DNA of 64,000 bases from the NCBI RefSeq assembly GCF_004349105.1, contig NZ_SMLB01000029.1:1-64000 (forward strand), written 5' to 3'. Shown here one piece after another: positions 1-64,000 of this stretch; positions within the stretch are counted from its first letter, which is position 1, and each line of letters opens with the position of its first letter. The DNA comes from Jiangella aurantiaca. Lineage in GTDB: Bacteria > Actinomycetota > Actinomycetes > Jiangellales > Jiangellaceae. The notes under the pieces are model-generated. The model made no database searches. It was not told where the DNA came from and saw only the letters and a program-made list of their open reading frames with translations. The translations under genes and the position numbers were made by a program.

Positions 1-1
1 C

Positions 2-514
2 GCGTGGGCCGAACGGAACGGGGCGGGGCCCTCGAGCGCGGACGTGATCGCGTCCGTGCGGGCGCGCGGCGGGACGGTGGTGGCCACCGGCGGCTGCTTC
101 GACCTGCTGCACGCGGGGCATGTCGCCGGGCTGCAGGCGGCTCGGCGGCTCGGTGACGCGCTGGTCGTCTGCCTGAACTCCGACGCGTCCGTGCGGCGGC
201 TCAAGGGGCCGGCCCGGCCGGTGGTGCCGGCGGCGGACCGGGCCCGAGTGCTGCGCGCGCTGGAGTGCGTCGACGCCGTCGAGATCTTCGACGACGACAC
301 CCCGGAACGGGTGCTGCGCCGGCTCCGGCCGGACCTGTGGGCCAAGGGCGGCGACTACGCCGGCACGGACCTGCCCGAGGCAGCCGTCGTGGGCGAGTGG
401 GGCGGCCGCGTGGTCACGCTGCCGTACGTCGACGGTCATTCCACGACGGCGCTGGTCCAGGCCGCCGCGCGCTCGGCGCGGCCGCTGCCCGAACTGATGA
501 GGAGGAGCTCATGA
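2..514 (+). CDS. hldE: D-glycero-D-manno-heptose 1-phosphate adenylyltransferase domain (HldE/RfaE C-terminal part; 5' end outside window)
   Basis: Transfers AMP to heptose 1-phosphate to give an ADP-heptose donor for glycan assembly in the cytoplasm. The cytidylyltransferase-fold signature GGCFDLLHAGHV follows the first ~15 residues after GTG 44, and the family motif WAKGGDY lies near residue 104. The frame is open to the first base, so this is probably the C-terminal half of a bifunctional kinase/adenylyltransferase; the GTG at 44 would give a free-standing 156-residue enzyme. The residues before the motif look like the usual linker after the PfkB kinase half. It overlaps the next gene by 4 bp (ATGA), so the two are translationally coupled. 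Family assignment is firm; whether the kinase half is attached cannot be seen. Confidence 0.85.
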   Translation, partial: AWAERNGAGPSSADVIASVRARGGTVVATGGCFDLLHAGHVAGLQAARRLGDALVVCLNSDASVRRLKGPARPVVPAADRARVLRALECVDAVEIFDDDTPERVLRRLRPDLWAKGGDYAGTDLPEAAVVGEWGGRVVTLPYVDGHSTTALVQAAARSARPLPELMRRSS

Positions 515-1194
515 CGCTGGGAACCGTACTGGTCACAGGCGGCGCGTCCGGGCTGGGCGCGGCCGTCGCGCGAGCCGTCGACGACGCCGGCGGCCGCACC
601 GTCGTGCTGGACCGCGTGCCGCCGGACGCGCCGGTGGAGCACGTCGTCGCCGACCTCGCCGACCCCGCGGCCGCCGACGGCGCCGTCCGGGCCGCCGCCG
701 AACGGACCGGCGGGCTGGACGCCGTCGTCACCTGCGCGGGTGTGGACTCCTGCGGCCGCCTGGAGGACGTGCCCGCCGCCGACTGGGAGCGGGTCGTCCA
801 GGTGAACCTGCTCGGGACGGTGCGGGTGGTCCGCGCCGCGCTGCCGGAACTGCTGCGCAGCCACGGCCGCGTCGTCACCGTCGCCTCGACGCTGGGGCTA
901 CGCGCCGTCAGCGACGCGACCGCGTACTGCGCCTCGAAGTTCGGCGTCGTCGGGTTCACCCGGGCCTTCGCCGCGGAGACCGCCGGACGCGTCGGCGTCA
1001 CGCTGCTGGTCCCCGGCGGCATGGAGACCCCGTTCTTCGATGGGCGCGACGAGCAGTACAAGCCGCCGGCCGACGCCAAGCTGAATCGGCCGGCCGACGT
1101 CGCCCGGGCGGTCGTGTTCGCGTTGGAGCAGCCGCCGGGCTGCGAGGTGCGCGAGCTGGTCGTGACACCGTCCACCGAGAGTTCGTGGCCCTAG
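511..1194 (+). CDS. Short-chain dehydrogenase/reductase in the heptose glycan cluster
   Basis: A classical 227-residue SDR using NAD(P)H. The nucleotide-binding glycine motif TGGASGLG is at residues 9-16, the catalytic serine is in VASTLGL near residue 125, and the YCASK active-site tetrad element lies near residue 140. It begins at ATG 511 behind GAGGAGG and overlaps the stop of the heptose adenylyltransferase. Its end overlaps or abuts the glycosyltransferase start. Its place between a nucleotide-sugar enzyme and a GT9 glycosyltransferase suggests it oxidises or reduces a sugar or nucleotide sugar of that pathway, but SDR sequence alone does not give the substrate. Confidence 0.85.
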   Translation: MTLGTVLVTGGASGLGAAVARAVDDAGGRTVVLDRVPPDAPVEHVVADLADPAAADGAVRAAAERTGGLDAVVTCAGVDSCGRLEDVPAADWERVVQVNLLGTVRVVRAALPELLRSHGRVVTVASTLGLRAVSDATAYCASKFGVVGFTRAFAAETAGRVGVTLLVPGGMETPFFDGRDEQYKPPADAKLNRPADVARAVVFALEQPPGCEVRELVVTPSTESSWP

Positions 1195-1205
1195 GGGGTG
1201 TCTCC

Positions 1206-2126
1206 GTGGCCCTGGTGTACCGGGCCATCGGCCTCGGTGACTTCCTGACCGGGATCCCGGCGCTGCGCGCGATCCGGCGCGCGCTGCCCGGGCACCGCCT
1301 GGTGCTGGCCACGTCGCCGCCGCTGGCCGGGCTGGTCCCGCTGGTGGGCGGCGTGGACGAGGTGCTGCCCACCCAGGCGCTGCGGCCGCTGCCGTGGTCC
1401 GGCGCGCCGCCGGCCGTCGCCGTCAACCTGCACGGACGCGGACCGGAGAGTCATCGGGTGCTCGCGGCGCTGCGGCCGGACCGGCTGGTCGCGTTCGGCA
1501 ACGCCGACGCCGGCGCCGCCGGGCCGCGGTGGCGGGCGGACGAGCACGAGGTGCGCCGCTGGTGCCGCCTGGTGGAGGCGGAGCTGGGCGTCCCAGCGCC
1601 CGACGACGACCTCGCCCTGGCCCGCCCGGCGGCCGAGCCGGTGGTGGACGGCGCGCTGGTCGTGCACCCGGGCGCCGGGTCGGGGGCGCGCCGTTGGCCG
1701 GCGGACCGGTTCGCGGCGGTGGCCCGCCGGCTCGCCGACACGGGCCGTGGGCCGGTCGTCGTCACCGGCTCCGCGGCCGAGACTCCGCTGGCCAGCGCGG
1801 TCGCGGCCCACGCCGGGCTGCCCCCGTCGGCCGTCCTGGCCGGCCGGCTGTCGCTGACCGAGCTGGCCGCGCTGGTGGCGTGGGCCGGGCTGGTCGTGGC
1901 GAACGACACGGGGGTCGCGCACCTGGCCTCGGCCTACGGCGTGCGCTCGGTGGTGCTGTTCGGGCCTACACCGCCGGCCGCCTGGGGACCGCCGGAGCAC
2001 GGCCCGCACGTCGCACTCTGGCACGGGCCGGGCAGCGGCGACCCGCACGGCCGGTTGCTCGACCCGGCGCTGGAGAGCATTCAGGTCCGCGAGGTGCTGG
2101 ACGCCGCGGACACGCTGCTGCCGTGA
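1206..2126 (+). CDS. Glycosyltransferase family 9 (ADP-heptose:LPS heptosyltransferase-like)
   Basis: Predicted GT-B fold transferase of about 306 residues moving a heptose or related sugar from a nucleotide donor to a cell-surface glycan. The C-terminal donor-binding half carries HPGAGSGARRWP and the VANDTGVAHLASA motif, both typical of WaaC/WaaF-type GT9 enzymes; the N-terminal half has GLGDFLTGIPALR. I chose GTG 1206 because GGGGG ends about 7 bases before it; an in-frame GTG at 1185 would overlap the preceding SDR by 10 bp. As the last plus-strand gene of the heptose cluster it probably uses the ADP-heptose made by the first gene. Its last 46 bp overlap the tail of the convergent epimerase gene. 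Confidence 0.85.
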   Translation: MALVYRAIGLGDFLTGIPALRAIRRALPGHRLVLATSPPLAGLVPLVGGVDEVLPTQALRPLPWSGAPPAVAVNLHGRGPESHRVLAALRPDRLVAFGNADAGAAGPRWRADEHEVRRWCRLVEAELGVPAPDDDLALARPAAEPVVDGALVVHPGAGSGARRWPADRFAAVARRLADTGRGPVVVTGSAAETPLASAVAAHAGLPPSAVLAGRLSLTELAALVAWAGLVVANDTGVAHLASAYGVRSVVLFGPTPPAAWGPPEHGPHVALWHGPGSGDPHGRLLDPALESIQVREVLDAADTLLP

Positions 2127-3106
2127 CCGGCCGGAACGCCGTCGATACCGGCGTCGGCGAACCAGCGCACCGTCTGCGCCAGCCCGTCGCCCAGCCGCAC
2201 CCGCGGCCGCCACCGCAGCAGCCGGGTGGCGCGGGACAGGTCGGGACGGCGCAGCCGCGGATCGTTCTCGGGCAGCTCGACGAAGCGGATCTCCGAACGG
2301 GACCCCGTCATCGACCGGATCCGCTCGGCCAGCTCGAGCACCGTGACCTCGTGGGCGCCGCCGATGTTCACCGGGCCCGCGTGATCGCTGCCGGCCATCG
2401 CCAGCAGTCCGCCGACGGTGTCGGCGACGTAACAGAGCGTCCGGGTCTGGCTGCCGTCGCCGGCGACGGTGAGCGGCTCGCCGGCCAGCGCCTGCCGGAT
2501 GAACGTCGGCACCACTCGGCCGTCGTGCGCCCGCATGCGCGGCCCGTAGCTGTTGAAGATGCGCACGATGCCGGTGTCGACACCGCGCTCTGACCGGTAG
2601 GCGCTGGTCAGCGCCTCGGAGAAGCGCTTGGACTCATCGTAGACGGCGCGCGGCCCGATCGGGTTCACGTTGCCCCAGTAGTCCTCCGGCTGCGGATGCC
2701 GCAGCGGATCGCCGTACACCTCCGACGTCGAGGCCAGGACGAACCGGGCGCCCTTCTCGAGCGCCAGCTCCAGCGCGTTCGTCGTCCCCGCCGAGCCCGC
2801 CCGCATCGTCTCCAGCGGCAGCCGCAGGTAGTCGACCGGCGAGGCGGGCGAGGCCAGGTGCAGCACCAGGTCGACCGGCCCGTCGACCCGGATGCCGTCG
2901 GTGACGTCGCACGTCACGAACGTGAAGCGGGCGTCGTCGCGCAGCCCGGCCAGGTTCGCCGGCGTCGACGTCGCGTAGTTGTCGAGACAGATCACCTCCG
3001 CCCCCGAGCCGGTCAGCGACTCGCAGACATGCGAGCCCAGGAAGCCCGCTCCGCCCGTGACGACTACGCGTGCACCGTTCATGGAGGCCCGGTACCCGGG
3101 GTCCAC
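2081..3106 (-). CDS. NAD-dependent UDP-glucuronate decarboxylase-like epimerase/dehydratase
   Basis: Extended SDR of 341 residues resembling UDP-glucuronic acid decarboxylase, which makes UDP-xylose for glycans. It shows the Rossmann motif TGGAGFLGS near residue 17, the TSEVYG serine motif near 127, the catalytic YDESK (Tyr-x3-Lys) and the RIFNSYGPRM motif further on. GTG 3106 has GGAG seven bases upstream and follows the stop of the preceding small gene by only a few bases, so the two are probably co-translated; ATG 3082 is the alternative start. The C-terminal tail overlaps the convergent GT9 gene. A diverged paralogue lies at 8032-9003. Activity on UDP-glucuronate is inferred from family likeness. 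Confidence 0.83.
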   Translation of the reverse strand: MDPGYRASMNGARVVVTGGAGFLGSHVCESLTGSGAEVICLDNYATSTPANLAGLRDDARFTFVTCDVTDGIRVDGPVDLVLHLASPASPVDYLRLPLETMRAGSAGTTNALELALEKGARFVLASTSEVYGDPLRHPQPEDYWGNVNPIGPRAVYDESKRFSEALTSAYRSERGVDTGIVRIFNSYGPRMRAHDGRVVPTFIRQALAGEPLTVAGDGSQTRTLCYVADTVGGLLAMAGSDHAGPVNIGGAHEVTVLELAERIRSMTGSRSEIRFVELPENDPRLRRPDLSRATRLLRWRPRVRLGDGLAQTVRWFADAGIDGVPAGHGSSVSAASSTSRT

Positions 3107-3110
3107 GACC

Positions 3111-3329
3111 TCACTCCGGTGGCGTGTCGCCGTCGGTCTCCGGGACGATCACGCCCTCGCCGGCGTCCTCCGGGTCGGGCACCCGCAGGTCGCCGTCGGC
3201 GCCCATCACCTGCTCGGTCTCGTCGGGCTCGCCGTGCACGCGGGTCTCGTCGTCGACGGAGTGCACGGCCATCGCGCGGTCGCGCTCCTCCTGCGTCGTG
3301 TGGTGCACGCCGTCGGGGTGTTCGGTCAT
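3111..3329 (-). CDS. Small acidic protein of unknown function (72 aa)
   Basis: A 72-residue, strongly acidic, probably disordered protein (MTEHPDGVHHTTQEERDRAM at the N-terminus) with no domain I recognise. It is a credible gene because ATG 3329 has a near-perfect GGGAGGA ribosome site, the stop is a few bases before the decarboxylase-like gene, and a SigB-type promoter lies 31 bases upstream of the start codon. Short acidic proteins of this sort are common in actinobacterial general-stress regulons. Function unknown. Confidence 0.6.
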   Translation of the reverse strand: MTEHPDGVHHTTQEERDRAMAVHSVDDETRVHGEPDETEQVMGADGDLRVPDPEDAGEGVIVPETDGDTPPE

Positions 3330-3359
3330 CGGTTCCTCCCATGCCGTGTCCCGGGGTAC

Positions 3360-3383
3360 GTACCCACGATCCGCCGTCGAGAC
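3360..3383 (-). promoter_or_regulatory. SigB/SigF-type promoter, GTCT-N14-GGGTAC
   Basis: Read on the minus strand, GTCT is followed after 14 bases by GGGTAC, matching the GNNT-N14-16-GGGTA consensus of actinobacterial SigB/SigF-class sigma factors. It sits just upstream of the small acidic gene and its coupled decarboxylase-like gene. The -10 half is part of the perfect palindrome GGGTACGTACCC at 3354-3365. Confidence 0.55.
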
Positions 3384-3480
3384 CTCGCCTACCCCGATGA
3401 GTTGTCCGACGGCGTCGTGCGGTTGCGGCCGTGGGCTGATAGCGACGGCCCCTGCATCGAGGAGGCATCACGAGGATTTC
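3384..3480 (+). pseudogene. Possible N-terminal remnant of a GNAT acetyltransferase
   Basis: In the plus-strand frame starting at 3384 the translation reads DELSDGVVRLRPWADSD and continues for about 30 residues. This resembles the opening strand of RimJ/RimL-type GNAT acetyltransferases (consensus near L-x-D/T-G-x-V-x-LRPW). The similarity stops near 3480, with no start codon or ribosome site and no acetyl-CoA-binding motif afterwards. I read it as a gene fragment left in the gap between the sigma factor and the small acidic gene. Confidence 0.35.
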
Positions 3481-3513
3481 CCGAGCATCACCACGATTGC
3501 AGGCCTAGTGGAG

Positions 3514-3527
3514 CACGAGATCTCGTG
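3514..3527. repeat. 14-bp perfect palindrome in the gap 3330-3581
   Basis: CACGAGATCTCGTG is perfectly self-complementary. It lies downstream of the sigma factor gene and about 185 bases upstream of the small acidic gene start. It could be a regulator-binding site or part of a weak terminator for the sigma gene. No T-run follows on either strand. Confidence 0.4.
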
Positions 3528-3581
3528 GTGAACGTGATCATCGAGGATTCGGTCACCGACCACGAGCGGCCGGAGGCGAGC

Positions 3582-4535
3582 TCAGCCGGCCCACTCCAGC
3601 AGCGGCTGGTGCCGCGCAGGGTCGCGGAGCTCGGCCAGCGCCAGCTTCTCCAGCTGGCGCACCCGCTCCTTCGTCAGGCCGACCCGCTCGGCCACCTCCT
3701 GGAGGGTGTGCTGCTCGCCGTCCTCGAGGCCGAACCGCATCGAGACGATCAGCGCCTCGCGCGGGGCGAGCGTGTTGACCAGGTCGCGGACATGCTCGCC
3801 GAGCGCCTGGAACTCGATGACGTCGGTGGCCTTGGGCGTCTCGGTGTCCTCGATGAGGTCGCCGATGCTCGCGCTGCCCTCGTCGCCGACCGGGGTGTCC
3901 AGGCTCACGGTGTCGCGCGAGATGCGGCGCAGCTCGATCACCCGCGCGGGCGTGAGGTCGACCTCGGCGGCCAGCTCATCGGCCGTGGGCTCGCGGCCCA
4001 GGCTGACGGCCAGCTTGCGCTCGGCCTTGCCCAGCTTGGACAGCGTCTCGAGCACGTGGACCGGCAGCCGGATGGTCCGGCTCCGCTCGGCCTTGCCTCG
4101 CTCGATGGCCTGCCGGATCCACCACATCGCATAGGTCGAGAACTTGAACCCCTTCGTGTAGTCGAACTTCTCGACCGCACGGATCAGGCCCAGGTTCCCC
4201 TCCTGCACGACGTCCAGGAACGGCAGCCCGCTGTTGCGGTAGTACTTGCGCGCCGCCGACACGACCAGCCGCAGGTTCGCCCGGATCATGTGATCCTTCG
4301 CCCGCTCACCGTCGCGCACCAGCGCCTCCAGCTCCTCGCGCGGCCGCCCGGAGTCGCCGGACTCCAGCAGCTCCGCGGCGTAGACGCCGGCCTCGATGCG
4401 CCGCGCCAGCTCGACCTCCTCGGCCGCCGTCAGCAGCGGCGTCGTGCCGATCTGCTTCAGGTACTGGCCGACCAGGTCATAGTCCTCCTCGCGCACCCTG
4501 TCAGGGGCGCGGACCTGCTCCACCACCATCGTCAT
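3582..4535 (-). CDS. RNA polymerase sigma-70 factor, group 2 (HrdB/SigB-like)
   Basis: A 317-residue principal-like sigma factor. Region 1.2 ([16 protein letters not shown]) is at residues 20-35, region 2 runs from [10 protein letters not shown] through the 2.3/2.4 helix [16 protein letters not shown] near residues 135-150, region 3 follows, and region 4 contains the HTH with [20 protein letters not shown] near residues 265-285. Region 1.1 and the non-conserved insert of essential primary sigma factors are missing, so this is a group 2 factor that directs RNA polymerase to primary-type promoters under stress or in stationary phase. ATG 4535 has GGGAG at -12; ATG 4529 is also possible. It is divergent from the ligase gene. 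It would not be expected to read the GGGTAC promoters found nearby. Confidence 0.93.
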
Positions 4536-4678
4536 CGTTCGTCTCCCTCACTCGTCTCAACGTCGTCGTGGCCACCCCACAACACGCCCACGGCCGCGCG
4601 CACGCGGGCGCGGACCGTCGGTGGTTGCTCAGGTGGGTTGCCCTGCGGGAGCCCGCGGATCTCTCGATCCGGCTCCCG

Positions 4679-4712
4679 AAGTCCCGGGCCGATGTCGGCC
4701 TACCGGGGACTT
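4679..4712. repeat. Imperfect inverted repeat upstream of the ligase gene
   Basis: AAGTCCCGG at 4679-4687 is mirrored by CCGGGGACTT at 4703-4712 with one bulged base and a 15-base loop. It lies in the 250-base divergent region between the sigma factor and ligase genes and may be a regulatory site. The rest of that region shows no convincing -10/-35 pair. Confidence 0.3.
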
Positions 4713-4795
4713 CCAGCAATGAGAACGTCCCGGTAGCGCCGGCTATTCCGGCGTCGCGCTTGTCGGCGGGGTGCTCCCCGGCGACGATGGAACGG

Positions 4796-6262
4796 ATGAG
4801 CGGCGACGATGGTTCCGGCGGGCTCGCGGAGTACCAGCGCAAGCGGTCCTTCGACAAGACCCCCGAGCCCCGCGGCCGCCGGCAGGGGAAGCGTCGCGGC
4901 GAGGACGCCGCGCCGCGGTTCGTCGTCCAGGAGCACCACGCCCGCCGGCTGCACTGGGACCTGCGGCTGGAACACGACGGCGTGCTGGCGTCGTGGGCGC
5001 TGCCGCGCGGATTCCCCCGCACGCCCGAGGAGAACCGCCTCGCCGTCCACACCGAGGACCACCCGCTCGAGTACCTCACCTTCGACGGCCAGATCCCGGC
5101 CGGCGAGTACGGCGGCGGCAGCATGACCATCTGGGACCACGGGACGTACGTGGCGGAGAAGTTCCAGGACGACAAGGTCGTGGTCCACCTGCACGGCGAG
5201 CAGGTCGACGGGCGGTTCGCGCTGTTCCGCACCAAGGGCGACGACTGGATGATCCATCGCATGGACACCTCCGCCGACGACGGCGACCCGATGCCGGAGT
5301 CGCTGACGCCGATGGCCGCCACCCTGTCGACGCTGCCGCCGCACCAGGACGACTGGGGCTTCGAGATCAAGTGGGACGGCGTCCGCGCGCTCGCGTTCGG
5401 CGAGCCGGGCCGGCTCCGGCTGATCGGGCGCAACGGGCGCGAGTTCAGCCGGCAGTACCCCGAGCTGCGGCCACTGATGAACACCATCGGTGCCCACCGC
5501 ATGGTGCTCGACGGCGAGATCGTCGCCTTCGACGAGAACGGCCGGCCCAGCTTCCAGCGCATCCAGCCCCGCATCCACCTCAGCTCCGAGGCGGACATCC
5601 GGCGCCAGGCGCAGCGCATCCCAGTCGTCTACGTCGTCTTCGACCTGCTCTACCTCGACGGCCGGTCGCTGCTGAACCGGCCCTACGAAGAGCGCCGCCG
5701 CGAGCTGGCCGCGCTCGAGCTGGCCGGGCCGGCCTGGCAGGTGCCTGACTACCAGCGCGGCGACGGCGACGTCCTCCTCGACGCCACCCGGAAGCGGGGG
5801 CTGGAGGGCATCGTCGCCAAGCGGCTGGCCGGCCCGTACCGGCCGGGCCGGCGTGGCGGCGACTGGCTGAAGATCAAGAACGTGCGGCAGCAGGAGGTCG
5901 TCATCGGCGGCTGGGTACCGGGCCAGGGCCGGCTGACGCGGTCACTCGGCGCGCTGCTGGTCGGCTACTACGACGACGACGCACTCCGGTTCGCCGGCAA
6001 GGTCGGCACCGGCTTCGACGACGCCACCCGCGCCCGCCTGCTCCACCGGCTGGAGGAGCTGCGCACCGACGAGAGCCCGTTCACCGGCCGCCAGCCGCAG
6101 CGCGACGCCGTCTTCGTCCGGCCGGAGCTGGTCGCCGAGGTCGAGTTCGCCGAGTGGACGAACGCCGGCACGCTGCGGCACCCGTCGTTCGAAGGGCTGC
6201 GCGAGGACAAGCCGGCCCGCGACGTCGTCCGCGAGGAGCCGGTGCCACCTCCGGGCAGCTGA
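4796..6262 (+). CDS. ATP-dependent DNA ligase with N-terminal 3'-phosphoesterase domain (LigD-type, no polymerase domain)
   Basis: A 488-residue NHEJ-family repair enzyme. Residues ~35-140 form the LigD phosphoesterase domain (VVQEHHARRLHWDLRLEHDG, with its metal-binding His and Asp), which trims 3' ends. Residues ~170-480 are an ATP-dependent ligase whose nucleophilic lysine is Lys192 in EIKWDGVRAL. Later motifs include the DGEIVAFDENGRP element and WLKIKNVR. The domain order is phosphoesterase-ligase; the primase-polymerase domain of full LigD is absent and no ku gene is in the window. ATG 4796 is preceded by GGAACGG; ATG 4787 is equally possible. Probable role: sealing of chromosomal breaks in non-growing cells. 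Confidence 0.9.
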   Translation: MSGDDGSGGLAEYQRKRSFDKTPEPRGRRQGKRRGEDAAPRFVVQEHHARRLHWDLRLEHDGVLASWALPRGFPRTPEENRLAVHTEDHPLEYLTFDGQIPAGEYGGGSMTIWDHGTYVAEKFQDDKVVVHLHGEQVDGRFALFRTKGDDWMIHRMDTSADDGDPMPESLTPMAATLSTLPPHQDDWGFEIKWDGVRALAFGEPGRLRLIGRNGREFSRQYPELRPLMNTIGAHRMVLDGEIVAFDENGRPSFQRIQPRIHLSSEADIRRQAQRIPVVYVVFDLLYLDGRSLLNRPYEERRRELAALELAGPAWQVPDYQRGDGDVLLDATRKRGLEGIVAKRLAGPYRPGRRGGDWLKIKNVRQQEVVIGGWVPGQGRLTRSLGALLVGYYDDDALRFAGKVGTGFDDATRARLLHRLEELRTDESPFTGRQPQRDAVFVRPELVAEVEFAEWTNAGTLRHPSFEGLREDKPARDVVREEPVPPPGS

Positions 6263-6332
6263 AGCCGGACATATCGGGTACGGACCCGGTGCCGCGGCCA
6301 CCGTGACCGCGGTGGAGGGAAGGTGCGCTGAC

Positions 6333-6773
6333 ATGAGTACCGAGCTGGTCGTCGTACTGATCGTGCTCGTGGTGCTGATCGCCGTCGCCGCCTGGCTGAT
6401 CGCCCGGCGGCGGACGCACGGCGCGGCGGCCCGCCGCGAGGCCGCGATCCAGGAGCGCAAGGAGGCGGCCGCCACCGAACGGGCCGCGGACCTGCATCAC
6501 GCCGAGGCCGAGGAACTGGCCGCCCGGGCGCGGCGCGAACGCGCCGAGGCCGCGGAGCGGGAGGCCGAGGCCGAACGTCTGCGCGCGAGGGCGGGCGAGG
6601 AGGCCGGCGCCGCCTCGGAGCGCCGGCGCACCGCCGACGCGCTGCACCCCGACGACGACGCCCCGACCGACCGGACCGTACGCCCGGACGCCGAGACCGG
6701 CGACCGCGGTGTCGCGGCGGATGACACCGACGTGTCCGCGGACGACCGCGACCGGGGCAGCCGCGGCTGGTAG
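6333..6773 (+). CDS. Single-pass membrane protein with charged alanine/glutamate-rich coiled coil
   Basis: A 146-residue protein of unknown function. Residues ~5-25 form one hydrophobic helix (LVVVLIVLVVLIAVAAWLI) followed by RRR, so the long charged part should face the cytoplasm. Residues ~30-105 are rich in Ala, Glu and Arg in heptad-like spacing, suggesting a coiled coil. The tail is Asp-rich and probably disordered. ATG 6333 follows GGAGGGAAGG. A GGGTAC element at 6276-6281 lies about 50 bases upstream with an imperfect -35 partner (AGCT at 15 bases), so stress control is possible. Similar small anchored coiled-coil proteins are common in actinobacteria, with no known role. Confidence 0.7.
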   Translation: MSTELVVVLIVLVVLIAVAAWLIARRRTHGAAARREAAIQERKEAAATERAADLHHAEAEELAARARRERAEAAEREAEAERLRARAGEEAGAASERRRTADALHPDDDAPTDRTVRPDAETGDRGVAADDTDVSADDRDRGSRGW

Positions 6774-6800
6774 CCCGACCACGGAGCCGGGACCGCGCGG

Positions 6801-7157
6801 TCAGCTGGAGCGGGGCGTCCCCCGTCGCCGCCGCTCCAGCTGCCGCCGCTCCTCGGCGTCCAGCCCGCCCCACACGCCGTACTGCTCATCCCGCGCCATC
6901 GCCTCGGCGAGGCATCGTTCCCGCACCGGGCAGGACTGGCAGATCCGCTTGGCCCTGGTCTCCTGAGCCCGCTTCCGGCTGGGCGACACCCCGTCGGGGA
7001 CGCAGAACAGGTCGGCGTCCCATGCCCGGCACAGCCCGTACTCCCACCACGACGCCGAGTCGAGGCGCGCGCCGGCCTCGTCCGGACTCGGCACGACCAC
7101 GTCGCTCCTGCGGCCAGTCTCGGTCCGCCGGACGATCCGCATCACCCCGACACTCAT
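6801..7157 (-). CDS. WhiB-family iron-sulfur transcription factor
   Basis: A 118-residue Wbl protein that binds a 4Fe-4S cluster and, in characterised members, contacts region 4 of the primary sigma factor. The four cluster cysteines are Cys43, Cys73, Cys76 and Cys82 (C-x29-C-x2-C-x5-C), and the GVWGG turn follows near residue 95. An arginine-rich DNA-binding tail closes the protein. A fifth cysteine, Cys52, replaces the second Phe of the usual FF pair. I start at ATG 7157 because a strong SigB-type promoter lies about 10 bases upstream, which would make the message almost leaderless; ATG 7142 is an alternative. It is the gene after the GAF-ANTAR gene on the same strand. Confidence 0.9.
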   Translation of the reverse strand: MSVGVMRIVRRTETGRRSDVVVPSPDEAGARLDSASWWEYGLCRAWDADLFCVPDGVSPSRKRAQETRAKRICQSCPVRERCLAEAMARDEQYGVWGGLDAEERRQLERRRRGTPRSS

Positions 7158-7166
7158 CACCCCCGG

Positions 7167-7191
7167 ATACCCAGGGAGTGCGGAGACAAAC
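7167..7191 (-). promoter_or_regulatory. SigB/SigF-type promoter, GTTT-N15-GGGTAT
   Basis: The minus strand reads GTTT, 15 bases, GGGTAT, an exact match to the best form of the actinobacterial SigB/SigF consensus. The -10 element ends ten bases before ATG 7157 of the whiB-like gene, predicting a leaderless or near-leaderless transcript. Confidence 0.65.
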
Positions 7192-7252
7192 CGGCGTGCT
7201 CGTCGGTGACTGACGTCAGACGTCGCGGTCGGGGGCGCCCGTCGCGCCCGGA

Positions 7253-7936
7253 TCACGGCTCGTCGGGCAGCCGTCCGGTGGCGATGACGCGCTCCGCGAC
7301 GACGCGCAGTTTCACGTTGCTGTTGCGGGAGTACCGGCGCAGGACGGCGAACGCGCGGTCGGCGTCGAGGCCGTACCGCTCCATGAGGATGCCCTGCGCC
7401 AGTCCGATGAGGTGGCGGGCGCCGATGGCCTGGCGCAGCCCGTCCTCCTCACGCGCAGACGCGAGCGCGATGGACGCGTGCCGCCCGAAGATCTCAGCGA
7501 CGTCGGCGTCGTCGTGGTCGAACATGCCGGACCGGTGGCCGTAGAGGTTCAGCGTGCCGAGCGTCGTGTGCCCGGTGTGCAGGCGCACGGACAGCACGCT
7601 GCGCAGGCCGAGCTCGGCGGCCTGCGGGCCCCACGCCGGCCAGCGCGGGTCTCCGGCGGTGTCGTCGACCAGGATGGACGACCGGCTCTCGACGGCCAGC
7701 CGCGCCGGCCCCTCTGCGAGGGTGGTCTGCAGCTCGTCGGCCTTGCGCACTCGCGGGTCGGTGGCGACCGTGGTCTCGATGCGCCCGCCGCCGTGCAGCA
7801 GCATCAGCCCGGCGTCGTCGCACACCGTCGCGTGCTGCGCGTACTCGACGACCCGCTCGAGCGTCTGCTCGACGTCGGGTTCGTCATGCAGTGCCAGCGC
7901 AATTTCGGCGAAGTCGCCCGCATCAGGTTCGGTCAC
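7253..7936 (-). CDS. GAF-ANTAR domain regulatory protein
   Basis: A 227-residue cytoplasmic sensor/RNA-binding regulator. Residues ~15-155 form a GAF domain (with VDDTAGDPRWPAW and SVLSVRL), the small-molecule sensor. Residues ~165-222 form the ANTAR domain, a three-helix RNA-binding antiterminator module (IGLAQGILMERYGLDADRAF). No phosphorylation domain is present, so activity probably depends on a ligand bound by GAF. Three related genes lie at 61.2-64 kb. The whiB-like gene follows on the same strand. The target RNA cannot be told from this sequence. Confidence 0.88.
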   Translation of the reverse strand: MTEPDAGDFAEIALALHDEPDVEQTLERVVEYAQHATVCDDAGLMLLHGGGRIETTVATDPRVRKADELQTTLAEGPARLAVESRSSILVDDTAGDPRWPAWGPQAAELGLRSVLSVRLHTGHTTLGTLNLYGHRSGMFDHDDADVAEIFGRHASIALASAREEDGLRQAIGARHLIGLAQGILMERYGLDADRAFAVLRRYSRNSNVKLRVVAERVIATGRLPDEP

Positions 7937-7996
7937 GCCCGCCCTCCGGCCACGTCGAGCCCCACGGAGCCATCATGCTCCATGATGCGATCTGCA

Positions 7997-8021
7997 GTGT
8001 CGATCCTTCCCCATCGGGTAC
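7997..8021 (+). promoter_or_regulatory. SigB/SigF-type promoter, GTGT-N15-GGGTAC
   Basis: GTGT at 7997-8000 is followed after 15 bases by GGGTAC at 8016-8021. The -10 ends ten bases before ATG 8032, where no Shine-Dalgarno sequence is visible, so a leaderless transcript starting at or next to the ATG is likely. It would drive the decarboxylase-like gene and the overlapping udgX. Confidence 0.6.
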
Positions 8022-8031
8022 GCAGCCAGAC

Positions 8032-9003
8032 ATGGTGGGCGACGGCGCTGCGGAACCGCATGCGGTGGTCACGGGTGGAGCCGGCTTCCTCGGCTCACAC
8101 CTGTGCGATGCGCTCATCGCGTCCGGATACCGGGTCACCTGCGTGGACAACTTCGAGACCGGCCGGACGGCGAACGTCCGTCACCTCGACGACGAGCCCC
8201 GGTTCACGCTGCTGCGCCGCGACCTCAAGGAGTGCGGCGACGGCGACCTCCCCGGACCGGTCGACGTCGTCTACCACCTGGCGGCGCCGGCCGCGCCCAG
8301 CGACTACCTGCTCGATCCGGTAGCGACCATGCGGATCGCCAGCACCGGCACGCTGAACGCGCTCGACCTCGCCCGCTCCCGGTCGGCGCGGTTCGTGCTG
8401 GCATCGACGTCGGAGGTGTACGGGCCGGCCGGCGACGGCGTCAGCCGCGAGGACCGCGTCGGCCAGGTCGACCCGGCCGACGGCTACGGCGCCTACTACG
8501 AGTCGCGCCGGTTCGCCGAGGCGCTGACGACGGCGTACCGCACGACGTACGACCTGCGGACGGCGATCGCGCGGATCTTCAACACCTACGGCCCGCGGAT
8601 GCGGTTGGACGACGGCCGGGTGCTGTCGCGGTTCATCCGGCAGGCGCTGGCCGGGACACCCCTGACGGTGCCCGGTCCCGGCACCCAGACCCGCTCCCTC
8701 TGCTACGTCGACGACGCCGTGGCCGGTCTCCTGGCGCTGGCCGGTGGCAGCTACCCGGGGCCGGTGAACATCGGCAGTCCGGAGCCGGTGTCGGTGTTCA
8801 CGATCGCCCAGGAGGTCGCGGAGATCGCCGGCCCGGACGCCGAGATCGTCTTCGTCGAGCCGCCGGTCGCCGAAACGCAGGCGCGCCGGCCCGACATCAC
8901 CCTCGCCGCCCAGCTGCTCGGCTGGCGGCCGCGCACGTCCGTGCACGACGGTCTGACGGCCACGCTCGCCTGGTTCCGGCGCACCAGGATCCGGCATGCC
9001 TGA
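8032..9003 (+). CDS. UDP-glucuronate decarboxylase-like protein with altered active site (Arg in place of catalytic Lys)
   Basis: A 323-residue extended SDR closely related to the protein at 2081-3106. It keeps the Rossmann motif TGGAGFLGS near residue 16, the TSEVYG motif and ARIFNTYGPRM. At the active site, however, it reads YYESR where the paralogue reads YDESK: the lysine of the Tyr-x3-Lys dyad is arginine (codon CGC, near 8506). The enzyme may be inactive, altered in chemistry, or regulatory. The promoter spacing supports ATG 8032; ATG 7975 is an alternative start. Its stop overlaps the udgX start by 8 bp, so a nucleotide-sugar-type protein is coupled to a DNA-repair enzyme under a stress promoter. 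Confidence 0.8.
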   Translation: MVGDGAAEPHAVVTGGAGFLGSHLCDALIASGYRVTCVDNFETGRTANVRHLDDEPRFTLLRRDLKECGDGDLPGPVDVVYHLAAPAAPSDYLLDPVATMRIASTGTLNALDLARSRSARFVLASTSEVYGPAGDGVSREDRVGQVDPADGYGAYYESRRFAEALTTAYRTTYDLRTAIARIFNTYGPRMRLDDGRVLSRFIRQALAGTPLTVPGPGTQTRSLCYVDDAVAGLLALAGGSYPGPVNIGSPEPVSVFTIAQEVAEIAGPDAEIVFVEPPVAETQARRPDITLAAQLLGWRPRTSVHDGLTATLAWFRRTRIRHA

Positions 9004-9664
9004 GGGGGCCGGTGCGGCGCCGGCCGTGGTCCCACGGACGCGGTCGCTGTCGCGGCTGCGCGCCGCGGCGACGGAGTGCCGGGCCTGCGACCTGTATCGC
9101 GACGCCACCCAGACCGTGTTCGGCGCCGGCCCGCGCGACGCGCCGCTCATGATCGTCGGCGAGACCCCCGGCGACGTCGAGGACCGCGACGGGCGGCCGT
9201 TCACCGGACCGGCCGGCCGGCTGCTGGACCGCGCGCTGGCCGAGGCCGGCCTGACCCGCGAGGACGCCTACGTCTCCAACGCCGTGAAGCACTTCAAGTT
9301 CCACCGCGAGGGAAAGCGCCGCATCCACGAGAAGCCCGACGCCGGCCAGATCTCGGCCTGCCGGCCGTGGCTGCGGGCCGAGCTGGCGGCCGTCCGGCCG
9401 CGGGTGCTCGTGGTGCTCGGCGCCACCGCGGCCGCGTCGATCCTGGGCCGGTCGTTCCGGGTGACGAAGCACCACGGGATCCCGCTGGAGTGGGCGGACT
9501 ACGCCGCGGACTCGCCGTTGACGACGCCGGACGGCCCGCCGATCGACGACGCGGTGGTGGTCGCCACCGTGCATCCGTCGGCGGTGCTGCGCTCCCGGGA
9601 CCGGGAGGCGGCCTACGCCGGCTTCGTCGCCGACCTGCGGGCCGTAGCGGAGGTGCTGTCGTAA
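8996..9664 (+). CDS. udgX: UdgX-type uracil-DNA glycosylase
   Basis: A 222-residue family 4-like uracil-DNA glycosylase of the UdgX group, which removes uracil but becomes covalently attached to the abasic site. An iron-sulfur cysteine pair CRAC is near residue 29, the uracil-pocket motif GETPGDVEDRDGRPFTGPAG at ~56-75, and the UdgX-specific loop KRRIHEKP places His111 where the covalent-bond-forming His109 of the mycobacterial enzyme lies. A C-terminal HPSAVLR motif completes the family set. The start overlaps the previous stop. A role in handling uracil in DNA under stress is inferred from the family and from the upstream promoter. Confidence 0.92.
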   Translation: MPEGAGAAPAVVPRTRSLSRLRAAATECRACDLYRDATQTVFGAGPRDAPLMIVGETPGDVEDRDGRPFTGPAGRLLDRALAEAGLTREDAYVSNAVKHFKFHREGKRRIHEKPDAGQISACRPWLRAELAAVRPRVLVVLGATAAASILGRSFRVTKHHGIPLEWADYAADSPLTTPDGPPIDDAVVVATVHPSAVLRSRDREAAYAGFVADLRAVAEVLS

Positions 9665-9667
9665 CTG

Positions 9668-9931
9668 TCAGGTGCTGCGCCTGGCCCGCAGGCTGGTCAC
9701 CAGCAGGACGCCCACGACAGCGAGGCCCACCTGAACGACGATCTCGATCCAGTCGACGCCGTCGGTGTCGCGCAGTGGGCCGACGATGGCGCTGCCGATG
9801 AGCGCGGCCACTATGCCGATGACCACGGTCAGCCAGATCTGGATGTCCTGCTTCCCCGGGATGACGAGCCGGCCCAGCGCGCCGATGACCGCACCGACGA
9901 TGATGGCCGAGATGATGCCGCTGACCTCCAC
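9668..9931 (-). CDS. GlsB/YeaQ/YmgE-family small membrane protein
   Basis: An 87-residue inner-membrane protein of the transglycosylase-associated (GlsB/YeaQ/YmgE) family, a stress-linked group with no proven biochemical role. Three hydrophobic helices are visible, with the glycine-rich GAVIGALGRLVIPGKQ loop after the first. GTG 9931 follows GGGAGGGATC. It converges with udgX, leaving only about 3 bases between the stops, and diverges from the PfkB gene across a region with GGGTAC elements on both strands. Confidence 0.8.
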   Translation of the reverse strand: MEVSGIISAIIVGAVIGALGRLVIPGKQDIQIWLTVVIGIVAALIGSAIVGPLRDTDGVDWIEIVVQVGLAVVGVLLVTSLRARRST

Positions 9932-10048
9932 GATCCCTCCCCGAAATGGATGATGCGCCTGGTTCCCTGTCCCTTGTGGGACTCGCCGCCGTTGAACGTC
10001 GCGGTCGGCTTCGCCACCTTCAATCCTGCCCGATGGCGTACCCCGACG

Positions 10049-10074
10049 GCGTGGTTTCACCGCCGTTTGGGTAC
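10049..10074 (+). promoter_or_regulatory. SigB/SigF-type promoter, GCGT-N16-GGGTAC, with an opposite GGGTAC element
   Basis: GCGT at 10049-10052 and GGGTAC at 10069-10074 are 16 bases apart, upstream of the PfkB-SurE gene pair starting at 10112. On the minus strand a second GGGTAC (10038-10043) faces the GlsB-like gene but with a poorer -35 partner (CGGT at 15 bases). The region 9932-10111 therefore looks like a divergent stress promoter. Confidence 0.5.
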
Positions 10075-10111
10075 GTCGCCAGCACAGTGGTCCTGACGCG
10101 GAGGGAGCACC

Positions 10112-11125
10112 ATGGCGCACAGCGACGTCGCGTTGTTCGCACCCTCGCCCGTGCTGACGCTGACCGTCGAGGAACAGGCCGGCCGCCCGGACATCCACGT
10201 CCACGCGGGAAGCCAGGGCGTCTGGCAGGCGCGGATGCTCGTCACCCTCGGTGCGTCGGTGACGCTGTGCTGCGTGCTGGCCGGCGAGACCGGGATGGTG
10301 CTGCGGCACCTGATCGAGGACGAGGGCGTCGTCGTCAAGGCGGTGGAGGGCACCGGCCGGAACGGCGCCTACATCCATGACCGCCGCGGCGGCGAGCGGG
10401 TCGAGGTGGCCGAGGCGCCGTCGGACCCGCTGACCCGGCACGAGCTGGACGAGCTGTACGGCATCACGCTGAGCACGGCACTGGACGCGGGCGCGGTGCT
10501 GCTCAGCGGGCCGTCGGACAACGCCTGGGCGCAGGACGCGGTCCCCGCCGACGCGTACCGGCGGCTGGCCGCCGACCTGCGCGCCGTCGGGAAGCCGGTC
10601 GTCGCGGACCTCTCCGGCGACCGCCTCGCCGCGGTGCTGGAGAGCGGGCTGACGGTGGTCAAGGTCAGCCACGAGGAGCTGCTCGAGGACGGCCGCGCGG
10701 GGGCCGACGACCAGGACGCGTTGATCCGGGCGATGCACGAGCTGCACGACGAGGGCGCCCGGTACGTCGTCGTCACGCGGGCCGACCAGCCGCTGCTCGT
10801 GCTCGCCGACGACGTCGTCCGGATCGTGCGGATGCCGCGGCTGCAGTCCGCCGACACCCACGGGGCCGGCGACTCGCTCACCGCGGGCGTCACGGCGTCG
10901 CTGGCCCGTGGCGGGGACATCGAGGACGCGGTCCGGCTGGGCGCCGCGGCAGGCATGCTCAACGTCACGCGGCACGGCCTCGGCACCGGCGACGTCGAGG
11001 CGGTGCTGAAACTGCGCGAGCTGGTGGAGGTGGAGCGGCTCGAGCCCGGCGGCTCCGGCGCCGCGACCGCGCCGCAGCAACAGGTCAGCCCTCGCGACCT
11101 CGCCGAACGGACCCGTGGCTCGTGA
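10112..11125 (+). CDS. PfkB-family carbohydrate kinase (1-phosphofructokinase-like)
   Basis: A 337-residue ribokinase-fold kinase that phosphorylates a sugar or sugar phosphate with ATP. The substrate-side glycine motif (HAGSQGVWQARML) is near residue 31, and the C-terminal PfkB signature with the catalytic aspartate reads DTHGAGDSLTAGV near residue 249. ATG 10112 follows GGAGGGAGC. Its stop overlaps the surE start (GTGA), so the two are coupled. Likeness is to LacC/FruK types, but the substrate is not certain. A SigB-type promoter just upstream suggests stress induction. Confidence 0.85.
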   Translation: MAHSDVALFAPSPVLTLTVEEQAGRPDIHVHAGSQGVWQARMLVTLGASVTLCCVLAGETGMVLRHLIEDEGVVVKAVEGTGRNGAYIHDRRGGERVEVAEAPSDPLTRHELDELYGITLSTALDAGAVLLSGPSDNAWAQDAVPADAYRRLAADLRAVGKPVVADLSGDRLAAVLESGLTVVKVSHEELLEDGRAGADDQDALIRAMHELHDEGARYVVVTRADQPLLVLADDVVRIVRMPRLQSADTHGAGDSLTAGVTASLARGGDIEDAVRLGAAAGMLNVTRHGLGTGDVEAVLKLRELVEVERLEPGGSGAATAPQQQVSPRDLAERTRGS

Positions 11126-11943
11126 ACGGCAGGAAGCGCGCCCTCGTCACCAACGACGACGGCATCGACGCCCCCGGCCTGCGCGCACTCGCCGCGGCAG
11201 TGCGGCAGCTCGGCCACGAGGTGGTGGTCGCGGCGCCGGCGGTGCAGTCCAGCGGTAGCAGCGCGTCGATCATCGCCGGGATGGCGGATCGCGACCACAT
11301 CGCGCTGGAGCGGCGCCGGCTCGAGGGCCTGGACGGCGTGCCCGCCTACGCCGTCGGCGGCGCACCCGGATTGATCGCGCTGATCGCCGCGTACGGCGCG
11401 TTCGGCGACCCGCCCGACGTCGTGCTGTCCGGGGTGAACCACGGCGCCAACGTCGGCCGGGCCATCCTGCACTCGGGCACCGTCGGCGCCGCCCTGACGG
11501 CCGGGATCAACGGACGTCGCGGTCTGGCCGTCTCCCTCGACGTGGGGCTGGCCGTCGAGTACCACCTCGAGGCCCCGGCCACCGAGCCGCACTGGGGGAC
11601 GGCCGCGGACCTGGCCGCCCGCGTCGTGCCGTTCCTGCTGGACCAGCGGCCGGGGACGATCCTCAACCTCAACGTCCCCGACCTCGAGGCGGACGAGCTG
11701 CCAGGCCTGCGCGTCGCGCCGCTGGCCGAGTTCGGAATCGTGCAGACGACGATGACCGAGCAGACCGCCGAGCACATCCGGCTCTCCGTCACCGACCTGT
11801 CCGAGCCGCCCGGCGCCGGCACAGACGCCGCGCTGCTGGCCGAGGGCCACCCCGTGATCACCTCGGTGCGGTCCGTGTGCGAGACCGACGTCCCCGCGCT
11901 GGACGAGCTGGTCGACGCCGCCGTGGCTACGGGGAGCGAGTGA
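11122..11943 (+). CDS. surE: 5'-nucleotidase SurE
   Basis: A 273-residue SurE phosphatase, a divalent-metal enzyme that hydrolyses nucleoside 5'- and 3'-monophosphates and is classically a stationary-phase survival protein. The metal-binding motif TNDDGIDAPG is at residues 9-18, and the second conserved stretch LSGVNHGANVGR follows near residue 103, then SGTVGAAL near residue 117. It starts at GTG 11122, overlapping the kinase stop. Its co-expression with a sugar kinase from a probable stress promoter fits a starvation-metabolism role. Confidence 0.9.
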   Translation: MNGRKRALVTNDDGIDAPGLRALAAAVRQLGHEVVVAAPAVQSSGSSASIIAGMADRDHIALERRRLEGLDGVPAYAVGGAPGLIALIAAYGAFGDPPDVVLSGVNHGANVGRAILHSGTVGAALTAGINGRRGLAVSLDVGLAVEYHLEAPATEPHWGTAADLAARVVPFLLDQRPGTILNLNVPDLEADELPGLRVAPLAEFGIVQTTMTEQTAEHIRLSVTDLSEPPGAGTDAALLAEGHPVITSVRSVCETDVPALDELVDAAVATGSE

Positions 11944-12270
11944 GCTCGACGGCGTATCCGTGGCCGTCGCGCTCCCACCGGCGGACGATCCACGGCGAGC
12001 CGGCGACCAGGGCGCGCCGCCCCCGCCACCCGATTTCCCGCGCCCCGGCCCTCGCCCGAGGTCGATCTTGGAGAACGGCCGGTATCTATCGGACATTTCG
12101 CCCGGCATCGGCGGCTTCACTCCAAGATCAACTTCAACGGGCGGGGGAATCGGGGGTCGATCGACCTGCCCACCGCGGCCGCCACCCAGGACGTCGGCGT
12201 GCTGTCGTGCGCGCACGTCCAGGACCGGCTCGGCTTGGCGGTGTTCGAGAACTTGACGCTCACCCCGTGA
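11927..12270. other. Non-genic stretch with possible coding remnants between surE and the exonuclease gene
   Basis: The ~315 bases between surE and the convergent exonuclease-family gene hold no complete gene. On the minus strand an open stretch of about 45 codons ends at 11927-11929 and includes SPWIVRRWERDGHGYAVELT; it has no start codon and meets a TAG inside the inverted repeat. On the plus strand an open stretch ending at 12268-12270 includes IDLPTAAATQDVGVLSCAHV, also without an evident start. Both look more protein-like than random shadow frames, so this may be a decayed region around the repeat. Low confidence. Confidence 0.3.
12061..12132. repeat. Degenerate copy of the GTTGATCTTGGAG palindromic repeat family
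   Basis: The left end GTCGATCTTGGAG (12061-12073) mirrors the right end CTCCAAGATCAAC (12120-12132) with one mismatch. The interior no longer pairs well, unlike the copies at 22843, 29523 and 56670. It lies between two convergent genes. Confidence 0.5.
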
Positions 12271-13210
12271 ACGTCACGACGACCGGGGCGTGGTCGGAGT
12301 CCTCGGCTGCCGCGCGCGGGCGCGGGTCGTCGGTGACCGACGGAAGGCCGCGGTCGACCAGGCTGTCGGCCTTCTCGAGCCGCCGCAGCAGCCGGTGCGA
12401 GATGAGCACGTGGTCGATCAGCTCGCCGCGGCCGCGGTAGATGCGGCTGTACCGGCGGGCTTCGGGGATGAGCGGCGCGGTATTCCACAGCCGCCAGGCG
12501 TCGCCGGCGTCCGGCCGGTCGACGCCCGGTGTGCCGATCTCCGAGCCACCGGGGCCGAGCAGGATCTGCGTGGTCGCGGCGCCGGGCTCGTCGTTGAGGT
12601 CGCCGCAGACCACCAGCGAGCGGCCCTGGCCGTCGCCGTCGAGCAGGGTGTTCGCCCACTCGCGGACGGTGGCCGCCTCGGCCGCGCGGCGGTACAGCGC
12701 GAACGCGCCGTAGCGGGCCCGCTCGGACTCGTCGCGCGGGGCGAACCGGCCGCCGGGGTAACTCAGCAGCTTGGACTTGAGGTGGCAGGTGACGACGTCG
12801 ACGGTGTCACCGCCGGCGGTGCGGACCCGGGCCCGGAACGCGCCGCGGCCCATCTCCGTGGACAGCTCGCCGCCGTCGGAGGCGCGCACCGGCCCGACGC
12901 CGTCGGCATAGGCGACGAGGTCCTCGGTCTCCTCGACCGGCAGCCGTGAGATCACCGCCACCCGGATGCCCCGGCTGTCCGGATGCGCCGACACGTGCGC
13001 GCTCCAGTCGCCGTCCAGCCGCTGCACGAGGTCGTCCAGCGCGGCCGACTCGCCGATCTCCTGCACCGCGAGAACGTCCGGCGCCATCCGGCCGACGGTG
13101 CCGGCCACCGCGTCGAGCTTGGCCTCGTACGTCGCCTGGTCCGGCGGCCGGCCGTCCTCGTCGCCGGGCCGGAACAGGTTCTCCAGGTTCCACGTGCCGA
13201 TGACGGTCAC
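12260..13210 (-). CDS. Endonuclease/exonuclease/phosphatase (EEP) family protein
   Basis: A 316-residue metal-dependent phosphodiesterase-fold protein related to DNase I and ExoIII. The N-terminal IGTWNLENLF motif carries the catalytic Asn, VLAVQEIGE the metal-binding Glu near residue 52, GDLNDEP the catalytic Asp/Asn pair near residue 204, and DSDHAPVVV the C-terminal Asp-His near residue 307. No signal peptide is visible, so it should act in the cytoplasm. GTG 13210 lies 9 bases after the stop of the MFS gene, suggesting an operon. Whether it cuts DNA, RNA or a phospholipid head group cannot be told. Confidence 0.85.
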   Translation of the reverse strand: MTVIGTWNLENLFRPGDEDGRPPDQATYEAKLDAVAGTVGRMAPDVLAVQEIGESAALDDLVQRLDGDWSAHVSAHPDSRGIRVAVISRLPVEETEDLVAYADGVGPVRASDGGELSTEMGRGAFRARVRTAGGDTVDVVTCHLKSKLLSYPGGRFAPRDESERARYGAFALYRRAAEAATVREWANTLLDGDGQGRSLVVCGDLNDEPGAATTQILLGPGGSEIGTPGVDRPDAGDAWRLWNTAPLIPEARRYSRIYRGRGELIDHVLISHRLLRRLEKADSLVDRGLPSVTDDPRPRAAAEDSDHAPVVVTFTG

Positions 13211-13219
13211 GGCTCGACG

Positions 13220-14437
13220 TTAGCGGAGCCGGCGGACGGCGGCCAGAGCCGATCCCACGCCGAGGGCGACGACGACCACGACGAACGCGACCAGCGCGCC
13301 GGTGAGCCCGAACACCCGGGTCGCCAGCCCCAGCCCGAGCACCGGCACCGCCAGCCCGACGTAGCCGGCGATGAAAAACCCGGCCAGCGCCTCGGCCCGT
13401 CCGGTCGCCCCGGCCAGCCCGGACACGACGGCGACACCGGCAGCGAACAGCAGCCCGGCCCCGGCGCCGGCCACGACGCCGCCCAGCAGGAACCCGGCCA
13501 GCGACGACGCGTACACCGACGCCACCAGCACGGCCAGCCCCATCGCCACGGCGGCCGAACCGGCCGTCAGCGTCCGCCGCGGCGGCCGCCGGGCGAGCAG
13601 CACCTGCCCGGTCGCGCCGGCGGCGAACGTCGCGAACGCCACCGCGCCGGTCAGCGTGTGCGACGGCGCGTCGAGCATGTCGGTCAGCAGCGTCGGCGTG
13701 ACGGACGTGAACAGCCCGAACACCGCGAGCGCCGAGAACGCCGTCAGCGCGGCCGCGTAGTAGAGCCCGCGCTCGCCCACCGGCACCCGGACCCGCTGCG
13801 GCCGGTACGGCCCGAGGTCGTCCAGCACCGGCGCCGTCTCCGGCACCAGCGACAGCCCGATCGCCGCGAGCACCAGCAGCACGCTGACCACCAGGTACGG
13901 CAGCCGCAGCGGATCGGCGGCGACGTCGGCCAGCAGCCCGGAGACCAGCGGCCCCAGCCCGATGCCGCCGAGGTTCGCGGCGACGGCGACGATCTCGGCG
14001 CGCCGCCGGCCGGCCTCCGGGCGCGCAGCCCGGTGCAGTTCGGCGAGGTGGACGGTCGCCGTCGCGGTGATCGCGCCGACGGAGAGCCCCTGGAGAACCC
14101 GGGCCAGCAGCAGGCCGGGCAGCGTCGGCCAGTCGAGGAACACGAAGCCGGCCAGCACGGACACCAGCACGGCCGGTACCAGCACCCGGCGGCGGCCGAA
14201 CCGGTCCGAGACGTGGCCGACCAGCAGCAGGCTGGCCACCACGCCGAGCGCGTAGACGGCGAACACGACCGTGACGGTGGCCGCGGAGAAATGGTCGCGG
14301 TGCTGGTAGTCGACGTACAGCGGCGTCGGCACGGCCGAGAACGCCATCGTCACGGCGAACGCGTAGGCAGTGAGCCAGAACCCGGTGCCGTGCGGGACGG
14401 TTCCGCGCTCGGGCCGGGTCAGGACCTCGATGGTCAT
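13220..14437 (-). CDS. MFS transporter (drug exporter-like)
   Basis: A 405-residue major facilitator with about twelve hydrophobic helices. The loop 2-3 signature GHVSDRFGRRRVLVPA is near residue 65, the usual place for the family's G-x3-D-R-x-G-R-R motif. ATG 14437 has GAGAAGG at the right distance; the upstream ATG at 14443 lies on that ribosome site. It is divergent from a LysR regulator with an AT-richer region and a dyad between them, so it is probably a regulated exporter of a small molecule. It is the first gene of a two-gene unit with the EEP protein. Confidence 0.85.
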   Translation of the reverse strand: MTIEVLTRPERGTVPHGTGFWLTAYAFAVTMAFSAVPTPLYVDYQHRDHFSAATVTVVFAVYALGVVASLLLVGHVSDRFGRRRVLVPAVLVSVLAGFVFLDWPTLPGLLLARVLQGLSVGAITATATVHLAELHRAARPEAGRRRAEIVAVAANLGGIGLGPLVSGLLADVAADPLRLPYLVVSVLLVLAAIGLSLVPETAPVLDDLGPYRPQRVRVPVGERGLYYAAALTAFSALAVFGLFTSVTPTLLTDMLDAPSHTLTGAVAFATFAAGATGQVLLARRPPRRTLTAGSAAVAMGLAVLVASVYASSLAGFLLGGVVAGAGAGLLFAAGVAVVSGLAGATGRAEALAGFFIAGYVGLAVPVLGLGLATRVFGLTGALVAFVVVVVALGVGSALAAVRRLR

Positions 14438-14481
14438 CTTCATCCTTCTCGTCTGGTTGACGTCCCCAGCGTGCGCGCGAG

Positions 14482-14506
14482 AAGATCCATCTTGCCAACA
14501 GATCTT
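14482..14506. promoter_or_regulatory. Candidate LysR operator between MFS and lysR genes
   Basis: AAGATC at 14482-14487 is mirrored by GATCTT at 14501-14506, a dyad with a 13-base centre in the 95-base divergent region. LysR-type activators usually bind such interrupted dyads (T-N11-A class) beside their own promoter. The surrounding sequence is markedly AT-richer than the flanking genes. Confidence 0.45.
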
Positions 14507-14532
14507 TTCGATTCCACTCATCGAGATCACCG

Positions 14533-15396
14533 ATGGAACTGCGCCAGCTCGACCACTTCGTCGTCCTCGCCGAGGAGTTGCACTTCACCCGCGCGGCCGC
14601 CCGGCTGCACATCGTGCAGTCGGCGCTGTCGGCGTCCATCCGCGCTCTCGAGTCCGACCTCGGCACGCCGCTGTTCCACCGCAGCACCAAGCAGGTGCGG
14701 CTCACCGAGGCCGGCCGCGCTCTCGTCCCGGAGGCCCGCCGGACGCTGCGCGCAGCCGCGGTGGCCCGCGAGTCCGTGGCGGCCGTGCAGGGCGTCACCA
14801 CCGGCCGGCTGGTGGTCGGGTTCATGCAGGCCTCGCACAGCTACGACCTGCCCGAGCTGCTGCGCCGGTTCCACACCGCGCACCCGAAAGTGCAGCTGCG
14901 GCTGCGCCAGGCCCCGAGCACCGAGCTGATCGAGGGCGTCCGCACCGCCCAGCTCGACCTCGCCTTCGTCGGACTCAGCGGCCGGGCCCCCGCCGGCGTC
15001 AGCGTGCGCACGCTCAGCGTCGGGCCGATGCCGCTGGCCTGCCCCTTGGGACACCGGTTCGCGGCGGCCGCCCCGGTGCCGCTGGCCGACGTGGCCGGCG
15101 AGCCGTTCGTCGACTTCGTGCCGGGCTGGGGCGCTCGCACCTCGACCGACGAGCTGTTCCGGGCCGCGGGCCTCCAGCGGCTCACGGCGTTCGAGGTCAA
15201 CGACATCCCGCTCTTCACCGACCTGGTCGAGCAGGGCCTCGGCGTCGGCTTCGTCCCCCCCGGCATGGCCGCCGCGACCGCCCGGCTCGAGTACGTCGCC
15301 GTCGACCCCGCACCCACCTGGCGGGTCGCGGTCGCCCACCCGCCCCGGGAGCAGCTCTCGGCCGCCGCTCGCGCGATGCTGGACCTCATCGGCTGA
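14533..15396 (+). CDS. LysR-family transcriptional regulator
   Basis: A 287-residue LTTR. The N-terminal winged HTH (LDHFVVLAEELHFTRAAARL, then QSALSASIRALE) spans residues 6-60, and the periplasmic-binding-like effector domain spans ~90-285. ATG 14533 has no strong Shine-Dalgarno site. It is divergent from the MFS gene and most likely controls it in response to the exporter's substrate or a related compound. The effector is unknown. Confidence 0.88.
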   Translation: MELRQLDHFVVLAEELHFTRAAARLHIVQSALSASIRALESDLGTPLFHRSTKQVRLTEAGRALVPEARRTLRAAAVARESVAAVQGVTTGRLVVGFMQASHSYDLPELLRRFHTAHPKVQLRLRQAPSTELIEGVRTAQLDLAFVGLSGRAPAGVSVRTLSVGPMPLACPLGHRFAAAAPVPLADVAGEPFVDFVPGWGARTSTDELFRAAGLQRLTAFEVNDIPLFTDLVEQGLGVGFVPPGMAAATARLEYVAVDPAPTWRVAVAHPPREQLSAAARAMLDLIG

Positions 15397-15449
15397 GTGA
15401 CGCCTATGCTCGGCAGGGTCAGTTCCCGGACCGATCCGTGGGAGCAGGG

Positions 15450-15695
15450 ATGCAGGACGACGACATCAGGACCAGGATCAGCGCGCTGGTCGAGGACGAG
15501 CACGACCTGCGGCAGCGACTGCAGGCCGGCGAGATCTCGACCGAGGAGGAGCACGCGCGACTCCGTCACGTCGAGGAACAGCTGGACCAGTGCTGGGACC
15601 TCCTGCGCCAGCGCCGCGCCCGGGTCGAGGCCGGGCAGAACCCCGACGAGGCCGCCGCTCGGCCCGTCGACGAGGTGGAGAAGTACCTCCAGTAG
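15450..15695 (+). CDS. DUF2630 family protein
   Basis: An 81-residue charged helical protein of the actinobacterial DUF2630 family, with the typical RISALVEDEHDLRQ start, EEQLDQCWDLLRQRRA core and VEKYLQ end. ATG 15450 follows GGAGCAGGG. It is probably two helices folding back on each other. No function is established for the family. It stands 12 bases before the next gene, with which it is probably co-transcribed. Confidence 0.85.
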   Translation: MQDDDIRTRISALVEDEHDLRQRLQAGEISTEEEHARLRHVEEQLDQCWDLLRQRRARVEAGQNPDEAAARPVDEVEKYLQ

Positions 15696-15707
15696 CACAC
15701 TGGACCC

Positions 15708-16658
15708 ATGAACCTCGACGACGCGGCGGACGAGCTCTACGCCCTCCCGCCCGAGGAGTTCGTCGAAGCCCGTAACGCGCTGGCGAAGCGGCTCAAGGGC
15801 GAGGGTGAAGCCGACGTCGCCGCCCGGGTCAAGGCGCTGCGCAAACCGACGGTCGCGGCCTGGCTGACCAACCAGCTGGTCCGCCGGTACGGCGACGAGA
15901 TCGTCGCGCTCGCGGAGCTCGGCGAGCGCATGCGCAAGGCGATGTCCGCCATGGACGGCGCGGCGCTGCGTGAGCTGACCGCCGAGCGGAAGAGGCAGGT
16001 CGACGCATTGCTCAAGGCCGCCCGGAAGGTCGCCAAGGACGCCGGGCAGAAGGCCGGCGTCGAGCTGATCGAGGCGGTCGCCGCGTCGCTCGACGCCGCC
16101 ATCGCCGATCCTCGCGCCGCCGAGCTGCTCCAGGCAGCGCGCCTCTCCCACGGGTTGGAGCACGTCGGGTTCGGCTCGGTCGAGGACGACGGGGAGCCGG
16201 CCGAAGTGATCTCGCTGTCCGAGGCCCGGTTCGCCCGCGGCCAGCGGCTGGAGACGACCCGGCGGTCGCGCGCGACGCCTCCCGCGGAGGAGGCGGCGGA
16301 GCCCGCGGCCGAAGCGACCGACGCGGGCGAGGAGGCCGAGGAGGCGGCCGGCGAGGGCGGCGACGAGCGCGCCGGCGCCGAACGCGCACTGGAGGAGGCC
16401 GAGGCCGCCGTCGACGCCGCCGAGGAGCAGGTCGACGACGCCGAGGCGGCCCTGGACGACCAGCGGCAGCGGCTGGCCCAGGCCCAGGAGACCGTCGAGC
16501 GGCTGACCGAGGAACTGGCCGCCGCCCGCCGCGAGCTGGAGCAGGCCCGCGACGACGTCGAGTCGGCCGAGGACGACGTCGAGGCCGCCCGCAAGGCCTC
16601 CGAGGCGGCCCGCCGCCGGCGCCGCGAGGCCAAGCAGCAGCTGAGCCGCCTTTCGTAA
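15708..16658 (+). CDS. Coiled-coil protein of unknown function
   Basis: A 316-residue protein. The first ~170 residues are helical with a KPTVAAWLTNQLVRR segment found in a group of uncharacterised actinobacterial proteins. Residues ~185-225 are an Ala/Glu-rich low-complexity linker, and residues ~225-310 are a long heptad-patterned coiled coil ending in a basic patch (RRRRREAKQQ). No membrane segment or enzyme motif is seen. It follows the DUF2630 gene closely. A structural or nucleoid-related role is only a guess. Confidence 0.7.
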   Translation: MNLDDAADELYALPPEEFVEARNALAKRLKGEGEADVAARVKALRKPTVAAWLTNQLVRRYGDEIVALAELGERMRKAMSAMDGAALRELTAERKRQVDALLKAARKVAKDAGQKAGVELIEAVAASLDAAIADPRAAELLQAARLSHGLEHVGFGSVEDDGEPAEVISLSEARFARGQRLETTRRSRATPPAEEAAEPAAEATDAGEEAEEAAGEGGDERAGAERALEEAEAAVDAAEEQVDDAEAALDDQRQRLAQAQETVERLTEELAAARRELEQARDDVESAEDDVEAARKASEAARRRRREAKQQLSRLS

Positions 16659-16693
16659 CCACGGCGAACCACGGCCCGCCTAGGATCACCGGC

Positions 16694-18562
16694 ATGGCTC
16701 TCGCGCAGACACCGCGGGCGCGGCGGCTCGCCTCGCCGATCCGGGAGTTCATCGCCACCCAGAACTCCGGCGCGGTGGTGTTGCTGGGGGCCACGATCGT
16801 CGCGCTGCTGTGGGCCAATTCGCCGTGGCCGGACAGCTACGACGACGTCTGGCACACCGAGTTCGCCATCCGGTTCGGCGACGCGGTGCTCGATCTGGAC
16901 CTGCGCCACTGGGTCAACGACGGACTGACGGCGCTGTTCTTCTTCGTCGTCGGCCTGGAGATCCGGCGCGAGTTCGACATGGGCGAGCTGCGCGAGCGCC
17001 GCCGGGTGGCGACGCCGGTGCTGGCCGCGATCGGCGGTATGACCGCGCCGGCGCTCATCTACCTGGCCGTCAATCTCGGCGACCCGACCGCCCGCGGCTG
17101 GGCCATCGCGATGGGGACGGACACCGCGTTCGCGCTCGGCGTGCTCACGCTGGTCGGCGCGCGGGCGTCGCCGCGGACCCGGACCTTCCTGCTCACGCTG
17201 GTGATCGTCGACGACGTCGCCGCGCTCACCATCATCGCGATCGCCTACTCCGACGACGTCTCGCTGCCGGCGCTCGGCGTCGCGGTCGCGCTTTACGGTG
17301 TCGTGCTGCTGGTCAAGCACCTCGGGGTGCGCCATGGCGTGCCGTACTTCATCCTCGGCACGGGCATCTGGCTGGCGACCCTGACGTCGGGCGTCCACGC
17401 GACGCTGGCCGGTGTCGCCCTCGGACTGCTCGGCTCGGCGTATCCGCCGCCCCGGGCAGCGCTGGAGCGGGCCGGCGCGATGTGGACGCTGTTCCGCGAG
17501 CAGCCGGTGCCGGAGTACGCCCGGTCCGCCAGCCGCGTGCTGGCCACGGCCGTCTCGCCCAACGAGCGGCTGCAGCATCTCTTCCACCCCTGGACCACGT
17601 TCCTGATCGTGCCGCTGTTCGCGCTGGCCAACGCTGGGGTGGTGGTCAACGGCGACGTGCTACGCGACGCTATGACGTCGCCGATCACCCTCGGCATCGT
17701 GGCCGGGCTGGTCATCGGCAAGCCGGTCGGCATTGTCGGGATGACCTGGCTGGCCACCCGCACCCGCGGCGGCCTGCCCCTCACGACCCCGTGGCCCCAG
17801 CTGATCGGCGCCGGGACGATCGGCGGCGTCGGGTTCACGGTGTCCCTGCTCATCGCGGGCATCGCGTTCGACGGGGCGGAGCTCGAGGACGCCAAGCTCG
17901 GCATCCTCACCGCCTCCATCATCGCCAGCGTGCTGGCGCTGCTGGTCTTCCGGTTGATCGGCCGGCTGCCGCAGCGAACGCTGGCGGCCGGCCGGGATCG
18001 GCTGGCGGAGCCGATCATCGACCTCGCCGAGCCGGTCGATCCCGACGTCGACCACATCCGCGGCCCGGTCGACGGCCGGGTGACGCTGGTCGAGTACGGC
18101 GACTTCGAGTGCCCGTACTGCGGCCGCGCCGAACCGATCCTGCGCGAGCTCGTTCAGGCCTTCGGCAAGGACCTCACCTTCGTGTTCCGGCACCTGCCGT
18201 TGCCCGACGTCCACGAGAATGCCCAACTGGCCGCGGAGGCGGCGGAGGCGGCCGCGAAACAGGACAAGTTCTGGGAGATGCACGACCGCCTGTTCACGGC
18301 CCAGGACGCGCTCGGCTTCGACGACCTCGTGCGCTACGCCCAGGAGCTCGGGCTGGACGTCGATCGCTTCACCGCCGACCTGTCCTCGCGGCGCGGCGCG
18401 CTGCGGGTCACCCGCGACGTCCAGAGCGCGGAGCAGAGCGGCGTCGCGGGCACGCCCACCTTCTTCATCAACGGGCAGCGCCACTACGGCGCGTACGACA
18501 TGGAGTCCCTGCGCACCGTGATCACCCGCGAGCTCGCCGCCGTACCCCGGCGGGTGAGGTGA
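16694..18562 (+). CDS. nhaA: NhaA Na+/H+ antiporter fused to a DsbA-type thioredoxin domain
   Basis: A 622-residue fusion. Residues ~15-420 are a twelve-helix NhaA antiporter; the ion-binding aspartate pair in LVIVDDVAALT is Asp173/Asp174, and the GTGIWLATLTSGVHATLAGV segment lies near residue 225. After a linker, residues ~440-615 form a DsbA-like oxidoreductase with the redox motif CPYC (Cys473-x2-Cys476) in YGDFECPYCGRAEP and the cis-proline loop SGVAGTPTFFING near residue 589. Such fusions recur in actinobacteria. Whether the thioredoxin domain faces the cytoplasm or the outside depends on helix count; its oxidative role toward partners is inferred. Confidence 0.9.
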   Translation: MALAQTPRARRLASPIREFIATQNSGAVVLLGATIVALLWANSPWPDSYDDVWHTEFAIRFGDAVLDLDLRHWVNDGLTALFFFVVGLEIRREFDMGELRERRRVATPVLAAIGGMTAPALIYLAVNLGDPTARGWAIAMGTDTAFALGVLTLVGARASPRTRTFLLTLVIVDDVAALTIIAIAYSDDVSLPALGVAVALYGVVLLVKHLGVRHGVPYFILGTGIWLATLTSGVHATLAGVALGLLGSAYPPPRAALERAGAMWTLFREQPVPEYARSASRVLATAVSPNERLQHLFHPWTTFLIVPLFALANAGVVVNGDVLRDAMTSPITLGIVAGLVIGKPVGIVGMTWLATRTRGGLPLTTPWPQLIGAGTIGGVGFTVSLLIAGIAFDGAELEDAKLGILTASIIASVLALLVFRLIGRLPQRTLAAGRDRLAEPIIDLAEPVDPDVDHIRGPVDGRVTLVEYGDFECPYCGRAEPILRELVQAFGKDLTFVFRHLPLPDVHENAQLAAEAAEAAAKQDKFWEMHDRLFTAQDALGFDDLVRYAQELGLDVDRFTADLSSRRGALRVTRDVQSAEQSGVAGTPTFFINGQRHYGAYDMESLRTVITRELAAVPRRVR

Positions 18563-18714
18563 CGTACGTCGCCGAGAGTTGATCACCTCCACCCATCCCT
18601 TGATCATCAACCATCTGCGTCGTCATAGCAGCCCGAAAGGTCGATGATCATGAGAAACGCCCCGTCGGAATCACAGGCACGTGACTCACGTCCGCGGGGG
18701 CGATCTGGGCGGAT

Positions 18715-18733
18715 GATCGGCGCAGCGCCGATC
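18715..18733. promoter_or_regulatory. Perfect hairpin just upstream of the hydrolase ribosome site
   Basis: GATCGGCGC, one base, GCGCCGATC form a perfect 9-bp inverted repeat ending about two bases before the AGAGGAGGA ribosome site of the hydrolase gene at 18747. As RNA it would be a stable stem in the leader; as DNA it would be a good operator half-site pair. The rest of the 184-base gap shows only a weak TTGATCA-type repeat near 18580-18615. Confidence 0.45.
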
Positions 18734-18746
18734 AGAGGAGGACACG

Positions 18747-19547
18747 ATGACCACCGATCGTCTGCCCGTCGTCTTCGTCCACGGCCTGTGGCTGCACGCC
18801 GATTCGTGGACGCCGTGGGTGGGGCTGTTCCGAGAGGCCGGCTACGAACCCCAGGCGCCGGGCTGGCCGGGCGACTCGCCGACTGTCGACGAGACCCGCG
18901 CCAACGCGGACCGCGTCGCCGGCGTCGGCATCGACGCCGTCGTCGACCATTACGCGGGCATCCTGCGCGACCTGGACACGCCGCCCATCGTCGTCGGCCA
19001 CTCCTTCGGCGGGCTGATCGTGCAGCGGCTGCTCGGCCAGAGTCTCGCAGCAGCGGCCGTCGCCCTGGACCCCGCCCCGATCAAGGGGGTGCTGTTCCTG
19101 CCGCCGTCGTCGCTGCGCGTGGCCTCGATCGCGCTGCGCAACCCGGCCAACCGCGGCCGCGCCGTCGCGCTGACCCGCGAGCAGTTCCGGTACGGCTTCG
19201 GCAACGCGCTGCCGCAGCAGGAGTCCGACGCGCTGTACGAGCGCTGGGCCATCCCATCGCCCGGCCGCCCGCTGTTCGAGGTCGCCTTCGCCAACCTCAA
19301 CCCGTCGTCGCCGGCGAAGGTCGACACCCGCAACGCCACACGCGGGCCGCTGCTGCTGACCCTGGGCGGCAAGGACCACACCGTCGCGCCGGCCATCGTC
19401 CGCACCACCGCGCGGCTCTACCGGAAGTCGCCGGCCGTGACGGAGCTGCGGCAGTACCCCGACCGCGGCCACAGCCTCGGCATCGACAGCGGCTGGCACA
19501 TCGTCGCCGACGACGTTCTCGCCTGGCTGAGAGCGAGGGGCTTCTGA
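18747..19547 (+). CDS. Alpha/beta hydrolase
   Basis: A 266-residue serine hydrolase fold. The oxyanion-hole motif FVHGLWLHADSW is near residue 10, the nucleophile elbow GHSFGG near residue 77, the acid aspartate in LGGKDHTVAP near residue 212 and the catalytic His in DRGHSLG near residue 243. No signal peptide is seen, so it is cytoplasmic. ATG 18747 has AGGAGG five bases upstream, directly after a perfect hairpin. The lid region is short. Substrate unknown; related proteins are annotated as esterases or lactonases. Confidence 0.85.
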   Translation: MTTDRLPVVFVHGLWLHADSWTPWVGLFREAGYEPQAPGWPGDSPTVDETRANADRVAGVGIDAVVDHYAGILRDLDTPPIVVGHSFGGLIVQRLLGQSLAAAAVALDPAPIKGVLFLPPSSLRVASIALRNPANRGRAVALTREQFRYGFGNALPQQESDALYERWAIPSPGRPLFEVAFANLNPSSPAKVDTRNATRGPLLLTLGGKDHTVAPAIVRTTARLYRKSPAVTELRQYPDRGHSLGIDSGWHIVADDVLAWLRARGF

Positions 19548-19718
19548 CGCCGTACCCTTGGGGCACCGAGCGTTCGGCGCCAGGAGGGCCGGGCAGACCG
19601 GCGATGAGAGGGTGTCGGAGGCCTCCTCGACATCGTAGGCGCAAGGCGCCGAGCCAAGGTGACCGTACCTGGGGCCATGCCCGGCCCGACGACATCAGAG
19701 GGACTGGTGGGAGGGGCA

Positions 19719-21380
19719 GTGCCACGACAGGGACCTGTGCTGCTGACCGTCGAGGACGATCCGGCGGTGAGCCGGGCGATCGCCCGCGATCTGCGACGCC
19801 GCTACGGATCGGACCACCGCGTCGTCCGGTCCGAGACCGGAGCCGGCGCGCTGGAGGTCCTGCGCGAGCTGACCCTGCGGGGCGAGCCGACGGCACTCAT
19901 CCTGGCCGACTACCGCATGCCCGGCATGAACGGCATCGACTTCCTCGAGCAGGCCATGGACGTCGTGCCGCAGGCCAAGCGGGTCCTGCTGACGGCGTAC
20001 GCGGACACCCAGGCCGCCATCCGCGCCGTCAACGACATCGACCTCGACCACTACCTCGTCAAGCCGTGGGACCCGCCCGAGGAGCACCTCTACCCGGTCC
20101 TCGACGAGCTGCTGGACCAATGGGCGCGCGACAGCCGGCCGGGCTTCGAGGGCGTCACGCTGCTGGGCCACCAGTGGGCGGCCGAGACCCAGGACCTCAA
20201 GGAGTTCCTGACCAGCAACCAGGTCCCGTACCGGCACCTGCGCGGACCCGAGGGCGCGGCGCTGCAGGAGACCGCGGCCATCCCCGACGAAGCCTTGCCG
20301 GCGGTCATCATGCCCGACGGCGTCGTGCTCACCTGCCCGCCGCTGCGCGACGTCGCGGAGCGGCTGGGCCTGGCGACCACGGCCGGCAGCCCGCTGTACG
20401 ACCTCGTGGTCATCGGCAGTGGCCCGGCCGGGCTCGGTGCGGCCGTCTACGGCGCCAGTGAGGGCCTGCGTACGTTGCTCGTCGACCGCGCCGGCGTGGG
20501 CGGCCAGGCCGCCCGCAGCAGCCTGATCGAGAACTACCTGGGCTTCCCGCAGGGCGTCTCCGGCGCCGAGCTGGCGCAGCGCGCCCGCGACCAAGCGGTC
20601 CGCTTCGACGTCGAGATGCTCACCGCGGCCGCGGCCGTCGACGTCGTCGCGCAGGGCGAGGGACGGGTCGTTCGCTTCGACGATGGCCACGAGGTCACCG
20701 CGCACGCCGTCGTCATCGCCACCGGGGTCTGGTGGTCGCAACTGCCGGCCGAGGGCGCCGACGACTTCGCCGGCCGCGGCATCTACTACGGCGCGTCCGC
20801 GCACGAGGCGCCCGGCTGCAAGGGCGAGGACGTCCACATCGTCGGCGCGGCCAACTCCGCCGGCCAGGCCGCGCTGCACTTCGCCAAGTACGCCAACCGC
20901 GTCGTCATGCTGGTGCGCGGGCCGGACCTGCGGCTGCGGATGTCGGAGTACCTCGTGGAGCGGATCGAGGCCGACCCGCGGATCGAGGTGCGCACCTGCA
21001 CCGAGGTCACCGCGGCCGAGGGCAACGGCCGGCTGGAACGCATCGTCGTCACCGACACCCGCGACGGCGGCACGCAGACGCTGCCCGCGACACGACTGTT
21101 CGTGTTCATCGGCGCCGAGCCGCCGACCTCGTGGCTCAGCGAGGAATTCGCGCGGGACGAGCGTGGTTTTCTCCTGACGGGCCCGGCCCTGCTCGACGAC
21201 GACGGACGGCCGCCGCGCGACTGGCCGCTCGCCCGCACCCCGTACCACCTGGAGTCCAGCGTCCCGGGTGTGTTCGTCGCCGGCGACGTGCGCGCGGAGT
21301 CCGTCAAGCGCGTGGCGTCCGCCGTCGGCGAGGGTGCCATGGCGATCACGCTGGTGCACCGCTATCTGGAGGCGACGTGA
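19719..21380 (+). CDS. Response regulator receiver fused to a thioredoxin-reductase-like flavoprotein lacking the CxxC pair
   Basis: A 553-residue cytoplasmic fusion. Residues ~5-130 are a receiver domain with phospho-acceptor Asp64 in ILADYRMPGMNG and the conserved Lys115 in VKPWD. A linker of ~100 residues with a thioredoxin-like look (LKEFLTSNQVPYRHLRG) follows. Residues ~228-550 are a two-domain FAD/NAD(P) reductase with GSGPAGLGAAVYGASEG near 233 and the closing FVAGDVRAESVKRVASAVGE. Where thioredoxin reductase has its CATC redox pair, this protein reads GASAHEAPGC, so it cannot be a normal thioredoxin reductase. GTG 19719 has GGGAGGGG just upstream; GTG 19659 and ATG 19677 are alternatives. 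It is coupled to the kinase gene that follows. Confidence 0.85.
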   Translation: MPRQGPVLLTVEDDPAVSRAIARDLRRRYGSDHRVVRSETGAGALEVLRELTLRGEPTALILADYRMPGMNGIDFLEQAMDVVPQAKRVLLTAYADTQAAIRAVNDIDLDHYLVKPWDPPEEHLYPVLDELLDQWARDSRPGFEGVTLLGHQWAAETQDLKEFLTSNQVPYRHLRGPEGAALQETAAIPDEALPAVIMPDGVVLTCPPLRDVAERLGLATTAGSPLYDLVVIGSGPAGLGAAVYGASEGLRTLLVDRAGVGGQAARSSLIENYLGFPQGVSGAELAQRARDQAVRFDVEMLTAAAAVDVVAQGEGRVVRFDDGHEVTAHAVVIATGVWWSQLPAEGADDFAGRGIYYGASAHEAPGCKGEDVHIVGAANSAGQAALHFAKYANRVVMLVRGPDLRLRMSEYLVERIEADPRIEVRTCTEVTAAEGNGRLERIVVTDTRDGGTQTLPATRLFVFIGAEPPTSWLSEEFARDERGFLLTGPALLDDDGRPPRDWPLARTPYHLESSVPGVFVAGDVRAESVKRVASAVGEGAMAITLVHRYLEAT

Positions 21381-22795
21381 CCATGGGTACGCCCATCGAC
21401 ATCGAGGAGCTGCGCACGCTGTTCCTCTTCGAAGGCATGACCCCCGAGCAGCTGGCCGAGGTCGCCGCGAGCTGCGAGGTCCGCGCCTACCCGGCCGGCG
21501 GCACGGTCTACCGGGCCGGCGAACCGTCCATCGCGCTGTGGGTGCTGCTCGACGGCACCCTGCGGCTGGTCCGGCACGCCGACGGCGAAGAGGTCGTCGT
21601 CAACGAGACGGACTACCGCGGCTCCTACGCGGGCGCCGTCCGCGCCTTCGCGACGTCAGCCGGCGCCGCCGCCTACCCGACGTCGCTGCACGCGGTGACC
21701 GACTGCCGGTTCCTGCGCTGGCCGGCCAACGACTTCGCGGCCTTCGTGCACAAGTGGTTCCCGATGGCGGTGCACCTGTTCGACGGGCTGTACCTCGGCA
21801 TCCGCACCACCGAGGCGACGGTGCGGCAGCGCGAGCACCTGGCCCAGCTGGGCACGTTGTCGGCCAACCTCGCGCACGAGCTGAACAACCCCGCGGCGGC
21901 CACCGTACGGGCGGCCGGACAGCTGCGCGACCGGGTGGCGCACATGCGGCAGAAGCTCGGCCTGATCGCGTCCGGTCCGGTCGACCCGGAGATGATCGCC
22001 GGGCTGATCACCATCCAGGAGCGCGCCGTCGAGATCGCCTCGAAGAAGCGCGACCCGCTCAGCCCGCTGCAGGAGAGCGACCTCGAGGACGAGATGGTCG
22101 ACCACCTCGAGGACCTCGGCTTCGACCGTGCCGTCGACGTCGCCCCGGTCTTCGTCTCGGCCGGCCTCGACACCACCTTCTTCGACGACGTCGCCGCCGA
22201 GGTGGGTGACGCCCTCCCGTCCGCGCTGGCCTGGCTCGGCTACACGCTCGAGACCGAGGCGCTCATGGACGAGATCGAGGACGCGTCGAACCGCATCTCG
22301 ACCCTGGTGGCGTCTATCAAGCAGTACACGCACCTCGACCAGGCCGCCCACCAGGAGGTCGACCTGCATCCGGGCATCGACAGCACCCTCGTGATGCTGG
22401 GGCACAAGCTCGGCGACATCGAGGTGCACCGCGCCTACGACACCACGCTGCCGCCGGTGCCCGCGTTCGCCGCCGAGCTCAACCAGGTCTGGACCAACCT
22501 CATCGACAACGCCGTCGACGCCATGGACGGCCACGGCGTGCTCGAGCTGCGCACCTACCGCGACGGCGACTACGCCGCCGTCGACGTCACCGACCACGGG
22601 CGCGGCGTTCCCGAGGAGGTCCAGGGCCGGCTGTTCGAGCCGTTCGTGACGACCAAGCCGGTCGGCCAGGGCAGCGGGCTGGGCCTGGACAACGCGAAGC
22701 GCATCGTCGAGAAGCGGCACCGCGGGACGATCGACTTCACCACCGGCCCGAAGGGGACGACGTTCACCGTCCGGCTCCCCCTGTCGCCCGGCTGA
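21377..22795 (+). CDS. Histidine kinase with N-terminal cyclic nucleotide-binding domain
   Basis: A 472-residue soluble sensor kinase. Residues ~10-130 resemble a CAP-family cyclic nucleotide-binding domain (LFEGMTPEQLAEVAASCEVR). The H-box LAHELNNPAAATVRAAGQL has the probable phospho-accepting His167, and the ATPase domain shows the N-box NLIDNAVDAM, GRGVPEE and GSGLGLDNAKRIV near the end. It starts at GTG 21377 behind GGAGG, overlapping the stop of the response-regulator flavoprotein, so it is almost certainly the cognate kinase. No membrane segment is present. A redox or second-messenger signal is inferred from the partner domains. Confidence 0.87.
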   Translation: MTMGTPIDIEELRTLFLFEGMTPEQLAEVAASCEVRAYPAGGTVYRAGEPSIALWVLLDGTLRLVRHADGEEVVVNETDYRGSYAGAVRAFATSAGAAAYPTSLHAVTDCRFLRWPANDFAAFVHKWFPMAVHLFDGLYLGIRTTEATVRQREHLAQLGTLSANLAHELNNPAAATVRAAGQLRDRVAHMRQKLGLIASGPVDPEMIAGLITIQERAVEIASKKRDPLSPLQESDLEDEMVDHLEDLGFDRAVDVAPVFVSAGLDTTFFDDVAAEVGDALPSALAWLGYTLETEALMDEIEDASNRISTLVASIKQYTHLDQAAHQEVDLHPGIDSTLVMLGHKLGDIEVHRAYDTTLPPVPAFAAELNQVWTNLIDNAVDAMDGHGVLELRTYRDGDYAAVDVTDHGRGVPEEVQGRLFEPFVTTKPVGQGSGLGLDNAKRIVEKRHRGTIDFTTGPKGTTFTVRLPLSPG

Positions 22796-22842
22796 CAGCC
22801 GGCCGCGCACCCTCGAGGGCTCGGCCGCTCCCGCCCGCCCGC

Positions 22843-22914
22843 GTTGATCTTGGAGTTGTTCGGCCATTCCGGTCCGATTCGCCCGATAGATGGCCGAACA
22901 ACTCCAAGATCAAC
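22843..22914. repeat. Palindromic repeat, GTTGATCTTGGAGTTGTTCG family, 24-bp perfect arms
   Basis: The 24-base left arm (22843-22866, beginning GTTGATCTTGGAGTTGTTCG) is exactly complementary to 22891-22914 around a 24-base centre. It shares 21 arm bases exactly with the copy at 29523-29594. It lies between the kinase gene and phoD and may serve as a terminator for the former. Confidence 0.8.
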
Positions 22915-22950
22915 CGGCTGGGTCGGGTGCCCGAAACGGACATGGACCAC

Positions 22951-22967
22951 AGGTCTACCCGTCACCC
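22951..22967 (+). promoter_or_regulatory. Possible PHO-box-like element upstream of phoD
   Basis: GTCTACCCGTCACCC at about 22953-22967 resembles two tandem copies of the GTTCACC unit bound by PhoP in streptomycetes, and CTGTCACCTGGGTTCG follows near 22979. It precedes a phosphatase gene, which makes phosphate control plausible, but the match is imperfect. Confidence 0.25.
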
Positions 22968-23010
22968 CTAGGACAACTTTCTGTCACCTGGGTTCGATTG
23001 GGTCGACGGC

Positions 23011-24564
23011 GTGACCGAGCCCCGACTGAACAGACGCACATTCCTGCAGCTCAGCGGCGTCAGCTCGGCCGCTCTCGCGTTGGGCGTCGCCGCGCCGGCG
23101 GAGGCACTCGCCGCCGTGGAGGCGACCGCGGCCGGTGAGCACGTGCCCGACGGCGTGTTCGGCCTCGGCGTCGCCTCGGGCGACCCGAGCACCAGCAGCG
23201 TTGTCCTGTGGACCCGGCTGGCGCCGCAGCCGCTGGCACCCGACGGCCACGGCGGGATGCCGCCGCGTCCGGTGCCGGTGCGGTACGAGGTGGCCACCGA
23301 CGAGAGCTTCCGTCAAGTCGTCCGGCGAGGTGCCGCAGTCGCCTCGCCGGAACTCGCCCATTCCGTGCACCCGCAGGTCGACAGGCTGGAGCCGGGGCGC
23401 GAGTACTTCTACCGGTTCCACGTCGGCCGCCAGGTGAGTCCGACCGGACGCACCAAGACGCTCCCGGCCAGCGCCGACGCCGTCTTCCGGTTCGCCACCG
23501 CCTCGTGCCAGGCCTGGTACCACGGCCATTTCACCGCCTACCGGCACCTGGTCGCCGAAGATGTCGACGCCGTCGTGTTCCTGGGCGACTACATCTACGA
23601 GTACGGCATCACGTCCTCCAACCTGTGGCGCCAAGGCGCCGCCGTCACGCCCGAGCACGGCGTCGAGATCCAGACGCTGGAGCAGTTCCGGCTGCGTTAC
23701 TCGCTGTTCAAGACCGACCCGCACCTGCAGGCCGCGCACGCCGCCGCGCCGTGGATCGTCACCTGGGACGACCACGAGGTACAGAACAACTACGGCGCCG
23801 ACGGGTCGCGGTACGGCGTCAGCCCGGAGCACTTCGTGCACCTGCGCGCCGTCGGCTATCGCGCGTTCTACGAGAACCTGCCGGTCTCGCTGTCGGCGCT
23901 GCCGGAGGGCCCGGACAGCACGGTGTATCGCCGCTTCGGCGACGGCGGGCTGGTCCGCCTCCACGTCCTCGACACCCGGCAGTACCGCGACCCGCTCCCG
24001 ATGGACGCGGCGGACCAGAATCGCGAGGACTGGACCATCCTCGGCACGGACCAGGAGGCGTGGCTCTACGACGGCCTCGCCACCTCACCGGCCCGATGGA
24101 ACGTCATCGCCAACGGCGTCACGGTCGCGGCCATCACGACGAACCGCACCGACCAGTGGGACGGCTACCCGGCCAACCGGCGCCGGCTGCTGGCCGCCAT
24201 GCAGACGACGAACAACCCCGTCGTGCTCACCGGCGACATCCACAGGCACGTCGCCGCCGAGCTGAAGGCCGACTTCGCCGACCCCGCCTCGGCCACCGTC
24301 GGCGTCGAGCTGATCTGCACGTCGATCGCCTCCGACGGCGACGGCGCGCCCACGGACGCCTACACCCCCGACTGGGTCCAGCACCCGTACGTCAAGCTCT
24401 ACGACGGCCGCCGCGGGTACGTGCACGTCACGCTCACGCCAGAGGCCATGACGTCGGAGTTCAAGATCGTGCCGTGGGTCGAGGCCGACGCCACCGCGCC
24501 ACTGGAGACCGTCGCCCGTTTCGTCACGCCGGCCGGCGCGCCGGGTCTGGAGCGCCTCCCATGA
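23011..24564 (+). CDS. phoD: Alkaline phosphatase D (PhoD), Tat-exported
   Basis: A 517-residue secreted phosphodiesterase/phosphomonoesterase. The N-terminus carries a Tat signal (NRRTFLQL at residues 6-13, then a hydrophobic stretch ending in PAEALA), consistent with export of a folded, metal-loaded enzyme. A PhoD N-terminal beta domain (residues ~45-150) precedes the metallophosphatase core with FLGDYIYEYG near residue 189, TWDDHEVQNNYG near 251 and VLTGDIHRHVAAE near 408, all metal-ligand motifs. Related enzymes release phosphate from phosphodiesters or wall teichoic acid in phosphate-starved cells. GTG 23011 gives the twin arginines the right spacing. It overlaps the next gene by 4 bp (ATGA). 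Confidence 0.9.
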   Translation: MTEPRLNRRTFLQLSGVSSAALALGVAAPAEALAAVEATAAGEHVPDGVFGLGVASGDPSTSSVVLWTRLAPQPLAPDGHGGMPPRPVPVRYEVATDESFRQVVRRGAAVASPELAHSVHPQVDRLEPGREYFYRFHVGRQVSPTGRTKTLPASADAVFRFATASCQAWYHGHFTAYRHLVAEDVDAVVFLGDYIYEYGITSSNLWRQGAAVTPEHGVEIQTLEQFRLRYSLFKTDPHLQAAHAAAPWIVTWDDHEVQNNYGADGSRYGVSPEHFVHLRAVGYRAFYENLPVSLSALPEGPDSTVYRRFGDGGLVRLHVLDTRQYRDPLPMDAADQNREDWTILGTDQEAWLYDGLATSPARWNVIANGVTVAAITTNRTDQWDGYPANRRRLLAAMQTTNNPVVLTGDIHRHVAAELKADFADPASATVGVELICTSIASDGDGAPTDAYTPDWVQHPYVKLYDGRRGYVHVTLTPEAMTSEFKIVPWVEADATAPLETVARFVTPAGAPGLERLP

Positions 24565-25403
24565 GCGGCCGCCACGTCCGCACCGTCACCGGCCTGCGCG
24601 CCGAGGGACAGCTCGGCCGCATCGTCCTGGACTGGACGCCGGTTCCCTGGGACACCGTCGTCGATCACTATGCGGTGTACGGCGCGCCCGACGCCGCCGA
24701 CGTCGAGGTCAGCCCGGCGACGCTGCTCACGAAGACGGTCTACCCGCGCTTCGTGCACGGCAGCCTCGGCGGCAACGCCCGCCGGTTCGCCTACCGCGTC
24801 GTCACCGTCGACGCCGCCGGCGCTCGCAGCCGGCCGTCGGCACCGCTCGCGGCCAGCAGCCAGGTCTCGGTGACGTCGACCGGCTCACCGCTCGCGGTGG
24901 TCGGCCGGTACGACGGCAAGGGCCTGGAGTTCGCGCTGTCGCCCAACGGCTACAGCCGCTACCCGGCGACGTTCCCCAACGGCGTCGACTTCCGAGTAGG
25001 CACCGACGCGCCCGGAACCGGCTGGAGCTACCTGCAGCCGGGTCCGGCGGACTCGTGGGCCGGCCGGCGGACGCACACGTTCCGGCTCCGGTTCGACCTG
25101 ACGGCGGCCCCGGCGGGCGAGATGTGGCTGGCGATCTGGTTGATCGACAGCCATGCCACCATCCCCGGCTCGGCGGTCCTTGACGTCAACGGGACGACGG
25201 TGGACCGGCTGCGGTTCGAGGGCGGCGCGACCCGCGGCTCGCTGGAGGGCGACGCCACGGTGCCCGGCACCCGGCTGCGCCCCTCGTACCTGGAGCGGCC
25301 GCTGCCAGCCGGGCTGTTCCGGCCCGGCGAGAACGTCCTGACGCTGGTCAAGGACGAGGGGTCCTGGATCGCCTGGGACGCGATCGGCCTGTTCGAGGTC
25401 TGA
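24561..25403 (+). CDS. Fibronectin III-like plus rhamnogalacturonan-lyase-type beta-sandwich protein, coupled to phoD
   Basis: A 280-residue, all-beta protein. Residues ~8-100 look like a fibronectin type III fold (LDWTPVPWDTVVDHYAVYG; FAYRVVTVDAAG). Residues ~115-280 resemble the C-terminal carbohydrate-binding-like domain of family 4 polysaccharide lyases (RFDLTAAPAGEMWLAIWLID; LVKDEGSWIAWDAIGLFEV). No catalytic lyase domain and no signal peptide are present. Its start overlaps the phoD stop, so equal expression with PhoD is likely. It may be part of a longer ancestral secreted protein, or ride out with PhoD; neither is shown by the sequence. Confidence 0.6.
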   Translation: MSGRHVRTVTGLRAEGQLGRIVLDWTPVPWDTVVDHYAVYGAPDAADVEVSPATLLTKTVYPRFVHGSLGGNARRFAYRVVTVDAAGARSRPSAPLAASSQVSVTSTGSPLAVVGRYDGKGLEFALSPNGYSRYPATFPNGVDFRVGTDAPGTGWSYLQPGPADSWAGRRTHTFRLRFDLTAAPAGEMWLAIWLIDSHATIPGSAVLDVNGTTVDRLRFEGGATRGSLEGDATVPGTRLRPSYLERPLPAGLFRPGENVLTLVKDEGSWIAWDAIGLFEV

Positions 25404-25409
25404 GTCGGC

Positions 25410-26684
25410 TCAGCCGACTGCGGTGGGCTGCACGACCGACCCGTCGGCCATGCGCAGCCGCAGCGTGCCGACGGCGGTGGCGGCCAGCTCGCCGGCGCGG
25501 TCGCCCTCCGGGTCGACCGCGAGCACGTGGCCGACGCGGTCGTTGTTGTCGCGCGGCCGGCGGACCGCCCCAGGAACGTCGAGCTGCCAGCGGGCGACCG
25601 CCGGGTTCGCGTCCAGCTCGTCGCGGCCGTCGACGCCGGTGACGATGCCGTCGACCGGCGGCAGCACGAACGCGACCGCGGCCGTACCGGTCGCGGTGGC
25701 GTCGAGATCCGGCGTCCGGCCGAGCGCGAGGTCGACCAGCAGCGCCAGCGGGTTCACCCCGGTCACGGTGCGGACCAGGTCGAACACGTAGCCGCCGCCC
25801 TGCCGCGGGTTGATCTCGACGATACGGGGTCCCGACGGCGTCAGGCGTAGCTCGGTGTGGCTCAGGCCGTGGGAGTAGCCGATCGCCGTCAGCGCGGCTC
25901 GGACGTGCTCGGTCACCTCGGCGGCGACGGACGGCGGCAGCGGCGCCGGGAAGACGTGCCCGGCCTCGACGAACGAGGGCGTCACGCTCTTGCCGGTGAT
26001 GCCGAGCACCGTCGTCTCGCCGGCGACGGTGACCGCCTCGACGCTGACCTCGGGCCCCTGGAGGACCTCCTCCAGCAGCAGCCGGCGGACCAGCGGCTGG
26101 TTCCGGGTGTTCCGCTCGACGCCGGTGACCTCGTAGAACGCGTCCTTCAGCGCGGCCTCGCCGTCGACCAGGTGCACCGACGTGCCGGAGTTGAGGTCGA
26201 CCGGCTTCGCGACCAGCGGGAACCCCAGCTCCGCCGCGCCGGCCAGCGCGTCCTCCCACGTCGCGGCGACGGCGAACCGCGGGCCGGGCAGCCCGGCCCG
26301 CTGCAGCACCGTCCGGACCGCGTCCTTGCGCACCGCCCGCCGCATGATGTCCGGCGAGGCACCGGCCAGCCCGAGCATCCGGCTCAGCTCGGCGACCGCG
26401 TCGAGGTAGTAGTCGCAGGTCGTGAGCACGCCGTCGACGCGCCGGCGGCAGACGATGCCGATGACGGCGCCGGTCATTGCGGCGCGGTCGTTCGTGTCGA
26501 CGACGATCACCTCGTCGGCGTCGCGCACCACCGGGTGCGGCGCGCCGTCGACGTCCGGGTACAGGGCCGGGTCCTTGGTGAACAGGATGTAGTCGTGGCC
26601 CAGCTCGCGCAGCAGCGGCGGCAGCGCGAGCCCCGTCGACTGCACCCAGCTCTCCACCATGAGCAGCGTCGCCACGTCAGCCAC
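25410..26684 (-). CDS. ATP-grasp ligase, coupled to a nicotianamine-synthase-like gene
   Basis: A 424-residue ATP-grasp enzyme that should join a carboxylate to an amine or hydroxyl through an acyl-phosphate. Residues ~1-110 form the preATP-grasp domain; the ATP lid region has FPLVAKPVDLNSGTSVHLVD near 152-171, and the magnesium-binding core SGPRIVEINPRQGGGYVFDL is near residues 287-306. The C-terminal ~110 residues are the small domain often seen in L-amino-acid ligases. GTG 26684 lies inside the end of the nicotianamine-synthase-like gene (8-bp overlap). The tight coupling suggests it ligates the product of that enzyme, or an amino acid, into a small peptide-like metabolite, possibly a metal chelator. 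Confidence 0.85.
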   Translation of the reverse strand: MADVATLLMVESWVQSTGLALPPLLRELGHDYILFTKDPALYPDVDGAPHPVVRDADEVIVVDTNDRAAMTGAVIGIVCRRRVDGVLTTCDYYLDAVAELSRMLGLAGASPDIMRRAVRKDAVRTVLQRAGLPGPRFAVAATWEDALAGAAELGFPLVAKPVDLNSGTSVHLVDGEAALKDAFYEVTGVERNTRNQPLVRRLLLEEVLQGPEVSVEAVTVAGETTVLGITGKSVTPSFVEAGHVFPAPLPPSVAAEVTEHVRAALTAIGYSHGLSHTELRLTPSGPRIVEINPRQGGGYVFDLVRTVTGVNPLALLVDLALGRTPDLDATATGTAAVAFVLPPVDGIVTGVDGRDELDANPAVARWQLDVPGAVRRPRDNNDRVGHVLAVDPEGDRAGELAATAVGTLRLRMADGSVVQPTAVG

Positions 26685-27540
26685 CCGCCCGGGCCAGGAT
26701 GGCCGAGTTGATGACGTCGTTCACCGGGTGCACCTCCGCGAGGATCTCGAAGCCGTCGAGAGCGGTCGGCTCGACCAGCGGATAGAGCAGCGTGCGCAGC
26801 CCCCGGGCGCTGCGAACGAGTAGGAGAGCGCCCGGCCGCATCGTTCGCGCGAGCCGGCCGAGGATGCGCCGCTTGGCCTCGGCGGTCTCGCCGACCAGCG
26901 CCGCGAGCACGACGACGTCGTAGCCGGACAGGTCCGCGTCCAGGACGTCGACCTCGCGGAAGCAGAGCGCGTCGTACCCGAGTGCCGCTGCGACCCGGGC
27001 GCCGGCCGCCAGCGCCACCGGGTCGCGGTCGAGGTTGTCGACGTGGACGTCGAGGTCGCCGGCCAGGTGCAGCGAGCTCAACGGCAGCGGGCCGGAACCG
27101 ACGAACGCCAACGACCGCGCCCGCCGTGGCAGCGCCGACGCCAGGATGCCGATCTCCATCCGGCTGAGCTGCCGGTAGTTGCCGAGGTACGGGAACCGAG
27201 CCAGCTCGTCGCGCGGCACCGGGCCGGCGACGATGCGGTTCGCCCAGGCCAGCTCCAGCTCGCCCTCGCCCCGGCCGCACAGCGCGCGCAGTCTCGGGGC
27301 GAGCTCCTGGATCTCGACGTCGTTCAGGACCGCCGGGACGGTCTCGGCGGGAGCGGTGAGCACGAGCCCGACCAGCCGGGCGAACAGCCCGTCGACCTCC
27401 GGCCCGGGACGGAGGTCGTCGAGGCCCGCCAGTTCGCGGTACACGTCGCTCACCGACGCAGTAATGTCGTCCGCCGTGAGCCGGCGACGGTCGGTCAAGT
27501 CGGTTTGACCGATTATGTTGCTAGTGAGACTCATGTTCAT
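26677..27540 (-). CDS. Nicotianamine synthase-like protein
   Basis: A 287-residue member of the nicotianamine synthase family, which links 3-amino-3-carboxypropyl groups taken from S-adenosylmethionine. The SAM-binding motif FVGSGPLPLSSLHL is near residue 145, followed by YDVVVLAALVGETAEAK, RSARGLRTLLYPLVEP and HPVNDVINSAILAR, which align along the whole C-terminal half with plant nicotianamine synthases. The N-terminal region also matches (VSDVYRELAGLDDLRPGPEV). Length fits the plant and bacterial (CntL-like) enzymes. The two early ATGs (27540, 27534) overlap a possible -35 element, so GTG 27453 is a real alternative start. No opine dehydrogenase follows, unlike staphylopine loci. Confidence 0.85.
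   Translation of the reverse strand: MNMSLTSNIIGQTDLTDRRRLTADDITASVSDVYRELAGLDDLRPGPEVDGLFARLVGLVLTAPAETVPAVLNDVEIQELAPRLRALCGRGEGELELAWANRIVAGPVPRDELARFPYLGNYRQLSRMEIGILASALPRRARSLAFVGSGPLPLSSLHLAGDLDVHVDNLDRDPVALAAGARVAAALGYDALCFREVDVLDADLSGYDVVVLAALVGETAEAKRRILGRLARTMRPGALLLVRSARGLRTLLYPLVEPTALDGFEILAEVHPVNDVINSAILARAGG
27492..27511. promoter_or_regulatory. Inverted repeat and possible promoter at the 5' end of the nicotianamine-synthase-like gene
   Basis: CGGTCAA and TTGACCG form a 7-bp inverted repeat with a 6-base loop. Immediately upstream on the minus strand lie CATAAT (27512-27517) and, 16 bases further, TGAACA (27534-27539), a plausible -10/-35 pair. The repeat would then sit at the transcription start, the usual place for a repressor site. 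It is unusually AT-rich for this genome. Confidence 0.4.
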
Positions 27541-27606
27541 CGCGGCTGATCATGGCACAGACGAGTGCCGCCGCGCTGACGAACACGCGAAGAACCGCCG
27601 CCGGGC

Positions 27607-28365
27607 TCAGCCCTGCTCGGTCGGGACGAGAATCAGCTCGGCCACGTTGAGCCGAGCCGGCACGGCGACGGCGTACGCGATCGCCTCGGCGATGTCGTCG
27701 GAGGTGATCGTCTCCATCGACCCACGCCATTCCGCCAGCCGCTCCCTGTTGGCGCCGTCCAGCATCCCGTCGCCCAGCTCGGTCGGGACGAGCCCTGGTT
27801 CGACGTTCTTGACCCGGACCCGGCGGGGCCCGAGCTCGGCTCGCAGGTTCCGGGTCAGGTGCGCGACGGCGGCCTTGGTCGCGTCGTAGACGGCGTAGTG
27901 CGGGAAGACCTGGTGTCCGCCGATCGACCCGACGTGGACCAGGTCGGCCGGGCCGCCATCGGCCGCGGCGGCGATGAGATCGTCGGCGAAGGCGCGGCCC
28001 GTGTAGAGCAGGCCGTTGACGTTCGTCGCGATCATCTGGTCCCACTCGCGGGTGTCGGCCGCCTCGAACGGCGCGGCCTGCATGACACCGGCGTTGGCGA
28101 CCACGAGGTCGGCGCGGCCCAGTTCGGCGCGGACGGTGGAGGCCGCGGCAGACAGCGCCTGGTGATCGGTCACGTCGACGGGGAGCGCGAGCGCGCCGAT
28201 CTCCGTGACGAGTGCCTTCAGCCGGTCCTCACGGCGGCCGACGACGGCGACGGCGGCACCGTCGGCGGCGAGCCGGCGGGCCGTCGCCTCACCGATCCCG
28301 CTCGTCGCGCCGGTGACCACCGCGACGCGGCCGGCCAGTCTGTCAGTGCTCTGTGCTGTAGTCAT
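27607..28365 (-). CDS. Short-chain dehydrogenase/reductase (YdfG-like)
   Basis: A 252-residue classical SDR. The cofactor motif TGATSGIG is near residue 17, the NAG motif VVANAGVM near 90, the catalytic Ser in HVGSIGGHQ and the YDATK Tyr-x3-Lys element near 160. ATG 28365 is preceded by GGTGGAGAC. It is divergent from an MmyB-type regulator, an arrangement seen repeatedly in actinobacteria, and is probably controlled by it. The nicotianamine-synthase-like gene follows 66 bases downstream on the same strand, so read-through is possible. Related enzymes reduce serine, 3-hydroxy acids or carbonyl toxins. Confidence 0.87.
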   Translation of the reverse strand: MTTAQSTDRLAGRVAVVTGATSGIGEATARRLAADGAAVAVVGRREDRLKALVTEIGALALPVDVTDHQALSAAASTVRAELGRADLVVANAGVMQAAPFEAADTREWDQMIATNVNGLLYTGRAFADDLIAAAADGGPADLVHVGSIGGHQVFPHYAVYDATKAAVAHLTRNLRAELGPRRVRVKNVEPGLVPTELGDGMLDGANRERLAEWRGSMETITSDDIAEAIAYAVAVPARLNVAELILVPTEQG

Positions 28366-28481
28366 GTCTCCACCGTCGGCCCGGACGAACGGTCCAACCA
28401 GACCGCGTGACGACCAGGAGGACCGACCCTGGGAGTCGCACGGCCACCCAGCGGCGCCGGCCGCGGTCATACGCTCATGGC

Positions 28482-29351
28482 ATGGCTGATGGTGACAACC
28501 GGCTCGGCGAATACCTGCGGGCGCGGCGCGAGCTCGCCCGCCCGGCCGACGTCGGGCTGCCCGACGGTCACGGCCGGCGGCGGGTGCCAGGGCTGCGCCG
28601 CGAGGAGGTCGCGATGCTGGCCGGCGTCAGCGCCGACTACTACGTCCGCCTCGAGCAGGGCCGCGACAAGCATCCGTCCGAGCCGGTCATCGAGTCGCTG
28701 GCCCGGGTGCTCGGCCTCGACGACGACGCCGTCGCCCACCTGCGCGAGCTGGCCCGCCCGGCCACGCGGCGGCGCCGGCCGCACCCGCGGCCGGAACGAG
28801 TGAGCCCGGGCGCGGCGCGGCTGATCCAGAGTTGGGCTTTCACGCCGGCGCTCGTGGTGGGCCGGTACCTCGACGTGCTGGCGGCCAATCCGCTGGCCGC
28901 CGCGCTCAACTCGTGCCAGCGCCCGGGCGCCAACCAGGTGCGCTCGTTCTTCCTCGACCCCGTAGCGCGCGATGTCTACCCGGACTGGGAGGCGCTCGCC
29001 GCCGACACCGTCGCCAGCCTGCGCGCCGCCGCCGGTGCCGACCTCGACGACCCGCGGCTCACCGAGCTGGTCGGCGAGCTGTCGCTGAAGAGCGAGGTGT
29101 TCCGCCGGCTCTGGGCCCGCCACGACGTGCGCGCGAAACTGGCCGGCACCAAGCGGTTCCGGCATCCGATGGTCGGCGAGCTCACGCTGGAGTACGAGAC
29201 CCTGGCCGTCACCAGCGCGCCCGGCCAGCTGGTGATCGCCTATCACGCGGAACCGGGCAGCCCGTCGGAGCAGGCGCTCGCGCTGCTCAGCAGCACCATC
29301 TCCCCGGCGGTGGCCGGAAATCCCGCTGCGGCCGACCACACGCGCATGTGA
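28482..29351 (+). CDS. XRE/MmyB-like transcriptional regulator with ligand-binding domain
   Basis: A 289-residue helix-turn-helix regulator. Residues ~10-85 form a Cro/C1-type HTH (PGLRREEVAMLAGVSADYYV), and residues ~105-270 form the MmyB-like ligand-binding domain, a PAS-related pocket that in a solved member holds a fatty acid (SWAFTPALVVGRYLDVLAAN). ATG 28482 is the first Met before the HTH. It is divergent from the SDR gene across 116 bases and probably represses it. The family is very abundant in actinobacteria; the ligand here is unknown. Confidence 0.88.
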   Translation: MADGDNRLGEYLRARRELARPADVGLPDGHGRRRVPGLRREEVAMLAGVSADYYVRLEQGRDKHPSEPVIESLARVLGLDDDAVAHLRELARPATRRRRPHPRPERVSPGAARLIQSWAFTPALVVGRYLDVLAANPLAAALNSCQRPGANQVRSFFLDPVARDVYPDWEALAADTVASLRAAAGADLDDPRLTELVGELSLKSEVFRRLWARHDVRAKLAGTKRFRHPMVGELTLEYETLAVTSAPGQLVIAYHAEPGSPSEQALALLSSTISPAVAGNPAAADHTRM

Positions 29352-29419
29352 CGATCGAGAGCATGCGCCCGACGGCGTCTTCACGGCGCGGAACGGGCGC
29401 CGTGGCTGGCACCCGCGAT

Positions 29420-29497
29420 ACCGGTGGATGCCCGCGAAACCGGCGGCTGCGGCGGGGATCGGCCCGGCGTCCGTCGGTTTCGCGGGCATCCACCGGT
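29420..29497. repeat. 23-bp perfect inverted repeat (ACCGGTGGATGCCCGCGAAA type)
   Basis: The left arm 29420-29442 (beginning ACCGGTGGATGCCCGCGAAA) is exactly complementary to 29475-29497 with a 32-base GC-rich loop. It shares no sequence with the GTTGATC family copy 25 bases downstream. The two stand in tandem between the convergent MmyB-type gene and the prenyltransferase-fold gene, so one or both may terminate transcription. Confidence 0.8.
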
Positions 29498-29522
29498 TTC
29501 CAGCTCCCTCTGGACACTCCCT

Positions 29523-29594
29523 GTTGATCTTGGAGTTGTTCGGCAATTGGGGGATGAAATGTCCGATGGATGACCGAACAACTCCAAGATCAAC
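29523..29594. repeat. Palindromic repeat, GTTGATCTTGGAGTTGTTCG family, 21-bp perfect arms
   Basis: The 21-base arm 29523-29543 pairs exactly with 29574-29594 around a 30-base centre. The arms are identical to the outer 21 bases of the copy at 22843-22914, while the centres differ. It lies between convergent genes, 44 bases from the end of the following one, as expected for a bidirectional terminator. Confidence 0.8.
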
Positions 29595-29638
29595 ACTGGC
29601 CGGGGGGCGTTCCCCCGGAGGAGGCCAGCGAGCCAGAC

Positions 29639-30517
29639 CTAGCTGCGGCCGTGAGCGAGCAGCGTCCGCACCGCCCACACCGTCTGGTAGCCGCGCCACT
29701 CCAGGGCGCCGGCCGCCGACGCCGAGGCGAAGTCGACGATCCAGCCGCCGTCGTCCTGCTGCAGCCCCTCCAGCCGGTCGAGGTCCTTCTCGACGGCGTC
29801 CGGGTCGAGCAGTGCCCGCAGCGGCCCGCCGGGCTCCGGCGACAGGTCGAGCAGGTGCATCGCCTCGCCCTCGATGCCGCCCTCGACCGGGACGCCGCCG
29901 TCGGCCGGAACCAGGCGGCTGAGGCGCTCCAGCTGGGCGGCCGCCTCGGGCCGGCTGTCGTGGACGGCGTCGAGGAAGACCAGCGAGAACATCAGCTCGT
30001 GGGCGCGCGGCCGCTCGGTCGCGGCGATGGCACGCAGGCAGAAGTCGGCGGCGCGCTCCAGCCAGGGGTGCCCGGCGACGACGGGGTCCAGGCGGGCCGC
30101 GCGGTGGGCCTGGCCGGCGACCGCGCTGGTGATCTGCAAGGACGATTCCGACGGGTCGGCGCCGATCCACCAGTGCGAGGTGCCGGCGGGTTCGGTGACC
30201 GGCAGCGCGAACGGCAGCCCGCCGTCGGGCAGCGTCACCGACGCCAGCCAGTCGCACAGCGGGCCGGCGAGGCCACCGTCGCCGGGGCCGGTCTCGGCCA
30301 GCACCTCGAACGCGTGCAGCGCGGCGCCGGGCTGGCTCTCCGGTGAGCGCAGGTCCGGCTCGAGGCCCCAGCCGAAGCCGCCGTCGGGGTTGCGGTAGCC
30401 GGCCAGCGCGGCCAGCGTCGCCGTACGGTCGCCGGAGCCGGTCAGCAGGGCGAACCGGAGCCGGTCGAGCTGGCGGGCGTGGCCGGCCATGAACGCGGAA
30501 GCAGCGGTGATGTCCAT
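29639..30517 (-). CDS. Prenyltransferase/squalene-cyclase-fold protein of unknown function
   Basis: A 292-residue protein with repeated QW-like elements: NPDGGFGWGLEPD near residue 42, PDGGLPFALP near 98, DGGVPVEGG near 208 and QDDGGWIVDF near 255. These mark the alpha/alpha toroid of terpene cyclases and protein prenyltransferases. The DxDD cyclase motif and the zinc ligands of prenyltransferases are not evident, so an enzyme activity cannot be claimed. It follows the MFS gene by 49 bases on the same strand, at the end of the ECF sigma operon. Confidence 0.7.
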   Translation of the reverse strand: MDITAASAFMAGHARQLDRLRFALLTGSGDRTATLAALAGYRNPDGGFGWGLEPDLRSPESQPGAALHAFEVLAETGPGDGGLAGPLCDWLASVTLPDGGLPFALPVTEPAGTSHWWIGADPSESSLQITSAVAGQAHRAARLDPVVAGHPWLERAADFCLRAIAATERPRAHELMFSLVFLDAVHDSRPEAAAQLERLSRLVPADGGVPVEGGIEGEAMHLLDLSPEPGGPLRALLDPDAVEKDLDRLEGLQQDDGGWIVDFASASAAGALEWRGYQTVWAVRTLLAHGRS

Positions 30518-30566
30518 GCCGCCATACTCGCGCGTCCGGCCGGGTTCGGCTTGAAGGTTTCGGACG

Positions 30567-31832
30567 TCAGCGGGCGCCGACGAGCTCCGCCTCGGCGCAC
30601 CGCTCTACGTGCGGCTCCACGCACGGCTCGTCGGCCGTTGACATCGCCGTCCGGCGGGCCAGGCTGAGCAGCAGCACGCCGGTCAGGACCGCCGTCGCCA
30701 GAACCAGCCAGCCGGCGGTACGGACGCCGCCACCGTCGATAACGGCGCCGACGACCAGCGCGACCGGCAGGAAGGCCAGCCAGGACAGCGCGCTGACGCC
30801 GGACGCGACGCCGGTGCGGACGGTGGACGGGACCGCGTCGTGCAGCAGCTTCGAGAGATGGATGCCGAACAGGATGGTGAGCAGCGCCAGCAGTACCTGG
30901 GCCGGCACGATCAGCACCGCGGCGGCGCCGGTGGTGAGCACCAGTCCGGCCGCGGCGAGCAGGACGGTGGCGCCGGCGGCGATCCGCCGGTCGTCCAGCC
31001 GGACCCGGCCGGCCAGCGCCCCGGCGAAGCCGAACGCCGCCATCAGCGCCGCCCAGTAGGGACCGAACGCGACCGCCGGCACGGCCAGTGCGACCAGCCA
31101 GAGCGGGCCGAATTCGATCAACAGCGACGTGGTGACGGCGGCCAGCACCATCGCCAGCACGATCGGCCGCACCTGACCGCGGCGCCCGAGAGTCCGGTAG
31201 GTCTGACCGAGGTGCGTGCGCAGCGACTCCGACTGCCCGGTCTCGTGCAGCCGCGGCTCGCGGAACCGCAGCAGCGCCACGATCGCCAGGAGCACGAACG
31301 GCACCGTCAGGAAGTAGGTCATGCGCGTCGACAACATGCCGGCCAGCCAGCCGCCGGCCAGTGCGCTGGACATCAGCGCGGCGCTCTCGCCCAGCCGGAT
31401 CCGGCCGATGCTGCGCTCGTACAGGTCGCTGCCGCCCGTCTCCTCCAGCACGGTGTCGTAGACGACGGCGTCCAGGGTGCCGCTGGACATCGCGAAGTAG
31501 ACGCCGAGGGACATGGCGCTGACCATGTACAGCGGCACGCCGGTGCTAAGACCCCCGATCAGCGAGGCGCCCACCATGCCGATCGTCCCGGTGAGCAGCA
31601 CCGACCGACGGCTCCACCGGTCGGCGAGAATGCCGGACGGGATCTCGATCAGCGGCACGACCGCGGCGTAGACGGCGGCCATGATGCCGATGGTGACCGG
31701 GTCGAACCCGATCTCGCTCATGAACAGCTTCTCGATCGGCACCCACAGCAGGACGCCCTGCAGGACGACGGCCAGCTGCAGCGGACGCAGCCGACGACGC
31801 AAGGTGCTCGGGTAGGGCTCGCGCTTCGACAT
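30567..31832 (-). CDS. MFS transporter
   Basis: A 421-residue twelve-helix major facilitator. The loop 2-3 signature SGILADRWSRRSVLLTGT is near residue 66 and EPRLHE lies in the central cytoplasmic loop. The C-terminal ~25 residues are hydrophilic with three cysteines, which is unusual for the family. It stands 69 bases downstream of an anti-sigma gene and is probably co-transcribed with the ECF sigma/anti-sigma pair, so it could be the output of that envelope or redox stress switch. Substrate unknown. Confidence 0.82.
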   Translation of the reverse strand: MSKREPYPSTLRRRLRPLQLAVVLQGVLLWVPIEKLFMSEIGFDPVTIGIMAAVYAAVVPLIEIPSGILADRWSRRSVLLTGTIGMVGASLIGGLSTGVPLYMVSAMSLGVYFAMSSGTLDAVVYDTVLEETGGSDLYERSIGRIRLGESAALMSSALAGGWLAGMLSTRMTYFLTVPFVLLAIVALLRFREPRLHETGQSESLRTHLGQTYRTLGRRGQVRPIVLAMVLAAVTTSLLIEFGPLWLVALAVPAVAFGPYWAALMAAFGFAGALAGRVRLDDRRIAAGATVLLAAAGLVLTTGAAAVLIVPAQVLLALLTILFGIHLSKLLHDAVPSTVRTGVASGVSALSWLAFLPVALVVGAVIDGGGVRTAGWLVLATAVLTGVLLLSLARRTAMSTADEPCVEPHVERCAEAELVGAR

Positions 31833-31901
31833 GGCGGTCTCCGTGACGACGGGACGGGTTCTGCCCGTGCAGTGTCAGCGGGACCGCGGAACGTTACGCC
31901 G

Positions 31902-32165
31902 TCAGCCGGAGGAATCTCGGAACGCGGCCAGCAGCCGCTCGCGGTCCTCGGGTGACAGCGGCACGCCGCCGGACAGCCCGGCCAGGACGTCGGTGGTCTG
32001 CCGCACCTGGTCGACGTAGAGGTGGCAGCCGTCGCAGAGCGAGATGTGGTCGACCACGCGGCGCTCGGCGGCGGGGTCGAGGTCACCGTCGAGGAACGCG
32101 GTGACCAGCTCGACCAGCTCGGCGCAGGCGAGGTGGTCGACGGGGTCGTTCAGCGACTCGGTCAC
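31902..32165 (-). CDS. Zinc-finger anti-sigma factor
   Basis: An 87-residue cytoplasmic protein with a zf-HC2/ZAS motif: DHISLCDGC supplies the His-x3-Cys-x2-Cys core near residue 34, with HLACAEL upstream. Soluble ZAS proteins such as RsrA sequester their sigma factor until the zinc-thiolate site is oxidised. It lacks a membrane helix. GTG 32165 follows GAGGTGCGG and overlaps the stop of the sigma gene by 4 bp, so it is the cognate anti-sigma. Confidence 0.85.
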   Translation of the reverse strand: MTESLNDPVDHLACAELVELVTAFLDGDLDPAAERRVVDHISLCDGCHLYVDQVRQTTDVLAGLSGGVPLSPEDRERLLAAFRDSSG

Positions 32166-32887
32166 GGCCGCACCTCCTCTCCGGCACCGACGGCGGCGCG
32201 GTCGAAGTAGCGCTCCAGCCGGAGCCGGACACTCGCCCGGGCCCGGTGCAGCAGCACCCGCTGGTTCGCCGCCGAGACCTCCAGTATCGAGCACACCTCG
32301 GCGGCGTCGTAACCGTGCACGTCGCGCAGGGTGACGACCACGCGTTGCCGGGCCGGCAGCTCGGCCAGCGCGGCGGCCACCTCGGCCCGGACCTCGGCCG
32401 CCAGCAGCGCCTCTTCCGGCCCGGGCCACGGCACCGGCGGCCGCCGCCAATGGCCGGAGAGCTCGTGGCCGGGCCCGAGAAACCGGGCCGGGTCGACGGT
32501 GGGGCCGCCTCCGTCGCCGACTTCGCCGGCGGGGCCGAGGCTGCTGGCCGGGACCGTCCGCGCCTCGCGGCCGCCGCGCCGCCGGGCGGTGTTCGCCACG
32601 ATGCGGTAGACCCAGGTGCGCAGCGACGACCGGCCGGCGAACGTGCCGATGCCGCGGACGACGGCGAGCCAGGCCTCTTGCACGACCTCGGCCGCGGAGT
32701 CCTCGGTCGAGACGTAGACCCGGGCCAGCCGCCTCATGCCGGGCGACCACGCGTCCACGACCTGCGCGAACGCCGTCTCGTCACCGGCCAGCAGCAGGCC
32801 GGTGAGCACGTCGTCGGGCGGCAGCTCGGGAGGCGGCACCGAATCAGCATGGCATCGGCCGCCGACATTGTCGGGGGCGCACGGCAT
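32162..32887 (-). CDS. ECF sigma factor (SigE-like) with cognate ZAS anti-sigma
   Basis: A 241-residue extracytoplasmic-function sigma factor. Region 2 (residues ~35-105) shows MRRLARVYVSTEDSAAEVVQ and the region 2.4 segment RSSLRTWVYRIVANTARRRG. Region 4 (residues ~165-230) contains LPARQRVVVTLRDVHGYDAA and EVSAANQRVLLHRARASVR. An unusually long Gly/Pro-rich linker (~115-165) separates them. ATG 32887 has GGAG six bases upstream; GTG 32839 is an alternative. Only ~36 bases separate it from the divergent ABC gene, so promoters may overlap. Confidence 0.88.
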   Translation of the reverse strand: MPCAPDNVGGRCHADSVPPPELPPDDVLTGLLLAGDETAFAQVVDAWSPGMRRLARVYVSTEDSAAEVVQEAWLAVVRGIGTFAGRSSLRTWVYRIVANTARRRGGREARTVPASSLGPAGEVGDGGGPTVDPARFLGPGHELSGHWRRPPVPWPGPEEALLAAEVRAEVAAALAELPARQRVVVTLRDVHGYDAAEVCSILEVSAANQRVLLHRARASVRLRLERYFDRAAVGAGEEVRP

Positions 32888-32923
32888 GCTGGTCTCCTGC
32901 CGGGAGGAACGAGGAGGTTCCCT

Positions 32924-33892
32924 ATGGACCACGCCATCCAGGCCGAGGGGCTCGTGAAACGCTTCGGCAAGACCACGGCGCTCGACGGTGTCAGTCTCAG
33001 CGTGCGCACCGGGACGGTGCTCGGGCTGCTCGGCCCCAACGGTGCCGGCAAGACCACCGCCGTCCGCATCTTCGCCACCCTGCTCAGGCCCGACGACGGC
33101 CACGCCTCGGTCGGCGGCTACGACGTCGGGCGGCAGGCGCACCAGGTGCGGCAGCTCGTCGGGCTGACCGGCCAGTACGCCGCAGTCGACGAGATGCTCA
33201 CCGGCACTGAGAATCTGCTGCTCATCGGCCGGTTGCTGGGTATGCCACGGCCCGCGGCCAAGCAGCGGGCCCGCGAGCTGATGTCCGACTTCGACCTCGC
33301 CGGCGCCGCCGACCGCGCCGCCAAGACCTACTCCGGCGGCATGCGGCGCCGGCTCGACCTCGCCGCCAGCCTGGTCGGCCGGCCGTCCATGCTGTTCCTC
33401 GACGAACCCACCACCGGCCTCGACCCGCGCGCCCGGAACGAGCTGTGGGCGCTCATCCGCGGCCTGGTCGCCGGCGGCGTCACGGTGCTGCTGACGACGC
33501 AGTACCTCGACGAGGCCGACGCGCTGGCCGACGAGATCACCGTCATCGACCACGGCCGGGTCATCGCCGCCGGCACGCCCGACGAGCTCAAGGCCAAGAC
33601 CGGCTCGCAGAAGCTGGTGGTGCGGCCCGAGGACGAGTCGCATCTGCCGGTCGTCACCTCCGTCGTGGCCGAGCTGACCGAGACGACCCCCGAGGTCGAC
33701 GGCGCCCGGGTCACGGCCCCGGTCACCGACCCCGCCGTGCTGCCGGCCGTGGTCCGGCGGCTGGACGACGCCGGGGTGCTGGTCACCGAGCTGACGCTGC
33801 GCGGTGCCAGCCTCAACGAGGTGTTCCTCTCGCTCACCGGGCGGCCGGTCGAGGACGAGACCGATTCCGAGTCCGAAGGGAGGCCGGCATGA
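32924..33892 (+). CDS. DrrA-type ABC exporter ATPase
   Basis: A 322-residue ATP-binding subunit that powers an exporter of drugs or natural products. Walker A is GPNGAGKTT near residue 38, the Q-loop LTGQYAAVDE near 82, the ABC signature YSGGMRRRLDLA near 136, Walker B MLFLDEPTTGLDPR near 156 and the switch His region LLTTQYLDEAD near 190. The C-terminal ~80 residues form the DrrA-type extension. ATG 32924 follows GAGGAGG. It overlaps the permease gene by 4 bp. It is divergent from the ECF sigma gene. Confidence 0.92.
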   Translation: MDHAIQAEGLVKRFGKTTALDGVSLSVRTGTVLGLLGPNGAGKTTAVRIFATLLRPDDGHASVGGYDVGRQAHQVRQLVGLTGQYAAVDEMLTGTENLLLIGRLLGMPRPAAKQRARELMSDFDLAGAADRAAKTYSGGMRRRLDLAASLVGRPSMLFLDEPTTGLDPRARNELWALIRGLVAGGVTVLLTTQYLDEADALADEITVIDHGRVIAAGTPDELKAKTGSQKLVVRPEDESHLPVVTSVVAELTETTPEVDGARVTAPVTDPAVLPAVVRRLDDAGVLVTELTLRGASLNEVFLSLTGRPVEDETDSESEGRPA

Positions 33893-34734
33893 GCACCGTC
33901 ACCGCCACCCGGCCGACACCGGCCGAGCTGAGCCCGCACGTCGGCGTCGGCGAGGGCATCAGGCAGACCATGACGCTGGCCTGGCGCACCATCGTCCAGG
34001 TCCGGCACAACCCGTGGGAGCTGGGCGACTTCAGCATCCAGCCGATCATGTTCGTGCTGCTGTTCACCTACGTGTTCGGCGGCGCCATCGCCGGGTCGAC
34101 AGGCGAATACCTCACGTTCGCCCTGCCCGGCATCATCGTGATGAACATGCTGTTCATCACCATGTACGTCGGCACCGGGCTGAACATCGACCTCACCAAG
34201 GGCGTGTTCGACCGGCTGCGCTCGCTGCCCATCGCCCGGTGGGCGCCGATGGCCGGCCGCATCATCGCCGACCAGGTGAAGCAGGCATGGTCGATCTTCC
34301 TGCTGCTGGTCATCGGCTTCATCCTCGGCTTCCGCATCGGCACCGACGTCTGGTCGCTGCTGGCCGCTGTCGGGCTGATGCTGGTGTTCGCACTGGCGTT
34401 CTCGTGGGTATCGGTGCTGGTCGGTGTGCTGGCGAAGGATCCTGAGAAGGTGCAGCTGTTCGGGTTCACGGCGCTGTTCCCGGTGACGTTCGTCAGCAAC
34501 GTCTTCGTGCCCACGAACACCATGCCGAGCTGGCTGCAGCCAATCGTCGAGGCCAACCCGGTCACCATCCTGTCCGACGCCTGCCGGGCCCTCATGGTCG
34601 GCGACGACACCGCCGGAACCCAGTGGCACGTCGCCTCGGCCACCACGCCGGCCATCCAGTCGATGATCTGGGCGGCCGCCATCGCCGCGGTGTTCGCGCC
34701 GCTCTCCGTCTGGGCGCTGCGCCGCAAGGTCTGA
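33889..34734 (+). CDS. DrrB-type ABC-2 exporter permease
   Basis: A 281-residue membrane protein with about six helices and the ABC-2 signature region around NMLFITMYVGTGLNIDLTKG and FDRLRSLPIARW. The late SNVFVPTNTMPSWLQPIVEA segment before the last helices is typical of DrrB and daunorubicin-resistance-type permeases. It starts at ATG 33889, overlapping the ATPase stop, after GGGAGGC. The two subunits would form a homodimer-of-heterodimers exporter. The substrate is not shown by the context. Confidence 0.9.
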   Translation: MSTVTATRPTPAELSPHVGVGEGIRQTMTLAWRTIVQVRHNPWELGDFSIQPIMFVLLFTYVFGGAIAGSTGEYLTFALPGIIVMNMLFITMYVGTGLNIDLTKGVFDRLRSLPIARWAPMAGRIIADQVKQAWSIFLLLVIGFILGFRIGTDVWSLLAAVGLMLVFALAFSWVSVLVGVLAKDPEKVQLFGFTALFPVTFVSNVFVPTNTMPSWLQPIVEANPVTILSDACRALMVGDDTAGTQWHVASATTPAIQSMIWAAAIAAVFAPLSVWALRRKV

Positions 34735-34868
34735 CCGAGGTCCGCGACTGTGGCGGGTTTCTGCCATGGCGGCGATCGGACAGCGTCGGCCCCTCGGCAG
34801 AGACCGCCACGCGCCCTTAGGCTCCCGGGCATCCGCGCCGCTTTCGGCGCCTCTGCCCGGGAGGTCCC

Positions 34869-37800
34869 ATGCGCCGGTCTCGCACGTTGCTCACGCTCTG
34901 CGCCGCCGGTCTCCTGGTCGCGGCGGCCGCACCGGGCGCCGCGGACCCGGCGCCGTCCGGCCCGCTCCCCCGGCCGGTGGCGGACGGCGCCGGCTCCAGC
35001 ACGACGGTCACCCTGGTCACGGGGCACCGGCTGCAGGTAGACACGTTCGCCGACGGCCGGCACGCGATCACCGCGCTGCCCGCGCCGGGGGCCATCCGGG
35101 CGAACCTCAAGGTGGTCGAGCGGCCGGAGGGCCTCTACGCGATCCCGGCCGAGGCCGAGCCGTACCTCGCGGCCGGATCATTGGACCGCGAGCTGTTCAA
35201 CGTCACCGGGCTGATCGAGCAGGGCTACACCGGCGACGCGCTGCCGCTGATCGTGACCTACCTCGGCGGCACCGCCCGCACGGCCGCGACCACCGCCACC
35301 GCCGCGGCGCCGCCTGAGTACGCCGTCGTCACCGCCACCCTCGAGAGCGTCGGCGCGGTCGCCATCGAGGCGCCGGTCGACCACCTCGCCGCCTTCTGGA
35401 CCGACGTCGCCGGAGATCTCCCGACCACGGAAGGCGCCCGCCGGGCCGCGCCGGCCATCGAGAAGGTCTGGCTGGACGCCAAGGTCCGGCCCACGCTGTC
35501 CGAGAGCGTGCCGCAGGTCGGCGCGCCCGCTGCGTGGGCGGCCGGCTACGACGGCACCGGCGTCACCGTCGCGGTCCTCGACACCGGCTACGACCCCGCG
35601 CACCCGGACCTCGCCGGCCAGGTCACGCAGGCCGCCGACTTCTCCGGCACGACCGTCCAGGACGCCAACGGTCACGGCACCCACGTGGCGGCCACGGTCG
35701 CCGGCACCGGCGCGGCGTCCGGAGGTGCCCGCCGCGGCGTGGCGCCCGGCGCCGACCTGCTGATCGGCAAGGTCATCGGGGCCGACGGCACCGGCCAGAA
35801 CTCCTGGCTGATCGAGGGCATGGAGTGGGCGGTCGCGCAGGGCGCGGACATCGTCAGCATGAGCCTGTCCAGCGAGGTCACCGACGGCTCCGACCCGCTC
35901 AGCCAGGCGGTCAACAGCCTGACGGCGGGGAGCGGGACGCTGTTCGTGGCGGCGGCCGGCAACGAGGGCCCCGGCGCGACCAGCGTCCGGGCGCCGGGGG
36001 TCGCCGACGCCGCGCTGAGCGTGGGCGCCGTCGACAAGTCCGACGTGCTGGCCGGGTTCTCCAGCCGCGGCCCGCGACTCGGCGACGGCGCGATCAAGCC
36101 GGAGATCACCGCGCCGGGGGTGGCGATCGTCGCCGCTCGGGCGGCCGGGACGTCGCTCGGCGACCCGGTCGACGCGCTCCACACCAGCCTGGACGGCACC
36201 TCGATGGCGACGCCGCACGTGTCCGGCGCGGCCGCGCTGATGCTCCAGCGGCACCCGGACTGGACGGCGGACCGGCTGAAGCGGGCGCTCGTCCAGTCCG
36301 CGCACGAGCTGGACGACTACACCGTCTACGAGCAGGGCGCCGGCCGCCTCGACGCCGCCCGCGCCGTCACCCAGACCACGTTCGCCGACACCGCGACGCT
36401 GAACCTCGGTACCTACGACTGGCCGCACGACGGCACCGACCCGCTGGTCACCCGCAGCGTCACGTACACCAACGACGGCACCACACCGGTCGTCCTGACC
36501 CTCGACGCGAGCCTGACCGGCGCGGCCGCCGGACCCGCCCCGGCCGGCATGCTGACGCTGAGCCGGCCGGAACTGACGGTCCCGGCCGGCGGCACCGCGA
36601 GCGTCGACGTCACGCTGAACCCGAACGTCGGCGACCCCGACGTCTACGGCGGCCGTGTCACGGCCCGCTCGGCCGACGGCACCGTCGTCGTCCACACCGT
36701 CATCGGCGTCACGAAGGAACCGCGGACCATCGAGGTGACCGTCGAGGGCATCGACCACGCGGGCGCGCCGGCGGCCGGCACCAGCTCGGCGGAACTGTGG
36801 AGCCTCGACACCGACTGGTGGGGCACCGGGTACTTCGGCCGCAAGGGCGGCGGCAGCGGACCGGCGGTGTTCCGTGTGCGGCCGGGCACGTACAGCCTGC
36901 TCGGCTTCCTGTTCACGCCGGACGAGTCCGGCGAGCAGGCCCGCGAGGTGGCCGTCGTCGGCGACACCGAGCTGGAGCTCACCGACGACACCCACCTCGT
37001 GCTCGACGGGCGCACGGCCACCCGGATCGCCGCCGACACCCCGGAGCCGGCCGAGCATCAGGGGCTCACGCTCGGCTGGTACCGCAGCTCCGAGGAGCAC
37101 ATGTTCAACCTCAAGTACATGCTCGACCAGTACATCGACGTCGCGTACGCCGCGCCGACCGAGCCGGTGGAGCGGGGCACGTTCGAGTTCTCCAGCCTGT
37201 GGGAGCTGTTCGCGCCGGAGCTGGCGCTGCGGGTCGGCGACACCGAGCTCGAGACGGAGTACGCGATCGGCTCGCCGAAGCTCGATGGTCGCCACCGCTA
37301 CCCCCTCGCCGATGCCGGCACCGGTACGCCCGCCGAGCTGGCCGGCCGCGACCTCACCGGCACGGCCGCGCTGGTCCGCCGCTCCGACGAGGTGGGAGTC
37401 GACGCACAGGTGGCCGCGGTGGCCGCCGCCGGAGCGGAGGCCGTCATCGTCCACCACGACCGGCCGGGCTGGCTGCTGGAGCACATCGGCGACGCCACCT
37501 CGGTCCCGGTGGTGACGATCTCGCAGGCCGACGGCGCCGCGATCCTCGACCTGATCGCCGCCGGCACGGCACCCGAGGCGCGGTTCGACGGCATCGCCGT
37601 CAGCCCCTACCTCTACGACCTCATGCAGGCCGAGGCCGGGCACATAGCGGCGTCGCTCGAGTACCAGGTGCGCCCGCGCGACCTCGCCGAGCTGGACACC
37701 ACGTACGTCGCGACCGGCCCGGAGCACCTGGGCAACGAGGCGCGGCACGCCTTCCGGCCGTACGACAACTACTCCATCCGCAGTCCGCGCGAGGTGCCGC

Positions 37801-38621
37801 TGCCGTCGCACCGCGACGAGTGGGTCTCGCCAGGCGACACGCGCTGGCAGCAGTTCGTGTGGGCGCAACGGCTGCTCGTCGGCGGCATGATCGAGGGCGA
37901 GCGCACGTACACGGCGGGCGAGTCCGACCCGCGGTCGTGGTTCGGCCCCGTGGTCCGGCCGGGGGTCCCGCTCGACACCGATCATTACGGCCAGTACGGC
38001 ATGCCCGGCTTCCGCGAGGGCGACGAGCTCACCGTCCTGGTCCGCTCGTTCCTCGACGGCAACGACCGCAACGGCGACGAGACCGGCGACGACACCACCG
38101 CTGCCCGGCTCTACCGCGACGGCGAGCTCGTCGCGCAGCGCGACGCGGTGTACGGCAGCTGGCCGGCGACGGCGGAGCCGGCGACGTACCGGCTGGAGCT
38201 GGACGTCGACCGCGACGCGCCCTGGTGGGAGCGGTCGACGTCCACCCGCACGGCGTGGACGTTCACGTCGGCGCGGCCGGCCGGTGGCGAACGCGCGCCG
38301 CTGCCGCTGCTGCAGGTCGACTACGCCGTGGACGTGGACCAGTGGGGCGCCGTGAGCGACCGCGCCCGCACCCGGATCGGACTGACGGTGCACCGGCAGG
38401 CCGCGGCCGACCCCGTCGACGGCGGCGGGCTGCGGCTCTGGGCCTCCTACGACGACGGCGCCAGCTGGCAGGCCGCACGGGTCACCCGTCGCGGGGCGGC
38501 GTATGCCGCGCTGCTGGACCCCGAGCGTGGCGCTGACGCCGTCAGCCTCCGGGTCGAGGCGTGGGACGGCGACGGCAACCGGATCGAGCAGACGGTGGAG
38601 CGCGCCTACGGGCTGCGCTGA
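34869..38621 (+). CDS. Secreted subtilisin-family serine protease (S8), multidomain
   Basis: A 1250-residue exported protease. Residues 1-25 form a Sec signal peptide (RRSR, hydrophobic core, APGAADPAP). An inhibitor/pro-region spans ~30-200. The catalytic domain (~215-500) has Asp238 in VAVLDTGYDP, His269 in DANGHGTHVAATV, the oxyanion Asn in VAAAGNEGPG near 365 and Ser445 in LDGTSMATPHVSGAAA. Beta-rich domains follow, then a protease-associated-type segment (~830-920, AAGAEAVIVHHDRPGW) and further beta domains to the end. ATG 34869 follows GGGAGGTCCC. It is probably a nutrient-scavenging enzyme. Its 3' end overlaps the convergent regulator gene by 16 bp. Confidence 0.92.
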   Translation: MRRSRTLLTLCAAGLLVAAAAPGAADPAPSGPLPRPVADGAGSSTTVTLVTGHRLQVDTFADGRHAITALPAPGAIRANLKVVERPEGLYAIPAEAEPYLAAGSLDRELFNVTGLIEQGYTGDALPLIVTYLGGTARTAATTATAAAPPEYAVVTATLESVGAVAIEAPVDHLAAFWTDVAGDLPTTEGARRAAPAIEKVWLDAKVRPTLSESVPQVGAPAAWAAGYDGTGVTVAVLDTGYDPAHPDLAGQVTQAADFSGTTVQDANGHGTHVAATVAGTGAASGGARRGVAPGADLLIGKVIGADGTGQNSWLIEGMEWAVAQGADIVSMSLSSEVTDGSDPLSQAVNSLTAGSGTLFVAAAGNEGPGATSVRAPGVADAALSVGAVDKSDVLAGFSSRGPRLGDGAIKPEITAPGVAIVAARAAGTSLGDPVDALHTSLDGTSMATPHVSGAAALMLQRHPDWTADRLKRALVQSAHELDDYTVYEQGAGRLDAARAVTQTTFADTATLNLGTYDWPHDGTDPLVTRSVTYTNDGTTPVVLTLDASLTGAAAGPAPAGMLTLSRPELTVPAGGTASVDVTLNPNVGDPDVYGGRVTARSADGTVVVHTVIGVTKEPRTIEVTVEGIDHAGAPAAGTSSAELWSLDTDWWGTGYFGRKGGGSGPAVFRVRPGTYSLLGFLFTPDESGEQAREVAVVGDTELELTDDTHLVLDGRTATRIAADTPEPAEHQGLTLGWYRSSEEHMFNLKYMLDQYIDVAYAAPTEPVERGTFEFSSLWELFAPELALRVGDTELETEYAIGSPKLDGRHRYPLADAGTGTPAELAGRDLTGTAALVRRSDEVGVDAQVAAVAAAGAEAVIVHHDRPGWLLEHIGDATSVPVVTISQADGAAILDLIAAGTAPEARFDGIAVSPYLYDLMQAEAGHIAASLEYQVRPRDLAELDTTYVATGPEHLGNEARHAFRPYDNYSIRSPREVPLPSHRDEWVSPGDTRWQQFVWAQRLLVGGMIEGERTYTAGESDPRSWFGPVVRPGVPLDTDHYGQYGMPGFREGDELTVLVRSFLDGNDRNGDETGDDTTAARLYRDGELVAQRDAVYGSWPATAEPATYRLELDVDRDAPWWERSTSTRTAWTFTSARPAGGERAPLPLLQVDYAVDVDQWGAVSDRARTRIGLTVHRQAAADPVDGGGLRLWASYDDGASWQAARVTRRGAAYAALLDPERGADAVSLRVEAWDGDGNRIEQTVERAYGLR

Positions 38622-39625
38622 CCGGCCACACCCGGGCCAGGGGTGTAGCCGTCGAGCCAGCCGTGCTGGGCGGCGTGCCAGCCCAGTTGCAGCCGGGTGG
38701 ACACCTGGGCGCGGTCGAGCAGCGCGCTGATCCGCCGGTGCACGGTGCGGAGGCTCAGGCCGAGCTGAGTGGCGATCGCCTTGTCCGTCAGCCCGGCCAG
38801 CAGTAGCGACACCAGCTGCGCGTCGGCCGGCGGCAGCCACGACGGCCGGCCGTCCGCCGGACGCGCCGTCAGCGCGGACAGCTCGAACGCTCGCTCCCAC
38901 AGCGACTCGAACAGCGCGATCAGCGCCGCCAGCAGACCGCTGCGGTGCACGACCATGAACGTCGGCTCGGTCTCGGAGTCGTCCTGCGTCAGTGGCACGA
39001 ACGCCTCCGAGCCGTCGATCAACGCGAACTTCACCGGCAGCTCGTCGACGACGCGGGCCTGTTCGCCGGCCGCGACGTACCGCGCGACGGCCGCGCTGCC
39101 GCCGTCGGACTCCAGCACCGACCGCTCGTAGACGGCGCGCGCGGTGACGCCGCGGGCGAGCAGGTCCAGCTCGGTGTCGTTGGCCTCATGCGGGATCGCG
39201 AACGGCGGTTTGACCAGTACCAGCACCTCGCGCTCGGCCCGCCGTTGCAGCTGCTGGAACCGCTGCGCGACGGCCGGCCGCCCGACGACGACCTCGACCA
39301 GCTCGGCCGCCTCCCGCGGCCGGCGGCTGGCCCGGTACCGGCGCAACAGCTCGTCGACGGCCCGCCGGGTCTCGTGCAGCTCGGCCTGGCGCTGCAGGAT
39401 CAGCGGCTCGATCGCGATGTCGGGCGGCGTGGCGAGGAACCGCGGCGTCCGGTCGGCGGTGCGGCTCATCAGCCCCTTGGACTCGAGCGACGCGAGCGCC
39501 GCGGTGGTCTCGCCGAACGACAGCCCGAGCCGGGTGGCGATGGCCGCCGCGGTGTCGGCCGGGGAGTCGACGAGCGCGCCGTACACCTGCTCCTCGACGG
39601 CGGTGACGCCCGCGGCTTCCAGCAT
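38606..39625 (-). CDS. TrmB/LuxR-type transcriptional regulator
   Basis: A 339-residue regulator with two DNA-binding modules. Residues ~8-70 form a TrmB-like winged helix (AATRLGLSFGETTAALASLE type), residues ~100-250 a sensor region, and residues ~270-325 a LuxR-type HTH (VSLLLAGLTDKAIATQLGLS; RTVHRRISALLDRA). This architecture is common in actinobacteria, often beside secreted-enzyme or secondary-metabolism genes. It lies 21 bases downstream of the dihydrodipicolinate-synthase-like gene on the same strand, and it converges on the subtilase gene. Target genes unknown. Confidence 0.85.
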   Translation of the reverse strand: MLEAAGVTAVEEQVYGALVDSPADTAAAIATRLGLSFGETTAALASLESKGLMSRTADRTPRFLATPPDIAIEPLILQRQAELHETRRAVDELLRRYRASRRPREAAELVEVVVGRPAVAQRFQQLQRRAEREVLVLVKPPFAIPHEANDTELDLLARGVTARAVYERSVLESDGGSAAVARYVAAGEQARVVDELPVKFALIDGSEAFVPLTQDDSETEPTFMVVHRSGLLAALIALFESLWERAFELSALTARPADGRPSWLPPADAQLVSLLLAGLTDKAIATQLGLSLRTVHRRISALLDRAQVSTRLQLGWHAAQHGWLDGYTPGPGVAGQRSP

Positions 39626-39646
39626 CCGGCCACGGTAGCCCGGCGA

Positions 39647-40576
39647 TCAGGCCGGGAACAGCTCCGGCAGCAGCCGGTGGGCGTCGGCCCGGGCCGGCGC
39701 GACGGCGTCGTCCGGGGCCGACGACGCCGGCCAGCGCAGCGTCGTCCCGATGTCGGCCCAGCCGCCGACGGTGGCGAGGAACTTGTCCAGCGCCGGGTTG
39801 GACAGGCCGGCGGCCTGCAGGGGATCGATGTGCCGGCGGAAGAATCCGGAGATGCGCGCCTGCAGGTCGAGCGCATCCTCGGGGTCGGTGGTCATCATCC
39901 GGTACCAGGCGACGGCGCCGCGCGGCGACATCGCGGCGACGTTCGAGTAGCTGCCGTGCGCGCCGCGGGCGATCCCCGTCGCCAGCAGGTGGCCCGGCAC
40001 GAAGACCGACAGGTCGCCGGCCAGCTCGGTCATCGCGGTGTACCAGTCCTCGTCGCCGCCGGCCATCTTCACGCCGATGAGCGAGGGCGTCGCCGCGGCC
40101 GCCCGCGCCAGCAGCGCCGGTCCGACCTGCGTCTTGGCGTGCGGCGGATTGTAGAGCACCAGCGGCACCGGCCCGGCGGCCTCCGCCGCGCCGGCGAGGA
40201 AGCGCACGACCTCGTCGTCGTTCAGCGGCACCCAGTCGGGCAGGATCACCTGGATCGCGCCCGGATCCAGCGCCGCGGCCCGGCGGATCCGGCCCAGCAT
40301 CACCGGCGTCGCGGGGTGCGAGCCGCCCAGCTGGAACGGCCGCCCGGCCGCCTCACACCGCGTCGCCAGCACCTCGTTGACGCGGTCGAACTCGTCCTCG
40401 TCGATGGCGTGGAACTCCCCCGCCGTCCCGTGCGCGTAGACGCCGTCGACTCCGCTGGCGACGAGGGTGTCGACCTGCGCGGGCAGCCGGCCCCAGTCGA
40501 TCGAGCCGTCGCCGCCCAGGGGCAGCAGCACTGTTCCCCACACGCCTCTGACATCGACCGCTCGCAGTGCCTTCAT
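39647..40576 (-). CDS. Dihydrodipicolinate synthase/N-acetylneuraminate lyase family aldolase
   Basis: A 309-residue class I aldolase of the DapA/NanA superfamily. The Schiff-base lysine is Lys170 in IGVKMAGGDED, and the conserved tyrosine lies in LVLYNPPHA near residue 142. The GTAGEFHAI motif near residue 48 stands where the family's G-T-T-G-E substrate loop is found. ATG 40576 is the first Met before the barrel. The second Thr of that loop is Ala, so it is more probably a catabolic sugar-acid aldolase or dehydratase than a lysine-pathway DapA. It is divergent from the epimerase at 40608 with only ~31 bases between. Confidence 0.85.
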   Translation of the reverse strand: MKALRAVDVRGVWGTVLLPLGGDGSIDWGRLPAQVDTLVASGVDGVYAHGTAGEFHAIDEDEFDRVNEVLATRCEAAGRPFQLGGSHPATPVMLGRIRRAAALDPGAIQVILPDWVPLNDDEVVRFLAGAAEAAGPVPLVLYNPPHAKTQVGPALLARAAAATPSLIGVKMAGGDEDWYTAMTELAGDLSVFVPGHLLATGIARGAHGSYSNVAAMSPRGAVAWYRMMTTDPEDALDLQARISGFFRRHIDPLQAAGLSNPALDKFLATVGGWADIGTTLRWPASSAPDDAVAPARADAHRLLPELFPA

Positions 40577-40607
40577 GAGGATGACCCTAGAGGGCCATGA
40601 TGGGCGC

Positions 40608-41576
40608 ATGCGCATCGTCGTCGTCGGCGGGACCGGTCATGTCGGCACGTACCTGATCCCGCGGCTGGTCGCCGCCGGACACCAGGTCGTCAACCTCAGC
40701 CGCGGCGCCCGGGCGCCGTACGCGGACCATCCGGCATGGGGTCAGGTCGACCAGCTCGTCGTCGACCGTGAGGCGGAGGACCGCGCCGGGACGTTCGCCG
40801 GCCGGGTCGCCGATCTCGCGCCGGACGTCGTCGTCGACATGGTGTGCTTCACCGAGGAGTCCGCGCACCAGCTGATCGACGGCCTGCGCGGCCGGGTGGC
40901 GCACCTCGTGCACTGCGGGTCGATCTGGATGCACGGGCCGAGCCGGTCCATCCCGCTGGCCGAGGACAGCGAGACGGTGCCGTTCGGCGAGTACGGCGTC
41001 CAGAAGGCTGCCATCGCCCGGCTGCTGATCGACGAGACCGCGCGCGGCGGGCTGGTGACGACGTCCTTGCATCCGGGGCACATCAGCGGGCCGGGCTGGC
41101 ATCCGATCAACCCGCTGGGCAACCTCGACCCGTCGGTGTGGACGGCGCTGGCCTCGGGTGCGCCGCTGCCGGTGCCGGGCATCGGCGCGGAGCTGTTGCA
41201 CCACGTGCATGCCGACGACGTCGCGCAGGGCTTCCAGCTGGCGATCGAGAACCGCGACGCCGCGGCCGGCCAGGCATTCCACGTGACGGCGCCGTCGGCG
41301 CTGACGGTGCGCGGGTTCGCCGAGTACGCTGCCGGGTGGTTCGGGCGGACACCGTCGCTGGAGTTCGTGAGCTGGGACGAGTTCCGGGCCCGCACGGCGC
41401 CGGAGTACGCCGAGCAGAGCTGGGACCACCTGTCGCGCAGCCAGTTCGCGTCGATCGACAAGGCGCGGCGGCTGCTCGGGTACGCCCCGCGGTACGCGCC
41501 GGGGGAGGCGGTCCGCGAGGCGGTCGAGTGGCTCGCGCGCCACGGGGAGCTCGACCTCGAGCTCAGCGCCGGATGA
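40608..41576 (+). CDS. NAD-dependent epimerase/dehydratase family protein
   Basis: A 322-residue extended SDR. The Rossmann motif VVGGTGHVGTYL is at residues 5-16, and HCGSIWMHGPS and YGVQKAAIARLL (a Tyr-x3-Lys element) fall near residues 103 and 132. The later HLGH-type motif TTSLHPGHISGPGW is near 153. ATG 40608 has no strong ribosome site. It is divergent from the aldolase, with which it may share a sugar-acid pathway. Its end overlaps the convergent DUF1772 gene by 14 bp. Confidence 0.83.
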   Translation: MRIVVVGGTGHVGTYLIPRLVAAGHQVVNLSRGARAPYADHPAWGQVDQLVVDREAEDRAGTFAGRVADLAPDVVVDMVCFTEESAHQLIDGLRGRVAHLVHCGSIWMHGPSRSIPLAEDSETVPFGEYGVQKAAIARLLIDETARGGLVTTSLHPGHISGPGWHPINPLGNLDPSVWTALASGAPLPVPGIGAELLHHVHADDVAQGFQLAIENRDAAAGQAFHVTAPSALTVRGFAEYAAGWFGRTPSLEFVSWDEFRARTAPEYAEQSWDHLSRSQFASIDKARRLLGYAPRYAPGEAVREAVEWLARHGELDLELSAG

Positions 41577-42048
41577 GATAGGTGGCGAACAGCACCACCG
41601 ACGCCGTCGAGCTGAGCAGCCGGACATGGTTCCAGGCGGTCCAGCGGGACAGGTAGTGCTCCCAGACCTCGGCGCCGGCGCCGCTGGCCGGGTCGGCGCC
41701 GGCGAGCTGGTCGTTGAGCGGGACGTTGGCGGCCATCGTCACGACGAAGGTGCCGACGAGGATCACCGCGGCCGCGGCGAGCAGCAGCCCCGACGCCGGC
41801 CGGTCCAGCCGGAAGAACGTGGCGATCGTCAGCCCGAGCGAGACCAGCGCCGTCCCGCCGAACGCCAGCCCGAATACCGGGTTGAGGATGACGACGTTGA
41901 TCTCCTGCATCGCGGCGATCGCCTCGGGGACGGGCCGGCGCGACAGGGCCGGCATCAGGGCGACGGAGCAGAAGAACCACAGGCCGGCCATGAGGGCGCT
42001 GCCGGTGATCGCGATGACGGTGGCGGTGGTCTCGAGGCGGTCGGACAT
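41563..42048 (-). CDS. DUF1772 (anthrone oxygenase-like) membrane protein
   Basis: A 161-residue, four-helix membrane protein of the DUF1772 family, which includes fungal anthrone oxygenases. Helices are visible at residues ~8-30, 52-75, 85-105 and 140-158, with AANVPLNDQLAG in the third loop, the family's conserved N-x-P-x-N-x2-L element. ATG 42048 follows GGAGACCGG. It lies 38 bases downstream of the NmrA-type gene and is probably in its operon, controlled by the divergent AraC gene. Confidence 0.82.
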   Translation of the reverse strand: MSDRLETTATVIAITGSALMAGLWFFCSVALMPALSRRPVPEAIAAMQEINVVILNPVFGLAFGGTALVSLGLTIATFFRLDRPASGLLLAAAAVILVGTFVVTMAANVPLNDQLAGADPASGAGAEVWEHYLSRWTAWNHVRLLSSTASVVLFATYLIRR

Positions 42049-42086
42049 GGCCGGTCTCCTTCGTCTGTCTCGTGGGTGTGCGGTGG

Positions 42087-42914
42087 TCAGGCGGTCCACA
42101 CGCCGGTGGCGGCGGCGTCGCGGGCGTAGTCGGTGAAGTCCTTGGGTGCGCGGCCCAGGGCGCGCTGGACACCGTCGGCCAGGGAGGCGTTGCGGCCGTC
42201 GAGGACCTCGCGGAACAGGTAGCCGATCAGCCAGGCGATGTCGGACGGCAGGCCCTCGGCCTCCAGCGCCGCGCTGTAGTCGTCGAGCGGGACGGGGACG
42301 AACGCGATCTCGCGGCCGGTGGCCTTCGCGATCTCGGCGACCGCCTCGGCGAACGTCAGCAGCCGCGGCCCGGTCAGCTCGTACAGCTCGCCGACGTGCC
42401 CGTCCTCGGTCAGCGCCGCGACCGCGACGTCGGCGATGTCGTCGGCGTCGACGAACGGCTCCGGCACGTCGCCGGCCGGCAGCGCGACCTCGCCGGCGAG
42501 GATCGGCTCGAGCAGGTAGTTCTCGTCGAAGTTCTGGTTGAACCAGGCGCAGCGGACGATCGTCCACTCCAGCCCGGACTCCTGCACGACCCGCTCGGCG
42601 GCCTGCGCCTCCTCCTCGCCGCGGCCCGAGAGCAGGACCAGCCGCTCGACGCCGGCCGCGCGGGCGGCCTCGCTCAGCGCGGTGACCGCCTCGACCGCAC
42701 CGGGGATGGCGAGGTCCGGGTAGTACGAGACGTACACTCGGCGGACCCCGGCGAGCGCGGCCGCCCACGTCGACCGGTCGGTCCAGTCGAACGGGAACTC
42801 GCCCGACCGCGACCCCACGCGGACGTCGACGCCGCGGGCGGTGAGCCGCTCGACGATCCGGCCGCCGGTCTTGCCGGTGCCGCCGAGGACGAGGGTGGTG
42901 GTTGTGGTGTTCAT
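42087..42914 (-). CDS. NmrA-like NAD(P)-binding protein
   Basis: A 275-residue atypical SDR of the NmrA/QOR2 group. The dinucleotide motif LVLGGTGKTGGRIVERL is at residues 8-24. The catalytic Tyr-x3-Lys is absent, as in NmrA redox sensors. WTIVRCAWFNQNFDENYLLE lies near residue 127, typical for the family. ATG 42914 follows AAGGAGAACGAC. It is followed by the DUF1772 gene and divergent from an AraC regulator, which probably controls the pair. Confidence 0.83.
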   Translation of the reverse strand: MNTTTTTLVLGGTGKTGGRIVERLTARGVDVRVGSRSGEFPFDWTDRSTWAAALAGVRRVYVSYYPDLAIPGAVEAVTALSEAARAAGVERLVLLSGRGEEEAQAAERVVQESGLEWTIVRCAWFNQNFDENYLLEPILAGEVALPAGDVPEPFVDADDIADVAVAALTEDGHVGELYELTGPRLLTFAEAVAEIAKATGREIAFVPVPLDDYSAALEAEGLPSDIAWLIGYLFREVLDGRNASLADGVQRALGRAPKDFTDYARDAAATGVWTA

Positions 42915-43016
42915 GTCGTTCTCCTTGTGTGCTGGTGGACTTGTCGTCCAGTCAAGCAGCGCGTGCTCGGCGGATCTATGACTGTCTGGCCGCCGTTCAT
43001 GCTCGATCGTCCAGCA

Positions 43017-43041
43017 GCTTTGGACGGCCGGGCATGGGTAG
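43017..43041 (+). promoter_or_regulatory. Possible SigB/SigF-type promoter, GCTT-N15-GGGTAG
   Basis: GCTT at 43017-43020 and GGGTAG at 43036-43041 are 15 bases apart, 15 bases before ATG 43057 of the AraC-type gene. The fit to GNNT-N14-16-GGGTA is formal; the gene is not an obvious stress gene. Confidence 0.35.
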
Positions 43042-43056
43042 GTGGATACTGTCACC

Positions 43057-44019
43057 ATGACGACGCCGGACTACTGGGCGCCCACCGACCCGCTGGGCGA
43101 GGCGCTGCACCAGATGCGTATGAACGGCGCGTTCTACAGCCGTTCGGAGCTGACCGCCCCGTGGGGCATGACGATGCCGGCGATGCCCGGCCACATCTGG
43201 TTCCACATCGTGACGTCGGGACCGGCCTGGCTGCAGCCAGAGGACGGCACGCCGCGGCCGTTGCTCCCGGGCGAGCTGGCGCTGGTCCCGCACGGCCGCG
43301 GGCACCGGATCCTCGGCGCGCCCGGAGTGCCGGCGCCGAACGTCATGGACCTCGAGCGCGAGGCCGTCAGCGACCGGTACGAGCTCATCCGCTACGGCGG
43401 TGGCGGCGACCCGACCACGCTGATCTGCGGCGCCGTCCGCTTCGACCACCCGGCCGCGCGCAAGCTCGTCGAGGCCCTCCCCGAGACCATCCACGTCGAG
43501 GTCGGCGGCTCGCCGCAGCAGGAGTGGATGCACAGCACGCTGCGGCTGATGGCTGTCGAGGCGCAGCAGCTGCGTCCCGGCGGCGAAGAGGTGATCACCC
43601 GGCTCGGCGACATCCTGGTGATCCAGGCGATCCGTGCCTGGATCGAGACCGACCGCGCGGCGCGCACCGGCTGGCTCGGCGCCCTGCACGACGAGCAGAT
43701 CGGCCGGGCGATCTCACTGATCCACAAGCAGCCCGACCGCGACTGGTCGGTGGCGAGTCTCGCCGCCGAATCGGCGATGTCGCGCTCGGCGTTCGCCGAC
43801 CGCTTCACCAAGGTGGTCGGGGAGCCGGTCATGCAATACCTGACGACCTGGCGGATGAACCTCGCGCTGGACGCGCTGCGGTCCGAGCACGCGACGGCCG
43901 CCCAACTCGCCCGGCGCCTGGGGTACCGCTCCGAGGCCGCCTTCGCCCGCGCCTTCAAACGCGTCGTCGGCCTCCCTCCCGGCGCCGTCAAACGCGGTAC
44001 TGCTCCGACAACGTCCTGA
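43057..44019 (+). CDS. AraC-family transcriptional regulator with cupin domain
   Basis: A 320-residue regulator. Residues ~20-190 are a cupin-type effector domain (HIWFHIVTSGPAWLQPEDGT; PGELALVPHGRGHRI), and residues ~215-315 hold the double HTH (DWSVASLAAESAMSRSAFAD; AAQLARRLGYRSEAAFARAF). ATG 43057 lies behind AGGTGG at a long spacing. It is divergent from the NmrA/DUF1772 pair. Members of this cupin-AraC subfamily often regulate a neighbouring oxidoreductase in response to electrophiles or aromatic compounds, but that is inference here. Confidence 0.87.
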   Translation: MTTPDYWAPTDPLGEALHQMRMNGAFYSRSELTAPWGMTMPAMPGHIWFHIVTSGPAWLQPEDGTPRPLLPGELALVPHGRGHRILGAPGVPAPNVMDLEREAVSDRYELIRYGGGGDPTTLICGAVRFDHPAARKLVEALPETIHVEVGGSPQQEWMHSTLRLMAVEAQQLRPGGEEVITRLGDILVIQAIRAWIETDRAARTGWLGALHDEQIGRAISLIHKQPDRDWSVASLAAESAMSRSAFADRFTKVVGEPVMQYLTTWRMNLALDALRSEHATAAQLARRLGYRSEAAFARAFKRVVGLPPGAVKRGTAPTTS

Positions 44020-44028
44020 CATGGGAAA

Positions 44029-44050
44029 CCCGGCCCACGAAGGGGCCGGG
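44029..44050 (+). terminator. GC-rich hairpin after the araC-type gene
   Basis: CCCGGCCC, six bases, GGGCCGGG form a perfect 8-bp stem ten bases after the stop codon at 44019. No T-run follows, as is usual for intrinsic terminators in high-GC actinobacteria. Confidence 0.6.
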
Positions 44051-44116
44051 CGGTATGTGTCGCGCCGCCGGCCCCTGCCCGGGCAACGGGGTCAGACCGG
44101 CCGATCCTGATCCGGG

Positions 44117-44159
44117 CGTGTTGACATGTGTGCCAACAGTTGGCGTCCTTGTCAACACG
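44117..44159. repeat. Compound palindrome between convergent genes
   Basis: An outer 10-bp stem (CGTGTTGACA with TGTCAACACG) encloses a symmetric 5x5 internal loop and a perfect inner 6-bp stem GCCAAC-A-GTTGGC. The whole 43-base element is centred between the araC-type gene and the convergent RibD-like gene, so it may be a bidirectional terminator or a protein-binding site. Confidence 0.65.
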
Positions 44160-44241
44160 TCGCACCGACAGACCAGCCCGCCGGGGCACGGAAGCGAGTC
44201 CCTTGCGACCGGCATCGTCGGGACAGCCTGCCCGCGTGCGG

Positions 44242-44778
44242 CTACGGCTTGACCACCCGGTAGCGCAGCACCGTCCCGGCGGCCTCGACCAGCTCGAGGT
44301 CGACGCGCTCGCGGCCGGGGCCGCCGTAGAGCCGGACGCCGTCGCCGAGCAGCAGCGGCGCGATGTGCACGAGCAGCTCGTCGACCAGCCCCGCCTCGAC
44401 GCACTGCAGGGCGACGTCGGCGCCGAGCACGAGCAGGTCGCGGTCGCCGGCCGCCGCCAGCGCCGTCGACACCGCCGCGGTGATGTCGCCGGAGAGGAAG
44501 GTCCGTGACGTGACGGGGTCGGACTCCGGCGGGTGTGTCGTCAGCACGAACTCCGGGCCGGACCACGCGCCCTCGAACGCCTCACCGCTGCCCTTGCCGG
44601 CGTCGCGCTGCCCGACGTCGTAGGTGTGGCGGCCGCAGAGGATCGCGCCGATCCGCGGCACCACCTCGGCCGATGCCTCCGGCGGCGCCGGCTGCTCGAA
44701 CACCCAGTCCATGTCGTGCTCCGGCCCGGCGATGAAGCCGTCGACCGACATCGTCACGTGCCACAGCACCATTGCCAT
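44242..44778 (-). CDS. RibD C-terminal/dihydrofolate reductase-fold protein
   Basis: A 178-residue stand-alone RibD-C domain. It shows MSVDGFIAGPEHDMDWVFEQ near residue 10, GRHTYD near residue 49 and LLVLGADVALQCVEAGLVDE near 114, the NADPH-binding part. Such proteins are reductases of unknown substrate and are not full riboflavin or folate enzymes. Start ATG 44778 (ATG 44772 also possible). It is divergent from the TfoX-like gene. Confidence 0.83.
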   Translation of the reverse strand: MAMVLWHVTMSVDGFIAGPEHDMDWVFEQPAPPEASAEVVPRIGAILCGRHTYDVGQRDAGKGSGEAFEGAWSGPEFVLTTHPPESDPVTSRTFLSGDITAAVSTALAAAGDRDLLVLGADVALQCVEAGLVDELLVHIAPLLLGDGVRLYGGPGRERVDLELVEAAGTVLRYRVVKP

Positions 44779-44825
44779 GGAGCGAATCTATCGAGGCGGT
44801 GCCAGCGGGTGGCACACTGACGGCC

Positions 44826-45155
44826 ATGGCGTACGACGAGGGCCTCGCCGGCCGGATCCGCGAGATCGTCGGCGACCGGCTGGACGTCGCCGAGAAGCGG
44901 ATGTTTGGCGGCCTCGCGTTCCTGGTCAACGGCAACATGGCGGTGGGCGTGCACCACGACGACCTGATGGTGCGGCTGCCGGCCGAGGAGCATGCCGCCG
45001 CGCTCGACGAGCCGGGCGCCCGGGTCTTCGACATGACCGGCCGCCCGATGAAGGGCTGGCTCGTCATCGACGCGGCGGCGCTGGCCGAGGACGACGACCT
45101 GCGCCGCTGGGTGGAGCGCAGCGTGGCGTTCGCGGATTCGCTGCCGCCGAAGTGA
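44826..45155 (+). CDS. TfoX N-terminal domain protein
   Basis: A 109-residue protein consisting of the TfoX N-terminal domain only: KRMFGGLAFLVNGNMAVGVH near residue 24 and GRPMKGWLVIDA near residue 71. In proteobacteria TfoX promotes competence, but in actinobacteria the lone domain has no assigned role. ATG 44826 is the start that matches the family. It ends four bases before the convergent end of the aminotransferase gene. Confidence 0.8.
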   Translation: MAYDEGLAGRIREIVGDRLDVAEKRMFGGLAFLVNGNMAVGVHHDDLMVRLPAEEHAAALDEPGARVFDMTGRPMKGWLVIDAAALAEDDDLRRWVERSVAFADSLPPK

Positions 45156-45159
45156 CCGG

Positions 45160-46464
45160 TCACCAGACCGGTTCCGGCCGCCCGTCCCCGACGCCGCGCA
45201 GCCGATCCCTGTGCGCGACCACCCGCCTGAGGATCTCGCCCATGACATCGGGGAACCGCGGGTCGCGCAGGAACTTCGTGTGCACGAAGACCGCCCGGTC
45301 GACGACCCGCGCCGACGTCTCGTAGGACAGCGGCACGCCGTCGGCCCACTGCTTCCACGCCGGGTCCCGATGCGTCGGCGTGAAGCCGGCCTCGGCCCAC
45401 ACGCCCTCGGCGGCCAGCGTCACGCGCAGATCCTTCGGGGTCAGCCCCAGCTCTGCTTCGAGGGCATCGGTGCAGGACAGGTAGAGCGCGAAGAACGGCG
45501 GGTACTCGGCGTCCGGCGGCGGGTTCCAGAGCACGGGGACCGGGAACAGGCCGGGATCGGCGATCAGCTCGCGGATCAGCCGCCGGTTCTCCCGCATCCG
45601 CAGCCGGGCGTGCAGCGCGCGCAGCCACTGCACGAGCAGCAGCGCCGCCGGCTGCTCCCCCATCCGCTGGTTGCCGGCCATCATCCCAGCCACCTCGGCG
45701 AACGGGATCGGGTCGAGCCGGCCCGGCCCGGTACCGCAGTCGGTGTCGGCGCGCAACAGGGCGGCCAGCTCCGGGTCGTCAGTCAGCGTCAGGCCGCCCT
45801 CGCACGACGGCGCCGCCTTGCCGCCGCCCTGGCCGGAGAGCGACGCCGTCGGAGCACCCGGTCCGTCGAACCGGGCCGCGCCGCCGAGCGCGTTGTCGTG
45901 GTGGACGACGACGTCGTACCGGCGGCCGAGCTCGGCGAACCGGTCGATGGCGCCGAAGTTGCCGTACATGGTCGCGGGCACGACGGCCAGCACCCGGTCG
46001 GCGTGCTCGGCCAGGTAGGCCGCGGTGACCTCCTCGTCCATCGTCGCGTCCGGCTTGGCCGGGATCGGCACCAACCGCGGCGCGCGGTCCAGCTGAGCAG
46101 CCACTCCCAGCGTGACGCCGTGGTGGGCTGACGCGTGCGTGAGGTCGGCGACCAGCACCTGGTCGCGGCCGCGGGCCCAGGCCCCGCCGCGGGCGAACAG
46201 CTGCGCCCGCAGTCCGCTCGCGATGGCCAGCGTGCCGTTGGGCTGGCCGACGCCGTACCGGTGGCCGGTGGTGTCGGCGACGACCTGCTCGAGCACCGCC
46301 CGCCACTTCGCCGGGTGGTTCGCGTAGCCGACCCACTGCCCGCCGTCGGTGACCTCGGTGAGGATCGCGCTCTCGACGGCGCCGGTGTCCGGCCAGACCG
46401 GGTCGGTGTCCGGCGTGATCACTGGTTCGCCGCCCAGCACGGCGGGCAGCGCGACGGTGCTCAT
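45160..46464 (-). CDS. DegT/DnrJ/EryC1/StrS-like PLP-dependent aminotransferase-fold protein
   Basis: A 434-residue PLP enzyme of the sugar aminotransferase/AHBA-synthase type. The early segment GHRYGVGQPNGTLAIASGL near residue 66 binds the phosphate, VVVHHDNALGG near 187 holds the PLP-contacting Asp, and SLSGQGGGKAAPSCEGG near 210 contains the Schiff-base Lys. It is the last gene of the left arm of the sugar locus; ATG 46464 overlaps the enolase-superfamily stop by 4 bp. It may convert a keto-sugar and amino-sugar, in either direction, within this locus. Insertions around ~290-330 make it longer than the typical ~370-residue family member. Confidence 0.82.
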   Translation of the reverse strand: MSTVALPAVLGGEPVITPDTDPVWPDTGAVESAILTEVTDGGQWVGYANHPAKWRAVLEQVVADTTGHRYGVGQPNGTLAIASGLRAQLFARGGAWARGRDQVLVADLTHASAHHGVTLGVAAQLDRAPRLVPIPAKPDATMDEEVTAAYLAEHADRVLAVVPATMYGNFGAIDRFAELGRRYDVVVHHDNALGGAARFDGPGAPTASLSGQGGGKAAPSCEGGLTLTDDPELAALLRADTDCGTGPGRLDPIPFAEVAGMMAGNQRMGEQPAALLLVQWLRALHARLRMRENRRLIRELIADPGLFPVPVLWNPPPDAEYPPFFALYLSCTDALEAELGLTPKDLRVTLAAEGVWAEAGFTPTHRDPAWKQWADGVPLSYETSARVVDRAVFVHTKFLRDPRFPDVMGEILRRVVAHRDRLRGVGDGRPEPVW

Positions 46465-47609
46465 CGGCCACCTCCCGCCGCGAACAGGTCGTGGCCCGGC
46501 GCGTACCGTTCCAGCGCGTCGTCGTCGAGCCGCAACCCGAGTCCCGGCGACGACGGCACGGGCAGCAGTCCGTCGGCGTCCAACCGGAAGCCGTCCGCCG
46601 CCAGCTCGTCGATGTAGGCCGACCCGGTCTTGTACTCCACCAGCTCGGTGCCGGGCAGTGCCGCCGCGAGGTGCAGGTCGGCGGCCAGGCCGACGGCGGT
46701 GTTCCAGCCGTGCGGGATGAACCCGACGCCGAACTCCGCGGCCAGCCAGGCCACCCGGCGCGACTCCGACAGCCCGCCGCCCTTGGTGGTGTCCGGCTGG
46801 ACGATGTCGAACGCGCCGGCGGTGAGGAACCGGTGGAAGTCCTGCCGCCGGGTCAGCACCTCGCCTCCGGAGATCGGCACCCGCGACCGCCGCCGCAGCT
46901 CGGCGAAGCCGTCGACGTCGTCGGGGCGCAGCGCCTCCTCGAACCAGGCGACCTCGTGAGCGGCCAGCATGTCGGCGGTCCGCGCGGCCCAGGAGAGCCC
47001 GCGCGCCCAGAACGCGTCGGACCCGCCGGCGTCGACGGCCAGCAGCGCGTCCGGCCCGACGGTCTCCCGCGCGGCGCGCACGATCTCCTCGTCGACGGCG
47101 TCGCTCACCCGGCCGAACGAGCCCCAGCCGATCTTGAACGCGCTGAACCCGAGCGCCACCAGCCGGGCGAGATCGTCCTTCAGGAGCGGCGGGTCGTCCA
47201 TCAGCACCGACGCGTACGGCCGGACCCGCTCGCGGTACCGCCCGCCCAGCAGCGTGCTGACCGGCAGCCCGGTGACCTGGCCGAGGATGTCCCACAGCGC
47301 GATGTCGATGCCGCTGACGGCGTGTGTGACCGCGCCGCCGCGGCCGAGCCAGAACGTGTTCTCGTGCAGGACCTGGCTGACCCGGTCCGGCTCGCGCGGG
47401 TCGGCCCCGACGCACAGCGGCCGCAGCGTCTCCAGCGCCGCCCGGACCAGCGACTCGCTGGAGAACACGCTGCCGACGCCCACCACGCCGGCGTCGGTGT
47501 GCACCGCGACCAGCGTGTGGACGGTGTCGTCCGGGTCCAGCTCGCGCGCCCAGCCGCCCTTCGGGGTCGCGCCGCGCAGCCCGGCCGCCCTGATGTCAGT
47601 GATCCGCAT
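46461..47609 (-). CDS. Mandelate racemase/muconate lactonizing (enolase) superfamily enzyme
   Basis: A 382-residue enolase-superfamily member, which abstracts a proton alpha to a carboxylate with Mg2+ help, usually to dehydrate a sugar acid or epimerise a substrate. The C-terminal barrel has LGFSAFKIGWGSFG near residue 158 (Lys, but a single Lys rather than K-x-K), metal ligands in LAVDAGG near 192, AWFEEALRPDD near 220 and ISGGEVLT near 245, and the general-base region GFIPHGWNTA near 299. ATG 47609 has GGAG seven bases upstream and overlaps the end of the fusion gene. Context points to catabolism of an unusual sugar acid. Confidence 0.87.
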   Translation of the reverse strand: MRITDIRAAGLRGATPKGGWARELDPDDTVHTLVAVHTDAGVVGVGSVFSSESLVRAALETLRPLCVGADPREPDRVSQVLHENTFWLGRGGAVTHAVSGIDIALWDILGQVTGLPVSTLLGGRYRERVRPYASVLMDDPPLLKDDLARLVALGFSAFKIGWGSFGRVSDAVDEEIVRAARETVGPDALLAVDAGGSDAFWARGLSWAARTADMLAAHEVAWFEEALRPDDVDGFAELRRRSRVPISGGEVLTRRQDFHRFLTAGAFDIVQPDTTKGGGLSESRRVAWLAAEFGVGFIPHGWNTAVGLAADLHLAAALPGTELVEYKTGSAYIDELAADGFRLDADGLLPVPSSPGLGLRLDDDALERYAPGHDLFAAGGGR

Positions 47610-50544
47610 GGTCACTCTCCACGTCGATGACGACCGCCTCGTCGGCGGCCAGCGCGAACTCCGTCCCGGACACCCGTCGCGCCGTCGGGTCCGTCGTCGA
47701 CACCAGCACCCGGCCGGTCATCGAGACCGGTATCGTCGCCGGCCGGTGGGTCAGGTTGAGCAGCACGAGCTTGCGGTCGCTCCCCGCGGTGCGGGTGTAC
47801 GCGAGCACCGCTTCGGTGCCGCCGGCGAACGTGATCGACCCCCGGCGCAGCGCCGGCGACGCGTGCCGCAGCCGGGTCAGCGCCCGGTACAGCCGCAGCA
47901 TCGACGCCGGATCGCGCAGCTGTGCCGCCACGTTGAGCGTCGCGACCTCACGCGACACCGGCAGCCACAACGCGGACTCGGCCGCCGGCGAGAACCCGCC
48001 GTTCACGCCGTCCGTCCACGGCATCGGGGTACGCGACGGGTCGCGGCTCACCCCGCCATGGGTGCGGGCGAAGTAGTCGCGCTGCCGTTCCACCGGCACC
48101 GGCTGGTCGGTCATGCCCAACTCGTCGGCGTAGAGCAGGCACGGCGTCGCGGCCAGCGTGATCAGCAGCACGGCGGCCACCCGCGCCTGCGCGGGACCGA
48201 GCCGGGTCGCCAGCCGCGCGCGGTCGTGGTTGCCCAACGCGACGATCGGCCAGGCGCCGTCCGGCAGCGCTGCGTACAGCCCTTCGAGCTCCGAGCGCAG
48301 CAGGTCGGCCCGCCAGTGCGTCTCCAGCAGCCGGAACGGGAACGGCAGGTGCATGCCGGCGGCGTAGTACTCGGCCCAGTCGGACCACGGCATCGCCTCG
48401 ATCTCCGCGATCGTCACCCTCCCTCCCGGGTACTCCTCGGCGACGGCCCGGATCTCGGCCAGCGCGGCGAAGGTGTCCGGGTGCCGCCGGTCGTGGACGT
48501 GCAGCTGGGTGCCGAAGTCGGGGTGTTGCAGGTCGAACTCGTTGTGGTTGCCGCCGGGCGCCTCCGGGTTGTCACGGAACTCCGGGTCCTTCATGAGCAT
48601 GTGCGCGACGTCGATGCGCACGCCGTCGGCGCCCCGGTCCAGCCAGAACCGCAACACGTCCAGCAGCGCCGCCCTGACCTCCGGGTTGCGCCAGTTGAGA
48701 TCCGGCTGCTCGACGAGGTGCGAGTGCAGGTAGTACTGCCCGGTCGGCTCGTCGTACTCCCACACCGAGCCGCCGGCCTCGCTGGTCCAGTTGTTCGGTA
48801 CGCCGCCGCCGGGCGCCGGGTCGCGCCAGACGTACCAGTCGCGCTTCGGGTCGTCGTGTGACGACCGCGACGCGACGAACCACGGGTGCTGGTCGGACGT
48901 GTGGTTCGGGATGTAGTCGACGATCACCCTGATGCCGCGCTCGTGCGCCGCGGCGACCAGCCGGTCGAACGTCGCCAGCGTCCCGAACACCGGCTCGACG
49001 TCGAGGTAGTCGGAGACGTCGAAGCCCTGGTCGAGCAGCGGCGACCGGTAGAACGGCCCGGTCCAGACCGCGTCCACGCCGAGGTCGTGCAGGTAGTCCA
49101 GGCTCTCGATCAGCCCCTCCAGGTCGCCGATGCCGTCGCCGGACCCGTCGCGGAAGCTGGGCAGATGGCACTCGTAGACGACGGCGCCGCGCCACCAGTC
49201 CTCGTCCGCGCCGGCGTGCAGCAGCCCAGCCGCACGCATTCCCGCCGCCACCAGGTCGTCCTCGATGTCCGGCCGGAACGGCAGGTGACAGGCGATGATC
49301 GGCACCTCGTAGGCCGGGTACGGGTCGGCCGGCGCCTCGTACGCGTCATGCGTCGGCGCGTATCCGAGCCAGCCGTTCGTCGTCGACAGCACCAGGCAAT
49401 GCTCGCCCAGCGCCTCCCGCAGCCGGCGTTTGATGCCGTGGAAGACCTCGACGTTGTAGCCGAGCAGGGTCAGCGGGCCCAGCCGCAGCGCGTGTACCCA
49501 GAGCGGCCGGCGCACGTCCCGGCCCGCCTCCAGGGCGGCGACGGTCCGGCGCAGCGACACGTACGTCACCCCGGCCTGTGGGTCGGCGTCCATCGCCGCG
49601 TACGCCTCGTCGCGGCGCTTGCGCAGCTCGTCGACGTCGTGCGGCGCCAGCTCGTACGGGATCTCCCGCTTGACGACGGCGACGGCGACGGCCTCCGCGT
49701 CGGCGGCGAGCGGTGCGGCCGACGCCAGGCCCGTCGCGACGGCGTCGGCGAACCGGCCGGCGTACAGCTCCAGCGCGCGCATCGACTCCTCCGCCGGGCC
49801 GTGCGCGTAGAGCGGGTTGAGGTCGCCGAGCGCGCCCTGCAGGAACACCCCGGTCGCGCCGGGATGCGCCGCTTCGAGGATCCGCAGCGCCTCGCCGGGG
49901 AAGTCGCCGTGCACCGCGGACGTCTCCTCGCAGCAGATCACCGGATGGCAGGAATACGACGCGACGAACCCGGCCAGCGCGCCGTCGTGGTCGACCCGCA
50001 GCACGTGCACCCCAGGGTCGAGCAGCGACGGGTCGGGCTCGGTCCAGGTGCCGTCCAGCGCCCTGGCGTTGGTCAGCCCGCGGCGCGGCAGCATGCGGTT
50101 GTGCGCGAACCGGTCCAGCGGGACGACGGCGTGCCGCACCGTCGCCGGCGCCAGCGCGGCGATCGCCTCGACGCAGGACCGGGCGATCAGCTCGGGCAGC
50201 CGGGCGACGTAAAGCTCGTCGGGCGCGCCCCAGCCGACGTTCTCGACTGTGGCCGGGCCGGAGTGGTTGTGGGTGGCGTGGACGACGACCTCGTCCGGCC
50301 GCCAGCCGGTCGCGTCGGCCACCCGCGCGGACACGTCGTCGACCACGTCCGCGGCGACGCCCAGCAGGTCGCAGCTCACCAGCACCCAGCGGCCACCGCC
50401 GGCGCCCGTCACCGCGACGGCCCGGGCGTACAGCGGGGCGTGCACCGACGTGGCCCGGCGGCGCAGGAACGGGCCGAAGCCGGCCAGCTCGACGCCCAGC
50501 GGCGAGGTGAGGTCCGTCCGGCCGAAGCCGATCCGCAACGTCAT
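47596..50544 (-). CDS. Fusion of neutral ceramidase-like domain and GH13 alpha-glucosidase/amylase domain
   Basis: A 982-residue single reading frame. Residues 1-~445 belong to the neutral/alkaline ceramidase-like family: VVVHATHNHSGP near residue 89 carries the zinc-binding histidines and SYSCHPVICC lies near 195. Residues ~448-982 are a complete GH13 enzyme starting at WWRGAVVYECHLPSFRDGSG, with nucleophile Asp645 in GVRIDVAH, acid/base Glu714 in TIAEIEA and transition-state Asp774 in ALGNHDRAR. No signal peptide is seen, so it acts in the cytoplasm on an imported glycoside. ATG 50544 follows the permease stop by 8 bases. The in-frame junction has no internal start needed for GH13. Roles of both halves on one substrate are inferred. 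Confidence 0.85.
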   Translation of the reverse strand: MTLRIGFGRTDLTSPLGVELAGFGPFLRRRATSVHAPLYARAVAVTGAGGGRWVLVSCDLLGVAADVVDDVSARVADATGWRPDEVVVHATHNHSGPATVENVGWGAPDELYVARLPELIARSCVEAIAALAPATVRHAVVPLDRFAHNRMLPRRGLTNARALDGTWTEPDPSLLDPGVHVLRVDHDGALAGFVASYSCHPVICCEETSAVHGDFPGEALRILEAAHPGATGVFLQGALGDLNPLYAHGPAEESMRALELYAGRFADAVATGLASAAPLAADAEAVAVAVVKREIPYELAPHDVDELRKRRDEAYAAMDADPQAGVTYVSLRRTVAALEAGRDVRRPLWVHALRLGPLTLLGYNVEVFHGIKRRLREALGEHCLVLSTTNGWLGYAPTHDAYEAPADPYPAYEVPIIACHLPFRPDIEDDLVAAGMRAAGLLHAGADEDWWRGAVVYECHLPSFRDGSGDGIGDLEGLIESLDYLHDLGVDAVWTGPFYRSPLLDQGFDVSDYLDVEPVFGTLATFDRLVAAAHERGIRVIVDYIPNHTSDQHPWFVASRSSHDDPKRDWYVWRDPAPGGGVPNNWTSEAGGSVWEYDEPTGQYYLHSHLVEQPDLNWRNPEVRAALLDVLRFWLDRGADGVRIDVAHMLMKDPEFRDNPEAPGGNHNEFDLQHPDFGTQLHVHDRRHPDTFAALAEIRAVAEEYPGGRVTIAEIEAMPWSDWAEYYAAGMHLPFPFRLLETHWRADLLRSELEGLYAALPDGAWPIVALGNHDRARLATRLGPAQARVAAVLLITLAATPCLLYADELGMTDQPVPVERQRDYFARTHGGVSRDPSRTPMPWTDGVNGGFSPAAESALWLPVSREVATLNVAAQLRDPASMLRLYRALTRLRHASPALRRGSITFAGGTEAVLAYTRTAGSDRKLVLLNLTHRPATIPVSMTGRVLVSTTDPTARRVSGTEFALAADEAVVIDVESDHADH

Positions 50545-50552
50545 GTGTCAGG

Positions 50553-51416
50553 TCATCCTTTCGAGACACCGGCCAGCAGGCCGCGGACGAAGTGCCGTTG
50601 CAGGGCGACGAAGACGGCCATCGGCACCAGCACGGACAGCACGGCGGCGGACGTGAGGATCTCCCAGCCGTCGCCGCGCGAGGCGACCAGCTGCGACACC
50701 GCGACAGTCATCGGCGCGACGTCGCGGAAGCCGCCGAGGAAGATCAGCGCGACCAGCAGGTCGTTCCACGTCCACACGAAGTCGAATATCGCCAGCGCGG
50801 CCAGCGCCGGCCGGGCGACCGGCAGCACGATCGAGAAGAAGATCTGGCCGCGGCTGGCGCCGTCCATCTCGGCCGCCTCGAACAGCTCGCGCGGTATCGC
50901 GGCGAAGAAGTTGTGCAGCAGGTAGACGGCGAACGGCAGCCCGAAGCCCAGGTGCACCAGCCAGATGCCGAGGAAGCTGCCGGTGAGGTCCAGTGCGTTG
51001 AACACGCGCAGCAGCGGCACCAGCGTGATCTGGATCGGCACGATGATCAGCGCGACGATGGTCAGCAGCACCGCGCTGCGCAGCCGGAACCGCATGCCGG
51101 CCAGCGCGTATGCCGCGGCCGCGCCGAGCGCCACCGTCAGCACCGTGGCCGGCACCACCACCGCCAGGCTGTTGAACAGGCTCAGGGCCATGCCGTCGCG
51201 GTCGAGCACGCGCCGGTAGTTCTCCAGCGTGTAGTCGCCGGGCAGCGCGAACGACTCCCACCAGCCCGACGACAGCACCGCCCACGACGGCCGGAACGCG
51301 CTGATCACCAGGCCGAACAGCGGGACCGCCCAGATCACGGCGACACCGGCCACGACCAGGTGCACCGGGATCCGCCGCCACCACGCCGGCCGCACGCGCA
51401 CCGCTTCCGCCGTCAT
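50553..51416 (-). CDS. Carbohydrate ABC transporter permease (MalG type)
   Basis: A 287-residue inner-membrane subunit with six helices. The EAA loop that contacts the ATPase reads ELFEAAEMDGASRGQIFFSI near residue 190. It shares the operon with a second permease and a binding lipoprotein; ATG 51416 overlaps the partner's stop by 4 bp. No ATPase gene is present in the cluster, so a shared MsiK-like subunit is likely. The substrate is presumably the glycoside processed by the following enzymes. Confidence 0.9.
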   Translation of the reverse strand: MTAEAVRVRPAWWRRIPVHLVVAGVAVIWAVPLFGLVISAFRPSWAVLSSGWWESFALPGDYTLENYRRVLDRDGMALSLFNSLAVVVPATVLTVALGAAAAYALAGMRFRLRSAVLLTIVALIIVPIQITLVPLLRVFNALDLTGSFLGIWLVHLGFGLPFAVYLLHNFFAAIPRELFEAAEMDGASRGQIFFSIVLPVARPALAALAIFDFVWTWNDLLVALIFLGGFRDVAPMTVAVSQLVASRGDGWEILTSAAVLSVLVPMAVFVALQRHFVRGLLAGVSKG

Positions 51417-52384
51417 GCCGCCCCGCTCTCGCGGCGGAACTGCCGCACGTTGAAGACCATGATCGGCACGACGGTGAGCATGAGGATCGTCGCGACCGCG
51501 CCGGCCAGTCCGTTGTCCTTGGCCGTGAACAGCGCCCGGTACATCACCGTCGACAGCACGTCGGTGCCGTAGTTGCCGTTGGTCATCACGTAGACGATGT
51601 CGAACGCCTTGAGCGCGGTCACCGTCATCGTCGTCGCCACGACCACCACCGTGGGCATCAGGAACGGCAGCGTGACGTGCCGGAACGCCGTCCATTCCGA
51701 CGCTCCGTCCAGCCGCGCCGCCTCCAGCAGCTCGTCCGGCACCGAGCGCAGCGCCGCGTCGAAGATCACCATCGCGAACCCGGCCTGGGTCCACAGCGTC
51801 GCGCCGATCAGCGCGTAGTTGTTCGTCGCGGCGTCGACGATCCACGCGACCGGCTCGCCGCCCAGCGCCGTCACGACGGCGTTCAGCGTCGCCGTCTGTG
51901 CGGCGCCGGACGGCTGGTAGTCGTACATGAAGCTCCAGATCACCCCCGCCGCGACGGCCGAGATCGCGATCGGCAGGAACAGCGCGGCCTTCACCAGCGC
52001 CCCGTACCGGACCCGTTCGGCCAGCACCGCGATGGCCAGCCCGGCCAGCACCGCGAGCGACGGCAGCAGCATCACCCAGAGCACGGTGTTGCGCAGCGCG
52101 ATGCGCGTGACCTCGTCGGACAGCGTCTGCGCGTAGTTGGCGAACCCCGCGAACCCGCCGTCGGCGCCGACGAAGCTCCACCCGACGGTGACGACGGCCG
52201 GGAAGGCGAGCGCCAGCAGCACCATCGCGACGGCCGGGCCGGCGAACAGCCACGGAACCAGCCGCCGGTACGCCCCGTGCGGCAGCGCTGCGAGCGCCCG
52301 GTCGCCGAGGCGCAGGTAGGCCCAGCCGGCGACGACGACCACCGCCGTCGCCGCCAGCGTGAGGACGATGCGGTCGGCGATCAT
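51413..52384 (-). CDS. Carbohydrate ABC transporter permease (MalF/UgpA type)
   Basis: A 323-residue permease with an extra N-terminal helix (residues ~5-25) before the six-helix core, as in MalF-type subunits. The EAA loop ELLEAARLDGASEWTAFRHV is near residue 216. ATG 52384 overlaps the stop of the binding-protein gene by 4 bp and its own stop overlaps the next permease, so all three are translationally coupled. Confidence 0.9.
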   Translation of the reverse strand: MIADRIVLTLAATAVVVVAGWAYLRLGDRALAALPHGAYRRLVPWLFAGPAVAMVLLALAFPAVVTVGWSFVGADGGFAGFANYAQTLSDEVTRIALRNTVLWVMLLPSLAVLAGLAIAVLAERVRYGALVKAALFLPIAISAVAAGVIWSFMYDYQPSGAAQTATLNAVVTALGGEPVAWIVDAATNNYALIGATLWTQAGFAMVIFDAALRSVPDELLEAARLDGASEWTAFRHVTLPFLMPTVVVVATTMTVTALKAFDIVYVMTNGNYGTDVLSTVMYRALFTAKDNGLAGAVATILMLTVVPIMVFNVRQFRRESGAA

Positions 52385-53733
52385 CGGGCCTGGGCGTCCT
52401 CGATGCCCTGCAGGATCGCGTCGAGCTCGCCCGGATTCTGCGCGAACGTCAGCCCGGACTGCCAGAACGCGTCCACCTCCGACTGCGGCATCAGCGAGTT
52501 GCCCAGCGGGTACGTCGCCTCAGCCGAGGTCAGCACCTCGTTGGCGCGGCGCAGGAACGGGTCCTCGTAGGCCTCGGCCGGCACGGTGACGTTCGGCGAG
52601 AGCCAGCGGCCGGTCGCTGCGATCAGCGTGCCGGCCTCGGTGGAGGCGAGGTAGCGGGTCAGCGCAGCCGACTGCGGCGTCTCGTTGATCATGCCGAGGA
52701 TCTCGCCGGAGATGGATCGGATGCCGGGGTGCTCCGGGCTGAAGTCCGGCGCGGGGAAGAAGTCGAGGTCCTCGCCCGGCTCCAGGTCCGGGAACGCGTC
52801 GGTGATGATGCCGCCCATGAACGTCGCCTGCTGGTGCAGGTAGCAGCCCGGCTCGGGGGCGAACATCGGGTTGGCCGCCTGGGAGAAGTCGGTGCTGAGC
52901 ACTGTCGTCGTCCCGCCGTAGACCATGCCGTCGGCGATCATCTCGCCGTACGTCTCGTAGGCCAGCCTCACCTGCGGCGACGTCCACGGCTCGGTGCCGT
53001 CGCGCCAGGCGCGATGGAACTCCGGACCGGCCTGACGGAGCAGGATCTCGTCGATGAAGTCCGCGGCCGGCCAGCCGCTGGCGGCGCCGCTCTCCAGCCC
53101 GACGCACCACGGCGTCTCGCCGGCCGCCGCCTTCTCGCGGGCCCAGGCCTGCAGCTCGTCCCAGCTCTCCGGCTCGGTGGGTCCGTCGTAGCGCTGCGGG
53201 TCGTACCAGATCAGCCCGCCCAGGTTGACGGTGTTGTACAGGCCGAACAGCGCGCCGCCGGCGGTGCCGGTCTCGAGCATGCTGGCCGGGTAGTTCGCGG
53301 CGAGCACGTCCGCGTCGACGATGTCGTTGAGGTCGACCAGCGCGCCCTGCTCGGCCAGCGCCGCCATCTCGCCGATGGCCGGCGTCGCGACGAGGTCGGG
53401 CGGGTTGCCGCCGTCGATCCGGGTCTGCAGGACGGCGGCGAAGTCGCGGGTGCCCTCGTAGCGCACCTCGACGCCGGTGACCTCCTCGAACGGCGCGACC
53501 ACGCTGAGGAACGCGTCGAGCTCCTCGCCGCCCAGCACGCCGAGCATCGTCACGCTGCCGCCGAGCTGCTCGCCGCCGGCGGCCGCGAGCGCGGCGTCCT
53601 CGGCGGCGGCCACCGCGGCGTCGTCGGCGGCGGGCTCCTCCGGGCGGGTGGACTCACTGGTGCTGCACGCGGCCAGCGCGGTGACGACGGCACCCGCCGC
53701 GACCAGCGCGGTCCCACGATGACGCAGGTTCAT
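52381..53733 (-). CDS. Sugar ABC transporter substrate-binding lipoprotein
   Basis: A 450-residue family 1 extracellular solute-binding protein. The N-terminus is a lipoprotein signal with lipobox LAAC, giving lipidated Cys23, followed by a disordered Ala/Glu-rich linker. The mature domain has MLGVLGGEELDAFLSVVAPF and later WYDPQRYDGPTEPESWDELQ, typical of sugar-binding proteins. ATG 53733 precedes the signal peptide at normal distance; a longer frame upstream lacks sense as a signal. It is the first gene of the left arm and is divergent from the GntR gene. Confidence 0.88.
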   Translation of the reverse strand: MNLRHRGTALVAAGAVVTALAACSTSESTRPEEPAADDAAVAAAEDAALAAAGGEQLGGSVTMLGVLGGEELDAFLSVVAPFEEVTGVEVRYEGTRDFAAVLQTRIDGGNPPDLVATPAIGEMAALAEQGALVDLNDIVDADVLAANYPASMLETGTAGGALFGLYNTVNLGGLIWYDPQRYDGPTEPESWDELQAWAREKAAAGETPWCVGLESGAASGWPAADFIDEILLRQAGPEFHRAWRDGTEPWTSPQVRLAYETYGEMIADGMVYGGTTTVLSTDFSQAANPMFAPEPGCYLHQQATFMGGIITDAFPDLEPGEDLDFFPAPDFSPEHPGIRSISGEILGMINETPQSAALTRYLASTEAGTLIAATGRWLSPNVTVPAEAYEDPFLRRANEVLTSAEATYPLGNSLMPQSEVDAFWQSGLTFAQNPGELDAILQGIEDAQAR

Positions 53734-53805
53734 GGTCGGCTCCTCGGTTTCGTCGGGATGACCGGTGGGTTCGTAGTGCGGGACCGTATCAGGGTCGACG
53801 GCCGA

Positions 53806-53846
53806 TTGTCGACAGTCGCTCATATGCTCTAGGATCATGGCCATGC
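53806..53846 (+). promoter_or_regulatory. Promoter and operator region of the divergent sugar locus
   Basis: TTGTCG (53806-53811) and TAGGAT (53830-53835) are 18 bases apart, a plausible promoter for the GntR arm. The palindrome CATGGCCATG at 53837-53846 lies right after it, where a GntR repressor would block transcription. A TGTCGACA palindrome overlaps the -35 region and may serve the opposite, binding-protein arm. Confidence 0.4.
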
Positions 53847-53871
53847 ACGCCATGAAATGTTCGAGGTGCCT

Positions 53872-54546
53872 ATGAGCAGGCTGGGCTTGCGACGGGTTCC
53901 GAGCCTGTCGCGGCGCGAGCACGTCGCCGAGATCCTGCGCGAGGCGATCACCAGCGGCCGGCTCAAGCCCGGCGACCGGCTGGTCGAGCTCGACCTCGCC
54001 GCCGAGCTGGGCACCAGCCGGGCTCCGATCCGCGAGGCACTGCGCCAGCTCGAACAGGAGGGGCTGGTCGCGTCCTATCCGTATCGCGGCAGCGAGGTAC
54101 TCGGCGTTTCACAGGACGAGGTCGAGCAGGTGCTGGTGCCGATCCGCATCACTCTGGAACGGTTTGCCTTCGACAAGGCGCTGGACAAGCTGACCGACGA
54201 CGACCTGGCGGAGTTGCAGCGGCTGGTCGACGACATGCTGGTCGCCGCGTCGGCCGGCGAGGCCGAGCGGCTGGCCGACCTCGACATCCGGTTCCACGAG
54301 CTGGTCATCACCCGCTCCGAGCAGCGGCACTGCCTGCAGATGTGGAAGACGATCCAGCCGCGGGTGCGCGCGTACTTCCGCCGCGACGCCCCGGCGCACG
54401 CCGACACCGCCGACGTCGCCCGGCAGCACCAGGAACTGCTCGACGTCATCCGCGGCGGCGACCGCGACGCCGTCCTCGACGCCGTCGAGCGGCACATCCA
54501 CATCCACCTGGCGCCGGGCGGGGCGGGCGGCGGCGATGTGGGCTGA
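53872..54546 (+). CDS. GntR-family (FadR/FCD) transcriptional regulator
   Basis: A 224-residue repressor. Residues ~10-75 form the GntR winged HTH (ITSGRLKPGDRLVELDLAAE; SRAPIREALRQLEQEGLV), and residues ~85-215 form an all-helical FCD effector domain with the metal-ligand pattern (Asp in LDIRFHELV, His in RQHQELLD, His in ERHIHIHL). ATG 53872 has GAGG five bases upstream; ATG 53857 is weaker. It stands between both arms of the sugar locus and overlaps the SDR gene by 11 bp, so it very likely senses a pathway intermediate such as a sugar acid. Confidence 0.9.
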   Translation: MSRLGLRRVPSLSRREHVAEILREAITSGRLKPGDRLVELDLAAELGTSRAPIREALRQLEQEGLVASYPYRGSEVLGVSQDEVEQVLVPIRITLERFAFDKALDKLTDDDLAELQRLVDDMLVAASAGEAERLADLDIRFHELVITRSEQRHCLQMWKTIQPRVRAYFRRDAPAHADTADVARQHQELLDVIRGGDRDAVLDAVERHIHIHLAPGGAGGGDVG

Positions 54547-55327
54547 GACCGTCGCCGTCACCGGGGCCGGGTCCGGCATCGGGCGGGCGGTGCTGCTGGC
54601 GGCCGCCGCGCGCGGGGCGCGAGTGGCGGCGTTGGACGTGGACGAGGCCGCGGCGTCGGCGGCGGCGTTGGCCGCGCTGGAGCTGGGGGCGTCCGAGGCG
54701 GTGCCCGTGGCGTGCGACGTGTCGTCGGAGCCGTCTGTGGTAACCGCGTTCGACGCGGTGGCGGCGGCGGTCGGCGACCCGGGCGCGGTCTTCGCCAACG
54801 CCGGCATCGAGGTCAACGCGCCGGTCCACTCGTTCCCGGTGTCGTCCTGGGAGCGGGTCGTGGCCGTGAACCTGGTCGGGGTGTTCCTGACCTGCCGCGA
54901 GGCGCTGCGACGGCTGGTCGCGACCGGGCGCGGCGGCTCGGTCGTCTGCACGTCGTCGCCGGCGGCGTTCGTCGGGCACTCCGGCGGCGGCAACAGCGCC
55001 TACGCCGCGTCGAAGGGCGGTGTGTCGGCGTTCGTCCGGTCGGCGGCGCTCGACTACGCACCGCACGGCATCCGCGTCAACGCCGTCGTGCCCGGGGCCA
55101 CCGACACCGCCATGCTGACAGCGGGGGTTGCTTCGGGCGCGCGGGACGCCGAGCTGGACCGGATCCGGGCCGCGGCAACGACGCAGATCCCGCTCGGGCG
55201 GCTCGGCCGGCCCGACGAGGTGGCCGCGGCCGTGCTGTGGCTGCTGTCCGAGGAGTCGTCGTACGTGACCGGGTCGCACCTGGTCTGCGACGGCGGGCTC
55301 ATGGCGAAGAGCGCCAACGACTTCTGA
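54536..55327 (+). CDS. Short-chain dehydrogenase/reductase of the sugar locus
   Basis: A 263-residue classical SDR. TGAGSGIG binds the cofactor at residues 9-16, FANAGIEV is the NAG motif near 86, CTSSPAAF has the catalytic Ser near 139 and the YAASK tetrad motif is near 154. The C-terminal DGGLMAK pattern is typical of sugar and polyol dehydrogenases of this class. Start ATG 54536 overlaps the regulator gene. It probably oxidises the imported sugar or its derivative, together with the dehydrogenase two genes downstream. Confidence 0.88.
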   Translation: MWAETVAVTGAGSGIGRAVLLAAAARGARVAALDVDEAAASAAALAALELGASEAVPVACDVSSEPSVVTAFDAVAAAVGDPGAVFANAGIEVNAPVHSFPVSSWERVVAVNLVGVFLTCREALRRLVATGRGGSVVCTSSPAAFVGHSGGGNSAYAASKGGVSAFVRSAALDYAPHGIRVNAVVPGATDTAMLTAGVASGARDAELDRIRAAATTQIPLGRLGRPDEVAAAVLWLLSEESSYVTGSHLVCDGGLMAKSANDF

Positions 55328-55338
55328 GGAGGATTCGC

Positions 55339-55704
55339 GTGGTGTCGTCGATCGGTTCGACGGTGTGGGTGGTCGCCGACGGGTACATCCCGCCGGGCAG
55401 TAGCGGTGACGATCCAGCGCTGGCCAGTCACGAGAGCGTCTGCATCCTCAACACCGGGCCGGCCGACGCGACGGTCGAGCTGTGGGTGTACTTCACCGAC
55501 CGCGAGCCGGACGGGCCGCACGTCTTGCCCGTGCCGGCGCAGCGGGCCCTCCACCAGCAGCTCGGTGCGCTCGGCGTCCCGGCGGGCGTCGACTACAGCG
55601 TCGTGCTGTACAGCGACATGCCGGTCGTGGTGCAGCACACCCGGCTGGACTCGCGGCAGGCGGCCAACGCCCTGATGTCGACCATCGCCTACCCGGCGCG
55701 GTGA
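55339..55704 (+). CDS. Anabaena sensory rhodopsin transducer (ASRT)-family protein
   Basis: A 121-residue soluble beta-sandwich protein of the ASRT family: GSTVWVVADGYIPPGSSGDD near residue 6, ESVCILNTGPADATVELWVY near 32, and VVVQHTRLDSRQAANALMST near 99, all hallmark stretches. In Anabaena a tetramer of this protein couples to a sensory rhodopsin, but most homologues occur without rhodopsins beside sugar-metabolism genes and have been proposed to bind carbohydrate. No rhodopsin gene is here. GTG 55339 has GAGGAGG six bases upstream; GTG 55342 is next. It lies between an SDR and a dehydrogenase in the sugar locus. Confidence 0.85.
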   Translation: MVSSIGSTVWVVADGYIPPGSSGDDPALASHESVCILNTGPADATVELWVYFTDREPDGPHVLPVPAQRALHQQLGALGVPAGVDYSVVLYSDMPVVVQHTRLDSRQAANALMSTIAYPAR

Positions 55705-55712
55705 GGGGTTCG

Positions 55713-56645
55713 ATGGTGGCGACCAGACGGAGTGAGCTGACCGGGCCGCGGACGTCGGAGGTCCGCTCCGTGGAGCTGCGTGATCCGGGGTACGGCGAGG
55801 TGCTGATCCAGGTGCTGGTCAGCGGCGTGTGCGCCAGCGAGGTGGCGGAGTGGACGGCCGGGCCCGCGGCGCCGGACTCTGCGCTGGCGCTGGGGCACGA
55901 ACCGGTGGGCGAGGTCGCCGCCGTCGGCCCCGGGATCGCGGCGGTGCGCGTGGGCGACATCGTCACCGGCCGGGTCGACGCGTCGTTCGCCGACCACACC
56001 ATCGGCGACGTCCGCGACCTGGTCGTCGTGCCGCCCGGTGTCGAGCCGGCCGAGGCGCTCGGAGAGCCGCTTGGCTGCGTCGTCGAGGCGCTGCGCCGCA
56101 CCCGGCTCGACACCGGCGACCGTGTCGCCGTCGTCGGGACCGGGTTCATGGGGCTGGTGCTGCTGCAGCTGTTGCGGCACGCCGGCACGCGCCAGGTGGT
56201 CGCGATCGATCCGCGGCCGGACGCACGCGAGCAGGCGCTGATCCACGGCGCCGACGCCGCGGCGTCGCCGGGCGAGATGGGATCCCCCGCCGTCGGCGAC
56301 TTCGACGTCGTCGTCGAGGCGTCCGGCACCGCGCCGGGCCTCGACCTCGCGACGACGCTGGTGCGGCCGCACGGCGTGCTGTCGATCATGGGCTACCACC
56401 AGGGCCCGCGCTCCGTCGACCTGCACACCTGGAACTGGAAGGCCATCGACGTCGTCAACGCCCACGTCCGCGACCGCGACCGCCTGCGTGACAGCGTCCG
56501 GCGCGGCATCGACCTGGTCGCCGCCGGCCGCATCGATGTCGGTGCGCTGATCACCCACCGCTTCGGGCTGGAGGAGGTCGACGCCGCCTTCGAGGCACTG
56601 GTCGCCAAGGAGCCCGGCTTCGTCAAGGCCGCCATCGTCTGGTGA
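55713..56645 (+). CDS. Zinc-type medium-chain dehydrogenase lacking the structural zinc lobe
   Basis: A 310-residue MDR-superfamily dehydrogenase. The catalytic-zinc ligands are in SGVCASEVAEW (Cys near residue 40) and LGHEPVGEV (His-Glu near residue 61); the cofactor motif VAVVGTGFMGLVLLQLL is near 140. The four-cysteine structural zinc loop that usually follows the GHE motif is absent, which shortens the protein by some 30-40 residues. It is the last gene of the right arm of the sugar locus and probably oxidises a sugar or sugar alcohol. ATG 55713 follows GAGGGGTTCG. Confidence 0.87.
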   Translation: MVATRRSELTGPRTSEVRSVELRDPGYGEVLIQVLVSGVCASEVAEWTAGPAAPDSALALGHEPVGEVAAVGPGIAAVRVGDIVTGRVDASFADHTIGDVRDLVVVPPGVEPAEALGEPLGCVVEALRRTRLDTGDRVAVVGTGFMGLVLLQLLRHAGTRQVVAIDPRPDAREQALIHGADAAASPGEMGSPAVGDFDVVVEASGTAPGLDLATTLVRPHGVLSIMGYHQGPRSVDLHTWNWKAIDVVNAHVRDRDRLRDSVRRGIDLVAAGRIDVGALITHRFGLEEVDAAFEALVAKEPGFVKAAIVW

Positions 56646-56669
56646 CACGCCAGGTGAGGCTCCGATCAC

Positions 56670-56734
56670 CCGTTGATCATGGAGAAGGTCGGCTTCCGAC
56701 GCCCCGGAGACCCGACTTTCTCCATGATCAACGG
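56670..56734. repeat. Palindromic repeat, GTTGATCATGGAGAAGGTCGG variant
   Basis: CCGTTGATCATGGAGAAGG begins the left arm (56670-56692), which pairs with 56712-56734 with one G-T wobble across a 19-base centre. The ends match the GTTGATC(T/A)TGGAG family, but the inner arm differs from the 22843/29523 copies. It ends two bases before the stop of lysR and begins 24 bases after the dehydrogenase stop, an ideal site for a shared terminator of convergent genes. Confidence 0.75.
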
Positions 56735-56735
56735 C

Positions 56736-57620
56736 TCAGGCTGGCGGTGATGTTGGCGGCGGCGCGGCGGCGCGGGCGGCGAAGGGCTGGCCGAGGATCG
56801 CCGACGTCAACGCCTCGACGGGCTCGACCGGGGAGCGCGGGTTCGACAGCAGGGTGAAGTCGATGTCGCCGAGCTCCGGCAGGCCGACCGACGCGGGCAG
56901 GGCTTGGAGGTCGGCCGGGACCAGGCTGCTCGGGAAGACCGCGACCCCGATGCCGGCCCGGGCCGCGGCGAGGACGCCGTTCACCTCCAGGGTCTTGCAG
57001 GTGATCTTCCAGCTGCGGCCGGACTCCGCGAGCACCCGCAGCGCCGTCACCCGGCTGACCGACGGCGCGGTGTAGGTGATCAGCGGGATGGGCTCGTCCG
57101 GCCGGACCTGGGTGCCGGGCAGCCCGATCCACACCAGCCGGTCGCGGCGGACGACGCGGCCGACGGTCTCGCCGGGGAACTCCTTGATGAAGACGAGGTC
57201 GAGCTGGTTGGCCTCCAGCCGGCGCATCAACGTGCGGGTCTGGGTGACCGTCAGCTCCAGGTTGATCCGCGGGTGCAGCTGCCGGAACGCCCGCAGGACG
57301 GCGGGCAGCTGGGCCAGCGCGAGGTCGTCGGCCGCGCCGAAGCGGAGCCGGCCGCGCATCGCCGTCCCGGTGAAGTAGCTGGCGGCCTCGTCGTGGGCGG
57401 CGAGGATCGAGCGGGCGAAGCCGGCCATCGCCTCGCCGTTGTCGGTGAGCGTGACGGCGCGGGTGTCGCGCAGCAGCAGCTGCCGGCCGGCCGCCTCCTC
57501 CAGCCGCCGGACGTGCTGGCTGACGCTCGGCTGGCTGATGCCCAGCTGCTGCGCCGCCTGGGTGAAGCTCAGCGTCGACGCCACGGCCAGGAATGTCCGC
57601 AGATGCACCGGATCGAACAC
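56736..57620 (-). CDS. LysR-family transcriptional regulator
   Basis: A 294-residue LTTR with the N-terminal winged HTH (TLSFTQAAQQLGISQPSVSQ) at residues 16-35 and the effector domain at ~88-290. Start GTG 57620. It is divergent from an MFS gene across ~160 unusually AT-rich bases, so it most likely controls that exporter and itself. The Pro/Ala-rich C-terminal tail is not conserved in the family. Confidence 0.88.
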   Translation of the reverse strand: MFDPVHLRTFLAVASTLSFTQAAQQLGISQPSVSQHVRRLEEAAGRQLLLRDTRAVTLTDNGEAMAGFARSILAAHDEAASYFTGTAMRGRLRFGAADDLALAQLPAVLRAFRQLHPRINLELTVTQTRTLMRRLEANQLDLVFIKEFPGETVGRVVRRDRLVWIGLPGTQVRPDEPIPLITYTAPSVSRVTALRVLAESGRSWKITCKTLEVNGVLAAARAGIGVAVFPSSLVPADLQALPASVGLPELGDIDFTLLSNPRSPVEPVEALTSAILGQPFAARAAAPPPTSPPA

Positions 57621-57653
57621 GGGTCACCGCCTGTCATTGAGTTCCGTGATGAC

Positions 57654-57672
57654 ATTTATAGCCCTTATCGGC
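57654..57672. promoter_or_regulatory. Candidate LysR box between lysR and the MFS gene
   Basis: ATTTATAGCCCTTATCGG, with the outer dyad ATA/TAT around a GC core, lies 34-52 bases upstream of the lysR start. It fits the AT-flanked interrupted-dyad pattern of LTTR sites. The 57621-57779 gap is clearly AT-richer than its surroundings and should hold both promoters. Confidence 0.35.
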
Positions 57673-57779
57673 TCAACGAATCGGCATTCAGCACCTAACG
57701 TTGAACACGGTCCTGCCACTGTGGCGGGACCGCTGCACGCCGACCATCAACCATCGCTCCATCTAAAGGAACCGCAACC

Positions 57780-59324
57780 GTGAGACCGGCGCCCGCCGCC
57801 CTTCACCCGTCCTCACCAGCCCACTCAGATACCCGCCCGGTCGCTCGTCGCCGTACCGACGAGCCGGGCCGCTCGCACTGGCGCGACACGTTCGCCTCCC
57901 TGCGGGTCCGCAACTACCGCCTCTACGTCATCTCCCAGATCCTGACCAACACGTGCGGCTGGATGCAGCGCGTCGCACAGGACTGGCTCATCCTCAGCCT
58001 GACCGGCAACGTCGCCTGGGTCGGACTCACCGTCAGCCTCCAGCTCGCCCCCATGCTCGTGTTCGGCCTGTGGGGCGGCGTCGTCGCCGACCGGTTCGAC
58101 AAGCGCAAGCTGCTGATGATCACGCAGTCGCTGTTCGCGCTGTCAGCGCTGATGCTGGGCATGCTGACGCTGCTCGGCGCGATCCAGCCGTGGCACGTGC
58201 TGGCCAGCGCCGCGTTCCTGGGCATGGCGATCGTCGTCGACAACCCGGCCCGGCAGGCGTTCGTCCCGGAGGTCGCCGGGCACCAGCACCTGCGCAACGC
58301 GATCAGCATCAACTCGACGGTGTTCCAGCTGGGCGCGCTGGTCGGCCCGGCGCTGGCCGCCGTCGGCATCGCGCTGGTCGGCGAGGGCTGGTCGTTCGTC
58401 GTCAACGCGCTGGCCGGCGTCGTCGCCGTCGTGCTGCTGGTGGCGATGCGCGCGTCCGAGCTGTCCGCCGCGCCGGCGATCGAGCGCACCCGCGGGCAGC
58501 TGCGCGAGGGCCTGCGCTACGTCGGCGACAAGCCGGTCATCCTGTGGTCGGTCGTGCTTGTCGGCTTCGTCGCGATCACCGGCATCAACCTCGCCACCGT
58601 CCTGGCCGCGTACGCCGACGACGTGTTCGGCATCGGGTCGGCCGGCTACGGCCTGCTGAACTCATGCCTCGCCGCCGGCGCCGTCGCCGGCGCGCTGGCC
58701 TCGACCCGGCGCAAGACCCTGCGGCTGCGCACGCTGGTCTACACCGCCGGCGTGCTCGGAGTGCTGCAGATGGTGGCCGGCGCGGTCGCGTGGCTGCCGC
58801 TGTTCTGCGTGGTGCTGGTCGCCGTGGGCGCGGCGTCGCTGCTGTACCTGACCGGCGGCAACACGATGGTCCAGACGGCGGTCGCCGGCACCATGCGCGG
58901 CCGGGTCATGGCGCTGTACATCCTCGTGCTGTTCGGCGCGCAGGCCGGCTCCGGCACGCTGATCGGCTGGGTCGCGCACGAGTTCGGCGCGCACGTGGCC
59001 ATGGTCGCCTGCGGCGCCGGTCCGCTGCTGGGCGCCGTCATCGTCGGGGCGGTGCTGGCCCGGAAGAGCAGGCTGACCACCCGGCTCATCCTGCGCGACC
59101 GGCCCGGCCGCGGCGTGCTGTACGTCGTGCCGCGCGACTCCGTGCCGGCGGCGGCCGTGTCGCTGTCCCCGGGCCTGCTCAGCCGAGGTCTGCGCGGACG
59201 GCCGCGGTCGACGCATCCGGCGGAGCGACGGCGATGGCGGCAGTCCCGCTCGGTGCCGGCCCGCACGGCGTACCCGCGCCAGCACACCGACCGGACCTGG
59301 ACCCGCACCGGCCGGCTGCGCTGA
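57780..59324 (+). CDS. MFS transporter, EntS/MFS_3-like
   Basis: A 514-residue major facilitator of the MFS_3 group, which includes the enterobactin exporter EntS. About twelve helices span residues ~45-440, with VADRFDKRKLLMITQ as the loop 2-3 motif near residue 103 and TGGNTMVQTAVAGTMRGRVM near 365. The N-terminal ~40 and C-terminal ~75 residues are hydrophilic, and the tail is very Arg-rich. GTG 57780 follows AAAGGAACCGC. It is divergent from a LysR regulator, which suggests an inducible exporter. The substrate is not shown. Confidence 0.87.
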   Translation: MRPAPAALHPSSPAHSDTRPVARRRTDEPGRSHWRDTFASLRVRNYRLYVISQILTNTCGWMQRVAQDWLILSLTGNVAWVGLTVSLQLAPMLVFGLWGGVVADRFDKRKLLMITQSLFALSALMLGMLTLLGAIQPWHVLASAAFLGMAIVVDNPARQAFVPEVAGHQHLRNAISINSTVFQLGALVGPALAAVGIALVGEGWSFVVNALAGVVAVVLLVAMRASELSAAPAIERTRGQLREGLRYVGDKPVILWSVVLVGFVAITGINLATVLAAYADDVFGIGSAGYGLLNSCLAAGAVAGALASTRRKTLRLRTLVYTAGVLGVLQMVAGAVAWLPLFCVVLVAVGAASLLYLTGGNTMVQTAVAGTMRGRVMALYILVLFGAQAGSGTLIGWVAHEFGAHVAMVACGAGPLLGAVIVGAVLARKSRLTTRLILRDRPGRGVLYVVPRDSVPAAAVSLSPGLLSRGLRGRPRSTHPAERRRWRQSRSVPARTAYPRQHTDRTWTRTGRLR

Positions 59325-59387
59325 TCCCGGCGGCGAGACAGGGCGCCGGGCCGGTGTGACCCTCGGCACCGGCCCGGCAGGTATCGG

Positions 59388-59711
59388 TCAGCGGCCGACC
59401 GCGTTCTCCAATTCCTTCTTGGTCATCGTCGAGCGGCCCTTGACGCCTTTCTCCTTGGCCTCGTTGTAGAGCTGCGCCTTCGTCCGCCCACCCGAGCCCT
59501 TGCCGGATCGCAGTCCGCCACGCCGGCCGGACGAGATGTCGTCGGTGGACGAGCGGCTCTTCTGGCGTGCCTCGCCGGACCTCGCCCGCTCCTTGTTGAC
59601 GGTGCGTGCGGCGATCTCCTCGGCGCGATCCTCGCTGTAGTCGCGGTCCTCCAAGCCTTCCTTGATGTGCTCGTACTGCCGCTCCCGCTTGGCGCTCCAT
59701 TCCCTCGGCAT
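59388..59711 (-). CDS. ChaB/Rho N-terminal-like stress protein
   Basis: A 107-residue basic protein. The N-terminal MPREWSAKRERQYEHIKEGL resembles the small family often named plasmid stabilisation or ChaB-like, with AEEIAARTVNKERARSGEA in the centre. The C-terminal ~35 residues (GGRTKAQLYNEAKEKGVKGR) match the SAP-like Rho N-terminal helical domain that binds nucleic acid. ATG 59711 has a perfect GGAGGTGATC ribosome site. A SigB-type promoter lies 27 bases upstream of the start, so it is probably a general-stress protein. No plasmid function is implied. Confidence 0.82.
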   Translation of the reverse strand: MPREWSAKRERQYEHIKEGLEDRDYSEDRAEEIAARTVNKERARSGEARQKSRSSTDDISSGRRGGLRSGKGSGGRTKAQLYNEAKEKGVKGRSTMTKKELENAVGR

Positions 59712-59737
59712 GGCGATCACCTCCGTCCCCTTGGCCC

Positions 59738-59762
59738 GTACCCGTCCGGGCCGAAACCAACC
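59738..59762 (-). promoter_or_regulatory. SigB/SigF-type promoter, GGTT-N15-GGGTAC
   Basis: On the minus strand GGTT is followed after 15 bases by GGGTAC, 26 bases before ATG 59711. It is back to back with the similar plus-strand promoter at 59769-59793, making a divergent stress promoter pair. Confidence 0.6.
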
Positions 59763-59768
59763 ACCGTC

Positions 59769-59793
59769 GTTTGCGGCCGGACGCACGGGGTAG
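59769..59793 (+). promoter_or_regulatory. SigB/SigF-type promoter, GTTT-N15-GGGTAG
   Basis: GTTT at 59769-59772 and GGGTAG at 59788-59793 are 15 bases apart, 23 bases before ATG 59817. It should drive the DUF5709 gene and the baeRF gene that follows it. Confidence 0.6.
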
Positions 59794-59816
59794 CAGGGCG
59801 AACAGGGAGGGACGAC

Positions 59817-60122
59817 ATGAGCGATCCGTACAGCCCCGACGACGAAGCCAACCGCGACCCCGGCGCCTCTCAGGAGGAGGCCGGCGTCCCGGAGATCGCC
59901 GACGACCTGCGTCCGACCGACGACACCCCCGAACCCGAGGCCCGTTCGGTGCCGACGGACGCACCCACCTACGGCCTGTTCCGGGTCGAGGAGGAGCGGA
60001 CGCTGGACGACCGGCTGGCAGAGGAGGCGCCCGAAGACGACCCCAGAACCGACGAGGCGCAGACCGACGTCGCCGGCGACGGCGTCACCGGCATGCACAT
60101 CGAGACCGAGCCCGACAGCTGA
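59817..60122 (+). CDS. DUF5709 family protein
   Basis: A 101-residue very acidic protein of the actinobacterial DUF5709 family, with the SDPYSPDDEAN start and TLDDRLAEEAPED near residue 62. It is predicted to be largely disordered. The family has no known function, but the members are typically near general-stress genes. ATG 59817 follows GGGAGGG. It is 21 bases upstream of the baeRF gene and under a SigB-type promoter. Confidence 0.78.
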   Translation: MSDPYSPDDEANRDPGASQEEAGVPEIADDLRPTDDTPEPEARSVPTDAPTYGLFRVEEERTLDDRLAEEAPEDDPRTDEAQTDVAGDGVTGMHIETEPDS

Positions 60123-60143
60123 CCACCGCACGAGGGAGGCACG

Positions 60144-61235
60144 ATGCGACTCGACGCCCTCACCCGCATCCTCGACCACCAGGGACCGTTCGCCAGCGCG
60201 CTGATGGACGTCAGCCGGACGACGGAGGACGCGCGCCAGCAGCTGGAGTTGCGCGGCCGGGCGGCCCGGGCGGAGCTCGCGGCGGCCGGCGCGCCGCACG
60301 CCGTCGCGGAGGAGGTGGTCAGGCGACTGCTGGAGCCGACCGGAAAGCCGGGCGAGACGGCGCGGTTCGTGGTGGCGGGGCGGGACGGCGTGCTGGTCGA
60401 CGAGACGCTGCCGCACTGGTCCGGGCGCGAGGTGCTGACCTGGGGCCCGCTGCCCGACACGACGGCGTGGCTGGCCTACCAGGAGGCGGCGGTGCCGGTG
60501 CTCGTCGTCCTGGCCGATCACCTCGGGGCCGACCTGCACCAGTGCGCCGCCTGGGGCCGCGAGCCGACCACCGTCCACACCGTCGACGGCAGCACGGAGA
60601 ACCTCAGCAAGGTGCCCGACGGCGGATGGGCCATGGCCGACCTGCAGAGACGCACCGACGAGGTCTGGCGGTTCAACGCCCGCGCGGTCGTGGCCGAGGT
60701 GGAGCGGCTGGCCGGATCCGAGCCGCCGCTGATCGTGCTCGCCGGCGACCCGCGCGCCCGGCACGACGTCCGCGCCGGCCTGCCGCCGCACGTCGCCGAG
60801 CACGTGGTCGAGGCCGAACACGGCAGCCGCGCCGGCGGCGCCTCGAACGAGGCGTTCCTCAGGGAGACGGACGCCGCGGTCAGGCGGGCGGTCGACGAGC
60901 GGCGGCGGCGCGCCGTGGAGCGGCTGGAGGAGCACCTCGGCCGGCACTACGCCGTCGCCGTCGGCCTCGCCGAGGTCCTGGACATGACCGTCCAGGCCGG
61001 TGTGGAGACCGTCGTCCTCGACGAGGTGCGGGCGGCGCACCGCACGGTGCGCCCGGCCGACTACCCGTACCTGCCGCTGCCCGACGGCGTGCGCGTGGCC
61101 CTCGTCGTGCGGTCGGACCTGCTGGTGCTGGCCGCTGCGGCCGCCACCGGCGCGGAGGCGGTCTTCACCGCACCGTCCCTGCTTCCCGATGACGGCGTCG
61201 CCGCGCTGCTGCGGTGGGACCGGCCGCCCCGGTAG
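60144..61235 (+). CDS. baeRF family 2 protein (Rv2629/Balon-like ribosome hibernation factor)
   Basis: A 363-residue protein with the fold of archaeal/eukaryotic release factor eRF1 and Pelota (bacterial archaeo-eukaryotic release factor family 2). The N-terminal MRLDALTRILDHQGPFASAL and the central LPHWSGREVLTWGPLPDT are family hallmarks. The C-terminal domain ends with LRWDRPPR. No release-factor GGQ or NIKS element is visible, as in Balon, whose mycobacterial homologue occupies the A site of dormant ribosomes. ATG 60144 follows GAGGGAGGC. With the DUF5709 gene it forms a likely stress operon. Ribosome binding is inferred from the family. Confidence 0.8.
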   Translation: MRLDALTRILDHQGPFASALMDVSRTTEDARQQLELRGRAARAELAAAGAPHAVAEEVVRRLLEPTGKPGETARFVVAGRDGVLVDETLPHWSGREVLTWGPLPDTTAWLAYQEAAVPVLVVLADHLGADLHQCAAWGREPTTVHTVDGSTENLSKVPDGGWAMADLQRRTDEVWRFNARAVVAEVERLAGSEPPLIVLAGDPRARHDVRAGLPPHVAEHVVEAEHGSRAGGASNEAFLRETDAAVRRAVDERRRRAVERLEEHLGRHYAVAVGLAEVLDMTVQAGVETVVLDEVRAAHRTVRPADYPYLPLPDGVRVALVVRSDLLVLAAAAATGAEAVFTAPSLLPDDGVAALLRWDRPPR

Positions 61236-61248
61236 GCGTGAAATGGGC

Positions 61249-61926
61249 TCAGCCGACGTCGGCCGGCCGCGACGCGACGATCTGCTCGGCCCGCTCGCTG
61301 AGCTTGACGCCGTGATCGCGGGCGCTATTGCGCAGTATCGCGAACGCCTGCTCCGCGTCGATGCCGTAGCGCTCCATCAGCACGCCCTGCGCCTGGCCGA
61401 TCGTGTGTCGTGCCTGCATCGCCTGGCGCAACCCGGACTCGTGCCGGGCGGACACCAGCGCGACGGACGCATGCCGGGCGTAGAGCCGGGCGAGCTCCGC
61501 GCGCTCGGCGGCGAACGCGTGCGTCTTCGACGAGTAGACGCTCAACGCGCCGATGGACGACCGATGGGTGCCGAGACCGAGCGACAGCACGCTCTGGAAG
61601 CCGAGTTCGCTGACCGGGCGGCTCCAGCTGCTCCAGCGTGCGTCGGCCGCGACGTCGTCGACCAGGACGGCGTCGCCCGCGCACATGGCCTGCAGGCCGG
61701 GGCCTTCGGCGCACCGGATCTGGACCAGGTCGGCCTCCGCGGCCTCGGGGCTGGTGGCCGACATCACCGCCGGCCGGCCTGCCTGCCGGAACATGACGGC
61801 CACGCCGTCGCCGCCGGTGAGAGCCTTGGCGTACTCGAGCACGCTCTGGACCGTGCTCTCGACATCGGGCTCGCCGTGCAGATCGGCGGCAGCCTCGGCG
61901 AGTTCGGACGTGGGTCTGAGATCCAT
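61249..61926 (-). CDS. GAF-ANTAR domain regulatory protein
   Basis: A 225-residue regulator with the same plan as the protein at 7253-7936. The GAF domain is at residues ~10-155 (VLVDDVAADARWSSWSRPVS), and the ANTAR domain is at ~165-220 (IGQAQGVLMERYGIDAEQAF). It is presumed to bind a small ligand and then a hairpin RNA to prevent termination. It is divergent from a TetR gene with a perfect operator-like palindrome between them, so it may be under TetR control. It ends 13 bases past the convergent baeRF gene. Confidence 0.88.
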   Translation of the reverse strand: MDLRPTSELAEAAADLHGEPDVESTVQSVLEYAKALTGGDGVAVMFRQAGRPAVMSATSPEAAEADLVQIRCAEGPGLQAMCAGDAVLVDDVAADARWSSWSRPVSELGFQSVLSLGLGTHRSSIGALSVYSSKTHAFAAERAELARLYARHASVALVSARHESGLRQAMQARHTIGQAQGVLMERYGIDAEQAFAILRNSARDHGVKLSERAEQIVASRPADVG

Positions 61927-61976
61927 TGCTCCGCCTCACCTTCTCACAAGAGCACCACTGCTCCACACCGATGAAC

Positions 61977-61990
61977 AGACAGTTCTGTCT
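61977..61990. promoter_or_regulatory. TetR-type operator, AGACAG-TT-CTGTCT
   Basis: A perfect 6+2+6 palindrome lies between the divergent GAF-ANTAR and TetR genes, 43 bases before the tetR start and 50 bases before the other. It has the A-G-A-C-x-G/C-x-G-T-C-T form typical of TetR repressor sites. A TATGGT -10 candidate lies at 62021-62026. Confidence 0.6.
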
Positions 61991-62033
61991 ACCGCGCGAC
62001 AGCGAACGGTGTCAACGGGTATGGTGAATCGTC

Positions 62034-62615
62034 ATGCAGGCTCCGGACCCCACCGGCGCCACGCCGAACGCGAGAGAGCGCATCCTGGCGACCGCCTACC
62101 GGCTGTTCGCCCGCCGTGGGGTGCTCGGCGTGGGCGTCGACGAAGTCATCGAACGCTCCCATGTCGCCAAGGCCACCTTCTACAAGCACTTCCCGTCCAA
62201 GAACGACCTGGTCCTGGCGTTTCTCGACCGCCGGGAGCGCGAGTGGACCGTCGGGCTGGTCGAGACCGAGTCGCACAAGCGCGGCGACACGGCGGAGGAG
62301 CGGCTGCTCGCCATCTTCGACGTGTTCGACGAGTGGTTCCGCAGCGACGACTTCGACGGCATCGCCTTCATCACCGTGCTGCTCGAGATGGGACGGTCAC
62401 ATCCGCTGGGGCAGGCCAGCATCCAGCACCTGGCCAACCTGCGCGCAATCGTCAGCAAGCGCGCCGCCGAGGCAGGCCTGCGCGAGCCCGAGGAGTTCGC
62501 GCGGTCGTGGCAGATCCTCATGAAGGGCTCCATCATCGCCGCGCTCGAGGGCGACGTCGACGCCGCCCGGCGCTCCAAGGTCATGGCCGGCCACCTCATC
62601 GCGCAGTACCGCTGA
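62034..62615 (+). CDS. TetR-family transcriptional regulator
   Basis: A 193-residue repressor. The N-terminal HTH spans residues ~13-60 (LATAYRLFARRGVLGVGVDE, then SHVAKATFYKHFPSKNDLVL). The C-terminal ligand-binding region contains GRSHPLGQASIQHLANLRAI. ATG 62034 is the first in-frame start. The adjacent palindrome is its likely operator, giving autoregulation and control of the divergent GAF-ANTAR gene. The ligand is unknown. Confidence 0.88.
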   Translation: MQAPDPTGATPNARERILATAYRLFARRGVLGVGVDEVIERSHVAKATFYKHFPSKNDLVLAFLDRREREWTVGLVETESHKRGDTAEERLLAIFDVFDEWFRSDDFDGIAFITVLLEMGRSHPLGQASIQHLANLRAIVSKRAAEAGLREPEEFARSWQILMKGSIIAALEGDVDAARRSKVMAGHLIAQYR

Positions 62616-62672
62616 TCACCGTCCGGCGTAGAGTGGCAGACGGGGAGAGCACCGCAACGGGGGGCTGAGCAG

Positions 62673-63506
62673 ATGACTGGTAACGAATCCCCGACGGGAC
62701 GCGACCTCACCGAGCTCCTCAGTGCGGTGCAGAACCTGCTGCTCGACGCACCGCGAGTCGAGCAGTTCCTCACCGAGCTCGCGAAGCTGGCCGCCGACGT
62801 GGTCGAGCCGCCGGCGTCATGCGGCATCACCACCAGCTACGACGGCCAGCCACGCACCATCGTCAGCAGCGACCCCCGCGCCGCGCAGGTCGACGAGGGC
62901 CAGTACGCCGGCGGCTGGGGCCCGTGCGTGCACAGCCTGGCCACCGGTGAGGTGGTCGAGATCGCCGACCAGGAGTCCGACCCGCGCTGGCCGGAGTACC
63001 GCGTCCACGCCATCGCACTGGGCGTGCGGTCGTCGCTGAGCCTGCCGCTGAGCGTGAACGGCGAGGTGGTCGGCGCCATGAACCTCTACGACTTCGATGA
63101 GCCCGAGGCGTTCGACATCCAGAACCGGCGCCGCGCCGAGACATTCGCCGCGCAGGCGTCGACGGCACTGACGCTCGCGCTGCGCCAGGCGCACGACGCC
63201 GAACTGGCCGACCAACTCGAGCAGGCACTGGCCACCCGCAGCGTCATCGACCAGGCCGTCGGCATCCTCATGGCCCAGCAGCGCTGCGCCGCCGACCAGG
63301 CGTTCGCACTGCTGCGCAAACACTCCCAGAACAACAACCTCAAGCTGCGCACCGTCGCCGAGCGCCTGGTCGCCAAGGTGTCCGGGCAGCCGGCGCCGCA
63401 GGTGGCCGCGTTCCAGCGGCGGCCGAACGGGGCCGGCGGCGAGCCTAGGCCGGGCCTCAACGGCGGCGGTGCGGGCGCTAGCCCCGGCGCGTCACGCCGC
63501 GGGTGA
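62673..63506 (+). CDS. GAF-ANTAR domain regulatory protein
   Basis: A 277-residue member of the same family, with a GAF domain at ~20-165 (GGWGPCVHSLATGEVVEIAD; EVVGAMNLYDFDEPEAF) and an ANTAR domain at ~185-240 (IDQAVGILMAQQRCAADQAF). A disordered Gly/Pro/Arg-rich tail of ~35 residues follows. ATG 62673 has a GGGGGG run and GAG upstream. It is followed by another GAF gene on the same strand, possibly in the same operon. Confidence 0.88.
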   Translation: MTGNESPTGRDLTELLSAVQNLLLDAPRVEQFLTELAKLAADVVEPPASCGITTSYDGQPRTIVSSDPRAAQVDEGQYAGGWGPCVHSLATGEVVEIADQESDPRWPEYRVHAIALGVRSSLSLPLSVNGEVVGAMNLYDFDEPEAFDIQNRRRAETFAAQASTALTLALRQAHDAELADQLEQALATRSVIDQAVGILMAQQRCAADQAFALLRKHSQNNNLKLRTVAERLVAKVSGQPAPQVAAFQRRPNGAGGEPRPGLNGGGAGASPGASRRG

Positions 63507-63561
63507 TTTGTCTTTCCGGGTCGTGCTCGGTACGTTGACGGTCTCCGGTTAAGACGTCAGC

Positions 63562-63578
63562 CGGCGGCAGCACCGCCG
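63562..63578. repeat. Hairpin between two GAF genes
   Basis: CGGCGG, five bases (CAGCA), CCGCCG form a perfect 6-bp stem in the 98-base gap before the last gene. It could be a weak terminator or half of an antiterminator target. The loop is five bases, not the six-base A-x-x-G loop of established ANTAR target RNAs. Confidence 0.35.
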
Positions 63579-63604
63579 CATCAGGCCGACGCCCCGAGGT
63601 CTTC

Positions 63605-64000
63605 ATGGACACGCCGTCCGAGGCGCTCCCGGAACCCGAACCGGACACCGTCACCCGGCTCCTGGCCGCCGCCGCCTCACAGCTCTACCTGCAGCCAGAC
63701 GTGCGCTCGACGGTGACCGCCGTCGTCCAGCAGGGGGTGGAGATCGTCGGCGGCGACGCCGCGAGCGCCACGCTGCTGCGCCCCCGTGGCGAGCGCGAGG
63801 TGGTCGCCGGCACGAGCAGCCGCGCGGAGGAGGCCGACGCCATCCAGTTCGACCTCGACGAGGGACCGTCGCTCACCGCGCTGATCGAGCAGGCCCCGGT
63901 CCTCGTCGAGGACACGACCACCGAACCGCGCTGGCCGCGGTGGCGGGCGGCCGTCGCGGAGATCGGCTACCGCAGCCTGCTGGCGCTGCCGCTGGACCTC
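63605..64000 (+). CDS. GAF-domain regulator (GAF-ANTAR-like), cut by the window end
   Basis: The first 132 codons of a gene running off the window. The visible part is a GAF domain much like those of the neighbours: LDEGPSLTALIEQAPVLVED near residue 79 and TTEPRWPRWRAAVAEIGYRS near 99. ATG 63605 has GAGG at -9. By analogy it may continue into an ANTAR domain, but that is not visible. Confidence 0.8.
   Translation, partial: MDTPSEALPEPEPDTVTRLLAAAASQLYLQPDVRSTVTAVVQQGVEIVGGDAASATLLRPRGEREVVAGTSSRAEEADAIQFDLDEGPSLTALIEQAPVLVEDTTTEPRWPRWRAAVAEIGYRSLLALPLDL

Follow-up and report, generated by a model that had tools for sequence, protein, structure and literature searches.

What could a nicotianamine synthase (NAS) and an ATP-grasp ligase make together when their genes lie side by side in an actinomycete genome? 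Two such genes sit on the reverse strand of the DNA analyzed here (64,000 nucleotides; "the window"), which is contig 24 of a 6.6-Mb assembly in 102 contigs (genome G000). The upstream gene (26677 to 27540) encodes an NAS of 287 amino acids, an assignment based on Pfam family PF03059, alignment of key residues, and a sequence match to the solved archaeal NAS-like protein MtNAS; a genome-wide search found no second copy. The downstream gene (25410 to 26675) encodes an ATP-grasp ligase of the L-amino-acid-ligase type, 421 amino acids long when read from a conserved GTG at 26675, a start taken from relatives. The named nearest relatives are Jiangella species, whose synthases are 82 to 84% identical to that of the window in five of the six named loci and 74% identical in the sixth. 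The reading we favor, to which we give an even chance, is that a zinc-responsive pair makes nicotianamine or a close analogue and joins it to another amino acid.

The synthase matched PF03059 at an E value of 5.1e-63 (213.4 bits, with a curated cut-off of 27.1) over profile positions 8 to 270 of 276, which bears out the full-length NAS homolog described in the initial annotation. It was 36% identical to AtNAS1 over 272 amino acids (E = 1.2e-53); the AtNAS1 sequence used agrees with published residues at the key positions. The AtNAS1 study reports that the essential residues E77 and Y106 have counterparts in MtNAS, that E73 and the 206-VGMD-209 motif are also essential and are kept only by the plant enzymes among those compared, and that C69 is dispensable (PMC10248798). 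Alignment of the active site found these known residues intact, with equivalents of C69, E73, E77, and Y106 plus a VGxx insertion in all 20 synthases from the Jiangella family. The same C, E, E, Y set and VGxx tetrad were found in the synthases of genomes G098 and G647 and of a Halocatena plasmid, and the G290 synthase has S at the C69 position and retains E73, E77, Y106, and VGxx. The catalytic Glu and Tyr (E77/Y106 in AtNAS1; E81/Y107 in MtNAS) thus occur in the 20 family synthases and in three other actinobacterial ones. E73 and the tetrad were each present in 23 of 23 actinobacterial synthases; the last two letters of the tetrad vary (VGET, VGDT, or another VGxx), and exact VGMD was found in none.

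MtNAS structures 3fpe and 3fpf matched the window synthase at E = 2.2e-13, and the catalytic E81/Y107 pair is common to both proteins. However, MtNAS has Y, G, E, and Y at the C69, E73, E77, and Y106 positions and no tetrad, so that it lacks both the E73 equivalent and the VGxx insertion that the Jiangella synthase has. (An MtNAS variant has been deposited as ThermoNicotianamine Synthase.) The likeness to plant NAS extends from full-length homology and the catalytic E77/Y106 to C69, E73, and the VGxx insertion. In contrast to the plant enzyme, the Jiangella synthase is shorter (287 amino acids versus 320 with a C-terminal extension in AtNAS1), carries VGET or VGDT where the plant has VGMD, is encoded next to an ATP-grasp ligase gene, and has a Zur-like operator. 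The inexact tetrad in the Jiangella synthases counts against the reading we favor. By the residues examined, the synthase is nonetheless plant-type. Because it has these residues and matches CntL only at E = 0.11, it would be expected to make nicotianamine or something closely analogous, not a one-step aminocarboxypropyl amino acid, and the comparison with CntL in the initial annotation is not supported.

One rival reading is a staphylopine- or pseudopaline-like opine metallophore pathway, whose dehydrogenase would have to be encoded elsewhere in the genome. The opine zincophore survey applies the name nicotianamine synthase to CntL as well, whose chemistry is likewise a transfer of the aminocarboxypropyl group of SAM, and reports opine zincophore clusters in actinobacteria (PMC7438024). 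However, the CntL match was very distant, and the opine dehydrogenase profile PF10100 had no match in any of the 22 Jiangella-family genomes, in a search where the control was also silent. Among 393 genomes of the class, PF10100 had a single match, in G249, a genome outside the family, which indicates that the model is able to detect members. The lack of an opine dehydrogenase noted at the locus therefore extends genome-wide, as far as PF10100 tells. We rejected the CntL/opine pathway on these grounds; it is largely refuted, and we regard it as very improbable.

The synthase and ligase genes are not a peculiarity of one strain. A search of 60 relatives found NAS genes in 20, all of them among the 22 Jiangella-family genomes; the two family genomes without one are 75% and 81% complete, and the 20 with one are 93 to 100% complete. 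In each of these 20 genomes, all of which lack PF10100, the ligase gene lies directly downstream of the synthase gene, and the other 19 ligases are 56 to 94% identical to that of the window. A class-wide search found NAS in 22 of 393 genomes, those beyond the family being G290 and G098, and a phylum-wide search added the NAS of G647. In the latter, the window synthase matched 15 of 396 genomes at E ≤ 0.001, with strong matches (E ≤ 1.3e-50) in G000, G647, and G098 only; we treated the remaining 12 (E = 1.9e-6 to 9.1e-4) as matches to methyltransferases in general and set them aside. We also clustered genes across 17 stretches, from 14 of the 20 family genomes (including the window region) and three outside loci, and every other protein cluster was confined to 8 or fewer of the 17. 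The adjacency counts come from a separate comparison because the frame caller used for clustering merged or missed some NAS frames. No neighbor besides the ligase was found in all synthase-bearing genomes. Our literature search, with subscription journals mostly outside its reach, found no paper that describes an NAS paired with an ATP-grasp ligase and none that links nicotianamine with an amino acid ligase.

The ligase frame was initially listed as 25410 to 26684 on the reverse strand (424 amino acids), starting from a GTG at 26684, and the 8-bp overlap claimed for the pair depends on that start, which is not conserved. The conserved start in relatives reads M(A/S)TLLM and corresponds in the window to the GTG at 26675, where the junction reads TGA-C-GTG, a 1-nt gap. 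Across the 20 family genomes, the distance from the synthase stop to the conserved ligase start is 1 nt in 15 and 2 nt in 4; in the exception, G021, the synthase frame extends 16 nt beyond the conserved start of the ligase. Judging from this arrangement, translational coupling of the two genes is likely.

Beyond the pair, the surroundings change. Domain profiles of nine window genes between 19659 and 33892 revealed no metal transporter or NRPS, in agreement with the initial annotation, and two of the nine, one an MFS protein and the other a DrrA-type ABC ATPase, are transporter parts of unassigned substrate. An SDR, an XRE regulator, the frame at 29639 to 30517, the MFS protein, and PhoD recur only in subsets of the genomes and at varying distances.

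The ligase itself resembles enzymes that join amino acids. Its frame matched ATP-grasp_4 (61.2 bits), LAL_C2 (52.4 bits), and ATPgrasp_N, confirming the ATP-grasp partner gene, and the nearest solved structure was the L-amino acid ligase BL00235 (3vot; E = 2.7e-26). Residues K160, E205, E212, K232, E278, E290, N292, and R294 were invariant over 19 aligned ligases, and all of these except E212 are presumably ATP/Mg residues. The enzyme thus shares its domain set and ATP-grasp residues with L-amino acid ligases such as BL00235 and BacD, but differs from them in its partner gene, an NAS. L-amino acid ligases produce bioactive dipeptides. The synthase might supply an unusual amino acid, such as azetidine-2-carboxylate or an aminocarboxypropyl amino acid, from which the ligase builds a dipeptide with some other role, for example that of an antimetabolite. 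Besides the family of the ligase, the neighborhoods of azetidine-2-carboxylate synthases speak for this idea, since ATP-grasp genes appear among the neighbors depicted (PMC11794875). The same source describes the azetidine synthases AzeJ and VioH as similar to class I methyltransferases (PMC11794875), whereas the Jiangella protein is an NAS by Pfam and by residues. Nor is such a role in keeping with the zinc-type operator or the metal-linked relatives, and we consider it quite improbable.

The closest kin of the ligase outside the family point back to metals. The best matches came from Streptomyces and Embleya (41 to 46% identity), Rhodococcus (39%), and other genomes of the class (41 to 46%). 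We compared 11 of these outside loci (4 of 280 plasmid matches and 7 genome loci). Ten encode, in order, the ligase, a DUF364 protein, a PLP enzyme, an epimerase, an MFS protein, a methyltransferase, an SBP_bac_5 protein, and a permease; the eleventh, L105 (ligase 35% identical), lacks this order. Among solved structures, the PLP enzyme is closest to SbnA, a siderophore enzyme (4.2e-42), and DUF364 carries the name "putative heavy-metal chelation," although one of the two proteins scanned fell slightly under the cut-off. Eight of the 10 loci with this gene order have Zur-like boxes ahead of the ligase gene. This sister cluster of Streptomyces, Embleya, and Rhodococcus looks like an undescribed zincophore cluster, and it suggests that the ligase lineage builds metal chelators. 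With a ligase 39 to 46% identical and the Zur-like boxes, it resembles the Jiangella pair, but it has many more genes and no NAS gene in the stretches compared. We rejected the possibility that its methyltransferase is a hidden NAS or azetidine synthase: Pfam assigned ordinary methyltransferase domains, and the best solved matches were mostly N-methyltransferases. In none of the 22 family genomes did DUF364 have a match; the Jiangella family thus does not just hold the sister cluster in scattered pieces.

These comparisons bear on whether synthase and ligase act in one pathway. In G290, G098, and G647, no ligase gene lies beside the synthase gene and no close homolog was found genome-wide (best ATP-grasp match, E = 3.5e-11), indicating that the synthase also occurs alone. 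This occurrence without the ligase weighs on our favored reading, as do two further observations: the G098 synthase has no adjacent ligase gene, no box, and no evident metal gene, and kin of the ligase work in clusters without NAS. Both the NAS-free cluster that holds the closest ligase kin and the three NAS genomes without a close ligase homolog would be expected if the ligase acted on an unrelated substrate and were only co-regulated with the synthase. Such a relationship sits poorly with the tight adjacency kept in 20 genomes (a gap of 1 to 2 nt in 19, an overlap in 1) while other neighbors change, and it seems to us rather improbable.

If the pair makes a metal chelator, which metal controls it? 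A 15-mer, TGAACATGAGTCTCA, at 27525 to 27539 on the reverse strand overlaps the synthase start codon and fits 10 of the 11 specified positions of the Zur motif of S. coelicolor, tGaNNatSatNNtCa (PMC5472717). The site is present in all 20 genomes. In a 5'-anchored comparison, ATGAACATGAGTCTCA lies at the synthase start in 14 of them; in the other six (G012, G015, G017, G019, G020, and G021), ATGAACATGAATCTCA lies 107 to 221 nt upstream of the first alignable synthase codon and opens a separate frame of 25 to 52 codons (MNMNLI...). A promoter-like TGTGC-CATGAT at 27549 to 27559 on the same strand, resembling an extended -10 element, ends 8 nt 5' of the ATG, and its core (tgtg.ca..at) was conserved in the anchored 20-genome comparison. 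This spacing suggests a leaderless transcript that starts at or near the synthase ATG.

Codon usage at the start of the gene indicates what is being conserved. In the 12 synthase genes of the genus Jiangella (G000 to G011), the first 14 codons had 98% third-position identity and 64% GC3. An 80-codon stretch of the synthase core had 69% and 96%, respectively, and the best 14-codon window of the core reached 83% identity. On this comparison, the box is constrained at the nucleotide level. The conserved 5' sequence could instead be a leader peptide or an RNA or protein signal (MNMSLT/MNMNLI), with only an indirect link to metals, as the separate MNMNLI frame in 6 of 20 genomes and the imperfect fit to Zur boxes would allow. 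But the constraint acts on the nucleotides themselves and extends to third-position A/T, which these genes seldom use; strong boxes occur at the G290 synthase; and a near-identical 15-mer lies at a zinc transporter gene. In G013, a family genome without the synthase, TGAACATGAATGTCA precedes znuA and differs by one base from the site found in more distant members of the family. Taken with these points, a leader or signal in place of a Zur operator is improbable.

Apparent Zur control was also assessed against other sites. In the window's genome, a znuABC operon (ZnuA/ABC/ABC-3) and a divergent Fur-family gene (PF01475, 105.7 bits) have a common box, TGACAATGGTTGTCA. Scanning with the consensus TGANAATNATTNTCA at ≤2 mismatches returned sites in 22 of the 30 ZnuA loci fetched and in the 8 sister-cluster loci mentioned above. 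A scoring matrix was then built from 29 of the 30 non-NAS sites (9 distinct), leaving the NAS sites out. Over 23 stretches and 496,906 positions, 25 matches scored at or above the NAS sites: the 20 NAS sites themselves (one per genome), two in the G290 synthase region, two at the ZnuA and ArsR genes of G647, and one at L048:14355. The NAS boxes scored 13.5 to 14.9, below the znuA site of G013 (16.0) and the G290 and G647 sites (18.8 to 27.3). This weaker score counts against our favored reading, as does the fact that near-matches to the consensus are not rare. At ≤1 mismatch, the published consensus had at least 114 matches in the window's genome versus 11 for a reversed control, and 2 matches within the window versus 0.15 expected, the second at 34142. 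Because near-matches are common and the NAS score is lower, the argument for Zur draws its force from conservation and the znuA counterpart rather than from any single site. One other match, G000:C25:413, was taken as chance because it falls within a frame that encodes an ABC permease domain. Separately, the exact 16-mer had 31 scattered matches in viral contigs, which were uninformative and play no part in the argument.

The metal link, at first a guess, is strengthened by this box, by the metallophore-like cluster of the ligase's kin, and by the surroundings of synthases elsewhere. The G290 gene is divergent from genes for two ABC ATPases (one with an oligopeptide-transporter C-terminal domain), an MFS protein, an SBP_bac_5 protein, and a permease, and two strong Zur-like boxes, CGAAAATGATTTTCA and TGATAATCATTTTCG, lie between the synthase core and this oligopeptide-type ABC operon. 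In G647, ~2.4 kb containing an IS4/5-type transposase fragment separates the synthase gene from genes for ZnuA, ABC-3, and an ABC ATPase, and an ArsR-type regulator is encoded ~1 kb from it; a Zur-like site lies on both sides. The G098 gene has no box at ≤2 mismatches and no evident metal gene among neighbors inspected by eye. Two of the three other actinobacterial synthases are thus near zinc- or oligopeptide-type importers. The Halocatena plasmid synthase (36.6% identity) has an ArsR/SmtB gene ~5 kb away, and no ligase or metal transporter is annotated nearby.

Whether the product leaves the cell is a further question. The pair might make an intracellular zinc buffer, as nicotianamine is in plants, and not a secreted zincophore, with the ligase retaining or tuning the chelator. 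Nicotianamine is central to plant metal homeostasis (PMC10248798), and no importer or exporter was found beside the pair in all genomes, an absence that also counts against our favored reading. However, the oligopeptide-type importer and MFS genes at the G290 synthase and in the sister cluster of the ligase suggest secretion and re-uptake in relatives. We regard a purely internal buffer as unlikely, though worth serious consideration.

The pathway that we propose accommodates either fate. When zinc is plentiful, Zur would bind the 15-bp box at the start of transcription and translation and block the pair, as several lines of evidence on the box suggest. When zinc is scarce, the synthase would condense aminocarboxypropyl units of SAM to nicotianamine or a close analogue and release methylthioadenosine; this step follows the match to plant residues, again with several lines behind it. 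The ligase would then use ATP to activate a carboxylate and couple the nicotianamine-type product to a further amino acid through an amide bond, so that a modified zinc chelator results. We infer this amide formation from the ligase family, adjacency, and conservation, fewer lines than bear on the first two steps. The chelator may either be exported and regained as a zincophore via transporters encoded elsewhere or be kept inside as a zinc buffer. More tentatively, the family might make true nicotianamine under Zur control, with the ligase yielding an amide-linked nicotianamine-amino acid conjugate, a new class of zinc chelator, and with the same ligase lineage recruited to a second, multigene zincophore cluster in Streptomyces and Rhodococcus.

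The pair in the Jiangella family of soil actinomycetes points to an as yet undescribed kind of zinc-binding molecule in bacteria. By its own account, a survey based on opine dehydrogenases cannot see zincophores whose clusters lack those genes (PMC7438024), and the pair would aid mining for them. Nicotianamine is a central metal chelator of plants, and a bacterial operon that combines its synthase with a tailoring ligase and a probable zinc operator would reveal the role of this enzyme in bacteria and open the way to a new chelator.

Two genomes outside the Jiangella family carry a nicotianamine synthase gene in different surroundings. In G647 (L063:4499-11766), the gene is surrounded by znu-type genes, a transposase fragment of IS4/5 type and a regulator of the ArsR type, and is flanked on both sides by Zur-like sites. 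In G290 (L060:9618-16905), the synthase gene is divergent from an operon encoding an oligopeptide-type importer and an MFS protein; two strong Zur-like boxes occur at this locus, and the ATP-grasp partner is absent from it.

At six loci (L048, L050, L052, L055, L057, and L059), the conserved box sits in a short frame that starts with MNMNLI and lies upstream of the synthase gene. The equivalent stretch in Jiangella forms the synthase N-terminus (MNMSLT). L048 also contains, at 14300-14560, a Zur-like site (AGAGAATGATTATCA) and, after it, TTAGGC..GCCTAA-like repeats that resemble iron-regulator boxes.

Next to the synthase-ligase pair in the window, the stretch 27607-29351 encodes an SDR oxidoreductase along with an MmyB-like regulator in divergent orientation. 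These two genes stay together in several Jiangella genomes, at varying distance from the pair. A pyridine-nucleotide-disulphide oxidoreductase fused to a response-regulator receiver domain is encoded at 19659-21380.

Outside relatives of the window ligase head gene clusters, running from the ligase start on, in Streptomyces, Embleya, Rhodococcus, and further genomes (L095-L104). One such genome, G249 (L104, L179), additionally encodes a staphylopine-type opine dehydrogenase. The conserved content comprises the ATP-grasp enzyme, DUF364, an SbnA-like PLP enzyme, an epimerase, an MFS protein, a methyltransferase, and oligopeptide-type ABC components, and Zur-like boxes are present at 8 of the 10 loci. 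This cluster looks like a zincophore pathway that is so far undescribed.
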